Assembly: GCA_963281255.1 (NCBI GenBank)
Contig: OY725504.1
Coordinates: 1,054,001-1,118,000, forward strand
From: Aphrocallistes beatrix
Lineage: Eukaryota > Porifera > Hexactinellida > Sceptrulophora > Aphrocallistidae
DNA: 64,000 nucleotides
Direction of reading: 5' to 3'
Below are positions 1 through 64,000 of the stretch, in pieces (position 1 is the stretch's first letter; every line of letters starts with the position of its first letter). Below the pieces are notes generated by a model. The model worked only from the letters and a program-made list of their open reading frames with translations. It made no database searches and was not told the DNA's origin. The translations under genes were made by a program, and so were the position numbers.

Positions 1-68
1 TTCTGAGATAAAAATAAGCAAAATGTGTTTATAATTAAACAGTAAAGTGCTTTTGTTAATTTTAAAGG

Positions 69-1157
69 CTAGAAAGGGTTCGATCTGGTTCTTATCAGCT
101 TAAGCTTAGTTGGATTTATTCCTTTCAAACTTACCTTGCAGTTATCTGAGTGATGAACCAGCTCTGATAGAGGAAAATCCTTGAAGCACTTCATGCAACA
201 CTCTGAGTGGTTCTCTTGTGTTATTTTGCAGTTATTGGAATGTCTTATCAGCTCTGAAATTGGAAAAGTCTTTAAACACTTTTGGCAATGTTCTAGCATT
301 GCCTCATGATTAGGATTCACATCTCTATTCTCGGAGCTACACTTTTCGCAATGATCAATGAGTTCATTGATTGGGAAGTCTTTAAAGCAGAATTGGCATT
401 GTTCTAGCTCAACTCTCAGGGATTTGGAGGGAGGTGTACACTCTCCATCTTTCGGTGGGCTCCGACTTGAATCCTCTTTCAAGCTGTGAGATTTCCAGCC
501 ATTACGGATTTTACACTCATCTCCATCTGTCAGATCAAAACCACAACCAGAACCATACAGACTAGCCTTATCACCATCAGGGTGAAAGTGGTTTATAGTG
601 GCTTTATTATTCTCCTCGCTGATTGGCCGTATTCTTTTACGAGAAAGCTGAACGTGACAATTGTTCGCAATTGCAGCATACTGATGCTCCTTCCCAACAC
701 TCATATGAGTGAAGAATGTCATCAGCTGTCTATTCTCCAGCATTGACTTAAGTTTTATACACTCAAGATGATAGAATTCTTTGTTCGCATCTAATCCGGT
801 GAAATGGAGGCCTACAATCTCATTTGCGAGCTTAGACAAGACAGGAGGGATTAGGATTATGTATGTGTTGGAATCCAGTATTGCAGAAGTTTTGTGGACA
901 TTTTTAATAGAATTGATACGAGAATGGTTGGAACAACTGGTTACGGTGGTCTCGGAGAAACTGTTGCAACTGACCCATGTACCATTACGGCTGGTGTCAG
1001 TGATGACCAAGGAACCGTCTTCAGGGACAAGCAGACAATGGTTGGAGCTAATGTACTGAGAATTGATCTGAATCTTATTGGCCGGACCTCCTGGAATGCC
1101 ACGGCCAATGGTAATGTTCTCTTTTTCTCGGACTTTTAGTAAGATTGCGGTCTGCAT
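69..1157 (-). CDS. FHA-domain protein with three C-terminal UBZ-like C2HC zinc fingers
   Basis: The N-terminal ~110 residues form a forkhead-associated (FHA) phosphothreonine-binding domain: a GRG strand end, SSNH (the S-x-x-H motif) and RNGTW (the N-G-T motif) occur in the right order. A low-complexity linker follows. Then come three fingers of the form CxxCxxxFPxxELxxHxxxC, at about residues 253, 290 and 322, resembling UBZ4/C2HC ubiquitin-binding fingers. FHA plus ubiquitin-binding fingers suggests a DNA-damage or ubiquitin-signalling adaptor; that role is inference. There is no RING, so it is not a full CHFR or RNF8. I start at ATG 1157, just before the first FHA strand, giving 362 residues. 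The open frame continues to GTG at 1205 and then meets a plausible 3' splice site (TTTTCAATACAG), so an upstream 5' exon is possible. Confidence 0.7.
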   Translation of the reverse strand: MQTAILLKVREKENITIGRGIPGGPANKIQINSQYISSNHCLLVPEDGSLVITDTSRNGTWVSCNSFSETTVTSCSNHSRINSIKNVHKTSAILDSNTYIILIPPVLSKLANEIVGLHFTGLDANKEFYHLECIKLKSMLENRQLMTFFTHMSVGKEHQYAAIANNCHVQLSRKRIRPISEENNKATINHFHPDGDKASLYGSGCGFDLTDGDECKIRNGWKSHSLKEDSSRSPPKDGECTPPSKSLRVELEQCQFCFKDFPINELIDHCEKCSSENRDVNPNHEAMLEHCQKCLKTFPISELIRHSNNCKITQENHSECCMKCFKDFPLSELVHHSDNCKVSLKGINPTKLKLIRTRSNPF

Positions 1158-1205
1158 GGCAATGATGAAGGTACAATTCAATGCAGTTTGGCTAGGTACT
1201 ATCAC

Positions 1206-4200
1206 TTCTGTATTGAAAATGTGATTTCATAAGTATTTATAAGTACCATAAACATAAACAGGGGAGAATTCTAACAGAATTGTACCTGATAGTAAGCAAT
1301 TATAACCAAATAATAAAACAATGAGTTATTTCCCTACCTATTTGATCATGTAAACAATTCATAATCCTCATTAGCTTGATGAAAATTACATTTAATTATA
1401 TAGACGAAAAAATAGTGTATTATGGTAATATCATTTGATTACATGATTAATCATCAGGATGTAATATCAAATTTTAGATTAGAATGAGTGTTTTGTAATA
1501 GGTTAAACAACTAATTGTACAACTTAGTTTAGATTACACAAGAACTGTTTGCAGGGAAAAGAACAGAAATTTAAAATAAACATATTATACAATGTTTGAA
1601 AATTAAAGAAGAAAAGCAAATACATATATGATAAGCAGTCAGACATAATCCTGAGATTCACTTACGTAGCTTATGGCTACATGTACAAGGACTGTTCCCT
1701 TCCGAGGAAAAATAGTTTGGAATCCATTCATCCAGATAGTTATTTAAGTATTACAGATGTAAAATGTTGAGTTTCATCAGTTATCTAACTCATACATTGG
1801 TTTGTATGTCGTTTGATGGCATACATACTAAGACGTTTTATGACTTAAGAATTCATGTCATGTGAACTTCTATTATTGTTAATATTCTTAGAATTAATTT
1901 TTGAAACTTAGTTCTGTTTTGCAGAATAAAAATGTTGTCTAAACAAAAATATTTAATTTGCATCCATCTGTGAGTTTGATGAAGTTGAGAAGAGAAAATT
2001 GTCGATATGCCATGAAGTGTCAAGAAATAGTTTTTTAATGTATGTAAATGAAAATTTACATATAAAACTAATAGCTCTGTTTGATGAGTCCAAATATTCT
2101 ACATACTTCGTAAGGGAATGTTAGGAACAGCCAAGTAGTAAATAAAACAACCAACTTACTTTTGAGCTTTGAAAATATCGAATAAAACTCAAACAAAGTT
2201 ATTTCTTTATCTAAAAAAATTATAAACTGTGTACAACTTGAACGATGGAGTCAATAGTTCAAGATGTTTTTTGTGAGAAAGTAGAAGCAGATACACGATA
2301 AGACTTCTTGTTGATTTTTCGCAAAAGTATTGCTGTGAATGTATAAGCGGCGATCTACAACGTAACGCTGAATCTCCAATCCTACTGATGGTACATACAG
2401 GGTGGGGCATGAGTTCTGTCCCAAGCTTCATTAAGTATAAAATTTCTTATACTCAAACAATCTTAGTTGTTATGGTCTTTAGAGATTGTAATTCGAATAT
2501 TTTCAATGATTTTAAAAGATTTTTCGAGTCTAAGACCTGGAACTGTGTTTTGTATGGGGATTTTTGTGGAAAAATATGTGTCCTGACTCCTGATACACAG
2601 CGAAAAACGAGAATCAGGGCCACTATTTCTGTAAAAAATGTCTCTATAATCGATGTTCTATGACGATTTAGCACCAGATACCTTTCATTCACTATGGAAA
2701 TATTTCATAAATCCATTGAATTCATTATCAGAAACGAAAGAAAGTTATTATTTCACGAGTTCAAATTAGGCACATTTTGCAAAATCACCCAAAATGGCTT
2801 TTTTTTTCACATCACCAAAAAATCTGATCCAAATGGTTCTCAATATATACTGATCTAAACATCCTATATTTCTACAAATTTAGTGTTCGAGGAAAATGTG
2901 AGAGCTAATTTGTCCTGGAATTTGAAGACTCTAGAAAGATAATTTGAAAAGCAGTGGGCCCTGATTCTCGTTTTTCGAGATTGAGGTATTTTATAAACTT
3001 TAAAAGGTTCAGTAAAAAAGTTGATAGTACGTACTTCCAAGCAGTATTTCGTGTAACTGCTCTAGACGTTATTTATTTTACAGAAATAAGAATGGAAATG
3101 CTTAAAAAGCTGTTAAAAAAATTGATCTCATTATATTACATTATATTCCACAGGTGTGTTAAGGCGTAAATTTAGTGAGAGTCATTAGGACTATCAAAAT
3201 ACATGTCCTAAGTGTACAAGGGTCAGATGGGTCAAAGGGTTATAACTCATTATAATGCTTATAAAATAAAAAGATTTATAAAATTTTAGCCAATTGGGTT
3301 CTAGTATGCATATGTCAGACATTCCAGAATGATTTGTATATCATAAATTTTCCCCAGGAGATATTCAAAAGTCGAATGTCACAATTCAAATCTTATAATC
3401 AATCTCATTCTCCGCAAAACCCAAGTAAAAACCTCGATACTCACCTAAAACCCAGGAAAGACCTCTCATATCTGCGTTCACAACTTATCACAACTTAAAT
3501 GCCATTCCTTCTCCTCCTAGATTGCCACTGGGTGTTGGACAAATGCAGCGTCTCATTCATAGGCATATGTTACAAAATCCTGAAAACGGGTTACTCCATT
3601 CAACCCATTTCCCATTCGTAGCCCTAGACGATAGCACTTGTCTATGAATCAGCTAATTGAGGCAAATCTGAATTAAGATATGCGAACCACGCCAATTTTA
3701 GGACATTCGCACTAGTGTTTTTAGAAGTATTCGTTAGCATAATAATGAGAAACTATGTTTTCATGAATAAAATACAGGATGCGCATTTGGTTGTTATGAA
3801 TAAGCCATCAACGCAACAAGGCTATGAGAGGTACTTTTTTCAGACTCAGTGCGTCATACACGAGTATATGTATGATAAAATCAGTTCATAGCATTCTTTG
3901 CATTTAGTTATCATTACCAATTTATCAATGAGAGAATACAAAAGATATCTAAATTTCAATGAATATTCTCTAAATCGATATATTGATCTATATTTAGATA
4001 CATATTTTACCCCACATATTTCTGTGTAGTTTAAGTACAATCTAGATCTCTGCTGCTTATTGTTAAAAATGGCTCCATAAATGGGATAACTCTAGCCTCA
4101 CGAATTCTTATTTCCCCTTTTTAAGATATAAGATATATGTACGTATTAAATATTTGCGTGCAGTATATTATTTCCTCCCAGACAGCATTCTTTGGAGCAG

Positions 4201-5781
4201 TTTTGCCATAATGTTAAGGCTACATTTCACAATTTGTCCACAAAGGCTGTAGGCAATTTGGTCTAAATTTTTAATCAAATTGGCTACTGAGTTTGTAGAC
4301 TTTGTGAAAATCAACTTTGAGAAGACATTCCATGGCAAAAATGGGTGAAATATAATTAAATAAGTTAAGTAAGTTTTATTCGTAATAAATAGTTCCAATT
4401 TTGCATCATTTCACTCAGTGTGATTCGTAATTATTTAACCAAAACCACTTCACTTCACTAACAAGCATTTCCTGTTTGCTGAGAATTCTCTTCAGAATCT
4501 CTCGCGATAGCGATAAGATATATCGAACTGATTATTTGTCCAATAATGATTTGCATAGTTTTGCCATAATGAACATGACAGGTCAGCCGGGGAAAATTGT
4601 GAAACTTTGCAAATATAAGATTTATGGTTAAGATCGTAAGCTCTTATTTCGAAACTAAATACCTCGAAATATTAATAATAATTGCTCATACACATTATTT
4701 CCTGAGGGCTAAACCCTTCCATTCGTTCGAAACAATCGCGTAGGAGAATTTGGAGAATATTAATGAATTTATTCTCATGTATGTGCGTATTTAATGAACT
4801 TGAAATTTGAATATAATCAGTTACATTCATGGATGTTATAAAATGAATAATTAAGCTTCCAGTCCAATGATTTAATATTATTGCCTTCGTTGGCTGAGCT
4901 AAATGGTAAATTAGACCGAATCGATTTCTATTAAAATATTTTCAACAACGGTAATAGTAAATAGCTACAGTTATTACTCGAAATAATTAATCCGAACATT
5001 ACGTTAAACAAATTAGGTTTTAAAATTTCTGCTTTCTGATATAACAAAACCTTACAAAAAATTCCCTTTTCGTAAGTTAGGCAATATTTGCTGTGCACAA
5101 AAATAATTAAATAAAGAAATCTATGATGACATGATTAAGATATGATACATTATGTATAGCGATTGTCTAGAATGAAGAATTTAAATCTATTAGGAACAGA
5201 TGTTTAGATTTTTTAAATTAAAAAAAAGTCAAAATGAACTGCAATATCCAATGAAATTTCTGAAGAAAAGTTAAAACCAAAATTCTATTAAACTTTTAGC
5301 TGTTTATTGTTATAAAAAATAAAAGTTTCTGACAGGATATTAACGATTGTATAATGATTCTAAAGAAGAGAAATATTGTGTTGAATCATATCCAGAAAAA
5401 GTAGTAGAAAATGGTAATAAATTAGAATAAAATAATGTTATCATAAAAATAATAAATCAAATTTTGTAGGGAAATTGCTCTACAATCTTTTATAAAATAT
5501 TTTGAATGGTTTCATCAATCCCGAGAAATTGATGAAGCAATTAAATTATTTTTCCCCAAATTTGTAAAGAATAATTCGAATGATTGAATCTAGTGTGAAT
5601 AGTGCGAAAGAATTAATTAACTACAAAAGAATGATATTGCTATTATTTCGAAGGGAAATACTTACCGATGTGATTTTCAAATCAATACACATGTGATCAC
5701 TTATCAATATCAGAAATACAGAATACACCATAAAGGTTTGAATCACGTATTTAAGATAACAATACAGCACTAATCTAGGGG
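1206..5781. other. Gene-free AT-rich stretch (4.6 kb)
   Basis: I see no open frame with recognisable domains here. The short open frames (under 95 codons) overlap one another on both strands and look random. The only clear structure is an inverted repeat at 2601-2621 and 2957-2977, annotated separately. Promoter sequence for the FHA gene is presumably just upstream of 1205, but no motif is distinctive. Confidence 0.5.
2601..2977. repeat. Foldback element with 21-bp inverted arms
   Basis: Positions 2601-2621 (CGAAAAACGAGAATCAGGGCC) are the exact reverse complement of 2957-2977. The arms enclose about 335 bp of AT-rich sequence with no coding frame. This looks like a small MITE or foldback element. 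No target duplication is evident at the arm edges, so the true ends may lie further out. Confidence 0.5.
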
Positions 5782-6444
5782 TTAGAATCCTGGATTGTTC
5801 AAATGACATCCATTCCCATCCAGGCGTTGATTAATATATATCAGTACAGCGTCCACGATCCACCAGGTTATACCGGTCAGTACAAGCACGATCAAGAGGA
5901 TAGTTAGGATGAGAGCTGCACAACAGACCACACATAAGAATCCGTCTTCATCCACCTTCTTCCTTCTAGCCCAAAACCGACAGCAAGTTAAGGTTATTTG
6001 TATCAGAAACGCGCTGAGCAAGAGAAACAACTGCGGAACGGCAAGATCATACCTGCCGATGTAGAAATTCGCCGCCCCAGTGCAGCTTAACAAGAGACCG
6101 AGAATAAAGGCCGTACGCCATTCATACCCATCTGTGTTGTAGCACGAGTCGGTCACGCGTGAGTACTTATTGCAGGACTGTACTTGCGTGCAGGGATACG
6201 CATCCTCCGGGGTGTAGATGAAGCAGTAGTCATCTGTCTTGCAGAGACACTGTCCATCCACACAACGCACATAGATGCTCTGGTTGTAGACAGGAACGCC
6301 AGTGCATTCTGTATTCGATTCGCACTGTTTGGCTCGGGAGAATGCTGCGAGCAGAATGACTAATGAAATTAATAAACAGACTCCTGGAATACTATTACAA
6401 AATGGCATTGTTACTGAATCAATATTCCACAATCGCAAACGCAT
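5782..6444 (-). CDS. TM2-domain-like secreted or multi-pass membrane protein
   Basis: 220 residues. An N-terminal hydrophobic segment at residues 20-36, ending near AFSRAKQC, looks like a signal peptide. A Cys-rich ectodomain of about 70 residues follows (around ten cysteines, one NQS glycosylation site). Three or four hydrophobic segments come next, at about 110-130, 134-155, 169-190 and 191-205. The stretch GAANFYIGRYDLAVPQ followed by GITWWIVDAVLIYIN matches the core pattern of TM2 domains (G-A-x-x-F-Y-x-G, then W-W-x-x-D). In this gene the two halves are separated by a longer basic loop than in TM2D1-3. Start is ATG 6444; Met13 would also leave a good signal peptide. Function unknown; TM2 proteins are linked to Notch signalling and phagocytosis in animals. 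Confidence 0.65.
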   Translation of the reverse strand: MRLRLWNIDSVTMPFCNSIPGVCLLISLVILLAAFSRAKQCESNTECTGVPVYNQSIYVRCVDGQCLCKTDDYCFIYTPEDAYPCTQVQSCNKYSRVTDSCYNTDGYEWRTAFILGLLLSCTGAANFYIGRYDLAVPQLFLLLSAFLIQITLTCCRFWARRKKVDEDGFLCVVCCAALILTILLIVLVLTGITWWIVDAVLIYINQRLDGNGCHLNNPGF

Positions 6445-9011
6445 ATTACTAATAAGTGAAGATAGTTATAATCTCTATTTATTGAATAGTTTGTGAGGAT
6501 TTGTTTGGCAATACGGCTTTACACTTGACCCCCACAAGGATTCGAATAACACGTGGACGATGTGCAATACCCAGGACATGTCGTTAACGAGATCGTACAC
6601 AGGTAATGGAACCTTAAAATAATTCAGAAGCTGTGCATTTCAGGAGAATAAGAGGAATCAAACAAACATCTTATGCTCATAATCCTGTATACATAAATAA
6701 TATAATTATAAATTATCTTGCCTTCTCCTCATGGCATCGATGAAGTATATTTTATGTAATTAGTTTTAGTACTAAATGAATTGAGCAGATATCCCATTAC
6801 AACTCAGGTAATGATGCTAAGGATAATTTACTGAGTCTCTTAGTCTATTGCAGAGGAGTTAGCTGCTGAGGTTTCAAACGTAGGATGAGAAGATTCTTTC
6901 AATTTAATTAGCTGAGTAGTCCCTTGGGTATTAAGAGCGGATATGAGTGTTTTGAATACTTGTACAAATCATGTAATAATACAAATAGAAATTTTGCTTC
7001 AATGACAATATATATGATTAGGAGACTAAATAAGGGGTTGAAAATTATCTGGGCCTCTACCAGTTAGCCCCCGTCTTACTCTTTATTAGTAATATATATC
7101 CCAAAAGAGCATTATGACAAATTGCTGAATAATGTATTGAGTATGACATAAACGATATAAAGGTGCAAAAACCTCATTAATTCATTAATTCATTAAAATA
7201 AAGTTAACGTCCCTCGAATATCCCTCGATAACATGGGTTATGATCCATCAACAAGTGTTGTGCTATTACTCAATCAAATGGTCCTTTCACTTGACTCAGG
7301 AAAATAACATAGAAGAATCCCTTAAAAATGCACATGGTAAAATATCATGCAACACAAATCCGACAAGAAAGTAAATAAATTACCTAAGCTTTAATTCTGT
7401 GGCCAAAAATCCCGGACTGGGGCTATTACAAAAAATCGAGCAATCGTCACATTAATAGATTTCTGATTTGCACATTATACAAATTAATTTGATGACTAAT
7501 AGTATTAAAAATGGATTTCAATATGAGAACTAGCATTTGAGAGATATGTTTTGGAGTAAGCACTTCATTCATATTAATAACCGCAGTCACATGTTATGAT
7601 ATAACATACGGTATATTGATATTACTCATCTATGCATGGAACTCATCGGTTTATCTTGAAACAGATTTTCTAGAAAGATAAAGTTCCGTGTAAATGTACC
7701 TAGGTACATCTCCGTGAATATGGCAATGCATTCATGAACAGATAATTTCTGAGGTGAATAAATTTACTAGTAAATGTATAGAAGACAAATATCTACATAA
7801 TTTTGGTAAATACGTATACGTTTTCAATTGAAGTCTTTAACAGAAAATTATTTCGATTGTTTAATACTCTTAATTAAGGACATTTAGGAAATTCAAAATT
7901 TCATATCGCCCTCACTCGTTCATGATTCCAAACTATTTGGACTTCAACTTATCATTCAAAATGCACTGATGCCCTTAATAGGTATTCGTTGCAATTCAAG
8001 GATAATCATTTCGCTCTAATGCGGGTTTAATCAAAACGGTGACGAAGAAAAGCAAGCGAAAATAGTATAAATCATGATGGTAGTATATGCGTCATTAATT
8101 TGAAGTTATTCTATATACTTTCAAGTTGGAAAACGGCCATGAAATCATTAATGAGAAGGTTGAAATTTGAATCACAGATTAGAATAGTAACACATCTCAA
8201 AGGAAGATATCATTACAAAGAGAAAATTAGGCCACAGTTTGAAGGGTAATTTGAGTAAGATGATGAATGGTTGGAGGCTGTCATTTTTTTTCACCTCAAA
8301 ATCATCAAATCGGTGAATGATAATTTTAAACGTACACTCATTTTTAATAAATATTTCTTGATTTTCCTAGACATTTCTAACCATAATATTTGTAAAACAT
8401 AATTTCATTTGAGAGACCGGGATCCATCCTAACCGTTGTGTTGGCCGTGACTGATCTCTCTACCTGCTCACCAGAAGACCATAGGGAAGAACAAAATGAT
8501 TCGTAATCCCTACCGAACTAAGATACAGCTTCTTGGTACAGTTTGCAAGGTCCTGCCTAGTCGATTCATTTCTATTACCATCTCACCATTCTCCACCTCT
8601 CACTAGCTAGATCCGAAAACTTAGATCGCGATTCAAGTCTAATTTTCGTATTTAACAATATTTTCTGTCACGGCCATTCCAAACGTTTTAACAAATACAT
8701 TAAGTAACGCATTCAAATTCTGGATAGCATAAATGGGAATTATTAAAAGTTCAAAACCTGGAATATATACGTAGAGTATTCTTAATCTTGAAGGAAATGA
8801 AATGAACCCTAAAACTACTTGCGAATGAGCCTGATACAGGTGCTGACTAGCAAAATATTTAGATTTTGTTCCTCGTATCGTATATGGCCAAAGTTGAATG
8901 TACATTTATTCCATTCAGATAATTTTATGCAAGAGAATTGAGCAATACGTACAGTAGAGGTAAAATGATTAAAGATAATCAAATATTGCAAAACTATTAG
9001 ATAAGGTCAAA
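6445..9011. other. Gene-free AT-rich stretch (2.6 kb)
   Basis: No supported gene. Open frames such as that at 8639-8905 lack family features and have the AT-rich composition of the surroundings. It probably includes the upstream region of the TM2-like gene and the 3' flank of BTAF1. Confidence 0.5.
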
Positions 9012-12000
9012 TTAATCATTACTCGCAGGCTTGGCTGGGATGGAGGAAATGAAATTGCTAATGCTATACTCATCTTGATACTCACTCTCGTCCCATAGCT
9101 CTTGCAGGTTCTCTAGCATGGATTTGGCGCCTTTACCAGCATCAAGGGGATGTTTACTTGAATCCTTTTCATTATTGAATAGACTTAACATGTTCTGATT
9201 GCTCATTCTATTCAAGTTCAAATTCTCCTCTGTTATTACTGTGTTGGCTATTTTCATCTTGAATCTCTGCAGCCCCATTATACTCTCCTCCAGCGTTCCT
9301 TGTGCAATCAGCCTGTAAACGTTGACCACCTTCTTCTGTCCGATACGATGCGCACGATCCATGGCTTGTAGATCTTTCATCGGGTTCCAATCATGGTCGA
9401 TGAATATAACCACATCTGCCCCAGTGAGCGTCAGCCCCAATCCTCCTACATGGGTTGTTAACAAGAGAATATCGATTGAAGGGTCTGAATTGAATGTATT
9501 CACGATGTTCATTCTACTATGAACTGGTACACTCCCATCTAAACGGAGGTAGGAGAGCTGAGGGAGATCTCTACCTATCATGTCCTGGATGAGATCTAGC
9601 ATGTGTTTCAGCTGACAGAATATCAGCACTCGATGTTGAGAGAGAGAAGGAATTAACGTTTCGTTGTTGTGTGAGTGAATACTGTTGCAGCAATCAATCA
9701 ATAGCTGTTTCAGTGCGACCAACTTACAGGAGTGAGACACATCCTCTAAACTGGTGTTCTGATCCTTGAGCCATTTCCCTACATCAAATTTTGTCGGGTA
9801 GTTGCCTATCACAAGGGAGGGGTGGTTGCATATCTTGCGGAGGTATTGGAGAGCTTGGAAAATGTGTGATTTTTTAGACTGATCGAACTGTTTCTCAGGA
9901 TTTTCCTTCTTTGGTTCTTTGTCTTTGATAAGTGACAATATTTGATTGTTACCTTCAGTGCGTGAGAACTCTTCATATACTATTTCCTGCAGAGGGGAGA
10001 GTTTGCAGTAAATATCCTGGATGATCTTAGGGGGTAAATCTTTCAGCACATCGTCCTTGGTTCTCCTCAAAATAAAAGGCAACACTTTCCTGTGCAGAGA
10101 TTCCAGAGCTAGCATCCCAGCTTCCTGCTCCTTAGAGGAGCTCTTCGACTCACGACTGTTCGAGATGGGCTTACTGAAGTGCTCATTGAAATTTCGCTCG
10201 CTACCTAAATAACTCGGCATTAAGAAATCGAAAAGCGACCACAACTCTAGCACTGAATTCTGTAGCGGCGTCCCGCTAAGAATCAATTTATGATGAGCAA
10301 CTAATTCTTTCACAGCTTTGGAGATTTTAGTTTTAGTATTCTTGATAATATGACCCTCATCTAGCACGATGTAGTCCCACACAATGTTTTTAAGGAAATC
10401 GATGTCATTCCTTACAATATCGTACGAGGAGATGACGAGACCTCTGAACTGAGTGAGTTCATTTCTCATTCTCGTGCGTGCCAGAGGCATTCCTAGGTAG
10501 AGCAGACTGGTGAGGAGGGAATCGGCACAAAACTTCTTCACCTCCATCTCCCAGTGCCCTGCTATGGTAGGGGGACATATCACAAGTGAGGGAAGTAAGT
10601 GTGAGTTCTTGTTCTTCCGTTCTTGATTGACGTAAGAGAGAATTGATAGAGTTTGCACTGTCTTCCCTAGCCCCATATCATCACAGAGTATCCCATTCAG
10701 TTTGTACTGGTTCAAGAACGCCAGCCAGTTAACCCCTTCCTGTTGGTAGGGCCTGAGTTCAGCATTGATGCAGTTGTCCAGTGTGATGTGAGCGATCTTA
10801 CTCGGGTCTAGAAGTTGGTCCGTGAACTCCTTGTACTGTTGACACGTCTGTGCCATCTCCTCTGGCACCTGTTTCAACTGATCATTTGTCGGCTGTAGAG
10901 GAATGTACTCGATGATGTGAGAGAGGGAGTGCGATGAAATTCTCCGTATCTCCTCGTTGTGGTCTATGACGAGGCCGAGGATGGGCAGGAACAGGATACT
11001 GATGTAGGGTAGCAGTTTCAGTCGCTGGGAGATGATGAGGGAGGCTAAGAACTCCGATGCTCCCTGTCTTGAAGAGAGTGACGTCATGTCAGCGAGCAGG
11101 GGGATAATGTGCTCGCACACTTTCGAGATATACGCGTGGAGAGAAGTGTTAATAACCGCGACTAGTGCTTGTGACGTCACGTGGCGTAGCGTGGTGATGT
11201 TGGACTGTAGGCATTGCACAATGGCTACGAAGTCCAGTCGATTGATCAGATCTGTGTGAAGATTTTCTGCGATAATTGTCAGAGTTATGAGTGAGTTGAC
11301 AATGAGTTGTAACTCCTTCTCGTGCTCGCGAGCCTGTTGTTCCGTGGCGTAGGTCAGGAGTTTGAAGTCGATTGGGGCGGAGTAGACAAAGTTCCACAAC
11401 TCAGGGACAATCGAGGGGAGGTCAAGTCCGTGTTGCGTCACGATCTCCTTCAGTGCGAACTCTGCGCCTCTCTGCTGGATAAAATGTGGCGATTTCTCTT
11501 CCATCTGAGAGAGAGCGAGCAGGTTGACCGTCTTCGGATGACCCCTCCCCCTCTTCACCTCCTTCTCCTCCTGGAAGAGCTGGTGGATCAGGAAAATGGA
11601 GTCGGCCCAGCTCCACTCGACCGAGCTGTCGGGGAACGTGGGCACTATGAACGGCTTCTCTTTGCACGGAATGGTCACCCAGGTGGTGAGGTTCTTCACT
11701 ATCTTGGAGTTGGGGGAAGGGGTGCGGGAGGAACATTTGTGGAGGAGGAGAGCGAGGGAGGAGGCCGCTTTCCTTTGGAAGAAAGTGAGCGGTTCCCTCT
11801 TGACGCAGTCCATCAGGGGGCGTATGAAGGGATTCAGACGGATAGGCAGATCTGAGCTCCGAATTAAGACAGATGCAATCTGACTACAGACACGGGTCTG
11901 TAGGATTTCGTACTCCTGCTTGAAGGTGTTGGAAAGTTCTTCCAACTCTAGGAAATGAGGTGTAAGTTTGTCTCTCACTCCCTGGGCTAATTCTTGCTTG

Positions 12001-14468
12001 GATGAGTCGAAATGATTCAAAATCTTGAAAGCAGAATCGATATTGAAATTATCCACAAACAATTCCGAGCTTTTGAGTATGTCATTTGAAGATAAATGGG
12101 TGAAGCATATCTTCTGCTGCTGGATCAACTTTTCAAGGGTGGAGTACATCTCTGAAAAGAGGGATTCTCCTTCCAGTTTAGAGGTCAACGTTTGCAAGAG
12201 TTCGTCACAGAGAGCGGAACAACTCTCTTTCACTTCGGAATTCGGGAGGAGTGAGTAGATTAGATCACCGCATAAGATTTCCTGAGCCACGCTACTGGAG
12301 CACATCTGTATGAGGGTTTGGAACAGTTTCTGTTTGAACTCGGGAGATAGTCGAGTGAACAGGTAGCAGAGACAGTCACACCCAAGCTCCCTAGCCCGCA
12401 TCGCACGTTCCTCTTGTTGTGAGGACAGTTCTATCAAACTCGCCCCTCCCAGGTAGATTTGGTCCCCCCGCAGACTTGAGAAAGAATCAGACGTGAGGGA
12501 GAATTCAGAAGAGAGGTATTCAGGATTGATTGAGTTCTGAGCTGGGATGACGAGTAACTGTACCCAGTTCATGTAGAGTTTCTGGTAGAGTTGGTCTGCG
12601 AATGCACTGTCCAGCATACGCAAGCACTCCTTAAACAAGTCAGCGAACAACTGATGGAACGCCTCCATTGGGTCTAACAATGCATGCTCGAAACAGAGGT
12701 TAAGGAGACGCGTGAGGAGCTCAGTGTCGAGTGTGTAGGCGTTAGAGAGGGATATTTGAATGAGAGAGTTGAGTGTGAGTACAGAGCATCTACGTACGGA
12801 GTGCAGAGTATGCGGTGTGAACTGCATCACCTTCCTGATGAGTTCCCATATGTCCATATGCACAGTAGTTTCTAGCAGCTGCACACAGTCTTGCCGCTTC
12901 AAGAAGAGCACTGAGAGGATGTCCAGCACGTTGGTGGTGCTGATCGAGAGATCGTCCAGCTCTTCCAAGCAGTGGTTGAGCGCTCTCAGCACAGGAGTGA
13001 GGGACTCGCCGTCTAACGTCAGGATGTAGTCGAGCCCCAGCAGGAGTGTAGCCGCCGCGGCTGCTCTGACATCGTCTGCACTGTCAGTGAGAAGGTGTGA
13101 AAGAACGTAGGAGAGAGAGTTGGACAGGAGCAGCTGAGACAGCTGAGGCCGTGTGGCTAGGATATACTTCAGTCCCAGTAGACCCCCATGCTGTACTTCC
13201 CACTTGTCTTGCGATATGAGCTGGATTAGAATGGAGACGATGAGACTGAGCTGTTCGGCGCTGAGATTGAGAGAGAGTAGGCCTAATGCCTGAGCGCAGG
13301 TTTCACGCACAGGTGCTACCACCTCGTCACTGACGTAGTCGGCAAACCTGTCTAGCGTTAGCACGCAAATGAAATGAATAGCAGCATCTTCTAACCATTG
13401 AGAGTTACAGGTGCTGAAACCTGTTGAGTTAGACTTGGAGGTAGAACTTGTTTCGGAACCACGAACTTTGATAATTTCTCTCAGACCCATAGCAGATCCG
13501 TGCCTTGTCTCCCACTGGGGATTGAAGAGGTCAAAGAATAGGCCTTCACAGAACTGAATGGACGGAGATTCCTTGGTCGATTTGGTTTCTGCTTGTGGTA
13601 ACGGGGGGGAGGTAGGCGCACCCTTCTCAACACCCTCGCTGACAGGTGGCTCCACCTTTACGCGTTTAGCTACTGATTCTGTAATTTCGGATTTGAGTTT
13701 TCCCAAGCAGTAGGAGTCCGAGTCCTGAGTTAGGCTCTCTGCGGGAGGCTGCTTGTTGTGCTGGCGAGCTAAAAGGCGTGATTTACGCTTGAATTGCGCT
13801 TTTTCACGCGCGCTTAGAGATGAAGTGGGCGGAGGTTCCTGTAGCATGGGTTCAGGCTCTGCAGGAGGGGGCGGGGCGGGGGTGGGTTCATTCGGAACGG
13901 GGTTGTCATTTGGGATGTCTTCATGAATAGTGAAATCCTCTGCATCGAACAAACTCTCTAATCCAGTCGAGAACACCTTCCCCGATGCGACCAGTCCCAA
14001 ACGCTTCTGCAATTGCATTTTATTCCATTCAGTATTGCCTGACTCTATATTGGAGGTGTCAATATTCGCAGAATCATAGGAGTACTCATTGCCAGCCGAG
14101 CTTAGTAGAGGCAGTCCGTGATTCAGTATTTGAGAGATGTCAAACGTCTCAAATGACAGGAATGACAAGTTAGAGCTATTAGCTCCCACAGTGTTATCAA
14201 AGAGGTCAGAGTATGGGACATTTACAATGATTGCGTGCAGAGCTTGTGAAGCCGCGATGCGAGTGTCCCAGGTTTGAGAGTGAAGATATTTCTTCACTCG
14301 AGGCAATAGGTTGTGTAGTTTAGAGGGGTGGTATTTCTGGATCTCGCCAATTTGATCTGCTGCAGCCTTTCTTATGGATGTGTTACTTCCGGTGTCAAGG
14401 AGAGAGAAGAGGTTATCCAGCTTGGATAGAATCGCAGTGTCTTTTTCCTCTCGCAGGCTGGATGCCAT
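9012..14468 (-). CDS. BTAF1: TATA-binding protein-associated factor 172 (BTAF1/Mot1), Snf2-family ATPase
   Basis: 1818 residues in one uninterrupted frame, close to human BTAF1 (about 1850). BTAF1/Mot1 uses ATP to strip TBP from promoter DNA and regulates RNA polymerase II transcription. The N-terminal ~1200 residues are HEAT-like helices, beginning KLDNLFSLLDTGS and including a basic, Pro-rich insertion around residues 180-290. The C-terminal Snf2 ATPase starts at LRPYQQEGVNWLAFLNQYK (about residue 1238), has Walker A DDMGLGKT (about 1263-1270) and a DEGH box (about 1371), then a helicase C domain with GLGLTLTGADVVIFIDHDWNP and the arginine-finger region QAMDRAHRIGQ. ATG 14468 opens the conserved N-terminus. 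Lack of introns in so long a gene is notable. GC content is clearly above the flanks. Confidence 0.97.
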   Translation of the reverse strand: MASSLREEKDTAILSKLDNLFSLLDTGSNTSIRKAAADQIGEIQKYHPSKLHNLLPRVKKYLHSQTWDTRIAASQALHAIIVNVPYSDLFDNTVGANSSNLSFLSFETFDISQILNHGLPLLSSAGNEYSYDSANIDTSNIESGNTEWNKMQLQKRLGLVASGKVFSTGLESLFDAEDFTIHEDIPNDNPVPNEPTPAPPPPAEPEPMLQEPPPTSSLSAREKAQFKRKSRLLARQHNKQPPAESLTQDSDSYCLGKLKSEITESVAKRVKVEPPVSEGVEKGAPTSPPLPQAETKSTKESPSIQFCEGLFFDLFNPQWETRHGSAMGLREIIKVRGSETSSTSKSNSTGFSTCNSQWLEDAAIHFICVLTLDRFADYVSDEVVAPVRETCAQALGLLSLNLSAEQLSLIVSILIQLISQDKWEVQHGGLLGLKYILATRPQLSQLLLSNSLSYVLSHLLTDSADDVRAAAAATLLLGLDYILTLDGESLTPVLRALNHCLEELDDLSISTTNVLDILSVLFLKRQDCVQLLETTVHMDIWELIRKVMQFTPHTLHSVRRCSVLTLNSLIQISLSNAYTLDTELLTRLLNLCFEHALLDPMEAFHQLFADLFKECLRMLDSAFADQLYQKLYMNWVQLLVIPAQNSINPEYLSSEFSLTSDSFSSLRGDQIYLGGASLIELSSQQEERAMRARELGCDCLCYLFTRLSPEFKQKLFQTLIQMCSSSVAQEILCGDLIYSLLPNSEVKESCSALCDELLQTLTSKLEGESLFSEMYSTLEKLIQQQKICFTHLSSNDILKSSELFVDNFNIDSAFKILNHFDSSKQELAQGVRDKLTPHFLELEELSNTFKQEYEILQTRVCSQIASVLIRSSDLPIRLNPFIRPLMDCVKREPLTFFQRKAASSLALLLHKCSSRTPSPNSKIVKNLTTWVTIPCKEKPFIVPTFPDSSVEWSWADSIFLIHQLFQEEKEVKRGRGHPKTVNLLALSQMEEKSPHFIQQRGAEFALKEIVTQHGLDLPSIVPELWNFVYSAPIDFKLLTYATEQQAREHEKELQLIVNSLITLTIIAENLHTDLINRLDFVAIVQCLQSNITTLRHVTSQALVAVINTSLHAYISKVCEHIIPLLADMTSLSSRQGASEFLASLIISQRLKLLPYISILFLPILGLVIDHNEEIRRISSHSLSHIIEYIPLQPTNDQLKQVPEEMAQTCQQYKEFTDQLLDPSKIAHITLDNCINAELRPYQQEGVNWLAFLNQYKLNGILCDDMGLGKTVQTLSILSYVNQERKNKNSHLLPSLVICPPTIAGHWEMEVKKFCADSLLTSLLYLGMPLARTRMRNELTQFRGLVISSYDIVRNDIDFLKNIVWDYIVLDEGHIIKNTKTKISKAVKELVAHHKLILSGTPLQNSVLELWSLFDFLMPSYLGSERNFNEHFSKPISNSRESKSSSKEQEAGMLALESLHRKVLPFILRRTKDDVLKDLPPKIIQDIYCKLSPLQEIVYEEFSRTEGNNQILSLIKDKEPKKENPEKQFDQSKKSHIFQALQYLRKICNHPSLVIGNYPTKFDVGKWLKDQNTSLEDVSHSCKLVALKQLLIDCCNSIHSHNNETLIPSLSQHRVLIFCQLKHMLDLIQDMIGRDLPQLSYLRLDGSVPVHSRMNIVNTFNSDPSIDILLLTTHVGGLGLTLTGADVVIFIDHDWNPMKDLQAMDRAHRIGQKKVVNVYRLIAQGTLEESIMGLQRFKMKIANTVITEENLNLNRMSNQNMLSLFNNEKDSSKHPLDAGKGAKSMLENLQELWDESEYQDEYSISNFISSIPAKPASND

Positions 14469-14939
14469 GGAGAGAAAAGCTAGGATCTAATTATATAAAA
14501 CTAGAGAATAAGTCAAAAATAATTTATATTAGACCATCAGAGTTCGTAAGAATATCTCATTCATGAACTAATCTGTTTAATTCATGAATGAATAAAGTTT
14601 GTTGATATTCCATTGTTAGGAGACTGCAGCTGCAGGGCTCTAAAATGAGATGTTTATATATTGTTGCACAATCAACCTGTATGTCAAGCTAAGAACACAT
14701 GTTCAGGAATTCTAGTTTAATTAATGGACTCTTTTTCTATTTTTAGGATTTGTGAATTAATTGTTTCGCAAGTGCTAGGAATCGATTACCGAACGCCTAA
14801 ATTAATTTTTTGAGAAAACGCCAGTAAAAGGAACCATCGCTATGAAATAATCTCTTCTTTAAATGTCTTGAAAAAGTCTAAAGTTATTAATCCATCCATG
14901 GTCCCACAATAGAAGAACTGCTTTGTGTAAGAATATTAT
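14469..14939. promoter_or_regulatory. Upstream region of BTAF1
   Basis: About 470 bp between the BTAF1 start codon and the inverted-repeat element at 14957. It should hold the BTAF1 promoter because the gene reads leftward from 14468. I see no distinctive TATA, initiator or other motif, so this rests on position only. Confidence 0.3.
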
Positions 14940-15708
14940 GCATGTGGGCATATTACATGAATTAAAAAGTGCTATGCGCATGCGCATATTGATGTTTTCA
15001 CGGAGGTGTGAATGTGAAAAAAATGTGTGAAAATGTGTGAAAAAAAATGTCACAAAAATTACCAACAGAGTATTGTTCACAAGATGGTATTACGATTCAA
15101 TAACTTAGAGTATTTATTGAATAATTGAAAACGAATGGTAATTTAAATTATATATTAACAAAATTAATTGTTCAAAATACACAGAACCAACCTGCATCTG
15201 AAATAACACATATAGGGATATCATATGTATTAACTTTATCGTTATCTAGACAGCAATCAGAGAAATGCATATCATCAAGATGAATACTAGTAGAAATTAC
15301 TTCATCTTCGAAAAGTTTTCTCTTTTTTGCCTTATAAGACACTCCTACATGCGATAATTCACTGTCTTCAGCCATTACAAATCAATAAGTTTTAAGATTA
15401 AATGTATTCACGGGGTTTTATTAGATATTCAATTGATCTTTACTTCTAAATACTATACAAATGTCTTATTTATTTACTACTAAAGTAGATACTAACAACT
15501 GTATTATGTTAAAGGAATTCAACATGGGATTTATTAATTTACTATATACAAATCACATTTAAACCGCAAAACAAGTAACATTACTAATCGATTTTATGTC
15601 ATATTCATAATCCCATATGCGCATGCGCACAAGCCTTATGCGGCATGCGCACAAGCTTTATGCGCATGCGCATAGCACTTTTTAATACCTCGCATGTGGG
15701 CATATTAC
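14940..15708. mobile_element. Small element with 26-bp terminal inverted repeats and 17-bp flanking direct repeats
   Basis: The 17-mer GCATGTGGGCATATTAC occurs exactly at 14940-14956 and at 15692-15708, flanking the element like a target-site duplication. Just inside, 14961-14986 is the perfect reverse complement of 15661-15686 (ATTAAAAAGTGCTATGCGCA and onward). The right end holds further copies of the palindromic ATGCGCATGCGCA core. The interior is about 735 bp and contains only a 67-codon open frame. A 17-bp duplication is longer than usual for TIR transposons, so the superfamily is undetermined. Confidence 0.75.
15172..15375 (-). CDS. Short open frame inside the inverted-repeat element
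   Basis: 67 codons starting at a true ATG (15375), beginning MAEDSELSHVGVSYKAKKRK, with a basic KAKKRK cluster. It could be the first exon of a transposon gene: after about 53 codons there is GCAG followed by GTTGGT, a weak donor. I recognise no domain and found no downstream exon, so this may be a random frame in a non-autonomous element. Confidence 0.25.
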   Translation of the reverse strand: MAEDSELSHVGVSYKAKKRKLFEDEVISTSIHLDDMHFSDCCLDNDKVNTYDIPICVISDAGWFCVF

Positions 15709-16125
15709 CAAAAACCTAAAATATTCCTGGAAGAAATATTTTGTAACAAATATTGCATTTCTTTTGTCATTTGCTTAATTATAATAAAAGTAGTATATAT
15801 TAGTATATAGTAGTATCTATTATTATATATTAATTTAGGCAAATAATAAAACAAGGCTTTGCTCATGGGCCTCACTGGGAGGACTTGGAGTCCCATTCCC
15901 CCAACTGGGAGTTGTGCTCCCTCAATCACAAATGTGGATACGCCACATAACAAGATTATCCACAAACTGTGTGAATGAGGACTGGTAGTTAATAATATTT
16001 TTAAGAAACCATAAGTGTAGTTGGAACTTTCTGAAAATGACTGTTTTGTCACCAATATCGCATCAATAATATTATCTACTTACAGTAACATCTTATATAC
16101 AAGTACTCTCAATATTATTTTCAGG

Positions 16126-19100
16126 ATGGGTGGTCGAAATTCCAGGGAAGAAAATGTCGAACAGGAAACAATGGTGTTAGCTGCGAAAATGGGCCTATGG
16201 GATAGAGTTTGGGAAATACTAGACAGAAATCCACATTTTGTGAATCACATACCTGAAAATCGAGCCTGGGGAATCCTACACCAAGCTTGTTTCTGGAGTA
16301 ATGAAGAAGCTATCAGAAAAATCCTATCTATTCCCGGTTGTGATTCTAACCTTGAGACTAAGAACGGTCTACGACCGATACAGATAGCTAAAACTCAACA
16401 ATTAAAATATATTATTGCGGCACAAAATATTCAGCGCTTTGGCCCAAATTTATTACTTGACAAGAAAAGTTTTTCAGAGATACAGCATGCTGATGTTCCA
16501 AAAATTGCAGATCTCCTATCTGCCCTCGAAAATAAAGAGATTGTACAAGTGATTACGATCTTAGAGACAAATCAACACCTCGTGAACATCGTCTCCCCAG
16601 TAACAGGATTAACTCCCCTCCATCTAGCTGCAGAGTTAGGATTTGAAAATAGTGTAAGGAAGATACTTTGCTACCCTGCCGCTAATGCAGAAGCCAAAAC
16701 GATTGAAACTCCCAAAAGCATACATGAAGCTGGTAAAACAGCTGAACAACTGACCAACAGTGAAAAAGTGAAAGAAGTCATTTTTTGGAAGAAACAGAAA
16801 CTGAAACAGGAATGCTATGAATATACAACTTTTATAAATATCCGCGAGATAAATTTCATCATACAAAGATATGTTAGTACAACAATTGAAGCACACAGGG
16901 GCATACTTTGTTCTGAGGAATTCAACTCGATGCTTTTCGAGATCTACACTAAAGTAACAGAACATATGTACCTGCACGTCCATTACAACAAGAAGTGGGA
17001 AGCTGTTAAGGAGATAGTGAGTAAGGAACTCTACAAGTGTTCTCGTGAATTGGGCCTAGAGTGTTATGCAGCGAACTCTGAAAATACCTTTTTCAAGCAC
17101 TTGATAACACTTTATTTGAGTAAGAGCTTGCAACACTACAGAAAGCTGTATTCTGAAACCCACTATCACGAAATGGACGAGAAATACATTCCTGAATTTT
17201 CTACCTATTCAACATTATTGAATGCAGTTCTCTTTTTCTGGCCAAATTTAGAAAGCTACACACAGATTACTTACAGAGGAGTAAACTTAAACCCAGACCA
17301 AGTCGACACGTATTCAAGTGGAACTGAATTGTCATGGCTTTGTATTAAATCTTGCACCAAATCAAAGCATTTAGTTGACAGAGCTGATAACTGTGTCTTT
17401 GTAATCGATAATGACTTAAAGTGTAAATGGTCACCCAAGAATGTTGCTGAGTTTTCTCAAAGTGAAGAGGAAGAATATCTCTATCCGTGTGGAGCTCAAT
17501 TTCTCGTAACTAAAGTAGACAAATCAAAGCCTCAAACGCATATTTATTTGAAGTTAATATCTCCAGTTGATTCCAGTCAATTGCGACCTTTTTTCGAATG
17601 TATGGATGATTCTGAGCCCAGTACATTGGATCCTTCTGAAAGACAATTGGAGATGGCTGCTATTATGGGCAATTGGGATCTAGCATGGGAGATTCTCGAC
17701 AGGGATCAACAGCTGATCAATTGTATACCGAAAGAAAGTTCATGGGGAATCCTTCACCATGCTTGCTATTGGGAAAATGAAGATGCAATCCAAAAGATCC
17801 TGTCTATCCCAGAATGTGATCCTAACCGTGTAACTAACAATGGTCTACGGCCAATTGACATAACGAAAAAAGCACGTCTCCAAAAAAAGATTGCAGCAGC
17901 ATTACGTAAATTTATAGATATAAAATTTGCAAGAATACAAGAAGAGGATGAACCAAAAATAAAGCTTATAAATGAAAGAGTAGAAAATTCCGATATGCCA
18001 CATGTCATTTCATTGATTGAAAAAGATCAACATCTTGTGAATGTAGGCTCTCCAGACGTAGGATTAGCCCCACTCCATCTAGCAGCATTGTTAAAGGATG
18101 TTGCTGCTGTTACAAAGATACTCAGCTATCCTGCTTCTAATCCAGATGTCGAGACCATAGAAGCTCCTAATAACAAGTACGGACCAGGAAAAACAGCTGA
18201 AGAATTGACTGACATTGAAGAAGTGAAAAAAGTTATTAAAAATTGTAAAAAACAGAAACAGAAGCAAAAGTATTATGGATACCCTCCTACCTTTGTGGAT
18301 ATCAGTGACAGCAATGTTCTCCTGATGAGGTATGCTTGTTCCACTATGGAAGCGCACAGAGGCTTACTCTGTTCTGAGAAATTTAACTATGAACGATTTG
18401 AAGTTTTCCCTAAATTGGTGGAGGAGATGTTCTTGTACATTCATTTTGCTGGAGATATGTGGCAAGTTGCGAAGGTAATTGTAAGTCGCGAACTTTACAA
18501 ATTTGAGCGAGAAATTGCACTAGCTTTGAATGGTCAAAATTCAGTGGAGAACTTTTACAAGGACTTTATAAAAATTTATACTGAAAATGTACTATATGGC
18601 CCAATAAATTCTGAGTTACGAAATCTAACAAACTCGAAATCTAAAAACAAGGGAAGTACTTCAAAATATTGCTCGTATTCTACGCTGTTAAATGCAATCC
18701 TTATAACTTGGCCTACCTTGATAAGCTACAGAGAAACAACTTACAGGGGAGTAAGTTTAGAAGCAGACCACTTAAAGCAGTACTCAGTGGGAACCGAATT
18801 TGCTTGGCTGGCTTTCACATCAAGCAGTAAAGAAGAAATTGTTGTAAGAAGATTCTTACTCGACTCTGATCAAACAAATGTCAAATGTGCTATCTTCGAA
18901 ATCGATAATCGTCTGGAATGTAAATGGTCTCCCAAGTATATCTTTGAATTCGCAAATATTAGAAATGAGTATGAGTGTCTCTATCCATGTGGAGCTCAAT
19001 TCCGTGTTACTAATATTGACCAGTCGGAATCTCCAATACGTATTAACTTGAAACTAATATGCAAAATTGATTCCACTCCACTAAGATCTCTGCACGAGGA

Positions 19101-19794
19101 AACTAAAGCTAGAGCCGAGTCCAGTATTCAGGAATGCAACGATCTCCTCGATCGATTCAAAACTCTTTTAGACGAACTTAAATTGTCTGTAGATGCAGCT
19201 CTTGTTCGCCAACCGGAAATGATCGATTTAACCACAAATTCCCAGTTCCGAGTACATTTGGAGAAAGACGATATCAATTTGTTTGAATATATTTGTCAAA
19301 ATTGTAAAACTCAGTGCCATAAACTTTGTACCACTCAATGTCTCGATGGTAATGATAATAGGAATGTGTGTAACAATGTCACATTAAACGATCATTGTAC
19401 TGTATGTCCTGACAAGTGTCACACATCACTTCATATTATCAACGCATTACCAGTAGAATTGATACGAGAGAGAGCTAATCAATATAATCCGGAAAGGCAT
19501 GCATTTGTAGAGGAAGACTTCAATGAATTGAAAAAGATGATAATTTCCCAAACATCTAAAACAGAAGTAGAGTTTCTGAATTTAAAAATAGTTTTGGATG
19601 AGGTGAACTCAAAAATCCAGGAATTCCATACTATATTATCTAAAAGTGATTCAGTGGATGGGTGCCTGCAATATAGAGCGATTGAAGAAGAACAGATTAT
19701 CCTTACACAGCTATTTGGAATGAGGAATGCTACTTATGAAGAAACGGTAGTCCTTTGTAAGGAAAATGGATTGATGAACTCTAAAATGGATTAA
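16126..19794 (+). CDS. Tandem ankyrin + ADP-ribosyltransferase (R-S-E type) protein, possibly N-myristoylated
   Basis: 1222 residues from ATG 16126, which follows a 3' splice-like TTATTTTCAG, so a 5' UTR exon may exist. MGGRNS fits the MGxxxS myristoylation signal. Two homologous modules (about residues 12-500 and 508-990) each contain ankyrin-like repeats (GLTPLHLAAELG; GLAPLHLAALLK) and then an ART fold. Module 2 has YRGV (R874), FTSSS (S899-S901) and EYECLYPCG (E948, E950), matching the R, S-T-S and E-x-E signature of arginine-type mono-ADP-ribosyltransferases. Module 1 keeps R384 and E448/E450 but has KSCT in place of the S-T-S strand, so it may be weaker. The C-terminus (about 1056-1105) has a Cys/His cluster with CPDKCH, flanked by predicted coiled coils. 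Substrate unknown. Confidence 0.75.
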   Translation: MGGRNSREENVEQETMVLAAKMGLWDRVWEILDRNPHFVNHIPENRAWGILHQACFWSNEEAIRKILSIPGCDSNLETKNGLRPIQIAKTQQLKYIIAAQNIQRFGPNLLLDKKSFSEIQHADVPKIADLLSALENKEIVQVITILETNQHLVNIVSPVTGLTPLHLAAELGFENSVRKILCYPAANAEAKTIETPKSIHEAGKTAEQLTNSEKVKEVIFWKKQKLKQECYEYTTFINIREINFIIQRYVSTTIEAHRGILCSEEFNSMLFEIYTKVTEHMYLHVHYNKKWEAVKEIVSKELYKCSRELGLECYAANSENTFFKHLITLYLSKSLQHYRKLYSETHYHEMDEKYIPEFSTYSTLLNAVLFFWPNLESYTQITYRGVNLNPDQVDTYSSGTELSWLCIKSCTKSKHLVDRADNCVFVIDNDLKCKWSPKNVAEFSQSEEEEYLYPCGAQFLVTKVDKSKPQTHIYLKLISPVDSSQLRPFFECMDDSEPSTLDPSERQLEMAAIMGNWDLAWEILDRDQQLINCIPKESSWGILHHACYWENEDAIQKILSIPECDPNRVTNNGLRPIDITKKARLQKKIAAALRKFIDIKFARIQEEDEPKIKLINERVENSDMPHVISLIEKDQHLVNVGSPDVGLAPLHLAALLKDVAAVTKILSYPASNPDVETIEAPNNKYGPGKTAEELTDIEEVKKVIKNCKKQKQKQKYYGYPPTFVDISDSNVLLMRYACSTMEAHRGLLCSEKFNYERFEVFPKLVEEMFLYIHFAGDMWQVAKVIVSRELYKFEREIALALNGQNSVENFYKDFIKIYTENVLYGPINSELRNLTNSKSKNKGSTSKYCSYSTLLNAILITWPTLISYRETTYRGVSLEADHLKQYSVGTEFAWLAFTSSSKEEIVVRRFLLDSDQTNVKCAIFEIDNRLECKWSPKYIFEFANIRNEYECLYPCGAQFRVTNIDQSESPIRINLKLICKIDSTPLRSLHEETKARAESSIQECNDLLDRFKTLLDELKLSVDAALVRQPEMIDLTTNSQFRVHLEKDDINLFEYICQNCKTQCHKLCTTQCLDGNDNRNVCNNVTLNDHCTVCPDKCHTSLHIINALPVELIRERANQYNPERHAFVEEDFNELKKMIISQTSKTEVEFLNLKIVLDEVNSKIQEFHTILSKSDSVDGCLQYRAIEEEQIILTQLFGMRNATYEETVVLCKENGLMNSKMD

Positions 19795-20140
19795 TACAAG
19801 TATTTTTACCTTTTTTATAACGCGTCAGTAATTATTTTATTTGCATTTTCTTTGAATTCGACTTACTGTTAAGTAAAATTCTAAGAATTGTAAAGAAAAT
19901 ACAAAAATTCTGAGAATTTCAGTTAAGAGTATTAGTGAATGGGGTGGGGGGCCTAATATATTTATTGAAAGATTAGTTCAAGAGCAGTTTAATTGAGTAG
20001 AGTGGAAATAGCATGAAAAAATAAATGAAAAAAATTAGGTGCCCAAATGAAGAAAACAATGAACAATGGAATATAATTTAAGTAAATATTTTGAGTCTTT
20101 GTTCTATTGTAGACCTGCATATAAACTGTCTCAATATGTA

Positions 20141-20436
20141 CAGTCGACCCCGCTTAATAGGGTCACTGTTTAATCGGGTCAACCGCTTAATCAGGCCACT
20201 TTTGGCAGGACCAGATTAGCTCTCACACATAGAAGCTAATTCAAAATATTTTCGGTTAATAGGGTTCTCCGCTTAATCGGGGCAAAATGTCCTCTGACCG
20301 ATGTAACTCTATTAAAACCCGTGCATGTTTAGGAATGTTGAAGTGAAAGTGAAAGTTAATTGATAGTAAACTGAAAATGAAAATGAAAGCTGGATCATTT
20401 CTTTTTATACCTTTGACCCCAAGTACTCCTCGACTG
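20141..20436. mobile_element. Diverged pogo/Tigger-type MITE
   Basis: Begins CAGTCGACCCCGCTTAATAG directly after a TA and ends CCTCGACTG directly before TATATG, consistent with TA target duplication. The first ~190 bp match, in altered order, the TIR-proximal motifs (CGCTTAATCGGG, ACCCTATTAA-like) of the complete element at 28180-28380. The inner part (about 20325-20410) with repeated GAAAGTGAAAG resembles 33075-33165. No coding capacity. Confidence 0.6.
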
Positions 20437-21367
20437 TATATGCTAAGAAAGCAGTAATTACTATTATATTATCAAGTATTTATTTGCAACTTCTTAGTGG
20501 AAACTCATTTAATACTTTCTGTTTTACAAAGCATATACAAAAGGATTTCACTAGCAAGATAGTGATTCGTTGGTCTGTACTGAACAGAATAAACAAAACT
20601 ACGTAAATGAACTCAGTATTGTCACTGGGTCGCGCAAGTTCGAGTCTCAATTTGATATTCCCAGGTGCCCACAAATCTGCGGACATAAGTGTTTGCTAGC
20701 AGCGCTATGCAAGTGCCGAAGCGCGTTTGTTAATATGAATAGACTTCCTAGTCCTACTCTTTACACCAAATATTTATAAATATAAATTAGAGTTGATCAT
20801 TTTTAAAAGTTTGCGGCCTTTTGGACAGTGATTGTATTCAGTGCATGGCCAGGTAGTGAGGTTCCTGTGGATGTTGCGTTACTTTCGCTTAATTAAATCT
20901 GATTTAGCCTTTCAGCAAAATCAAATTTGAATATCTAGCTTGTACGGTTTTCAAGAAAGACCCTCAAATGGGAAAAATGTATTTCCATGAACTCTAGAAT
21001 ATAACAATATATATTGTATTAAAAAAACGAATTTTTACGAATCAATCGGTGCCTATCTTGACTTTCTCTGAAAATCATATTTTAATAACCTAAAGTGTGC
21101 TTAAAAGTCAGAAAATCACAAATTTTACAGATTAAGCGCAATAATATGATTACTCATCTTAATTTTGACAACGGATCTGTGTACTTTGACATCATGTTTG
21201 TATAGGTTACTAATACTTTCCTAACGTCTATCCTGCTTGGTTAGAGACTTTAAGTGAACTTTCGTAATAATTATCTCAAATACCCTTCTAATCTATCCAT
21301 GGTCCAAAAAATTAGTTTGTTTTGGTCCTTATCTACTATAGTAGTTCATGACTAGATGTATCAGGCC
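20437..21367. other. Gene-free stretch
   Basis: About 930 bp with no supported gene. A GC-rich patch near 20695-20730 (AGCGCTATGCAAGTGCCGAAGCGCG) resembles patches at 27909, 40501 and 48395, hinting at a shared repeat family. Nothing else is distinctive. Confidence 0.4.
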
Positions 21368-22735
21368 AATACGGCTACAAATAAAACGGCTACAAATAAA
21401 AATGGCTACAGATAAAACGGCCACAAATAAAATGGCTACAATAAAACGGCTACAAACCTAAGGCGTGAATAAAATGTAATCATGGAGGTAATGGGTTCTT
21501 TTAGGTGTGGAAACAGGATGTGTGAAGGACGTAATGGTATCTGATGGAAGGAACGGAGCCCGAAACCGAGTGTGAAGGATCCTTTTGAGGTGGGAATGAA
21601 AGTATTCGCTCCGCTGTCATGGCATTTTAGGCGTATGACAATGTAATCATGGAACAATTTGTACTAGCATGTCTAATATTGTCTCTTCATTGATATAATA
21701 CTACGAACTTTTCGAAATCTTTGGGCCATTTTGGAGTTCTAGGGGGGGCTCATCCCTAAAATTTGCATTGCGTCTATGGACCATCTTCGAATCCAGGGGG
21801 GCTCGAGCACCCCCGGGTTCGGCGCCTATTCTAGTATGTATTAAAATATCGACAAAAAGGCTAGAAATGCTTTATGCTCAGTTGCTTCGAGCTTGAAAGG
21901 AGATAATTGTGAAATTTACGAAAAATCATACGCGTAGCAAGGATGCCGTATCGAATTAGTAAATATATTTATAACCAGGCTTACGAGGGTCACTCAATAT
22001 GCTTTGAGCCTGGAGTAGTTGCTTCCGCTTGATTTTGTTGAAAACTTCTAGGATTATTCACCTACCTATTATTATATTTGGCTTTGAGTTTGATTTCAAT
22101 CGGACAAGTTTCTAAAATATTGTGATGAAGAAATTGTCTGATATATTTTGTATTAGCATCTATGAAAACACAACCACAAGTGTTGAATTGGGATATCTTT
22201 GAACATTTATTTATGTTTTGCAAGCGAAATTTAAATATGATAATCATAGAATCCCCCCGGATTGTGAATATATCGCATCATTGATAATATTGAATTATCA
22301 AAAGTTTGTTCCCAACTATCATTTTTCCATAAAGAGAATAAATAAAATTCCATAGGAAATGGCTTGCAAATGTGTCGGAGTCCACAACGACACTCCATTA
22401 TATGTGGCATAATATTTTAGAAACTTGTCCGATCTAACTCAAAGCCAAAGTACAAGTAATAATAGGTAGATGAATAATCCTAGGAATCTTCAACACAATC
22501 AAATGGAAGCAACTACTCCAGGCTCAAAACTTATCGAGTGACCCTCGTATAATATAAGGCTGGTATATGAGAAAAGTTAAGAGAGTATTTGTTATATATT
22601 TTCACTGTTGCCGTTTTTGATTCGTAGCCGTTTTTGGTTTGTTGCCGTTTTTAGTTTGTAGCCGTTCTTAGTTTGTTGACGTTTTTAGTTTGTAGCCGTT
22701 TTTAGTTTGTTGACGTTTGTCGTAGCCGTTTTCCC
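21368..22735. mobile_element. Element bounded by inverted tandem arrays of an AAACGGCTACAAAT-like unit
   Basis: The left end (21368-21460) has about six copies of a ~14-bp unit such as AAACGGCTACAAAT. The right end (about 22607-22735) has about eight copies in reverse orientation (GTAGCCGTTTTTAGTTT). Next to the left array, 21483-21640 is a core similar to 54118-54255 in another element whose end arrays have a different sequence. A mariner-like MITE (21984-22547) sits inside. No coding frame was recognised. Confidence 0.6.
21984..22547. mobile_element. Non-autonomous mariner-like element with long inverted repeats
   Basis: Flanked by TA at both ends (21982-21983 and 22548-22549). It starts CGAGGGTCACTC and ends GAGT GACCCTCG, the inverse. 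The inverted similarity continues for about 140 bp on each side (about 21984-22130 versus 22405-22547). The CGAGGGTCA-type terminus and TA duplication are typical of mariner elements. The interior has no transposase frame, so it depends on enzyme supplied elsewhere. Confidence 0.75.
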
Positions 22736-22884
22736 CCAAATCGTATCAACTACTTACCAATTCATAATACACTGTTTCTGAAAAACTCACATTTACAGAA
22801 AATGTATAAATATTAAGAATCAACAAACGAGGGTACTTTATTTGTATCAATAGTGTCCCTACAAAATAACTACTGATATCCATC

Positions 22885-25800
22885 ATGGCAACTGAGGAAA
22901 AAGACATTTTAATCGGAAGTAGTATTGAGATGACCGAGGTTAAGCCAAGCCTCACTAAAGGATTGACAATTTTTGATGAGGGGAGAAAAGATGAAGACAT
23001 CAAACTCTCGATTCAAAAGGTCTGGGAAAAGAATGTTGAGGATATCAAAATAACAAATGCACCAAATAAAAGTTATGAGTTGAGAGATGCTATGAGTGAA
23101 GGAAAACCAGAATTGGTTGAAACGTTGATAAAGAAGGGTGCGCCCATTGACACAGATTTCAGGATAGATGATGTTTTGATAGCTACACCATTAACTTTCG
23201 CGACTCAATTTGAGAACCTAGAGATCTTCTGTCTAATACTCGCACGAGCTATTAATGATGGGGTAGACTTTAAGTGTCTTTACATCAAGACTGCCATGCA
23301 AAAAGCTTGCATTAAGAATTTACAGAAGTTTGCTAAAATTCTCATGAAGTTAGAACTCGACTATGAACAAATATATGACCAATATGATGATGATGACGAC
23401 GATTATAGTAATGCCGAAAATCTCGAGTACTACGATCCGAAAGCTGGTTATCTTCACCTTTGCGCTTTTTACGGAAGCCGTGAGGTCTTGAAACTTCTAC
23501 TCGAGGTTAAAGAAACTGGAAATGAGATTGCGAGACAAGATTCCAGCGGCAATACTCCAATACATTTAGCTAGTGTTAAGGGTCACATCAAATGCGTAAA
23601 AGCTTTACAGTCGAAAGGTGCAGATATCAATCAAAAAAATAAATTTGATCGTACGCCTCTTTTTAACGCTATATATTCTGCCTCTGATGAATTCATCTAT
23701 GAACTTCTTCGTGCGGGTGCGGACGTCAATGCAAAGGATACGTTTGGTATGACACCTTTTTTGATAGCAGCTGAAAATGGCCGAGACACGATATTTCCAA
23801 CCTTAATTAACTACGGAGCTGATATAAATTCAACTAACACTAAAAAGCAAACTCCACTCATGATGGCCTGCAAGGCTGGAAGTGCGGCTACCATCCGGGA
23901 CCTGCTAATCAGGGGAGCTACAGTTGATGCCAAGGATAAAAGTGGTGCTGATGCATTCGCAATTGCAAGGAAGGTTAAGCAAGATGAAGCATTATCGTTG
24001 ATCATAAGAATGCGCAGAGAATCCAATGACTTTATTTACCATGATTGGCATAAAGTATTGGACAAAGGACTCTACAGAAGTATACTGACTATGCTGGACT
24101 GTCTCATTGAACCGGAGTTGGATAAAAATCAAGGTTTGTTTTAAATTTTAAGATAATTTCTAACGACAAATATTAAGTAACTAATATTAAACCCCGACTT
24201 TTATTTGGACTTATCTAGTCTGGACCCCAATTTGTCATAAATCTATTTATACATATTTTATTTGTTTTTGCCGACAGTAGATACATAAAATAAAAAAAGT
24301 AGGCTATAGTTTAATTCTCAGCGGTTGACCTGGGGTTTTAGGGATGTGGATTTTGAATGTCGTATTTCCGAGAACTAATTTGATAGAAATTTTGTTTGTT
24401 TCTATGTACAAAAGATGCATAAAGTAGCAAATTTCGAAAGTAGATTAGAGAATATTCCAACTGTATGCATCATGCGTGATAGCACACGGACATGATACAC
24501 TGTCCATGACATAATGATTTTCTGTATATAAAATCAGTAAAATGTTGATGTACACTGTATATCCACATTTAATGAGCAAAAAGTGAGAAAATGTTTATCT
24601 CTTTCAATAAAATATTATGTACTTATGTCTTCTTAAAGTGAAGTTGGATTTCACAGTTCTCGAAATGGACAATGAATATTCGACCCCTGACGATTATTGG
24701 GGATACGAAAAGAGAAAATCTTCCCTAATTCAGCGATTCGCCGCGACTGACAATGATGAAATAGCATATCACGGAGTAACTAGAATCCTAGTGAATCAGA
24801 AATTCAAGGAATATGGTAACTTGCTGCTAGGGATCAAAACTCTATTTTTTATCAGTTTTCTGGTTGCGTTACTGTTTGCACTCGTGCAAGCTGCACAGGA
24901 GCACAGAACTCCGCAAACTTTGTACCGAGGCGATATCTCTGTGTGGGATATTATCAGGTACCTGTGTGAAATATATGTCGTCATGTTTTGGCTAAGCAAT
25001 ATCGTTACAGAGTCGGCAGAAGTGATACAAATAATATTTTATGCGAAAAGAGATATTTTGGATAGAAAGGGAGAGAAAGAACAGCGTTTGAGAGAGGAGG
25101 CAGATAAAAAAAAGCAAGAACAGGAAAAGAAAAATTTGGAAGAAAGGCCAGAAAGTCATCATTCAAATGAACCACTTTTATCGAACGAAAATGTAATTTT
25201 TCCAGATTCGCCATCGAAAACTGATGCTATAAATAAACCTGATACTGTTAGCATCAGTGGAAAGAGTGACAAGTCCGAAAAGTCGGCAAAATCAGAAAAA
25301 TCACAAGCATCCGCCAAGTCCGGGAGATCACAATTATCAGATAAAATAAGCGCTTCTGAAAATCCTGATCTCAGTGGAGATACCGTTGAAAAGACTGAGG
25401 GGGATCTCAGTGAAGAAAATGATTCTAATTATCGGGATAGGTTTTTCGATAAAAACGATAGTGATACAAGTGAATATTCTGACCATGACGATAGCGATGA
25501 TGACTACGATCCTTTTCAATTTTATCTCGAATCTGTGGTAGAGGATGCAGAAAAGAGAAGGCGAGAGGAAGAGAAGAAAAAGCGAGAAAAAGAGAAAACT
25601 GAGAATCGTATCAAGCGGTTGAAAGAAAAAGTAAGAAATATAAAAGAATCCGTCCTCGACGAGAACATAATCATACGTGTCATGATTAACTATTTTCATG
25701 ATTGGTACAACTGGTTGGATGTAATAGGACTTTCGCTCATATTTATCCTGATCATTTTCAGGATTATCATTCTTGTCGACCCTGAAGTGCGTTACTTGGA

Positions 25801-27233
25801 GTTCCAATGGGTATTCGCGACATTTGCATTCGCCATTAACGCATTTAGGCTAACAAAGCTACTCAATGTCTTCAACGTTATGGGTACTTATTTGCGTATC
25901 ATTATACTCATACTTTTCAAAGATGTGCCTAAGTTCTTATTACTGCTCTTCCTCACCTTTATATTTTTCTCCACAACTCTCTATTTGTCCTATCGCGTCC
26001 CTATCATAATCGGTGAAACTAATGGAACGAACGGCACAGGAAGAGTTAATTACTACATCACCTTGTTCGATCTGAATAACCTCAATGAAGAAGGATTTGA
26101 TAAATACTACTACACTCTCATTTATCCATTACGTGTCCTGCTAGAGGGAAATGCTCTTGAATTTAACTACTTGTTCAATACGCTTAACATAGTAGCAGCT
26201 GGCGTCTACATAATCTTCTTATTCTTGATTATTGTCGTTTACCTCAACGTATTTATTGCCCAACTCTCAGACACCTATGCAACAGTGAAAGAAAACGCTG
26301 AAAAGATAGTAGCAAAGTACCGTCTGGATTTCATCGTTCAGACACAGACAACCTCGCTATTAGCTCTCTTCATTGATTTCAGAAAAAAATACTTCAAAGA
26401 AAATTTCATTTTGGAGGATGGAGAGTGGGTAGATTACTTCAATGCGAGTAAGTTATTAAATAATAATATAATATTATCATTATAGAATATTGAAGATTTA
26501 TTTGTTTAACGTAGGTTCTAATACTGAATACATTACACTTTTGTTAGATTTAACTCATTGGTACAAGTAGTAGTGTATATGAAAACATAGAACTTTAACG
26601 AAATTTTGATTGCTTACCTTACGTGGCAGAATCTTTGCTGGATGCGAGGATCTGTATCTTGGTGTGGTCCGGTGATCAAAGCGAGCGTAGTTAGTGACTA
26701 AAAGGATTAAAAAAACAACCTCTTACACTTAAGGACAGTTTAGTTGGTACTTTTGGACTTGGAAACACTTTCTGCTACAAATATTTAGATTCATCGGTTG
26801 ACCTTTATAAAATAAAATAAAATACTCCTGTCCTGCTTCTCTGGACAGGATTGGCCCGTACCACATCGTGCCAGGCTACGCCTCTGTTCCAAAGTAAAAA
26901 TTGAAAACTGATTCTACTTGCAACTTTACTTGGAACCAGTAATACTTCATTTAATCTCATTGACATCATTTTTGGATCTGAAGAATGCTATTACTATTTT
27001 CCACAGGTATTTCGCTTCTGGATGATGACGATTTCACTACTCAACAGCCTTCAGAGAGTCTCCTGACTTTGGTAAACAAAGTGCAACAACAACAACAAAG
27101 AAGCACTCGCAATCAAGAAATCCGATTCAAGGAACAACTTGATGATACTAAAGAGATTAAAAAAACTTTGCAAGCCTTGGAAGAACAGAATAAGCAGATT
27201 CTGGAGAAATTTGGACAGTTGATGCCAAATTAA
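22885..27233 (+). CDS. Ankyrin-repeat TRP-type cation channel (three exons)
   Basis: Exons 22885-24133, 24657-26447 and 27007-27233 join with consistent phases (AAG/GTTTGT to TTTCACAG; CGA/GTAAGT to TTTTCCACAG), giving 1088 residues. The N-terminus has about eight ankyrin repeats (GNTPIHLASVKGHIKCVKAL, DRTPLFNAIYSAS, GMTPFLIAAENGR). Six membrane segments follow: S1 about 473-495, S2 511-545, S3 748-770, S4 780-798, S5 818-843 and S6 908-938, with a pore-loop region around 885-905 before S6. The C-terminus is a short coiled coil (IKKTLQALEEQNKQILEKFG). The layout suits an ankyrin TRP channel (TRPA/TRPV/TRPC-like); subfamily unassigned. The S2-S3 loop is about 200 residues, charged and rich in KSEKS repeats and acidic runs, far longer than usual. 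An unspliced in-frame intron there cannot be excluded. Confidence 0.8.
24240..24385. repeat. Diverged solo copy of the 140-bp satellite unit
   Basis: Within intron 1 of the channel gene. The run TAGATACATAAA ... GGTTGACCTGGGGTTTTAGG ... GATTTTGAATGTCGTATTT lines up in order with the 140-bp units at 41461-42020 (TAGATACATAAAG ... GGTTGACATGGGGTTTTCAG ... GATTTCGAATATCATATTT). It shows that this repeat family is dispersed and of mixed age. Confidence 0.6.
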
Positions 27234-27505
27234 CATTATAACTTCAGTGTGAGAATAGAACTCCCTTATATATTTTAGGATTGCATGTGAGCTAGTGTGT
27301 ATAGAGGTTGTAGGATATCTTGATATAGCTTTTAGTTTGGGACATTTTTACATATATAGTATTAGTCCAACCATATTTATCCTGCTATATCATAGGTTGT
27401 TGCTTTTTTTGCTATTGTTGTTTTCATTATTTTTGCATAAAAATAAAATACTTAAAACATCCTCACCCTAAGGGAATTAAAAGTACTAATTAAATAGGTT
27501 TAGAT
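27234..27505. other. 3' flank of the channel gene
   Basis: AT-rich sequence between the stop codon at 27233 and the hAT MITE at 27506. AATAAA at about 27444-27449 is a plausible polyadenylation signal. No gene seen. Confidence 0.3.
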
Positions 27506-27654
27506 CAGGCGTGTCAAACTGGTGGCCCGCCAGCCAGTTTCGAAAAAATATTATAATTGAATGAATCAGTAGTTAAAATTTATTCATTTCTATCATGGCC
27601 CGGGGCTGGGGTTATGAAATTGGCCCACTATCCGATTCGAGTTTGACACACCTG
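27506..27654. mobile_element. hAT-type MITE with perfect 8-bp target duplication
   Basis: 149 bp, starting CAGGCGTGTCAAAC and ending GTTTGACACACCTG, an inverted terminal repeat of the hAT (Charlie-like) kind. The 8-bp GTTTAGAT flanks it exactly on both sides (27498-27505 and 27655-27662), the duplication size expected for hAT transposases. No coding capacity. Confidence 0.9.
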
Positions 27655-28179
27655 GTTTAGATTATCTATCTTTGATATGAATATTGAATGGTTATATTCA
27701 CGTAGCTTTCTAGCTAGTAAAAGAATTTCAATAACAAAGTGCTTCTTCTGATCATGAAGATTTAGAATATACCTAACATTTTATGGATGACCGCAAATCT
27801 ACATATATCGTTATAGATTCTGAACATAATATTGCGAATATTTTATTCTAAACTTTTGAGATTGCGAAATGATTTGATAAGGGAGAGGGTGACTGAAGTG
27901 GTATAAAGTGCCGTAGGCCGCGCAGCGCAAGTGAGCGAAGCGCGGTTGTTATCTACGTATTTAAATATCAAACAACCACTCGTATACATTATTAATCCAC
28001 ATTCCTTTCATCTTAGTGGAATTTGAAACTTGACGGCGTAGAATTTCTATCACTTTCTTATTGTCTGAATAATATCTTGATATTTTGTGATTAATTAATT
28101 ATTTTCTTTCTTCTCTCTTCGAGTGTCGGATTCTGTAGGTTCTACTTATTCATATTTTGACGAATTTGAATTTAAAATA

Positions 28180-28380
28180 CAGTCGACTCTGCTTAATAGG
28201 GTCACATCGGTCAGAGAACATTTTGCCCCGATTAAGCGGAGAACCCTATTAAAATAAAAAAGAATAAGAAAATATTTTGTATTAGCTTCTATGTGTGAGA
28301 GCTATTCCGGTCCTGCCTAAAGTGGCCCGATTAAGCGGTTGACCCGATTAAACAGTGACCCTATTAAGCGGAGTCGACTG
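28180..28380. mobile_element. Complete pogo/Tigger-type MITE
   Basis: 201 bp between TA dinucleotides (28178-28179 and 28381-28382). It starts CAGTCGACTCTGCTTAATAG and ends CTATTAAGCGGAGTCGACTG, near-perfect inverted repeats about 27 bp long with further internal inverted motifs (CGATTAAGCGG). The CAGT-Y terminus and TA duplication suit the pogo/Tigger branch of Tc1-mariner. Confidence 0.88.
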
Positions 28381-28768
28381 TATTCAGTGATTTCATTAAT
28401 AAAATATAATTGTGCATATCTACACTAACGTGGATGTTGGGATATCAATATTAAGTACGGGAGGTGGGCGTAATACACCGTCTATGGAAGAGGGAATCTC
28501 GTATAAGAGCTGTATTAAAAGTGAATGAAAAGTATTTCAATTCATCAAATTAATTAATTATTTCACTCTAAACGAGACAAATATAAAATACGTATTGATA
28601 AAAATTAGACGTTAATTATATACCCTACGAGTTTTGTAGTTTCGCAGCCTAACAATGAATATTCCATAAATATACATTTTATGCACTAGGTAAAGCCAAA
28701 TGAATGTTTCGTAAGTGCAAAAGCAATAATTTAGCTGTGAATAAATACTCCTAATTTATCTCTGGACT
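28381..28768. other. AT-rich 3' flank between MITEs and SUFU
   Basis: About 390 bp without a supported gene or repeat. It lies upstream of a hairpin element and downstream of SUFU, which reads toward it. Confidence 0.35.
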
Positions 28769-28868
28769 AGGGGCGTAGCCAGTGGCGCCGACAAGGGCCT
28801 GCAGGATATTTAGTGGGCCTGCGGGCAGGCTCACTAAATATCCTGCAGGCCATTGGCTACGCCTATGC
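28769..28868. repeat. Nested inverted-repeat (hairpin) MITE
   Basis: Outer arms GGGCGTAGCCAGTGG and CCATTGGCTACGCC are inverted with one mismatch. Inside them, about 28796-28821 (GGCCTGCAGGATATTTAGTG and onward) is the reverse complement of about 28826-28851, with a CGGG loop. GGCGTAGCCA-type ends are common in small DNA transposons; the superfamily is uncertain. Confidence 0.7.
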
Positions 28869-28991
28869 TCTGAACCTTCCCCTACCTCTAGCACAAATAA
28901 TACAGAACATTTATTTTAGACAAAATTCATAATATAAAATTAAAAGAGATACAGATGCAAAAACAAAACAACTAGTTCATTGCAATTCTAA

Positions 28992-30281
28992 TTAAGAATG
29001 AACGATGATAAGGCTTAGTGAGTAGGAAGGAAACTCAAACTCCGATTTCTGATTCTCCTGGCATTGTTTGGAGTACATATCCACAAATGAGAGTAGTTCC
29101 TCCACCAGTGAGACAGGTGTGTACACCTGCAGCCAGGAGCATTTCGCCGCGTAGGGAGCAGAAGAAGAAACGAATGTACCGCTAGTCCCTTCAGGCACCA
29201 GAGTGATGGCGACGTCAGTGGTGGGGGAACGAAATGTGAAGTGCTCTCCTCGATTGATCCGGCCTCTCAGAACCATCGGGAGGAGCAGGAATGCTTCAAT
29301 GCACAGAGTTAGCGTCACTTCGCGAATGCGTTCTGGTTCTTGCGTCTCAGGAGGAGAACCGGGAGTGTTTGGCAAGGAAGCAGCGAATTTAGGCTCGATA
29401 TTGACTGGTGTCAGAATTTCGCCATCACAGCCATTCGTTGCAAGCCACATACACTCAGTGGAGAATCCAGAGAATTTGCTCCCCTCTTGCTTGATGGCTT
29501 CATTCACGCGAGATTTCGCATTCCCACTCACTTGGAAAATCGTCAGAGATCGATGCTGATCGCACACCTGGTAAGGACCCCCTGTGGACATGTGCTCCTT
29601 CATCAGGTCCACCATCCCGACAACCTTCCAGCTCTGCGCGGCATTCAGCTCGTCCGCACTGACACCTACCACCTGTAGGAAGGACACCCAACCAAACTTG
29701 GTCTGTGCCGGCATTAGTTGAGCATCCTCGACGATGAAAAGCTGCGTGAGGAGAGAATTGCATTTGTCGATTGGACTGTTCCACGTGACGTAATCTCCTG
29801 CCTTGAAGTCTGTGTGTGAGCTGAATATGTAGGAGGCGAGTGACTGCATTAGTTCCACCGGCCAGGTAGGGGGCGACTCGTTTTGGTCCTTCGTTACTTT
29901 CACTCTGAATGTAAGCTCGAAACCGAAACCGCTCATCTTGTCACTGTTGGTAGTGGAGTAGAGGTCCCTGTCATGCACCCTCTCGTCCCCATGCAGGTCG
30001 GATAGTCCCATGCTGACGTAGTGCCAGTGCGGGACACAGACTCCTTCCTCTCCAGCGTTGTAGTAGATGCTAACGTAGTCGAGAGGATCTGGACCACCCA
30101 GCCAGAACTTGAGCTGTGTCGCCACCTGTCTGGGGTTGGGTTGATCCGGGTAGAGAGATTGACAGGTGTTGAGGATGCTCTGGATCCCCTCAGGAATGGA
30201 TGGAATTTTTTTCGAGTGGAAAGGAGATCGTAGCAGGTTAGTGTGCTGCGAGGAAAAAGAGTTCGATTTCATTGAAATCAT
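28992..30281 (-). CDS. SUFU: Suppressor of fused homolog
   Basis: 429 residues in a single exon (human SUFU is about 484). SUFU is the cytosolic negative regulator of Hedgehog signalling that binds GLI factors. The N-terminal domain has SLYPDQPNPRQVATQLKFWL, GGPDPLDYVSIY, PHWHYVSMGLSDLHGD and GFGFELTFRV, all close to the family consensus. The C-terminal domain appears as REVTLTLCIEAFLLLPMVL, GRINRGEHFTFRSP and VFSPL-like end regions, separated by a short linker rather than the longer disordered loop of vertebrates. ATG 30281 is followed by a second ATG three codons later. It is GC-richer than its flanks. Confidence 0.95.
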   Translation of the reverse strand: MISMKSNSFSSQHTNLLRSPFHSKKIPSIPEGIQSILNTCQSLYPDQPNPRQVATQLKFWLGGPDPLDYVSIYYNAGEEGVCVPHWHYVSMGLSDLHGDERVHDRDLYSTTNSDKMSGFGFELTFRVKVTKDQNESPPTWPVELMQSLASYIFSSHTDFKAGDYVTWNSPIDKCNSLLTQLFIVEDAQLMPAQTKFGWVSFLQVVGVSADELNAAQSWKVVGMVDLMKEHMSTGGPYQVCDQHRSLTIFQVSGNAKSRVNEAIKQEGSKFSGFSTECMWLATNGCDGEILTPVNIEPKFAASLPNTPGSPPETQEPERIREVTLTLCIEAFLLLPMVLRGRINRGEHFTFRSPTTDVAITLVPEGTSGTFVSSSAPYAAKCSWLQVYTPVSLVEELLSFVDMYSKQCQENQKSEFEFPSYSLSLIIVHS

Positions 30282-31084
30282 TTTTGATTTGGTTTCAAAA
30301 GTCGATGTAGGAATTTGAAGTGTGTTGTGGAAATTTTCTCACTTTCGATTCAATTTATAGTAAATCAATCCCTTGTGAGACATCATGCCAATAAGACCAA
30401 ACAATCTCATGGCTCAACGCACATGTAGCGAGTAACCACAAACTTGATTTGCATTTGTGAGCGCAAACCAAAAGCTTTCATGGAGTCAATTCAACGATTA
30501 AACTTTTCACATTCATATCAAATCATCTTCTTGTGCCATCAGATTACTCAATACCGCCTAAGGAAATTGAATTCCAGTCTCACAATTCAATTACAATTCA
30601 ATATAATATTATGAATTCACACACCAGTCACAATAATAAATCTCCATAAATTACATGTTGAATGGTTAAGTAGTGAGATAATACTTACGGGAAATAGTTA
30701 CCTACTTGACCTTTGAAAATTTTTGTGATAATTCCTATGTGTATATATTCTCTCATATAATTGCAAATTGCACCACATTGTATATTGGGATATAAAAACG
30801 GACAAGTTTGAATTTCATTATGGAATATATGATATCTTATGTAATAAAAATATTTGTTTACTTTTTTTGACCCCATAAATAGATTAGTATTAATGTATAA
30901 CTATTAGTGTTGAAAATAAGGTACGAATACTTCTGGTGGGCAGTGTATAACACATTGTGCAATATATCGATTTGGCAATATGCTGATTCGATAAAAAATA
31001 TGAATTGGTTATGATTATCACCACAAGTATAGGAAGCAAAAATATTTGATCAATGTTAATATCTCTATTCTTAAAATATTATAT
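30282..31084. promoter_or_regulatory. Region upstream of SUFU and downstream of the first MFS gene
   Basis: About 800 bp, AT-rich and without a supported gene. It must contain the SUFU promoter, because SUFU reads leftward from 30281. No clear core promoter element was recognised. Confidence 0.3.
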
Positions 31085-31125
31085 AGAATGAATGAATGAA
31101 TGAATGAATGAATGAATGAATGAAT
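31085..31125. repeat. Tetranucleotide microsatellite (GAAT)n
   Basis: About ten uninterrupted GAAT units directly abutting the 3' end of the leftward MFS gene. The near-identity between the two MFS copies ends at this repeat. Confidence 0.95.
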
Positions 31126-31127
31126 CC

Positions 31128-32468
31128 TCAATAAAAATATTGCACAAATAAACCAATTATGCCCAGGACAGAGTATCCTAAGAACACAATGTCAGTACCT
31201 AGATATGAGACAAGGAGAGGTGCTATCATTTGATTTAGATAAGCAGAAGTGTAGCAAACAAAAGTAACAATACCCGCAGAAACTCTGGCGTAGTGTGAAT
31301 GCAATATCTCACCGTACAACCACCAGGACAGGGATCCCATGCCAACGGACATTGTGAAAGAACTGACACTTAATAGAATTATAGGACTGTATTGTAGAAC
31401 ATTGCATAAGGCAGTTGTCGTATCTGAGTATAAGAGATGAGAACAATGGAAAACGTTGATAGAAAGATAGAAAACTAGACTTAGAAGACAGTTCGACAAT
31501 ACAAGAAATAGAGATGACACTATGAGCAATGGTTTCCATGCCACTTTGTTAATTATAAAAACAAAAACGATGCTTCCACATAACAGGAATATTCCATAAA
31601 ACAGTGACACTATCCTAGGATCAATTTTGACACCGTTTTCAACTGTGTGAGCTGAGTAGTCTAATAGTAGCATATACCCCGAGGACGTTTTGAAGAACTG
31701 GATACTGCAACAAATAAGTAGAGGCTTGAAAATAGGCCAAGAGAAATATTTCGATATATTCCTTTCTTCACACTTTTCAACATCCACTATCCCGTTTTCA
31801 AAAATAGCTTTGACTGGCTTGGTTAGAGGATGTGTCTCAGATGTTTTGTTGAAATAATTTTCCGCTCGTTTCGCCTCTTCATACAATCCTTTACTGCTGA
31901 GCCATCGTGGACTCTCAGGAAGAAATACAAGATTCAAATTCATGAAAACAATTATGAACAAATATATAACAACGAGCCATCGAAATCCGATCCAGATTCC
32001 AAGTGAGTAACTTAAAACGATTCCACAACCAAAGGCAATGTTAAAGAGAGACCCGAGATACTTCTTGCTTCCTTCTGGAGATATTTCAGCATTGTACACT
32101 GGAACACATGAAATGGATAATCCGCAGTAAATTCCGATCAGGATTCGTGCGACTATCATAGATATCGGATCATAAGCTAATATGAGGAGTATGCTGCCTA
32201 CGATACTGATCGGGGAAAATATGAGCAGAGTGGACTTGATGCCCAAATATTCACAGATAGGTCCAGCCACTGAACAGCTGATGCAAGCACCAAGGAATGT
32301 AGCAGATCCGAAAAATGGATAAGATTGCTCGTTGAATAATCCATCTTGAAGGAGAGCGTCTTCTATCGGAGATGAATATGAATCGATGTACAATGTTGCC
32401 ATAAAACCAAGTGACGTCACCACACATGCGTGCAATATGCGAATATAATTTGGTACTGTCACACACAT
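31128..32468 (-). CDS. MFS sugar transporter (SLC2/GLUT-like), copy 1
   Basis: 446 residues, ATG 32468, with about twelve hydrophobic segments typical of the major facilitator superfamily. Sugar-porter features are GIYCGLSISCVPVYNAEISP (after the sixth-helix-type motif) and PESPRWLSSKG, the conserved PESPRWL at the start of the central loop. The loop-2 D-R-x-G-R-R motif is replaced by EYLGIKS, so this is a divergent member. It probably moves a hexose or related solute across the plasma membrane. It is about 98-99% identical to the inverted copy at 34303-35643, with six differences seen over the last ~430 residues, but the first ~15 residues differ. Confidence 0.85.
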   Translation of the reverse strand: MCVTVPNYIRILHACVVTSLGFMATLYIDSYSSPIEDALLQDGLFNEQSYPFFGSATFLGACISCSVAGPICEYLGIKSTLLIFSPISIVGSILLILAYDPISMIVARILIGIYCGLSISCVPVYNAEISPEGSKKYLGSLFNIAFGCGIVLSYSLGIWIGFRWLVVIYLFIIVFMNLNLVFLPESPRWLSSKGLYEEAKRAENYFNKTSETHPLTKPVKAIFENGIVDVEKCEERNISKYFSWPIFKPLLICCSIQFFKTSSGYMLLLDYSAHTVENGVKIDPRIVSLFYGIFLLCGSIVFVFIINKVAWKPLLIVSSLFLVLSNCLLSLVFYLSINVFHCSHLLYSDTTTALCNVLQYSPIILLSVSSFTMSVGMGSLSWWLYGEILHSHYARVSAGIVTFVCYTSAYLNQMIAPLLVSYLGTDIVFLGYSVLGIIGLFVQYFY

Positions 32469-32908
32469 TAATGTTTAAAATATTTGATTCAAAACCTCTT
32501 TTATACAAAATGGATTTTTATGTATTGATCATTACATGATGGTAAGACTTCATTATTTATTCAATTACTAGTCAGTTGGGCATTATTTTCTGCAGTGATA
32601 TACTCATCAGAAATGTGACATCGCACATAGTATATTTAGTTAACTTGTCTCATTGTTCTTAAATGTTTTCCATCTGAGTCCCGAGTCCGCTAGAACTTGG
32701 GAGATATACTATAGTGGGAAACTGATATGTAAAGTGTTCTAAGTCAGAAGTTATTAATTAAAACCCTTAAATTACCTGGGGTCATTTCTATTTATAGCAA
32801 AGACCCCACACTTCTAAGGTTTCCCCGCCCAAAATGACTTAACCGGAAATGAGTTAGCAAAAATCTAGCGGCATTTAAAAGTTAATAATAAGCAAGCAAG
32901 AAATCCAT

Positions 32909-32975
32909 ATTACCTTATTATAGGAAATTAACGCGAATTTCTCCAAATCGCGTTAATTTCCTATAATAAGGTAAT
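32909..32975. repeat. Perfect 28-bp inverted repeat (hairpin)
   Basis: 32909-32936 (ATTACCTTATTATAGGAAAT and onward) is the exact reverse complement of 32948-32975, with an 11-nt loop ATTTCTCCAAA. It could be a MITE remnant, a replication-slippage product or a cruciform. It lies near the middle of the spacer between the inverted transporter genes. Confidence 0.9.
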
Positions 32976-33069
32976 TGAAATGTTGATGCTCAGACAGTAA
33001 CTGCCATAAGACTTGATATATCAGGGGGCGGGACCACTGGTGGGGCAAATTTTTTTTTAACCCGCGGTT

Positions 33070-33172
33070 GGCTAGGAATGTTGAAAGTGAAAGTACATTG
33101 AAAGTGAACTGAAAGTGAAAATGAAAGTGGGGTTTTCTCTATTTATACTTTTGAGACCTAGCCAGGCGAGGG
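33070..33172. repeat. Dispersed GAAAGTGAAAG-rich repeat
   Basis: GGAATGTTGAAAGTGAAAG ... GAAAATGAAAG ... TTTATACTTTTGA matches the order of motifs at about 20328-20412 inside a pogo-type MITE. It is probably the end part of a related element. Confidence 0.55.
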
Positions 33173-34302
33173 TTTTAATATTTAAAAAAATATTTTTTGT
33201 CTTTTTCACGGTAGATTTTGGATAGTATTCGAACTGTAACAAAAAGAGCGATGGCTGTCGATTTGTCAGTATATTACGTTGTGTGGGAATTTGAGTTTGT
33301 TCCACCGCGGGTGACAAGAAAATTTATAATTAATTTTATTTATTTATTAAATACTACGTACTCAATATCTTAAATCACAAAGCAAATAAGATAAGGAGCG
33401 CAGGATTTGTCAGAATCATTATGTCGAACTACTCTAAGATCCTAGGGCCCGCTCTGTATATTCAACTGGATCAGGATGGAAGAATATTTTGGAATTCTAG
33501 GATATATGGATAGCGTTGATTGTCCGGTTATCTAGCCCCCTTCGTTAGTTTATTATTTTAGCTTTGATTTATAAACATATCAATTCAACTAAATAACTCC
33601 ATTTACACAGAATCTATATTAAGTCTTCTTCATCCAAGACTCAGGCCAACGAATATAGAGAGTTAAGTTCAACGGGCAATTCACTGAAACGTTTCTAACA
33701 CGAAGTTATTATTTGGCTAAAGCAGTTCGATACTCCAGTAAAACCATAGTAATCATTGTCATCAAATATGGATTCACTGTTTTAATATACAATAAATAAG
33801 CATGAGTCTATCCTATAATATTCTAAAAGTACTATTTTTGTGTTTTGTTAAAATAAGAACTAAAAAGAGGCTGCAAGAATAAAATATTTTTCGATGTTTG
33901 ATTAGCCTCAGAAAGTCCAGCAATTTTAAAGGAATATTTTTTCAATATCTGGATTCTTTCGCGGATCGGATTAAATTGGTTGGCAGGCCGCCTATTGAGA
34001 ACCCCTGTTCTATACCATGCATGCATTGTAGCAAACAACTACTGATTTACAATAGATTTGTGAAGCCTGGTAAAGAGTCAGATGGAAAGTCTTGAGGACA
34101 ATGTGTCAATGGAACTAACAAATATGATGTCAAATGTTACATGTGCTATTATACATAAACGTAGTGAACATTATGCAGGAGATAATATTCAACTGACCAT
34201 TGATGGAATAATTAATGAGGAGTGTACTGCCATGTACTATAATATTAGTATAGATTTGGTATAAATATGCTTAGTTGAATATGGACCAGTATCTTGAATA
34301 CA

Positions 34303-35643
34303 ATGCATTTGACGATACTAAAATATATCCGCACTCTCCATGCATGTGTGGTGACGTCACTTGGTTTTATGGCAACATTGTACATCGATTCATATTCATC
34401 TCCGATAGAAGACGCTCTCCTTCAAGATGGATTATTCAACGAGCAATCTTATCCATTTTTCGGATCTGCTACATTCCTTGGTGCTTGCATCAGCTGTTCA
34501 GTGGCTGGACCTATCTGTGAATATTTGGGCATCAAGTCCACTCTGCTCATATTTTCCCCGATCAGTATCGTAGGCAGCATACTCCTCATATTAGCTTATG
34601 ATCCGATATCTATGATAGTCGCACGAATCCTGATCGGAATTTACTGCGGATTATCCATTTCATGTGTTCCAGTGTACAATGCTGAAATATCTCCAGAAGG
34701 AAGCAAGAAGTATCTCGGGTCTCTCTTTAACATTGCCTTTGGTTGTGGAATCGTTTTAAGTTACTCACTTGGAATCTGGATCGGATTTCGATGGCTCGTT
34801 GTTATATATTTGTTCATAATTGTTTTCATGAATTTGAATCTTGTATTTCTTCCTGAGAGTCCACGATGGCTCAGCAGTAAAGGATTGTATGAAGAGGAGA
34901 AACGAGCGGAAAATTATTTCAACGAAACATCTGAGACACATCCTCTAACCAAGCCAGTCAAAGCTATTTTTGAAAACGGGATAGTGGATGTTGAAAAGTG
35001 TGAAGAAAGGAATATATCGAAATATTTCTCTTGGCCTATTTTCAAGCCTCTACTTATTTGTTGCAGTGTCCAGTTCTTCAAAACGTCCTCGGGGTATATG
35101 CTACTATTAGACTACTCAGCTCACACAGTTGAAAACGGTGTCAAAATTGATCCTAGGATAGTGTCACTGTTTTATGGAATATTCCTGTTATGTGGAAGCA
35201 TCGTTTTTGTTTTTATAATTAACAAAGTGGCATGGAAACCATTGCTCATAGTGTCATCTCTATTTCTTGTATTGTCGAACTGTCTTCTAAGTCTAGTTTT
35301 CTATCTTTCTATCAACGTTTTCCATTGTTCTCATCTCTTATACTCAGATACGACAACTGCCTTATGCAATGTTCTACAATACAGTCCTATAATTCTATTA
35401 AGTGTCAATTCTTTCACAATGTCCGTTGGCATGGGATCCCTGTCCTGGTGGTTGTACGGTGAGATATTGCATTCACACTACGCCAGAGTTTCTGCGGGTA
35501 TTGTTACTTTTGTTTGCTACACTTCTGCTTATCTAAATCAAATGATAGCACCTCTCCTTGTCTCATATCTAGGTACTGACATTGTGTTCTTAGGATACTC
35601 TGTCCTGGGCATAATTGGTGTATTTGTGCAATATTTATATTGA
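34303..35643 (+). CDS. MFS sugar transporter (SLC2/GLUT-like), copy 2, inverted duplicate
   Basis: 446 residues from ATG 34303, the same length as copy 1. An upstream in-frame TTG is not used as a start here. Features are as for copy 1 (PESPRWLSSKG, about twelve membrane segments). Differences seen include E for A and E for K near residues 200-210, V for I, N for S, and V and L near the C-terminus. DNA identity becomes high at the codons for HACVVTSLGF, continues through the stop codon and ends immediately afterwards. Such a sharp match to the coding region suggests gene conversion between the two arms of an inverted duplication. Confidence 0.85.
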   Translation: MHLTILKYIRTLHACVVTSLGFMATLYIDSYSSPIEDALLQDGLFNEQSYPFFGSATFLGACISCSVAGPICEYLGIKSTLLIFSPISIVGSILLILAYDPISMIVARILIGIYCGLSISCVPVYNAEISPEGSKKYLGSLFNIAFGCGIVLSYSLGIWIGFRWLVVIYLFIIVFMNLNLVFLPESPRWLSSKGLYEEEKRAENYFNETSETHPLTKPVKAIFENGIVDVEKCEERNISKYFSWPIFKPLLICCSVQFFKTSSGYMLLLDYSAHTVENGVKIDPRIVSLFYGIFLLCGSIVFVFIINKVAWKPLLIVSSLFLVLSNCLLSLVFYLSINVFHCSHLLYSDTTTALCNVLQYSPIILLSVNSFTMSVGMGSLSWWLYGEILHSHYARVSAGIVTFVCYTSAYLNQMIAPLLVSYLGTDIVFLGYSVLGIIGVFVQYLY

Positions 35644-36469
35644 GTCTATTGATATATTGCTGTATGCATCTATTCAATAATTCTTTCTTCGTAATATTGA
35701 GTAGGATAGAGCGTGATGCTATATTCATCATAAGCGTATGGAGGGGGGAGGGGGTCAATAGGAAACAGTTGTCCCCTCATAGCCTAGGTTATCTAAACCA
35801 ATGTTATGGACAGGAGAAGGATTAGCCAACACCATTAATACTATTTTATTATACTACATCTGACCCCCAAGCACTTGAATCTGTGGCTGGTTACACTCTT
35901 GCTATTCATAAACTTAAAATGTTGGACAATGGATGACAAAGAAGAACACCCTACTTCATATCAAGTGTTTTTGGCAAAAAATAAAGAAATTTTATACATA
36001 TGACCAAAAAATAAATAGTCTCGTTACTTGAAAACCTTGAATTCGAATTACAAAATATATAACTTGCTATTAAGTATCTACAATATCATATTGATCCAAA
36101 TCCTCCTGCAAAGGTATTGTCAAGAATATTCAGGCGGCCACAACCATCTTCACCATATCTTACCGCCCTCCAGATTGCCACCCAGTCTACCAGCAGTTTA
36201 TACTAGTGTTCTATATACATTTATCCTACATTCATTGGTATCTTGATATGTGCTTCTAAGAATTTTGTACGTTAAAGTTGCAAATCGGACAAACCCCTCA
36301 ACTCAACTCCTTCGCTCTGCAGGTGTACAACTATGTTGTTCATGCTCTCTGTAAAATCTAAATAGTTAACACGCTAGGAGATCGATGAGGCATTAAATAG
36401 ACAATAATCCCTTGAAGCCCTAAACTATAGGCCAAATTGAGGTCCGTATTAATTAATCAACTAGTACTA
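35644..36469. other. Gene-free stretch
   Basis: About 830 bp downstream of transporter copy 2, with an AATAAA at about 35981 as a possible polyadenylation signal. No gene or strong repeat recognised. Confidence 0.35.
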
Positions 36470-36690
36470 AAGCAAAGCTTTACTTGGTCCAACAGCAATA
36501 GTCCCAATTATTCGTCCTGTCTCAGAATCAGGAACTATTGAGGAGGTACCTACTTTACCGCCCATCTAGAGAAATTCAATTTAAATTAACTAGTAAAAAT
36601 TGCTGAAATACCTAAGTCTAAACAATATGTTATATCTAATTAGTTTATTGTGCCTAGAATCCCTAGATTTACATTGGCTCTAGGCGTGAC
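36470..36690 (-). pseudogene. Degenerate duplicate of the NHL-gene exon at 50119 and its flank
   Basis: 36480-36610 matches 50029-50160: ATTCGTCCTGTCTCAGAATC, TACCGCCCATCTA, AAATTCAATTTAAATT and AAAAATTGCTGAAATA occur in the same order. On the minus strand it corresponds to the start of the exon (MGG...) plus the preceding acceptor. Similarity resumes at about 36655-36690 (CTAGATTTACATTGGCTCTAGG), beyond the place where the other copy carries a hAT MITE. The frame is cut short, so this is a pseudogene fragment from a segmental duplication. Confidence 0.75.
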
Positions 36691-36789
36691 AACTCTGTAT
36701 ATATTATATTAAAATTGGGGCATTAGGATCGCTCGATCACGAGGACCGGTGAATATTTTTGAATGATATTTTTTGGTTGACATGGAGAA

Positions 36790-36890
36790 AATTGTTTGAA
36801 ACCCAACTAAGGATGTATATTATGCGAATGCCCTACAAGTCACTTAATGGAGCTGCACTATCAGTCTGTCGACTGAAATTATTTTAAAGT
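36790..36890. repeat. Dispersed repeat shared with 59318-59405
   Basis: AAGGATGTATATTATGCGAATGCCCTAC ... CTGTCGACTGA is the diverged reverse complement of TCAGTCGACTGACTGACAGTACAACTCCGTAGGGCATTTGCATAATGAACCTACATCCTT at about 59328-59390. No coding function is seen. Confidence 0.55.
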
Positions 36891-37044
36891 TTAAGGATAC
36901 AAACATAATTTCATGCTACGCTATTTGGGATCTCATTTAGAGATTAGAAGAAAGAAAATATTAAGGAATTCAAAAATAGAATGAATGAATAAAAAGGTTA
37001 CATGGAGGGAAATATAACCAATTCCATAATCAACTCATTGGTTA

Positions 37045-38322
37045 TTAATTATTGGTGGAGAAAAGTTGAAGTTTATCTAGAGTCTTTCCACATTCTGTAG
37101 TAATGATAGAATCATGTTGAAGGAAAGAAATACCACTAAGATTAAAGAACTGTCCTTTCCCAGATCCTTTCTCACCGAACTGAGTGAGTAGCTTCCCTTC
37201 ATTGGAAAATATTCTCACCTTAGAGTCTCCACAGTCTGCTACGAGGATGTTGTGTTGCTGATCTAGACAGAAACAGTAAGCACGGTTAATATTATCTTTC
37301 TTAACAACACATCTTCTCAGAATGCCTTCTCTAGAAAATGCTTGAATTGGAAATTCGGTATTTAATAGCAAAATGTAAAACAATTCTTGAGATAGAGATA
37401 CATCACTGATTTGAGTATCTTGTTTACAGAATTCAGTCTTGAGAGATATTCTTTTTTCTTCGATCAAATCTAGAGTCAGCACAATTAGATTCATTCCATT
37501 CCATTTTCCGACATAAATATTAATATCATCTGTACAGATACCTGCGAGATTAAAATCATAAGATTTAGACTTTTCCTTCTCTTCAGTGGACTCATTCAAT
37601 TTCAGAATTGCCTTACTACATAGCACATAGATTGATTGGTTGTGAAATAGAATGTTCAGTGGATGTTTCATTTCGTCATCTTTCACAGATCTGATCCATT
37701 CTCCTTCTCTAGAGAAAATCTGAACTCTGTCATTCCATTGGTCAGCAACAAAAACATTCTCATTCATAGAATTAGTCGCAACACCCCATGGAAGATTGAG
37801 TTGAGTGTCTCCTCTTCCTTCCTCGCACCTACTCCATTTCAGTCGAAACCGAGTATCTTCATTATAAACGAGAATATGTTGCTCACAACGACACATTCTA
37901 TTTATACAATCTTTCAATTCATCCACTCTCCACGTTAACTTCACGTTAGGAATGTCAATATCCATTTCTCTTTTTGCTGTTTCGACTGGTAGAAGTATGT
38001 CTATTTTTGTCTCTAACATTGGATTCAATGTTCTAAGTATTTTTTCAAGCTTTTCAGCTGTCGTTTTCGCTTCTTCAATCCCCGCTTGCGTTTTAGTTTT
38101 TTTCCACTTCATTCTAGTACTCATTTCTTCCCAAATAATATCCAATTCTCGGATTATTTCTTCTTCTTTCTTTTCGATAAGATTTTTCATTTCTTCGCTG
38201 ACTCTTCTTACTTCCAACTTCTTCCTTTCAATCACTTCTCTAAACGAGTTCATTTTACTCTGGAGTTTGTTACTCACTCCGAATAAACTAACAGGACCAG
38301 ATCCTAGACCTTCTGTTGCCAT
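37045..38322 (-). CDS. Coiled-coil NHL-repeat protein (TRIM-NHL-like without RING or B-box)
   Basis: 425 residues from ATG 38322 (MATEGLGSG). An in-frame ATG at 38379 would add 19 hydrophobic residues and is less likely. Residues about 20-130 form a charged coiled coil (VIERKKLEVRRVSEEMKNLIEKKEEE). The C-terminal ~250 residues carry NHL-type beta-propeller blades: LNLPWGVATNSMNENVFVADQWNDRVQIFSREGEW near the start and HNILVADCGDSKVRIFSNEGKLLTQFGEKGSGKGQF near the end. Such proteins usually act as scaffolds or RNA-binding factors; without a RING no ubiquitin-ligase activity is expected. The gene is intronless. A related, broken-up NHL gene lies at 42514-51312. Confidence 0.8.
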   Translation of the reverse strand: MATEGLGSGPVSLFGVSNKLQSKMNSFREVIERKKLEVRRVSEEMKNLIEKKEEEIIRELDIIWEEMSTRMKWKKTKTQAGIEEAKTTAEKLEKILRTLNPMLETKIDILLPVETAKREMDIDIPNVKLTWRVDELKDCINRMCRCEQHILVYNEDTRFRLKWSRCEEGRGDTQLNLPWGVATNSMNENVFVADQWNDRVQIFSREGEWIRSVKDDEMKHPLNILFHNQSIYVLCSKAILKLNESTEEKEKSKSYDFNLAGICTDDINIYVGKWNGMNLIVLTLDLIEEKRISLKTEFCKQDTQISDVSLSQELFYILLLNTEFPIQAFSREGILRRCVVKKDNINRAYCFCLDQQHNILVADCGDSKVRIFSNEGKLLTQFGEKGSGKGQFFNLSGISFLQHDSIITTECGKTLDKLQLFSTNN

Positions 38323-38647
38323 TATACGTAGATTTGCTATTATTTCAATTAATAACAGAGTACAAACATTACAATTCATCCAATAAAGAAAATAATACTA
38401 TAATTTACTGAAAAACTAATATTATGTATTGTAACACAATTATTTTCCAATTTGATATATCAATGTATAAGAATATTTATACATTAATCTCATTTCTATG
38501 TACTTGTAATCTTGTATATATGCTTGATTGACATAATATATATCAATACTGCAGTATGAGACCGACAATCATCCTCAGAGGTTGGAACAGAATCCAGAGA
38601 GCCTGCACCTGTGATGACAAAGGATCTCTGGCATGGACGTGGGCAAT
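38323..38647. other. Upstream region of the coiled-coil NHL gene
   Basis: About 320 bp, AT-rich, containing the presumed promoter of the leftward NHL gene. No distinctive element seen. Confidence 0.3.
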
Positions 38648-38821
38648 GGGCATACATGCCAACCTCTGTAAGGAAAAATCGGGACATAGTATATTTGTAT
38701 TAGTCCCATACACTGAAAAGTGGGACAATTCCAATTTTTGAACGTTTTCGCGGGACATTACTTTCAACATATGCAAAAGCGGGGCGTCCCGCCAAAGACG
38801 GGACAGTTGGCAAGTATGCGT
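38648..38821. mobile_element. MITE with GCATACATGCCAAC-type inverted ends
   Basis: Starts GCATACATGCCAACCTCTGT and ends GACAGTTGGCAAGTATGCG, inverted repeats with a few mismatches. Inside are GGGACATAGT and repeated GCGGGAC/GTCCCGCC motifs in both orientations. Short GC-rich elements with this GCCAAC...GTTGGC terminus are widespread in animals. No coding frame and no clear target duplication. Confidence 0.6.
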
Positions 38822-39004
38822 AGGACAGTGCGATCTGAACCAAGACCATCACAGCGGTACTCTGAACTGATGCACTGCAATAAAGAGGGTAAGGTACCCA
38901 TTGAGTCCCGGAGATTTTAACATTGACCCCCTTATTTCTAGGTCTAGATAAAAATATTCTGGAGACCAAACTGTTTCATAATATTTATTCCAGTTGGACA
39001 AGGT

Positions 39005-39160
39005 TTACGCCGGCGCCACGGTTTTAAGTGGTCCGGTTTTTGCCTAACCAACCGGACCACTATTAAAAAGTTGTCGGTTTACCATGACAAACCTGGGGCC
39101 ACTTTTGAAAAGTGTTCCGGTTAAAACGGTACCAACCGGACCAGTAACCCTGTTTGGACA
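39005..39160. repeat. ACCGGACC-rich inverted motif block
   Basis: Repeated, oppositely oriented motifs (AAGTGGTCCGGTTTTTG, CAACCGGACCACTATT, GTGTTCCGGTTAAAACGG, CAACCGGACCAGTAACCCTG) suggest a small DNA transposon ending near GTTTGGAC. The ends are not defined. Confidence 0.4.
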
Positions 39161-39317
39161 TAATATTTCGTGAGTTCACTTCAGAGGGACAAAATTATAT
39201 AAATAATATAAGCATCAAATCAATGGTACGTATTGGAATATGTAGTGTTAAATGGTGCAATATCTCCTATACTAGAAGCTATAATAACGAGTGTAAATAT
39301 ACTTTCTTATCCTTTAG

Positions 39318-39601
39318 AAAAAATGGGATTGCATGAGAAGGATCGTGCCGTATGGCATGAAGCGTTTCAACCCCCATGGTGGAAGGGGGTTGATTTCAAA
39401 GAACCCTGTTTTATAAAGAAGGGGCTGCTAATTGAGCTGTGGAAAGGGGCAATAAAACGTATGTTATGATCGAATGAATACATACAATTATATATAGTAC
39501 TTATAACTTAGATATCTATCACTTTATCTTGTAGATACCACAGAAGAAGCGCCGGAGGGCACCCCCCTTTCAAAAAAAATGAAGGGAGAAATAATAGAAA
39601 T
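39318..39601 (+). pseudogene. Two exons of a transposon-type accessory gene (WW-motif region)
   Basis: Exon a (39318-39458, after TTATCCTTTAG and before GTATGT) encodes KMGLHEKDRAVWHEAFQPP followed by WWKGVDFKEPCFIKKGLL. Exon b (39535-39601, after TATCTTGTAG and before GTAAGT) continues in phase. The WW...PF/F...L pattern resembles exon 2 of the Ulp1-type gene in the KDZ element (FFWGNSTLKPNWWPNKYPFS). No further exons are visible before low-complexity CT-rich sequence, so I treat it as a remnant of a related transposon. Confidence 0.4.
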
Positions 39602-39710
39602 GTAAGTTCTGCATAGCCTACAATGCATATATATATGCTATGATTTATCCTATCTTCTAAATTTAAAGACTGAAGTACCTACTCTCTTGATGTGTTTTGT
39701 TGTGAATGTT

Positions 39711-39803
39711 CTTTTTTTCTCTTTTCTCTCTCTTTTTTTATCTATTTCTCTCTCTTTTTTTCTCTTTTCTCTCTTTTTTTATCTCTCTCTCTCTCTCTCT
39801 TTC
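39711..39803. repeat. CT-rich low-complexity tract
   Basis: Runs of T and CT repeats (TTTTTTTCTCTTTTCTCTCTC). The open frame across it is a composition artefact. Confidence 0.9.
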
Positions 39804-40140
39804 TGTATTGTGTTGTGTGCATTTATTTTTTCCTTCTTTCCATGTTGTGTTATGTGTATTTATTAATTAAACGAATTAAATAATGTTACTTAGATTCCAC
39901 AAACTAAATTTATACAATGCAAGCAACGCAGAGTTGCCTACTGGGTGCTTGGGGATAGCAGAGAAACATTATATACACATATAGTAGTCACACATGTAGC
40001 CACTTGATCAGCTTTCGATTTGCATATAGGATTGTTGTGATAGAAAAATCGTGGTGATTGGTACGTTCGATTTATATGCATTGTTTAGGTGACTGTTATA
40101 AAATAGGAATCTCTCCATTGAAAATGGCTTAAAAATGAAT

Positions 40141-40500
40141 TTGGTGATATTTTTTTAATATTTTTTTAATTTGTTTACTTTATGTATCTAATGCAAACAA
40201 AGTAAACAAATAATTTATCATATCGATCTGAAAATATGATATTCGAAATCTACACAACTGAAAACCCCATGTCAACCGTTGAAAGCTAGTTTCTAGCCTA
40301 TTTTTGTAATTTGTTTACTTTATGTATCTATTGTAAACAAAGTAAACAAATAATTTACCATATCGATCTGAAAATATGATATTCGAAATCTACACCCCTG
40401 AAAACCCCATGTCGACCGTTGAAAGTTAGTTTCTAGCCTATTTATGAAATTTGTTTACTTTATGTATCTATTGTAAACAAAGTAAACAAATAATTTATCA
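40141..40500. repeat. Tandem array of a 140-bp satellite unit (forward arm)
   Basis: TTGTTTACTTTATGTATCTA recurs at 40171, 40311 and 40451, giving a 140-bp period with high identity. Each unit opens with an imperfect palindrome, TTTGTTTACTTT ... AAAGTAAACAAA. The same unit occurs in opposite orientation at 41446-42040. Confidence 0.9.
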
Positions 40501-41270
40501 CAAGCGCGCTTCGCTTGCTTGCGCTGCGCGGCTTGCAGACACTGCGTGTCCGCAGATTTACCCAGTGGGCGCTTGGGGATATTAGAGAAGCAATACGTCG
40601 CTTTCTTGTTTTATATTAAGTACGCTGGATGTCATTTGTCTACCGTTACATTAATGAAATCAGAACTGTAGCAGAAATTTTGTTTCTTGATAAATATAAT
40701 TTACTTCGTATTAAGTCAACTAATCCTGAATGTAAGCTCAATTTGAATACACAAAGTTCACATTGCTAAAGATTATTCTAATTAAATAATCAATTCCAGT
40801 CCATGCCGTTATAAGTTATTTTATGATCGAATTGATTGATCGTAGCATATAACACACTTTAATTGTTGTTAACAATCAAATTATAGACTCAAAATAGCAG
40901 TATTCAATAATTTATATGAAATAGAATCGTGTGAATGGCATTATAAAAGGCTGATAATTGATTGGTTCTCACATAAACCAATGGATTTAAATAATAAATA
41001 GTCCTTTGGATTGTATGCATAAGTCACTACTATTTTATTCCAATGTATTTGCATTATAAAATAATCGAATTTGATTCGTCAGCACATTTTGTCACCTATC
41101 TCGGTGAGGTGTGAACATTTCGCTTAGATCTTCGAACTTAATCCTAGATTCATCATTTGACATCTACATGCCAATTTTCGTATCTCTACGACTTGGCAAT
41201 TCTTCAATCAATTCGGACAAACAAAAAAACAAAAAAAATCCTAGAGTTTTAATATATAAGATATTGATAG
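40501..41270. other. Unique interior between the inverted 140-bp arrays
   Basis: About 770 bp. It opens with a GC-rich inverted motif (AGCGCGCTTCGCTTGCTTGCGCTGCGCGG). No recognisable gene. Together with the flanking arrays it may form one composite element. Confidence 0.4.
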
Positions 41271-41444
41271 CAACACGTGTTGCAACATGTGTCGCAACAC
41301 GTGTTGCAACATGTGTCGCAACATGTGTCGCAACATGTGTTGCAACATGTGTTGCAACATGTGTCGCAACATGTGTCGCAACATGTGTTGCAACATGTGT
41401 CGCAACACGTGTTACAACACGTGTTTCAACACGTGTTGCTATCA
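41271..41444. repeat. 12-bp minisatellite with CACGTGT/CATGTGT cores
   Basis: About 14 copies of a 12-bp unit alternating between ACGTGTTGCAAC and ATGTGTCGCAAC. The unit length is a multiple of three and lacks stops, so frames on both strands stay open (Cys-Val-Ala-Thr repeats). I regard these as artefacts, not genes. Confidence 0.9.
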
Positions 41445-41445
41445 A

Positions 41446-42040
41446 TATGATAAATTATTTGTTTACTTTGTTTACAATAGATACATAAAGTAAACAAATT
41501 TCATAAATAGGCTAGAAACTAACTTTCAACGGTCGACATGGGGTTTTCAGGGGTGTAGATTTCGAATATCATATTTTCAGATCGATATGGTAAATTATTT
41601 GTTTACTTTGTTTACAATAGATACATAAAGTAAACAAATTACAAAAATAGGTTAGAAACTAGCTTTCAACGGTTGACATGGGGTTTTCAGGGGTGTAGAT
41701 TTCGAATATCATATTTTCAGATCGATATGGTAAATTATTTGTTTACTTTGTTTACAATAGATACATAAAGTAAACAAATTACAATAATTGGCTAGAAACT
41801 AGCTTTCAACGGTTGACATGGGGTTTTCAGGGGTGTAGATTTCGAATTTCATATTTTCAGATCGATATGGTAAATTATTTGTTTACTTTGTTTACAATAG
41901 ATACATAAAGTAAACAAATTACAATAATTGGCTAGAAACTAGCTTTCAACGGTTGACATGGGGTTTTCAGGGGTGTAGATCTCGAATATCTTATTTTCGG
42001 ATCCATATGATAAATTATTCGTAGACCTTTGTTTACAATA
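41446..42040. repeat. Tandem array of the 140-bp satellite unit (reverse arm)
   Basis: GTTTACTTTGTTTACAATAG recurs at 41461, 41601, 41741 and 41881, with a decayed fifth unit near 42020. Units are nearly identical to each other and inverted relative to the array at 40141-40500. The right edge abuts the pogo-type MITE at 42047. Confidence 0.9.
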
Positions 42041-42046
42041 TATATA

Positions 42047-42463
42047 CAGTGGAACCTCCATAATCCGACATTCAATGGGAGACGAAAAAAATGTCGGATT
42101 AGCAAATTGTCGGATTATCGAATAACCTCCATAATCCGACATTTGTGGAAAATCAGCAAAATGTCGGATTATAGAGGTAAAATAACCTCCACAATCCGAC
42201 AATATTTGACAGACGAATAATTTGTCTGATCAAAGGTAAAATAACCTCTCCATAATCCGACTTTTTTTGATAGACGAATAATTTTTTGGATTATACAGGT
42301 CGAATTTGCATGACTGGAAAATCATTAAATTGTCGGATTCCGGAATAGCGAGGTGTCGGATTATAGAGGTTGTTTTCTATAGAAAAACGATCCGTGAACA
42401 GAAATAATGTCGGTTTAGAGAAATGTCGGATTACAGAGGTGTCGGATTACGGAGGTTCCACTG
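42047..42463. mobile_element. Pogo/Tigger-type MITE with internally repeated ends
   Basis: 417 bp flanked by TA (42045-42046 and 42464-42465). It starts CAGTGGAACCTCCATAATCC and ends GGATTACGGAGGTTCCACTG, near-perfect inverted repeats. The motif CCTCCATAATCCGACA is repeated three or four times inside, with AATGTCGGATTA in the other half. The CAGTGGAACCTC...AATCCGAC terminus is characteristic of Tigger-like elements. Confidence 0.85.
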
Positions 42464-42513
42464 TATATTCATATTAGAAAATGTTCCAATTTATATTATA
42501 CAACCATTATAGA

Positions 42514-45500
42514 TCACGTTAGAGTTAGGAAATCGATGCTTAATTCAGTGTTAATAGACATCAACCTTTGTCCTGAATGGTCCATAGCGATTTTCCTCTC
42601 AAATTGAATGATTTGTTTCTTTCGAATCTTATCAGGCCACTCTCGCATTTTAGGTCGAGCTTCTCCATTATATTCTAGAACTGAATCCGGAGTACAGAAA
42701 TAATACTGACCTTTATTGTCTAAAGTGAAGGTGAATGGCTGTAGGAATGTATGGGTACATTGAAACGTAGAAAGAAAAGTTCCGTTTTTGGAAAGGATGG
42801 TGATGGTAGGCATTGACCTCTGATTGGAGAGAATATGAAGATTGTTTTCGTGCAAAAGGATATCCATTGTAGTTCCTTCTTCTTCCTTCACAATTTCGAA
42901 AAGTTGAGGTTTCATTTCATGAATTAGAGCTAAGACATACTGATCTCTACATACAAATATGCATATAACAAAAAGTACGGAGAGCATGCTCCTTAGGTAC
43001 GGAGAGCATGCTCCTTAGGTACGGAGAGCATGCTCCTTAGGTACGGAGAGCATGCTCCTTAGGTACGGAGAGCATGCTCCTTAAGTACGGAGAGCATGCT
43101 CCTTAGAAGTACAAAGAACAACTTCTTAAAAGTACGGAGCGCATAATAAATTATTATTAATTAACTTCATAGAAGTGCTGTGAGCGCACTTAGAAAGTAG
43201 GAAATGCGAGCTATGCAATCAAATAACTACGTATTTAATTTCAAGGAGTACTATTTCAATGAAGTTTGTTTAGATATCATTCTTATATTTTATCAGGAAA
43301 TTAAGATTAATAAAAAAAATATCGGCGCTTCTAGGGATGTCTGGATTAATTATGCTTACATATCCGCGCAATAAGGTACATTTTTGTTAGGAGTTTCGTA
43401 GCTAGCCTAGTTGTGTTTCCGCAAGTGTGAACAAACCCACCCAAGTAGATTAGTATGTTATTCAATTTAAATAGGCCTTTAGTACTATTAGTTTATAATG
43501 CATCTCTTAATTAATAATTAAAATAGCTATTCTTGTCAGTTAACTTACATAAATTATCTATGTATACGAGTGTGTTTACAAACTTTCTTAATTCTCAAAT
43601 AAACTTTTCAATACTTGACATGCCCAACATACTTGTATGTAAATACAGCTATGCCGCGAGTGACGAAATCTAACGCGCGTCAACACTTGCAGAATGCTCT
43701 GGAATTGTTCTCCAAAGTCACAGGAGAGGCTATAGGGGCAACTTTCACTTGGAACGGGCAAGTGAATGTCTTCGGAGCAGAACCTTTTAAGGAGTTTGCA
43801 TCGAAGCACAAAGAGGTGTGGCAGGCCTTGATATCTTCAGTTCACCGATCGGGGCGAGTAAACGAACCCTTGACCAAACCTGATCAGGATAGAAATGATC
43901 TAAGGTTACTTTCAGAAGGGAATTTTTCTACTCTAAGTGTTCCTATTCTTCGCAAACTGGTGGTTCTAGTCACGCAGCGATCTATCGGCAAGTTTTAAAT
44001 ATTTTCTGAAATGTATTTTTAGCCTAACGAAGGGCTCGTAATAGCCATTACGTAATTATTTCAGAGCCTTAACAGATATTATTTTTTGTTTCAGGTCGGA
44101 AACGATTTTTCTGGGGGAATTCGACTCTCAAACCGAACTGGTGGCCAAATAAATACCCTTTTAGTAATGTCAGAAATTCCAAGGCTAATGTTTTAGTGGC
44201 AATACTTAACGCGTATAAGGGTATTGAGCCAGTTTCAAGTGAAATTCGAGACAGATCTCCGCACTCAAGTCCCAAAAGAGAAAGTCAACTAGTTGTTGAT
44301 GATGTAGTCTCATCTGATTCTGATGGTGATAAAATTGTCTTACCTGACCCTGTTAGCCTGGAGTTTTTTGCAGAATCTTGCTCGTTAAGTGAAGATAGTT
44401 GCCTATCTATACAACCACCTCGACAACCCACTCATTTCTTTCCCTTAATAGCTGATACCCCTGTGAAGAATACTCAAAGTATGTGATAATTCTTTTACTA
44501 AAACTAATCGAATTCATTTGATTATAATTATATTGTTTATTGAAATAGCTATGTCAATAGCCACGGAAAGAGTTCAGCAACCCGATTGCACTTTTCACTC
44601 TTCAGAGCGAGAAATTGGTACGGCACAAGATGTTCTTTCAAACAGAAGTATATCTGATGGGGACATGAAGGTTGCTTTACACGAGCTAAGCCACGAGAAT
44701 ACACTTTTGACAGATGTGACAATGAACGTTTTCAGTGTAAGAATTTAAATTATAAATCGTACTCCAAATAATTTATTCAATAGTTTGGGCATATGCATAC
44801 TATAACATAACATAAATAATAAATTAGACATGAACTTAATTAAGACAAATATTGATATTATAGGTGCTGTTACTCAATCAATTTCTGCACGTTCGTGGTT
44901 TGCAAGATACGATTCTAAGTCAAGTAAGTTATTGACATTTCAATGACGGAATATTTAGAAGCGTACTATAATTGTAAACTTAACATTGTGCTTTTCAGAA
45001 ACGTCAATTTATCCCCGCCGAAACACAGAGCATCCAAATCCATCACGATGGCTCATTACACTGGATTGTATCGAGGAGCGAGTCAGATCAGGTGTTCCTA
45101 TACGATTCATTATACCGTGGCTATTTGAATATAGAAATTAAGGCCCAACTTGCATCGCTCTACCGAAGAGAACTAAGAGATGAACTTGATGTAATAATCG
45201 AGCCGATCCAGCAGCAGCAGGGCGGTGCTGATTGCGGCTTATTCGCCGCTGCTGTATGCCTTACGGTGGCACTAGGTGGCAATCCAACGAGTGTGAAATG
45301 GCGTCAAAACCGAATGAGGCAGCATCTCAAAAAGTGTCTAGAAGCGAAACATCTGACTGCCTTTCCAAGTGTTGCAGTGAAGAGATCTGATAAAAGGAGG
45401 ACGCAAATCACGATTCCCTTAATTTGTGTCTGTCGGTTACCAGAGTACGCCTTCAACTACCTCGCAAAGTGTACTAATTGTCAGAAGTTGTACCATAAAT

Positions 45501-48500
45501 CCTGCATGGGATTTCCAGATGTTCAAGGAGAAGTACCAAACTTTATATGTTTTAAATGTAGGACAATTAAGTAATTGTAATAATACTCAACTGGTATCTC
45601 ACAAGATAGTATGACAGAATTATAATTAACATACTACTAGTATATCATTGCTGCATCTGGTTAATTATCGCTAAAAAGTAACGGGTAGTGTAGAAAACGT
45701 TCTCTAGTCTCATATAGGCTATCTGTGTAGAAATTCTTCGAATAATCGAGAAGAGCTGCTCGCAAATTTGGGAATTAATTCGATTTAACTTGTTTTCTGA
45801 GATGTGTTTCATAGAATAGAAAGGTGTACATTTGTGGTTTCTTGAATGAAATCGATCAACCAGAAAAGCCGTCTGTTGAAACGCTTTGGGATCTCTGAAA
45901 GAAAGATTATATTGCTAAATGCTATTTCTTACTATGACAACGATGGTTGGAAAGCAGTGATTTTAATATTTATATTATATGGTTATACTATTACGTACCT
46001 GATCATACATGTCTTTTGTAGATTACACGCATTATCGTAGATGATAATGCGGGGTGGAACATCGAATTGAGTGAGCAGAAGGTTTAGAATACCCACAGTA
46101 GATTCTTTTTGCCTTAAAATTTGGAATCCATAACAGATTTGATGTTGGCAAGTCATCATGATCATTCCTGGTGATAAAGTTTGATGGCTTGGAAAATTCT
46201 TTCTACAAAAATATTCTTTATTTACTTCATTATCATCTTGTTCATAGATTGGTAACCTAAATATTATAACTGAATTAATACAGGCATTCGTACAACTGTT
46301 TGGGTTAGATACTAATTATAGGACACTTACTTGTAATTCGTTTTAAATGCTGGAAAATAAAACGAAAAATAATCCGAAACTACTGATTCAAAAGGTATTA
46401 ATCTTCTTGATTCCATAGAATATAAAATCTCTAGTCTTTCCATTATCCAAACTAGAAGTGGACATATGATTGAGTTTAATGCTAATGATACATTTCCTTC
46501 GGCGTCAGTTTTCTTTTTCGGGTCTAAAGACAGCAACAATCTCTCCAAAGTATACATTTTACGAAAAATAGGAACAAGCATATTTTCTTGGACAAATTTG
46601 CCCTTGGATAACTTGACAATTACTACAAGTTCGCTCTGCTCTAAGATTGAAAATTGGAAAACTCCAGATATTGGTTCATTCCTAGAGAAATATTGAATTA
46701 CTTCTCCGGCACGATCATTACAACTAGTAACAACATCGTTTTCCTGAATACTACAAGATTGTATGTAGTCAGCAAGAGCTTTTGGGTCAATTGACTGAAG
46801 TAACCGTTTAAAGGCACAAGTAGGGAGTCCATTTTGCAAATATTGTGATATTTCCCTTCGTACTGCTTTAGAAAGAATGAATATGCGAGTTGACTGAGGA
46901 ACAGAAGGTATATGTTGATTTTCGTCGAATTTTAATGTTGGGGGCGGGAGTTTCTTAACCGTTCCTAGAGTAATTCCATCAAATATGACTACATCCGGAC
47001 GACTTTTGCATATTGAGCATGTAAAACTTTCTGTGTAATTTATATTCACTAAGCGGAGGTATGTATTCCATGCGTGGTGAAATATGTGATAGCGTATTTT
47101 CTCCGGCCTCCCCAGCCTGACCAGTTTCCGATTCTTTGCTCTAATTAAATTAAGATTGATAAATTAAGGTTAAAATGATATTTTTCATATTTTTTTGTCA
47201 ATGGCTCTGAACCTTTCTCGGTCGGCGTACCCCTTTGCCATAGAGTAAAGTGCACACATCCATCTTAGTAAATAGAAATAAATACCTTAAAAGGAAACTA
47301 TCCCAAGAAACTCGTGGTGAATCAGGTACTTAATGAGGGTATTACTCCTACCCCTTGATCAGAATTACTGGCTTAAATTCTTAACTTCAGGATTATTTTC
47401 CGCATATTTAACACTTTTATTAAATGTAAGCACATGTATCCGTAGGAAAATAAAAATTTAACAACTTACCTAACAAATCCTTGAAGAGTATTCCGAGACA
47501 TAGTCATTAGTTCGCTGTATTCATATAGTAATGAATAATGGACGAAATAGTGGTTGTCTATGTTAAGAAGCAAATCAGATGATCCATCATAGACGGCGAA
47601 ACATCTACATTTACCAGTGCAAGTCCCATTGAATACTAAATATATGAAGAATTAAAACATAATATACTGCAAGTTTATTATAAATCAATTAGTAACAGTA
47701 CCTTGATGGCCTGCTAATGAAATTACATCACTATCAGTGTATATAATGATTCCTTTCGCTGAACGTGCTGGCTTTAGATCACGAAATGGATAACCATTGA
47801 CACAGTTCATTTTTTCAGGCTTAATATCATAAGGTAATTGAAGCCCATACTTCAGCTGATTATCATAGACACTGGAAAGATTATCATCAAGGCGTATTGG
47901 AATTGGGGTACGAGAAATTGATTCATATTTATGTTCACTATAGTCTCCACAATTAGGTATAGAAAGCGGTAACATTTCTAGAAATGACGATTTAAGGTTA
48001 CAGGGCTTTATGCATGTTCTGCAAAACCAATTGCCTTCCTATCGGAAATAATTAAGATTATGTATAATAATATATCTTATATATTAAAACGCAATGGTTT
48101 TTTGTTTTTTTATGTTTTTTTGTTTGTGCAGAATTGATTGAGGAACTGGGAGGTGCTAGAAATGTGAAATTTGGCACACAGATAAATAATAATGAGTCTA
48201 TGATTAAGTTTGAAGATCTAAGCGAAATTTTCACATCTCTGCAAAAATAATGGAAGACAATTTTTCATACCTTTTCTATACAATATATATGGCTTCACTT
48301 TCACTATAGATATCATTGTGCGACACCTCAATAGACTATTGTTATTAATACTTCAAAGAAATGACGTATGTGGATATCTTAATTTCCCTGCTATGCAAGT
48401 GCGCGAAGCGTGCTTTGTAAAAAATTAAACCAACCGTAAATTTATGTTATAATTATTAATAACTTCTAGTTACCTTGCAATTGAAAAGGTGAAAAGTAGA

Positions 48501-51312
48501 AGCGTCGGCTAATATTGCAGAATTTTCAGTCAAAAAGTGAATATCAAATCCTGCATGGTTTTTCGCATCAACCTCTTGAAATAAATGATCATCAATTGCT
48601 AGCTGGGCGGCTTTAGCATGTAGACACTGCTTATCTCTGCATGCTGTACATAGTAATGAATCGATTATTACAATTGTAGACGGACAGAGGGTTCGTTTCT
48701 CTAAATGAATGAAAACAAAATTGATTCTACTTGATCGTAAATAAATAAAAATATTTTCAAAGAAAATAAATACCTTCATCGTCTACATAATCACACATAG
48801 CTATTATCCGTGTATTTGTCAATTTCCATAATTTTCCATTATGGAGAAGAGAATGTATATATCGATCAACAGGTGAGAGATTTAGAATATGCAGAGCCAT
48901 TCCATGATCTGCATTGGCCTGAGGTCCATCACAGTCGTATGGAAGCTCGTCTATTAAATAATTTAACTTAGTACTATCTGCCCTGTTTCTAACTTAGTTT
49001 CTGCTATACAGATGCTGAAAATGTTTTTAATATGCATATTACTAATACAACTTACGGATAGTTGATGGATAGTCTGATTTACTTATTGAAAAGTCTTCTA
49101 TTTGGAGTTGAGAGAGAGATAGTTCTTCTGTACGCCTCCTTTTACTTGAGACAGGTGCAAGTTCAGTCAGATGTACTTTATCAGCTCCTCGATTATTCGA
49201 CATTACAAATAAGTATTATACTTATAAAATAAAACAGTTTGCGACAGTTATTCACTTCATCTATTTATGTGGTTGGTGGTTGTGATACTTGTGAACTTCT
49301 AAAACCAAGACATATTTTATGTGGTTTCTAAACAAGTGCTGTTTGGAAACCACATAATATATATCTTGGTCATAGTAGTTTATAACAGCTTCACAACCAC
49401 TATAGCGGTAAGGTATTGATTATAGGGCATGCAAATTATTTACCACATCTTAAAAATTCCATTATACCAGAAATGCAGTTATCGTTACATAAAGTGAAAA
49501 CGATTTTAAAATATTATATTGACTAGTACTACAATATATAATTCTAAGGAGCATGCTCTCCGTACTTCTAAGGAGCATGCTCTCTGTACTTCTAAGGAGC
49601 ATGCTCTCCGTACCTAAGGAGCATGCTCTCCGTACCTAAGGAGCATGCTCTCCGTACCTAAAGAGCATGCTCTCCGTACCTAAAGAGCATGCTCTCCGTA
49701 CTTTTTGTTACCTCAAATATGCCATCATCGTCTACAACAAGCCGAGTAGATCTGATATGATCTGTCTTGTCATCAGAAATAATTTCCTTCTCACTGATTC
49801 CGAATACACTAACAAGTTCCGCATTGAAAGTAAACACAAATACAATTCTCAATTTTCTGTTTGGGAGGAATATCAGATTGTTGTTAATCGCCACTCCATG
49901 AATCTCGTAACATATCTCTGTCTGTGGTTCAAAATACGGTTTGAGAACTTCAAGTAAGCTTGATATATTTCTTTCAAAGTACAATTCCCCTTCAGGACTA
50001 TAGACAAATAATCTGTCATAAGTAGCTATACTTAGTCCGCTAGTAAGAGTCCCAATGATTCGACCTGTCTCAGAATCAGCAGCTATTGAGGTGGTACCAC
50101 GAGGTACTCTACCGCCCATCTAAATTCAATTTAAATTCTCAAGATAAAAATTGCTGAAATAAGAAAACATCTACTTGTATAATTATTTTCTTGTGTCTAG
50201 AACAGGGATCGTGGTGTAAAAATTACACCACGAATTTTGGGAGTTACACCACGATTTGGGTCGGCCGCTGCAGCGTGGGCAATATTTGGTTAATATTTTT
50301 TCGGTGGTTACACCGTGATTAAGCTGAGTTACACCAAGGTCTCAACCTTAAAAAAAATCCTGGTCTATAATCCATAGATTTACATTGGTTCTAGGTATTA
50401 GATACAACAGAGCAAAAATTGGTCATACCCAATTTCTGGGATGGGGCAGGAGCGTCCTGGAAAATCTAGATACCTAATTTCCGGGACGGGACGGATAAAA
50501 TAACTAATTTCCGTCCTGTCTATGAAATTAGTCATACCAGTAAAAATTGGCGGGGGAAAGTAATAAAACCGTCTCAAACTGAAATTGGGCATCTTGATCC
50601 GCCCGTCCTTGAATTTAATCATCTTGACGGTGTCGAGTGACATCGTCCTCTCCCACCCCTACCCCACCGGGTAAACTTCCCCCGACTGAGGATCCTAGTG
50701 TCAGATTCCCCCGAACCTCTCGTCTAGGTTCAGGAGTTCCCCATGGGTGGGGACAAGTCAGGGAGACGCCTGGCATAACGACAGCGGGTTTAGCCTGTTG
50801 CAACTGTTGACTCCGCAGGTAAATATTTGTTCCCTCTCCCCATCCATTAAAATTGGTCTGGGTGAAACAAAATTGATTCACAAACCATTTTTGGTACCAT
50901 ATATTTCACTCAAACAAAGCATGTGACGTTATGACGTTATAATCACTCTAGGTCTCTATAATATGCTTTATAGTTTGGTGGTATGCCAGACAAAGCAACT
51001 GATTGTCTCCTCATGGAACAATCTTAGATATCTAAGGAATCTAGGAAAAGTTATGAATTGGGTGGAGTCTCAATTTATCTCTTGGTGCTACTACGACGAG
51101 TTTGAGATTCATGAGAGCTATGCCATAGGATTCGGAAAAATAGCATTTTCTTGAAATTGTACTATCGTGTGGAGGAGTGTTCCATTAGAAGAGAACACTT
51201 TGATGCAGTAACCCAAAGCATCGCTGATAATCAAATTCTTCTCATTATCCAGACAAAAGAAGAAGGCTCTTTTAAGAAGAGAATTTAGTAAGTAATCATA
51301 GTGCTTTCCCAC
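42514..51312 (-). CDS. NHL-repeat protein gene split by a 6.7-kb transposon in an intron (partial)
   Basis: Three coding pieces on the minus strand. 51312-51118 encodes FFFCLDNEKNLIISDALGYC and IKVFSSNGTLLHTI, an NHL blade. 50119-49712 encodes GTTSIAADSETGRIIGT up to LVVDDDGIFE. 42939-42514 encodes YVLALIHEMKPQLFEIVKEE to the stop. Exons two and three join in phase 0 using GAG/GTAACA (49712/49711) and ATCAG/TATGTC (42940/42939). Without the transposon this intron would be only about 29 nt. The link from the first piece to the second is unclear because the frame stops at 51118 with no obvious donor, and no start codon is visible, so the gene may be decaying. It is related to the NHL gene at 37045-38322. 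Confidence 0.5.
42968..43140. repeat. Left terminal array of the KDZ transposon
   Basis: Six 22-bp units with centres at about 42979, 43001, 43023, 43045, 43067 and 43089, then a degraded unit. Each contains GAGCATGCTC, a perfect 10-bp palindrome. Likely binding sites for the transposase. Confidence 0.9.
43651..45574 (+). CDS. Ulp1-like cysteine protease with PHD finger (transposon accessory gene, five exons)
   Basis: Exons 43651-43987, 44095-44478, 44549-44736, 44864-44923 and 44999-45574 total 1545 nt (514 residues), with matching phases at every junction. Intron 1 is GC-AG (G/GCAAGT); the others are GT-AG. The N-terminal part has a Trp-rich segment, FFWGNSTLKPNWWPNKYPFS. Residues about 324-430 resemble C48/Ulp1 peptidases: H344 in GSLHWIV, D359 in FLYDSLY, Q near 396 and C402 in QQQQGGADCGLFA, a complete catalytic set. 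Residues 466-510 form a C4HC3 PHD finger (C466, C468, C481, C484, H489, C492, C507, C510). Inferred role: removing SUMO- or ubiquitin-like marks, or processing the transposase. It converges on the transposase gene, with the stops 70 bp apart. Confidence 0.85.
45645..49203 (-). CDS. KDZ-type transposase (eight exons, apparently intact)
   Basis: Exons 49203-49056, 48950-48774, 48700-48474, 48038-47702, 47635-47470, 47140-46331, 46256-45999 and 45894-45645 total 2373 nt (790 residues), all GT-AG with consistent phases. Start MSNNRGADK, with a basic SSKRRR patch. Cys clusters at CTACRDKQCLH (C126-H136), CRTCIKPC and CTGKCRCF resemble the CxC/SWIM-like zinc-binding parts of KDZ transposases. The catalytic half has SRPDVVIFDGITLG (D406), TCQHQICYGFQIL, PPRIIIYDNACNL (D696), FLVDRFHSRNHKC and NSQICEQLFSII (E753), giving a D-D-E set typical of Kyakuja-Dileera-Zisupton enzymes. 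The family is known; the DDE residue choice is by motif only. No internal stops or frameshifts. Confidence 0.87.
48050..48440. repeat. Repeat-like insert in transposase intron 3
   Basis: The intron between exons 3 and 4 is about 435 nt, larger than its neighbours. It begins with T-rich runs, then GAAATTTGGCACACAGAT, and ends near CAAGTGCGCGAAGCGTGC. Similar GC-rich GCGAAGCG patches occur at 27909 and 40501. It may be a nested non-autonomous element (Helitron-like ends are one possibility). Confidence 0.3.
49545..49708. repeat. Right terminal array of the KDZ transposon
   Basis: Seven inverted units (GGAGCATGCTCTCCGTACC, 22-26 bp spacing) ending CCGTACTTTTTGT. Units nearest the end are the most regular; inner ones carry an extra TTCTA. 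Same palindromic GAGCATGCTC core as the left array. Confidence 0.9.
50203..50362. mobile_element. hAT-like MITE with supporting empty site
   Basis: 160 bp from CAGGGATCGTGG to AAAAAATCCTG, flanked by GTCTAGAA and GTCTATAA (8-bp duplication, one difference). It contains repeated, inverted TTACACCACGA motifs. The paralogous segment at 36650-36685 lacks the insert (CCTAGAATCCCTAGATTTAC), an empty site that confirms the ends. Confidence 0.8.
50398..50880. repeat. Dispersed GC-rich repeat block
   Basis: CTAGATACCTAATTTCCGGGACGGGAC and its inverse are shared with 62880-63030 (GGTACCTAGATTTTCCGGG). A C-rich block (50640-50800) with CCGGGTAAACTTCCCCCGAC follows. Probably mobile-element debris in an intron of the NHL gene. 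Confidence 0.45.
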
Positions 51313-51990
51313 TGTTTGTCATTACTAGTAATATAGAATTCTACAAAATAGAGCAAAACACAAATTTAAAAGAATCCAAGTTTCATTTTTCAAGAATCTT
51401 GGTAAGCCGATTAGCCAACGTATCTTAAACTTTGAGTTAGGAAAATTGTTATTAAGGTCGAGGAGGTTTAATATTTTTATTGAATTTGCATTGGCAAGTG
51501 GCACGAAATTAATTCAATTGTTATACAATAACATAGTAGTTATTTCGGAATGATAGAAAATTCCAACTAAATTACTTGCATATTGAATCACTATTAATGC
51601 AAAGTTGCTTAATCGTTTAGCCTTGAATACAGTCCTGGTAACAAGAGGAGGTGTCATATATAAATTAAATAATCCCTTACAAATGTTACTATATTAATTA
51701 ATACAGTCTGCATTAGTAAGGGACAGGAAGGGATTATTTAATTTATATATGACGCATTATTCTGTTAGCATTCAAGGCTAATTAACCTCAAAAGTGCATT
51801 AGAGTCAATTCTTATTTTTATCTAATGTATTTACATAGTATTATAATTGCATCATTTAAAAGCAATTAAGATCATAGTGTAAGCAGTTCCAAGCTAAGAC
51901 AAGGTAAATATCGTATTTCACATTATGCAATCTCAATTTACTGCACAATATAAAGCAAAATAAACATACAATAATATTATATATGTAAAA
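51313..51990. other. Gene-free AT-rich stretch with an inverted repeat
   Basis: Contains an imperfect inverted repeat: TCATATATAAATTAAATAATCCCT (about 51655-51680) and AGGGATTATTTAATTTATATATGA (about 51728-51752), enclosing about 50 bp. Otherwise it is presumably the promoter region of the membrane-protein gene at 51991. Confidence 0.55.
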
Positions 51991-53085
51991 ATGATAAATA
52001 TAACAACACATTGGATTCTGTATCTTGTTTTTGACGTCATAATAATCCCGATGATATTTCTCACCATCACTTTAATGATTGGATGGTGTATTTATTTCCT
52101 TGTAAAATGTTGTCGTCTTTATGAAGAATACAAAACCTGTAAACGAACCCCTGTTCTACATCTCCTCTACTCAGATGTGCAATATCTCTCTAAACAGAGG
52201 AAACTGTACAACCTGAAAACACACATCACCAAATATCTCCTAATGATTGTCTGTAGTTCAGTTGAGGTGTCTAGTATAGTTTACTATGCATCATTCATTC
52301 CAATAATAAAACTCACAGCACAACCTGATCATAATGAAACAAACATTCAAAATTGTTACTATAATCGCATTCCAGACAAAGATTTGATTATCAATATTTA
52401 TTTTTTGTTCGCAGATTTAATGTCGATAACTCTTATTTCAATCCTGTCTCGCTACCTCGCTGCTAGATATCTCAACCATCCTTTCAAACCAACTCTCATC
52501 AAATATCTCATCTGGTGCTGTGTTCAATTGATTTTGATTGTATTCTGTTCCACACCATACACGTGGATTTTTAGGGTTTTGGTCCTTACTATTATCAGCA
52601 TAGCCAACTGGATTGTGTTGTTGAGAGATACGTCCATTCTGTCTCGTGTACTCAGGTCCAATCTAAGAGATATTCAACTCTATTCTGACAATAGAGTATT
52701 CTATAATCAGCAATTATCAGCATTCAAATTCTATCGCATATTCCGTATTGTGTCACTGGTTTCACTCCTATGGTATGTCATATGTGCCATAGGCTATTCC
52801 ATGTTCCGCTTGGTTAAATTTTTGTTATTTGCAGGATGCACCATACATTTAAACAAAATAACCATCAAATTGTTCATACAATCAAATAATCCATTCTTCA
52901 TTAAGGATATATTTTATTATGTGGATGTGATATTTCTATTTCTCTATTTCCTGACATTTTCCCTGACATTATACTTCATCACATTCAGCCCAATCATCCT
53001 CAAATGTGCCAAGAGATGCAGAGAGAAAGAGGACCAATACAGATACAATTATGACAAACTGCAAGCTCTCTTGAGGAAGTACTAG
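51991..53085 (+). CDS. Orphan multi-pass (about seven-helix) membrane protein
   Basis: 364 residues from ATG 51991. Hydrophobic helices at about residues 8-36, 82-105, 132-156, 170-188, 192-214, 246-280 and 322-352. A conserved-looking basic cluster follows helix 1 (KCCRLYEEYKTCKR), and the C-terminus is charged (KCAKRCREKEDQYRYNYDKL). The N-terminus and extracellular parts carry possible N-glycosylation sites (NIT, NET). Seven helices could suggest a GPCR-like receptor, but I see no DRY, NPxxY or other family motif, so no family is assigned. Single exon. Confidence 0.65.
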   Translation: MINITTHWILYLVFDVIIIPMIFLTITLMIGWCIYFLVKCCRLYEEYKTCKRTPVLHLLYSDVQYLSKQRKLYNLKTHITKYLLMIVCSSVEVSSIVYYASFIPIIKLTAQPDHNETNIQNCYYNRIPDKDLIINIYFLFADLMSITLISILSRYLAARYLNHPFKPTLIKYLIWCCVQLILIVFCSTPYTWIFRVLVLTIISIANWIVLLRDTSILSRVLRSNLRDIQLYSDNRVFYNQQLSAFKFYRIFRIVSLVSLLWYVICAIGYSMFRLVKFLLFAGCTIHLNKITIKLFIQSNNPFFIKDIFYYVDVIFLFLYFLTFSLTLYFITFSPIILKCAKRCREKEDQYRYNYDKLQALLRKY

Positions 53086-54011
53086 AAAATTTAAACTAAT
53101 ATTTCTAAATTTAATTATACAACTATATTCTATACTAATATTGAATTGCCATTTAACATTATAAATTGGTAGAATTGTGTGGTAAATAAATAATCATTTT
53201 AGTGACTGTGCTTCAAAATTTTTCATTTGGTTGAATTGACATCTCCGTCTTTCCTGTTTGATTAGCAACAGCTTTTGTGAAATTTCACCAGAGCATAAAA
53301 TTTGATAAAAAAGCCCTATTATGACAAAAAAGATGCTAACATTTGTAGTTCACCCACAAAAAACTAAAAGTCAACAAGTACCCGGAGTCGAAGAAATCAG
53401 CCTCAAGCTAAATATGATTTTTATCTGAATTGTTTCAGGTGTGGAAATTGGTACAAAAATTCCGATTATAGATCCAAGGAGTTTCAGGTGTAAAAGAAAG
53501 ACCATTCGGCAAAGGTGTGCAGGGGCGGCATTTCCAAGAAGTTGACCGGGACTGGAGAGAGACTCACAAAGTGTAATGTTTCAGAAGAAATTGGAGAAGC
53601 CCCAGATTATCGTTGTTTAAGTGAAACTATCAGAACTAGAATAAATAGCTTCTAGTAACGTTGGTTGTAGGCTTTTATTCCTTCAATTGAATAACATTGA
53701 TTAGCATTCTACTTCGTCTAACCCTTGTGGCGTAAACACTAAATGATGAAGTGCAGGCATAATATGATCGAGATTAGAATCTAGGAGGAAACGAAGTTAC
53801 GGTAGGAGCACACATTCTAATAGAAACGGTACTACAATTTGACTGAAAAATATGTGAAATGTTATATATGACACAGATATTTTGATTTCCATCGTACGCT
53901 CTGGACTGGTCCGCACCGTCCTGAACAAATCAATGACGGTCCGGTCCGATCCATGAGATTGCCGGACCGCTGCATCTCTGTTTCAGATGTTTATGCTACG
54001 GGAGGTGTTAT
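53086..54011. other. Gene-free stretch
   Basis: About 930 bp without a supported gene. GGTCCGGTCCGATCC and GATTGCCGGACCGC near 53940-53975 are inverted motifs like those at 39005-39160. Confidence 0.35.
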
Positions 54012-54362
54012 CATGGGTTAACGGAAATTTCGTCGCATGGAAAATTCGTCGCCGGAAAATTCGTCGTAGGAAGATTCGTCGCGGAAACCTAAGTTGTATG
54101 TACAATGTGTAAGAAGTGGGTGCTTTTAGGTGTGGAAATATGATGAGGGGGCCGAAGTTGCATTTGAAAGGAGGAATGAAGCTCGAAACCAGGTGTCAAG
54201 GAGGCTTTTGAGGTGGAGAATTAAAGTAGTCACGTGATATCATGGCAATGGAAATACAGGGGATACTGGTTATATTCTTATTTATGCATTAGATACGATA
54301 GCGACGAATCTTCCTTGCGACGAATCTTCCGGCGACGAATTTTTCTCCATTCGTTAACATGA
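54012..54362. mobile_element. Element with inverted AATTCGTCGC arrays and a core shared with 21368-22735
   Basis: Left end CATGGGTTAACGGAAATTTCG then about four copies of GAAAATTCGTCGC. Right end GCGACGAATCTTCC, GCGACGAATTTTTC, then CATTCGTTAACATG, the inverse. The middle (54118-54255) contains CTTTTAGGTGTGGAAA, GCTCGAAACC and CTTTTGAGGTGG in the same order as 21490-21610. The cores match but the end arrays are unrelated. Confidence 0.7.
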
Positions 54363-54440
54363 CTTGTACCATATATTAGTATGGCTTCTTAAAAACTTCA
54401 TCTCAACCCTACTTTAATTATAATTTGAATTTATTCCCAA

Positions 54441-56084
54441 ATGTCTGCTACCCCTCAAAAGGAATTAACAGCAATATGGAACAAGGTGACCACATCTTCT
54501 GACCAATGCTTGGTTTGGATTGAAAAGGGTGCTATGCAGTTGATGAACTTCAACCACACTGAGGCCATTCTCAACTTCCGGAAAGCTCTTAGCTTTGATA
54601 ACGATTGTGCCATGGCACACTATTTCATCGCGTACTGTAACGCCGGTAACTACAATAATCTACTAGGATTTGATTATGCAATAGGATGGGAGGAATCTCA
54701 AAAGGCATTCACCATGGCAGGAAACCTGTCTCTCACTGATTGGGAATCCGCGCTGATTGAAGCACAGGTGCATCGGTTCTGCTCGCCAGTCGGCTCCATA
54801 GCCAATGATACACTGAACAAAAACTATGCCAATAAAATGCGATTAGTTTATCAGAAATTTGAAGACCATGTCGAAGTAGCAGTCTTCTTTGCGGAGTCTT
54901 TAATGAATCTAGCTCCATGGAAGTTATGGACATCTCTTCCTAACATCAAGCCAGCAATCCCGGAAACAGAAGAGCTCACGAATGTACTCGAAAAAGCATT
55001 GAAGTTGGCACCAAACCACCCTGGCCTCTGCCACCTCTACATCCACACCATGGAGTTGTCCCCCACTCCCGAGAAGGCGTTACCTGCAGCAGATGTACTG
55101 CGCTCTCATACCGTGGAGCATGGCCATCTCGTGCACATGGCTAGTCATATTGACATCTGGGTGGGGAATTACAATGAAGCTATTGAGGTCAACAAGCGAG
55201 CTATTCAGTTAGATAAAGAGTTTTTAATAAAGAGGGAAGGTGGTGTGGATTTTTACAACTTTTACTTCTTACACAACTACCATTTTCTCGTGTGGGGAGC
55301 AATGTTAAATGGGCGCTACACCACTGCATTGAAGTATGCTGAAGAAATAAAATTACATACCGGACCTGAAGTTATCCAAAATATGCTAGGTAATCTACCG
55401 ATTGGAATCATATTCGGTGAAGCAATTGCATCCATTGATTGGCACGTACTGGTACGGTTTGGGAAATGGGAAGATATTATCAAACGTCCAATTGAAAAGA
55501 ACAAGGACATGTACCCCAGTTCAGTTGTCATGGCCAGGTATGCAAGAGGAGTGGCGTTTGCAGCATTGGGGCGGATAGCAGAGGCAGAAAAGGAGCGTGA
55601 GCTGTTTTATGAAGTCAGAAAAGATAAAACCTTTGCAAAACGGTGTCAAATGAATAATTTTATGTACAATCAAGAGAAGCCTGGGCGGGGAATACTCGAC
55701 ATAGCAGAGGCTGTGCTGAATGGCGAAATTGAATATCGCAAAGGGAATTTTGAAGAAGCTTTTAGACAACTGCGTCTAGCTGTGGAACGAGATTGCCATT
55801 TGGTGTACAGTGAACCATGGTCCTGGATGATGCCAACTCGACACGTGCTGGGCGCTCTGCTACTCGAGCATGGAAATGTTGCTGAAGCTGAAGCAGTCTA
55901 CCGAGAAGACCTCTCTCAGTACAAGAACAACATGTGGTCATTACTGGGACTACACCAGACTCTGAAAGAGCAGAAGAGAGTCGAAGAAGCAGACTCAGTG
56001 CTTGGGTTGTTCCATAAAGCCAGCGCACTTGCTGAAATCAAGATAGGCGCTTCCTGCTTGTGTGCTACGCAGATAAGTTCTTAG
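54441..56084 (+). CDS. Tetratricopeptide-repeat protein of the HxxHMxSHI family
   Basis: 547 residues, intronless, ATG 54441. Helical TPR-type repeats run throughout (NFNHTEAILNFRKALSFDND; NYNEAIEVNKRAIQLDKEF; EGNFEEAFRQLRLAVERD-like near 440; NVAEAEAVYREDL). A conserved signature is HPGLCHLYIHTMELSPTPEKAL followed by GHLVHMASHIDIWVGNY, which I recognise from a family of ~500-residue TPR proteins present in bacteria, fungi and invertebrates with no firmly known function. Bacterial transfer is possible but base composition does not stand out. No signal peptide. Confidence 0.8.
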   Translation: MSATPQKELTAIWNKVTTSSDQCLVWIEKGAMQLMNFNHTEAILNFRKALSFDNDCAMAHYFIAYCNAGNYNNLLGFDYAIGWEESQKAFTMAGNLSLTDWESALIEAQVHRFCSPVGSIANDTLNKNYANKMRLVYQKFEDHVEVAVFFAESLMNLAPWKLWTSLPNIKPAIPETEELTNVLEKALKLAPNHPGLCHLYIHTMELSPTPEKALPAADVLRSHTVEHGHLVHMASHIDIWVGNYNEAIEVNKRAIQLDKEFLIKREGGVDFYNFYFLHNYHFLVWGAMLNGRYTTALKYAEEIKLHTGPEVIQNMLGNLPIGIIFGEAIASIDWHVLVRFGKWEDIIKRPIEKNKDMYPSSVVMARYARGVAFAALGRIAEAEKERELFYEVRKDKTFAKRCQMNNFMYNQEKPGRGILDIAEAVLNGEIEYRKGNFEEAFRQLRLAVERDCHLVYSEPWSWMMPTRHVLGALLLEHGNVAEAEAVYREDLSQYKNNMWSLLGLHQTLKEQKRVEEADSVLGLFHKASALAEIKIGASCLCATQISS

Positions 56085-56734
56085 AATTCTTATAAAATCA
56101 CAAACTTGATCTAATAAGCATTAATACTACTAGCATAGGATTATAAATATGGTGTCAATTATATTACGTATGTCATATTTATTGGAGATCGTTAGTTAGA
56201 ACCGTTATACATATTTCAACCTTATCCAGGATTTATAAACAGTTTACTCAAACTCGTTTGCTGCAAAAATTTGGGTCGGTATTAGAGGATACTCCGAAAC
56301 TTGTAAGGTACCATTAACTCTCCTGGTGTTTGCCTTGACTTTGCTACTGCAATTAATTGGTCTGGATACGCAGAAGACTTACTCTACACAATCAATATCG
56401 ATCCTAGCTGAAATATGATCCCGGTCAAGATCATTATTTCAAAAGGGATCGCGAGTCCGATCTCGACCATTTTCCATTTTTTGGTAATTTATATATATAT
56501 ATGAGAGGCGCGAGAGATAATATTTCATACCATTTGAGGGGTAAGGCACAACTTTGAGGGGGGGTTAGCCTCCCACCAGCTCCCCGAATATTTTGTGCCT
56601 CGAGCGTCCTTTTGGTGACCCCCCTCCCTCCTCCAATTTAATGTATTTTAGTAAGATAATGATGATGAATCTCAATGATAGCACGATCCTACTGCCTTTT
56701 ACATCTAATCTATGTGTGCCTATATTTCAGGTAA
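56085..56734. other. Intergenic region and probable 5' UTR intron of GGCT
   Basis: TATATTTCAG (56721-56730) four bases before the GGCT ATG looks like a 3' splice site, so an upstream untranslated exon may lie here. Otherwise AT-rich with a short TA run and a G-rich patch (GAGGGGGGGTTAG). Confidence 0.4.
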
Positions 56735-57262
56735 ATGGCTAGTGCTTCTAAAGTTGCTTCTTCCCAATCAGGTCCAGATTATTTCATTTATTTCGGGTAT
56801 GGATCCAATATGAGCACAGAACGAATCAACATCAGCAATCCTTCAGCGACCTACATGTCTAACGGCTATCTGGACGATTACAAGCTATCATTCTACCTCC
56901 CAGACGGGAAGGCAGGTGGCTGGGGTGGAGCAGCCGCTACTTTAGATAACATTGAAGGTGCGAAAGCCTGGGGAACAATTTGGAGAATTGGAAAGGAGAA
57001 TTTGGAATCGCTTGATAAACAAGAAGGTGTTCCGTTTATATATAAACGCTATGAGATGGAAATCGCTACTGAGAATGGAGAGAGGGTGAATAGCGTGATA
57101 TATCTGATGAGTGAAGGAATTAAAGTGAAAGGGTTACCCTCTCCAAAATACATCGAGACGATACGGAAAGGTGCGAAAGAACACAATTTGCCAAAAGAAT
57201 ATCAGGAATGGTTGGGGAGTTTAGAGGACAATGGTTATGAAGGGGAAGTTAAAATCCCATAG
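56735..57262 (+). CDS. GGCT: Gamma-glutamylcyclotransferase
   Basis: 175 residues (human GGCT 188). It converts gamma-glutamyl amino acids to 5-oxoproline and the free amino acid in the gamma-glutamyl/glutathione cycle, in the cytosol. FGYGSNM at residues 20-26 is the substrate-binding loop, GGWGGAAATL follows, and LDKQEGV carries the catalytic Glu (E97). The C-terminal PSPKYIETIRKGAKEHNLP also matches the family. ATG 56735 lies just after a 3' splice-like TTTCAG. Confidence 0.93.
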   Translation: MASASKVASSQSGPDYFIYFGYGSNMSTERINISNPSATYMSNGYLDDYKLSFYLPDGKAGGWGGAAATLDNIEGAKAWGTIWRIGKENLESLDKQEGVPFIYKRYEMEIATENGERVNSVIYLMSEGIKVKGLPSPKYIETIRKGAKEHNLPKEYQEWLGSLEDNGYEGEVKIP

Positions 57263-59695
57263 TTACTCATATGTGCAAAAATGCCCAATGAAACTACGTA
57301 TATTATTTGTCTATCAACATATTTTGTAGGATAAATTGCAGATACAGATTTAGTTACTGGAGTATGTGTAATAATATTAAATTTATAGGCCGAGGAGAAA
57401 ATTGCCATCAAAGATTTGTAAATAATACGCGGCGGCGATTCGGAACTCCGTTCGTAGTGGGGACACAAACGATTTACGAGCAAGCGTAGCGACTACCACA
57501 AATTTAGAGTTTTAGTTTCCTACTTTATCACATGTTATATACACCTTTACACTATTAGTTAACGTTTAGATTACCAACTAAGGAGATCATATTGTTTAAA
57601 TTACAAAGTCCTAGGGGGGGGAGGGGGTCCACGGGTCTTGAGACCATTTGCGTGGCTACAGGGTTGCTGGCAACACCAGTAATTGTTGGTTGCTACTCCC
57701 AGAACTTAAACAATAAGCTAGGCATAGACGCAACGAGGGTCATTTGGCTGGGCACGTGGTCGCCCAGGTTTGGTGAATGCTCACCCTGCTAAACAATTTT
57801 AAGTAAAATGTCTACCCAGCCAAGTGATCAGAACTTATTTGCGCCAATGGCTACCAGGGGCGTAGCTAGACATTTCTCAGGAGGGGGGGAGATATTGAAA
57901 ATATGTCTTTTAGATGGACAAAAAGAGAGCGTCCTTAAGTTCTTAAGTTAAGTCCTTAAGTCCTTAAGGTCTGGGGATTGCTCCCCCAGGAATTTTTTTA
58001 TATCTTATATGTTCACATATGGATCTAAAGCTATTTTTAGCCTCTAATGAGCAATTATTTGCACTTAATTTATCTTTTATTTGGAGATTTATATACATCG
58101 TGATTGTGTGAGTCATTCTTAACGTTCTAGCTAGACCTTACAACTTAACATGTCCCTGGACTGGAGGAAGAGAGATGTTCACATCTGCTCTTTTTACCTC
58201 GCCTATCTCTGCTTCAGACCTAAAACACCCCGTATTGCCCGCTTCTGCCCCCCCTTCCTACGCCTATACCTGAGACCTGGCACCAGTCCTCCTAGCTTTG
58301 CTTTTGAAGTATGATCACTAAACCAAGTTTTCCATTAGAATTAGAAATAGTAGGTTTCATCCAGACTTTTGCGGTGCGTAAATTTGAACCAATATTGATC
58401 TAGTCCGCGAAATTTTGCTTAAAATCCTATATCTTAATATTAAATGCATAGGCTAGGCGCATGAAAAGAATCAGAGGGGTAGTTTTAGGTGTACATTGGA
58501 TGAAACCCTGTGCGTAGGTGGCTATTCTTATTTCGTTTCACTCCGTCTACGTAATATGACCATTTTCTATTAGAAAACTGCTTTTACAAACAATAGTAAG
58601 ATCATTCTTATAAAACCATATGAAGTATTAATTACACAAAAGATACTATATTAGATCTTTACAAGTGCAGTCTGTATGTGAGCCAGCCTCTGTCTATGGG
58701 GTCTATCTGAGCCGAAAGCAGATAGAAATGTTGAAGTTGAAGTAATTCTGTGTGACACATTCGAAATGTAGCAACTATGACCCATAATAATCAGCATATT
58801 ACCGAATCAGCTGTGACAAGAAACTTAAAATGAAACAGACCACTTCAATGCCTCCCTTGGCAGTGGAATTTGGTGCTCACTTTTTGAATCCAAAATATTT
58901 GAAAATGCTATACCCCAATTCCTAAATAACAAATATAGAAAGCACAAAATAAAATAAATTCAAAATTAGTGTTTTGCGTATATATACTGTACAGTATGAT
59001 GTGCATAAGGTTCGATATTATGTAACTTAATCTTGACGAAATCACTAAAGAAACTCCATTTGGGGCAATGCTTAATATTTATGTTAATGTATTTTGCATT
59101 GATCGTAAGGAAATTGGGTTCATTGAGAATTCTCAGATACGTACACGGATATCAGTTTGCATTCCATGTATGATACATAGGTAATATTGGGTCAAAATTA
59201 GGCCATGTAAATAAATACTTGTTTATCATCCCCGCCTGATTTTTTCCGTCAGGACAATGTATTTATACTATACAGTCTAAACCATTTTTTACTATTTCTC
59301 CACAGGTTCAAGCAGTAAGAAAAATGTCAGTCGACTGACTGACAGTACAACTCCGTAGGGCATTTGCATAATGAACCTACATCCTTAATTACTTTTAAAC
59401 AATTTATAAATTGGTATATAAGCTATCGTCTTATATACCAATTTATTTCAGACCATTCCCTGTATCGTCGTATAGTGGTTGGGAATAACAGTGCATATCA
59501 AAAATATTCTGAATCGTTTTATTATGAACAAAATCTTTAAAAACTAGAAGTCTTAATTTTACATTACACACACATTAACACACAAATAATGTAGAATGTA
59601 CATTTTTAATAGATACTTACTATGCATCAAACTTCTATCCCTTTACTCGTATATAGAATCATTCAACAAAATTTACAAAATCTAAAAGTCACATA
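57263..59695. other. Gene-free repeat-rich stretch (2.4 kb)
   Basis: No supported gene. A G-rich tract (57610-57630, GGGGGGGGAGGGGGT) and CAGGGGCGTAGCTAG (57857) opposite CTACGCCTATACCTG (about 58259-58273) may mark a small DNA transposon. 59318-59405 is the reverse copy of the repeat at 36790. AATAAA-like signals for the DUSP gene may lie near 59590. Confidence 0.4.
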
Positions 59696-60646
59696 TCAGA
59701 GCCAATCTCTGACCTTAGGCCACTCCCCATCATCACCGCATATCACCAGCAGAACGATTCCTTCAGGAAACAGGCTAGAAGCAGTTTCAGCGAGAGGAGA
59801 GATTGGTTTCCAAATAGTCTCGTGTAAACTCGTTACGTACAGACGGACTTTGCGGTTGTAGGGTACGTTATAAACGCGACAGATCTTCTTAGCAACCATT
59901 TCTACACTTTCTGATGATTCGAAAGTAACAACACGGAAGTGTGTGATATCAGGGTGACAGAAGCACCACATATCACTCTGCTCGTCGTCCGATGGAATTC
60001 CTGAGGGATTAACATTTATCGCCATGTCTCCCTTCGCAAGTCCATACCACGACACCAGGAATTTCCATTTGCTTACTGACACACGGGTGAGATTGGTAGT
60101 TTCGAGGTGACAACTATCTATTCTGCTGTCTCGTATTGAAAGCACATTAATTGGGCCTAAGGTGTCATCTTTACTCAACCATTTACTATCCCAACTTTTC
60201 TGAACGAAGAACCATTCACCAGCTTCATGTCCATGGTTTATGATTGCCTTCTGATTTTCAAAATTAGGTGGCGGCATCTTGACGTAGAAGAATGGTTTTA
60301 ACTTAGACAGATCTTGTACTACACACATGTTGAGACAGTGCACGGGGTAGGCAGGGATATTGGAATACATTTCTATCGTTAAAAATTCAAATAATGATTG
60401 AACTGTTTCGTTTGAATAATTTATTAAACGTTTCCGATTATCTAAACGTGTTATTTGGATGAAGTTCATTTGATCTCTTAATGCCGTCAACTCTGCAGAT
60501 ATTTCTTCACATAATTCTCTAATAACATCGTAAAGGAGTAGCTCATCCTCACCAAACTCTAACGTTGCTTCTAAGATGCTCTCTTTCATACAACGCATTC
60601 CTAACTCTAGATCTTCAGTGAAGATGGGAAGAGAATGAAGAGACAT
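59696..60646 (-). CDS. DUSP + ubiquitin-like protein lacking the USP protease domain
   Basis: 316 residues, ATG 60646. The N-terminus (about 1-100) is helical. Residues about 138-215 match a DUSP domain: AGEWFFVQKSWDSKWLSKDD, LGPINVLSIRDS, then WKFLVSWYGLAKGD, the W-x-x-L-x-x-W-Y-G hallmark. Residues about 235-310 look like a ubiquitin-like fold (ESVEMVAKKICRVYNV, KVRLYVTSLHETIWKPI). USP4, USP11 and USP15 start with DUSP-UBL followed by a catalytic domain. Here the frame ends after the UBL, so this is a stand-alone adaptor or a truncated USP relative. It probably binds partners rather than cleaving ubiquitin. Confidence 0.72.
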   Translation of the reverse strand: MSLHSLPIFTEDLELGMRCMKESILEATLEFGEDELLLYDVIRELCEEISAELTALRDQMNFIQITRLDNRKRLINYSNETVQSLFEFLTIEMYSNIPAYPVHCLNMCVVQDLSKLKPFFYVKMPPPNFENQKAIINHGHEAGEWFFVQKSWDSKWLSKDDTLGPINVLSIRDSRIDSCHLETTNLTRVSVSKWKFLVSWYGLAKGDMAINVNPSGIPSDDEQSDMWCFCHPDITHFRVVTFESSESVEMVAKKICRVYNVPYNRKVRLYVTSLHETIWKPISPLAETASSLFPEGIVLLVICGDDGEWPKVRDWL

Positions 60647-62337
60647 CTTCTTATTGAAATGTAGCTAGAAATAACACGCAAGACTGAAGAAAATTAGACA
60701 AATAAGCCAGTTGAGTTCTATTTGCATAGTATTAGCATCACTTTAATGTCATTTCAAGTGAGTTTCTGAAGTTTGTATCGTCCCCCGTTATTAGGATCCA
60801 TTTATGGTATTTATGGTAAACCTTTACTCTTATTTTCGCGAAATTTTACTCCTTAAACAAGGGAGAATTCGTACCCATCTCCGACTGACTAATTAATTTA
60901 ATAACAAATTTCAAATTTATTTTTCGATATATATATATATTGGCGCTCAAACTTTTACTTGGTGGAAGCTGTGAGAATCCATCCCCGACCCTACCGAATA
61001 CACCAGACCAGACCAGACCAGACCACTTGCTAATTATCTGCTAACAAATTACAAAAAAATAATTTTGACATTTTGACACGCAATAATTCGATATGTGCAA
61101 AACACAATGGTAAGGAAAATGGAATTTATATGCGGTGAAACATCAAAATTTTACAACTAAAGTTCTACGTATATACTTGTACTAAATTACAAATTACAGG
61201 TTTGGATTCCTTAATAAAAGTGGCTTAATCAGTTTTCACTTCATCATTTTTGTATAGAGACTCTGAGAGTATACTATTGTCCTAGACAGGAGTAACTAGC
61301 TTCAATGGAATTGATACATAAATTCGTTTAGATATCATAATATTGAACATTCAAGCTTTGGTAGTTAAATAATTTACGCCATACATTCATACAATATTTT
61401 TTTAAAATAAATGAAAAGCACCAAATATTTCTAATTAAATGTTATTACTCGTAAATTGAAACCTATTTGAACTAAATTTATCTCTGAAAAATCTCAAAGT
61501 TATCTATCCTGGAGAAATCTGGCTCGAATAGAGAGATATAGCATCTTCTGATGGAGGTTCATAATTTATATACTACGTATATGTCAAATCAGTATATGCA
61601 GTCGGTAACCCATAAGCCAATCATATATCCCAGCCCATTCTCTTTCTACTTGAATAGTTACCTTCAATGAATTCCCATTTAGTTCACTATGGACATTACG
61701 GATGACAGATTCCAAAAAGAAAAAGTAGAAATGAAACCTGAAACAATTAAGAATTACGCCGAAATCAGTTCTAACTATTCCAATATGAGACTTACACTGC
61801 ATACATTCCATTGATGATTTAATTAATTGTCCATAATTAAACTTCACTTGTCTACTTAAGATTTCCAATGTAAGTTTTAACCTGTGATAATTGTTTGCTA
61901 TTACTTGTAATATTAAATTACATAATCTTAACAATCATTGAATGGTCAACTTAGAACTTCAGATGATATGATTGAGTCATCTTCTTTAAAATCATAATTC
62001 TACTCCATTTCTGTCGTAGTTCCAGTCGCCCACTCAACTATTTATTCATCGTTCCAACCAATTTCCCATTTATAGAACGAACTTTCATATTGTATTTCGT
62101 AAATGGATGATTTAATTATATTTTAAAATGGGAGAAATATCATGACCGATGCAATCTCTTAGCCAAATCAAAAGCAAATCTCAGCCCAAATTTTATGAGT
62201 CCCCACTAGCTTATTTAAATAAATGAGTTTGGTCCCGCAAGCAAAAAAGCCCCCACATAGAAATTCCTTTTCTTTGAATTGGTTGAATAAATTGCCTAAA
62301 TGATTTTTGGAATAATGGACATAATTTAGAAATATAC
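60647..62337. other. Gene-free AT-rich stretch (1.7 kb)
   Basis: Contains a short ACCAG repeat (ACCAGACCAGACCAGACCAG, about 61002-61022) and a TA run near 60930. The short open frames here show no family features. The promoter of the DUSP gene is expected just right of 60646. Confidence 0.4.
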
Positions 62338-63533
62338 AGCAACCTACGTTGCTACATACGTAGAAGAGCTCGAGCAACCTACGTTGCTAGAAATGAGCTA
62401 GCAACCTAGGATGCTGGGAGCTTAGTATGTAGCAACCTATGACAAATAGCATTATTGCTTGCATTCATAGATTAATATTATTATTCATTGGCATACATTA
62501 TTTTATTTCATTAAATTTTCATCTTACTATGTATAGTCCATAGGGTTCCTAGGGGCACAAATTTTAAGAAGTTTACTGCTTATATTCGTACAGAGTTTAT
62601 TTTGAAAAAAATTATTAGGAGAGGGGTATAAACTAAGAGAATCATCACTCATTATATATTTTTTATCATACGTATAGTATTATAAAAATTTCCCCTACCT
62701 TATATTCTACATATACAAGTACATCAAGAAAAAATAATTTAGGATTGAGGGGAATCTAGGACTCAGAAAACTGGGTGAGATTGATCACAGCGAGCAAATA
62801 TCCGTTAAAAGCGCACGATACGCGCCTTAATTCAACCATCTCTACCTAACTCCGTCTTACATGGTGCAAGCCTAAAATCCGGGACGGGACAGGATAGCCC
62901 CAGAATATCTAGGTACCTAATTCCAGACGGTCAATGTGCTTAATTTTCGTGACAGTTTAAGATACTAATTTCCGAGATAGAACGACCCATCCCGGAAATT
63001 AGGTACCTAGATTTTCCGGGAATGTCCCCCCAGTCCCTTTTTAGCATGCCCCTTATACGACGTTTCTTATTTAGGGGTCAGGACCTCTTATAGGGACACG
63101 CCCCTATGGCTTGGACGATGTACTACGTCCGTCCGTCCGTGAGTGCGTTAGTTCGTTAGTTCATCCATATATAAGTGGTATTAAAATATAAGATTCGCTA
63201 CGTCACAGGAGGCAAACTGGATTACCCTATTGTATTACTTTACGCACCTATTCTTAGGATCTTTAAAAAATGTGAATTGAATTAAATGTTCAATCATTGA
63301 AAGAACTTAACGGCAGTAGGCAGTGAGAGTCTAACTTAAAGCAGATGATTTAATAAATAGAAGTTTCACTAAAAATTAAAAAATAAATTATACGTGTATA
63401 TAAAATTGACTATCTAATGAAATATACTTGTACAGATGAAATTGATATTGGCTAATACGTATATATGAATAAAAGCGGTAATGCAATTTCTCATAGGTTG
63501 CTCGAGCTCTTCTATGTAGCAACCTAGGTTGCT
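62338..63533. mobile_element. 1.2-kb element with AGCAACCTACGTTGCT-type inverted ends
   Basis: The left end AGCAACCTACGTTGCTACAT ... GAAGAGCTCGAGCAACCT (62338-62380) matches the reverse complement of the right end (63494-63533), with a 3-bp indel. The left side has further AGCAACCTA repeats to 62440. Inside are a dispersed repeat (62880-63030) shared with 50400-50520 and short CGTC/GTTAGTTC runs. No transposase frame. Confidence 0.65.
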
Positions 63534-63867
63534 GTTTAGAAAAACCCTAATTTATATTGTTTCGGTCTTTCAGGTCATTGATAAATACTAACAAATTAGA
63601 GTAACCAAAATGTAAACCATCAAACTGGTAGCTTCAAACAACAGATCTTCTTCGATTAACAAACTATCAATTTCCTAAGGATTTTTTAATTCTAATTGTC
63701 AAATCAATAAACAATTAATTATAAATATTGGTACCTAAAACTAATTTTCTGATGGCTGTGAACTCTAGAGTTATCTCCGCCCTCTACCCCTGAAAATACA
63801 AGTACCATATAATCTTTATTATAAATTTATAATTATAAATAAACGCAATACTTTCAAATGACAGTGA

Positions 63868-64000
63868 GAGTAGACTGGAATGTGGAACTGGTGTCTTCTC
63901 GAATCAACTCTCTCAACGCCATCGTCGCGTAGCAGCTCTTCGGGAGTTGGAGAGTCAGCAGGAGTGCTGTCCTACTCTCCGCACCTTCACACCTACTGGA
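63868..64000 (+). CDS. Possible first coding segment of a gene running off the window
   Basis: GC content rises sharply after about 63865, and one plus frame stays open to the window end (SESRLECGTGVFSNQLSQRH, then RRVAALRELESQQECC), following CAAATGACAG, a possible 3' splice site. It may be an exon start; a minus frame is also open here. No domain is identifiable in 40 residues. Confidence 0.3.

Follow-up and report, generated by a model that had tools for sequence, protein, structure and literature searches.

The window analysed here, a stretch of 64,000 nucleotides from the sponge Aphrocallistes beatrix (C18:1054001-1118000), harbours a KDZ-type transposon with two convergent genes, one encoding a predicted DDE transposase and the other a predicted accessory protein with NRF1-type, Ulp1/C48-like and PHD parts. 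We consider it probable that this accessory protein binds the end arrays of its own element as a dimer, that protein and arrays form a matched pair in each subfamily, and that the binding may aid transposition or counter silencing. The protein domains, the ends, the target-site duplication and the recurrence of this anatomy across subfamilies are directly visible in the DNA.

Borders, insertion site and near-identical copies

The element (Table 1) extends a few bases beyond the borders that an earlier, sequence-only reading had given (42968..49708). A target duplication of 7 bp, together with the same termini, is found in four of the five end pairs of the window subfamily (the window element and those on contigs C6, C13 and C20), while the C7 end pair lacks a duplication; the unpaired ends L009-L012, L019, L024 and L026 were left out of this count. 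In the related L054 copy, the duplication reads ambiguously as 7 or 8 bp. Window-family ends on C1 and C3 (L009, L010, L012, L024) pair unusually, as though these copies had become partly inverted or nested. The terminal motif TAACAAAAAGTACGGAGAGCATGC, with up to three mismatches, occurs twice in the window versus 0.00 expected, and the searched genome (100.5 Mb, 28 contigs) has 24 occurrences of the motif versus 0 for the reversed control.

Excision of the element together with one duplication restores an open host frame, so the insertion broke a frame that has since stayed undecayed. Pfam gives no match for this frame (E up to 0.1), and a by-eye impression that it is NHL-like was therefore dropped. 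The copies on C6 and C20 share 99.69% identity (across 6717 bp) and 99.72% identity (across 6667 bp) with the window element in the longest alignments. Together, the restored 281-codon frame and the ~99.7% identity of two copies indicate that the insertion is recent, as the earlier reading had proposed. In an exon-by-exon comparison that covered these two copies, all eight transposase exons align gap-free to the window element in both. In the accessory gene, the reading frame is broken by a gap of one base in exon 2 of the C6 copy and by a gap of two bases in exon 4 of the C20 copy, and exon 1 has a three-base gap in both.

Table 1. Coordinates of the features in the window (position 1 is its first letter)
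Feature	Position	Strand	Remarks
Whole KDZ-type transposon	42962..49714	.	6753 bp; termini CATATAACAAAAAG...CTTTTTGTTACCTC
Left target-site duplication	42955..42961	.	AAATATG
Right target-site duplication	49715..49721	.	AAATATG
Interrupted host reading frame	42514..50119	-	281 codons, start at 50119, no stop, with element and one duplication removed
Left end array	42975..43106	+	6.0 x 22 bp, unit GTACGGAGAGCATGCTCCTTAG, palindrome GAGCATGCTC; Tandem Repeats Finder
Right end array	49544..49701	-	7.0 x 22 bp, unit GTACGGAGAGCATGCTCCTTAG inverted; Tandem Repeats Finder
Accessory exon 1	43651..43987	+	Part of NRF1 dimerisation domain; helix with R101, equivalent of R206; GC donor at end
Accessory exon 2	44095..44478	+	Remainder of NRF1 DNA-binding domain; N137, R139 equivalent to NRF1 N242, R244
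Accessory exon 3	44549..44736	+	
Accessory exon 4	44864..44923	+	
Accessory exon 5	44999..45574	+	Ulp1/C48-like catalytic part (H344, D359, Q396, C402) and PHD finger
Transposase exon 1	49056..49203	-	
Transposase exon 2	48774..48950	-	
Transposase exon 3	48474..48700	-	
Transposase exon 4	47702..48038	-	Start of CxC4-like region (residues 261-361)
Transposase exon 5	47470..47635	-	
Transposase exon 6	46331..47140	-	D406
Transposase exon 7	45999..46256	-	D696
Transposase exon 8	45645..45894	-	E753
Second, short element	14956..15691	.	Arrays with exact NRF1 sites GCGCATGCGC

The transposase gene and the KDZ assignment

Both gene models of the earlier reading, of eight and five exons, were reproduced exactly, giving a transposase of 790 aa, with GT-AG at seven of seven introns, and an accessory protein of 514 aa. 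For the transposase, simple splice scoring gave a 35-bp intron, which was replaced by a 74-bp intron that yields the 790-aa model. The predicted DDE catalytic residues D406, D696 and E753, which are assigned by motif and had been named before, lie in open exons of the reproduced model. The spliced protein matches the KDZ transposase domain PF18758 at residues 652-770 with 30.8 bits (cut-off 26.6), and the KDZ identity proposed in the earlier reading, for which a profile search of the 790-residue protein had been suggested, thus passes the Pfam cut-off. The KDZ-associated CxC4 Cys cluster scores 26.0 bits, with a cut-off of 26.9.

Counting against our explanation, an exon-by-exon profile search of the genome gave no KDZ match that reaches the Pfam cut-off. 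KDZ transposase matches lie close to NRF1-type domains: 28 of the 42 NRF1-type loci (counted outside the host NRF1 gene, with neighbouring matches merged) have a KDZ transposase match at most 10 kb away, where ~1.2% would be expected, and two of the 14 loci that have none nearby (on C13 and C7) are short window-family copies with both ends. Conversely, an NRF1-type domain lies at most 10 kb from six of nine KDZ profile matches that were found independently of NRF1, none of the nine being above the Pfam cut-off. We regard the element as a KDZ transposon and do not assign it to Zisupton, Kyakuja or Dileera.

The accessory gene

Intron 1 of the accessory gene (43988-44094) is of the GC-AG type, and the other three of its four introns are GT-AG. 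The donor position of intron 1 reads GT in all 15 of the diverged copies whose exon 1 end was located and GC in both near-identical copies examined, so the boundary between exon 1 and intron 1 is real. A different exon 1/2 junction, suggested by simple splice scoring, was ruled out by the other copies and by the NRF1 alignment, both of which fit the GC-AG intron. For exon 3, the acceptor at 44549 is favoured because some of the extra residues align in other copies, such as L062.

The accessory motif residues H344, D359, Q396 and C402 are found where the earlier reading had placed them. In the single accessory protein, Peptidase C48 (Ulp1) scores 14.8 bits (Pfam cut-off 20.7) and PHD 22.3 bits (cut-off 24.0), both below threshold. 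A profile built from five copies supports the two domains that had been proposed, with an Ulp1-like SUMO protease match at E=8.4e-5 and a match to the PHD of PHF2 at E=9.7e-11. Among the predicted catalytic positions, H, Q and C are invariant, and D is kept in four of the five copies. The Ulp1-like and PHD parts are also present in diverged copies, across which exons 1 and 2, the NRF1-type exons, are retained as well. Exon 5 found no relatives outside the genome when searched in viral contigs, and its alignment found none in bacterial and archaeal genome contigs.

An NRF1-type module at the N terminus

The N-terminal part of the accessory protein is an NRF1 dimerisation and DNA-binding module. 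PF10491 scores 29.9 bits in the whole protein (cut-off 23.5) and 32.7 bits for exons 1 and 2 alone, and it is matched at E up to 1 by all nine subfamily proteins (best 5.7e-11). In phmmer, the window module finds the NRF1 crystal sequences 8k4l (2.2e-5) and 8k3d (1.1e-4); a profile of the nine subfamily proteins finds them at E=3.6e-11 and 2.4e-9, respectively, with the next match at 0.55. The homology covers PF10491 positions 67-176 of 213 and 8k4l residues 91-194 of 232, taking in both domains in part. NRF1 reads its bases through R206, N242 and R244, its half-sites are TGCGC and its consensus site is GCGCATGCGC (PMC10810270, text accessible in part). These three residues align with R101, N137 and R139 of the window protein, and R101, the R206 equivalent, is invariant in all nine subfamily proteins.

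The genome also has a host NRF1 gene (C1:8494049; PF10491 167.7 bits), which is a single 485-codon frame. This gene (C1:8494049-8494699, L055) is far diverged from the transposon modules (branch 4.46 in the tree), and at the residues that read N-V-R in human NRF1 it has N-I-K, a triplet that the transposon copies L081 and L085 share.

Our search of the open-access literature, at the level of titles and abstract openings, found no transposon with an NRF1 module matched to palindromes at its ends. Among the matches listed for PF10491 or the Nrf1 DNA-binding domain, titles and abstract openings revealed none on transposons carrying it. Open-access searches linking Zisupton with Ulp1, or Zisupton with nuclear respiratory factor, likewise found nothing.

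End arrays and their palindromes

The regular terminal arrays described in the earlier reading were recovered by Tandem Repeats Finder (Table 1), and the start codons of the two genes lie 545 and 341 bp downstream of them. We examined 34 NRF1-type loci, made up of 23 from the first genome search (host gene excluded), L054, and eight plus two from later searches. A perfect CATG-centred palindrome of at least 10 bp lies near the domain in 25 of them, 5' of the domain except in L073, where it is 3'. The commonest types are GAGCATGCTC (seven loci), GATCATGATC (six) and the exact NRF1 site GCGCATGCGC (six: L067, L069, L070, L074, L081 and L085); rarer ones are AAGCATGCTT and TCGCATGCGA (two loci each), CCGCATGCGG (one) and ACACATGTGT/C (one, L065, read in L087). 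The palindrome adjoins a visible transposon terminus in the window family, L054, L065 (L087), L066, L067, L068, L070, L073, L074, L081, L082 and L085, and hence in all loci with the exact NRF1 site except L069; the termini of L068 and L082 are degenerate, and no terminus was seen for L069, L086 and the other GATCATGATC loci. When representative units were shuffled, an equally long palindrome arose in 9 to 574 of 20,000 trials (eight CATG units).

Several loci depart from this arrangement and count against our explanation. Seven of the 25 have a single perfect palindrome only (L067, L068, L069, L077, L082, L085, and L061, which is at the edge of its stretch), and asymmetric units make up three of six in L087 and number one or two in L071, L074, L076 and L082. 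No CATG array was found in the examined stretch at eight of the 34 loci (L072, L078, L079, L080, L083, L084, L093, L094), among which L084 has a degenerate array and L079 a repeated AGTACGTACT instead. The L064 subfamily has a 22-bp end array of another unit, without a CATG palindrome. In L064 (C2:2029616) and L092:386-484 the array unit is GCGACTGTCGATTAAGAGTTAA and the NRF1-type exons are open, which may reflect a change of site geometry.

The exact NRF1 site GCGCATGCGC occurs three times in the window versus 0.01 expected, and all three lie within the second, short element. The ends of this element resemble those of the main one; by eye, its left end equals that of L067 across the first 59 bases, and a minus-strand remnant in it resembles transposase exon 1. 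The direct repeat on either side of it, GCATGTGGGCATATTA, has 16 bp and thus exceeds the 7 bp of the main family. Other arrays were also seen in the window. Inverted arrays ACGGCTACAAATAAA / TGTAGCCGTTTTTAGTT at 21371-21456 and 22606-22732, ~1.2 kb apart, perhaps mark another array-ended element, and short inverted arrays GGAAAATTCGTCGCA / GCGACGAATCTTCCG lie at 54022-54087 and 54301-54340. Two blocks of a 140-bp tandem repeat (40159-40497 and 41441-42044), in opposite orientation by eye, have a 12-bp array, GCAACATGTGTT, between them (41270-41439).

Half-site types and base-reading residues

The palindromes comprise seven half-site types: TGCTC, TGATC, TGCTT, TGCGC, TGCGA, TGCGG and TGTGT/C. 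All begin with TG, the pair that R206 reads in NRF1, and the outer three bases vary by subfamily, mostly alike on both arms. A kept TG together with changes that mostly affect both arms is the outcome expected from selection by a symmetric dimer. Together with the NRF1-type module, these patterns in the sequences strongly suggest that the arrays are bound by a dimer of the accessory protein. Because the subfamilies share ancestry, their palindromes do not count as independent cases.

At the position equivalent to N242, subfamilies whose half-site has C at position 5 (TGCGC, TGCTC, TGATC) have N, those with T there (TGCTT) have D, and those with A or G (TGCGA, TGCGG) have C; TGTGT/C and L064, which also retain N, are exceptions. 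L084 (AKKSK at the 242 region) was left out of this comparison because its array is degenerate. A strict rule by which the residue at the N242 position sets the base at half-site position 5 fails on the two exceptions, and the residue-to-base pattern, as read from these alignments, is suggestive only and falls short of a clean code.

Proposed mechanism and alternatives

In the mechanism that we favour, a dimer of the accessory protein would bind the CATG-centred palindromes of the 22-bp arrays at both ends, each subfamily keeping its own matched palindrome and DNA-binding domain. The bound protein may mark and pair the ends for the transposase, or strip SUMO from silencing factors so that the transposon genes stay on, or both. 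If recruited to the element, a SUMO protease could act against silencing that depends on SUMO. The arrays are at the very ends and also upstream of both start codons, and so end recognition and transcription control are both possible; which effect follows from the binding, end recognition or anti-silencing, is at most hinted at by this layout.

Terminal repeats are the usual sites of transposases, and the transposase itself, for example through its Cys cluster, which is CxC4-like and near the cut-off, might read the palindrome arrays while the NRF1-type protein acts elsewhere, such as at host promoters. We find this unlikely, as several copies with an encoded NRF1 module have the exact NRF1 consensus at their ends and the NRF1-type exons are conserved in diverged copies. 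Less likely still, the ends might hijack host NRF1, with the accessory protein competing or incidental. The host gene is present and some copies do have the exact NRF1 site, but the window family (TGCTC), TGATC and TGCTT deviate from the bases that NRF1 reads. Furthermore, the C4 to A change implied by the TGCTC half-site weakens human NRF1 binding ~4-fold, and binding is weaker still with both arms changed (PMC10810270, in its accessible text). The frame-breaking differences in the accessory gene of the C6 and C20 copies could point to a decayed relic that owes its open reading frames to chance, but 13 open exons with matching junctions, the restored host frame of 281 codons, ~99.7% identity with two copies and the 7-bp duplications make such a relic highly improbable.

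A variant compatible with our favoured mechanism makes the accessory protein mainly an anti-silencing factor, analogous to VANC and dispensable for cutting and joining. VANC targets are often tandem repeats that vary among related transposons (PMC5735166, from the part accessible); the arrays described here likewise differ between subfamilies and are located upstream of the two genes, and SUMO-protease-like and PHD domains would suit chromatin work. Against this variant, the arrays are terminal, as end-recognition sites would be, and we hold it to be a genuine possibility that stops short of being probable. Matched binding of the arrays by the element's own accessory protein, with either or both effects, is the reading that we retain.

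Implications

If this is true, related transposons each possess a matched lock and key of their own. With at least seven half-site types beside differing NRF1-type domains, this one genome offers a set for work on a recognition code, and natural variants of NRF1 DNA specificity would be valuable. The set also suits the study of how a transposon gains a new end specificity while its partner protein is retained, and it may supply an animal counterpart to the plant anti-silencing systems.

The link between an animal transcription factor and transposons makes the origin of NRF1 testable. NRF1 may conceivably descend from an end-binding accessory protein of KDZ transposons, with both the module and its GCGCATGCGC site domesticated, a proposal that we put forward as a long shot; the reverse, in which a transposon captured host NRF1 and the specificity then diversified, agrees with the data just as well. 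In a tree of 12 transposon modules and host NRF1, seven of the ten inner branches are open and host NRF1 sits on a very long branch, so the tree, being largely open, is silent on the direction between NRF1 and the transposons.

Comparison with known systems

KDZ (Kyakuja-Dileera-Zisupton) transposons and accessory genes are already known (PMC12730594, PMC12477816, PMC9297572; each accessible in part). The window element resembles them in its KDZ transposase domain above the cut-off and its many exons, it may also share the CxC4-type Cys cluster, which scores near the cut-off, and it resembles fungal KDZ elements in having a further gene next to the transposase. In the fungal families, as far as the accessible text of PMC12730594 describes them, this further gene is TET/JBP, whereas here it encodes the NRF1-Ulp1-PHD protein. 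Zisupton is described, in the portions accessible, with an 8-bp target duplication, unlike the 7 bp found here, and the Cryptococcus KDZ elements with duplications of 8 and 4-8 bp (PMC12810828). Kyakuja, as represented by two fungal families in the accessible part of PMC12730594, has a 7-bp duplication as here, but its termini are CA..TG without inverted repeats, whereas the termini here are CA..TC with inverted array ends.

With NRF1, EWG and P3A2 the accessory protein shares the dimerisation and DNA-binding module, including the equivalents of R206, N242 and R244, and the loci have CATG-centred palindromes, exactly GCGCATGCGC in six of 34. It differs in being transposon-encoded and fused to Ulp1-like and PHD parts, and the palindrome is altered in most half-site types.

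A transposon-encoded Ulp1 protease domain, here a predicted Ulp1-like one, is also found in Ginger1 and Mutator, and Ginger1-9_HM has it together with PHD (PMC2836005, accessible in part). In Ginger1, as far as that source goes, the transposase, which belongs to a different kind, itself carries Ulp1 and PHD, and the accessible text mentions no NRF1 module (PMC2836005). The earlier reading had taken the Ulp1-PHD pairing and the 22-bp array ends as signs of a possibly distinct subgroup; the pairing in a transposon protein is not new, being known from Ginger1, but the group is indeed set apart, by the NRF1 module and the NRF1-like palindromes of its arrays, neither of which figured in that account.

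In En/Spm, a plant CACTA element, subterminal repeat arrays are bound by TnpA, a non-transposase protein that binds short repeated motifs at both ends, as the accessory protein here would; we know of no relation between TnpA and the accessory protein. The nearest working parallel, by analogy, is provided by the VANC proteins, to our knowledge likewise unrelated to the accessory protein. As in VANDAL/VANC of Arabidopsis, a second, sequence-specific protein would act on tandem repeats within its own element, targets that differ among related elements (PMC5735166, in the text accessible). The predicted target repeats here differ in being terminal and palindromic, and an anti-silencing role here is putative.
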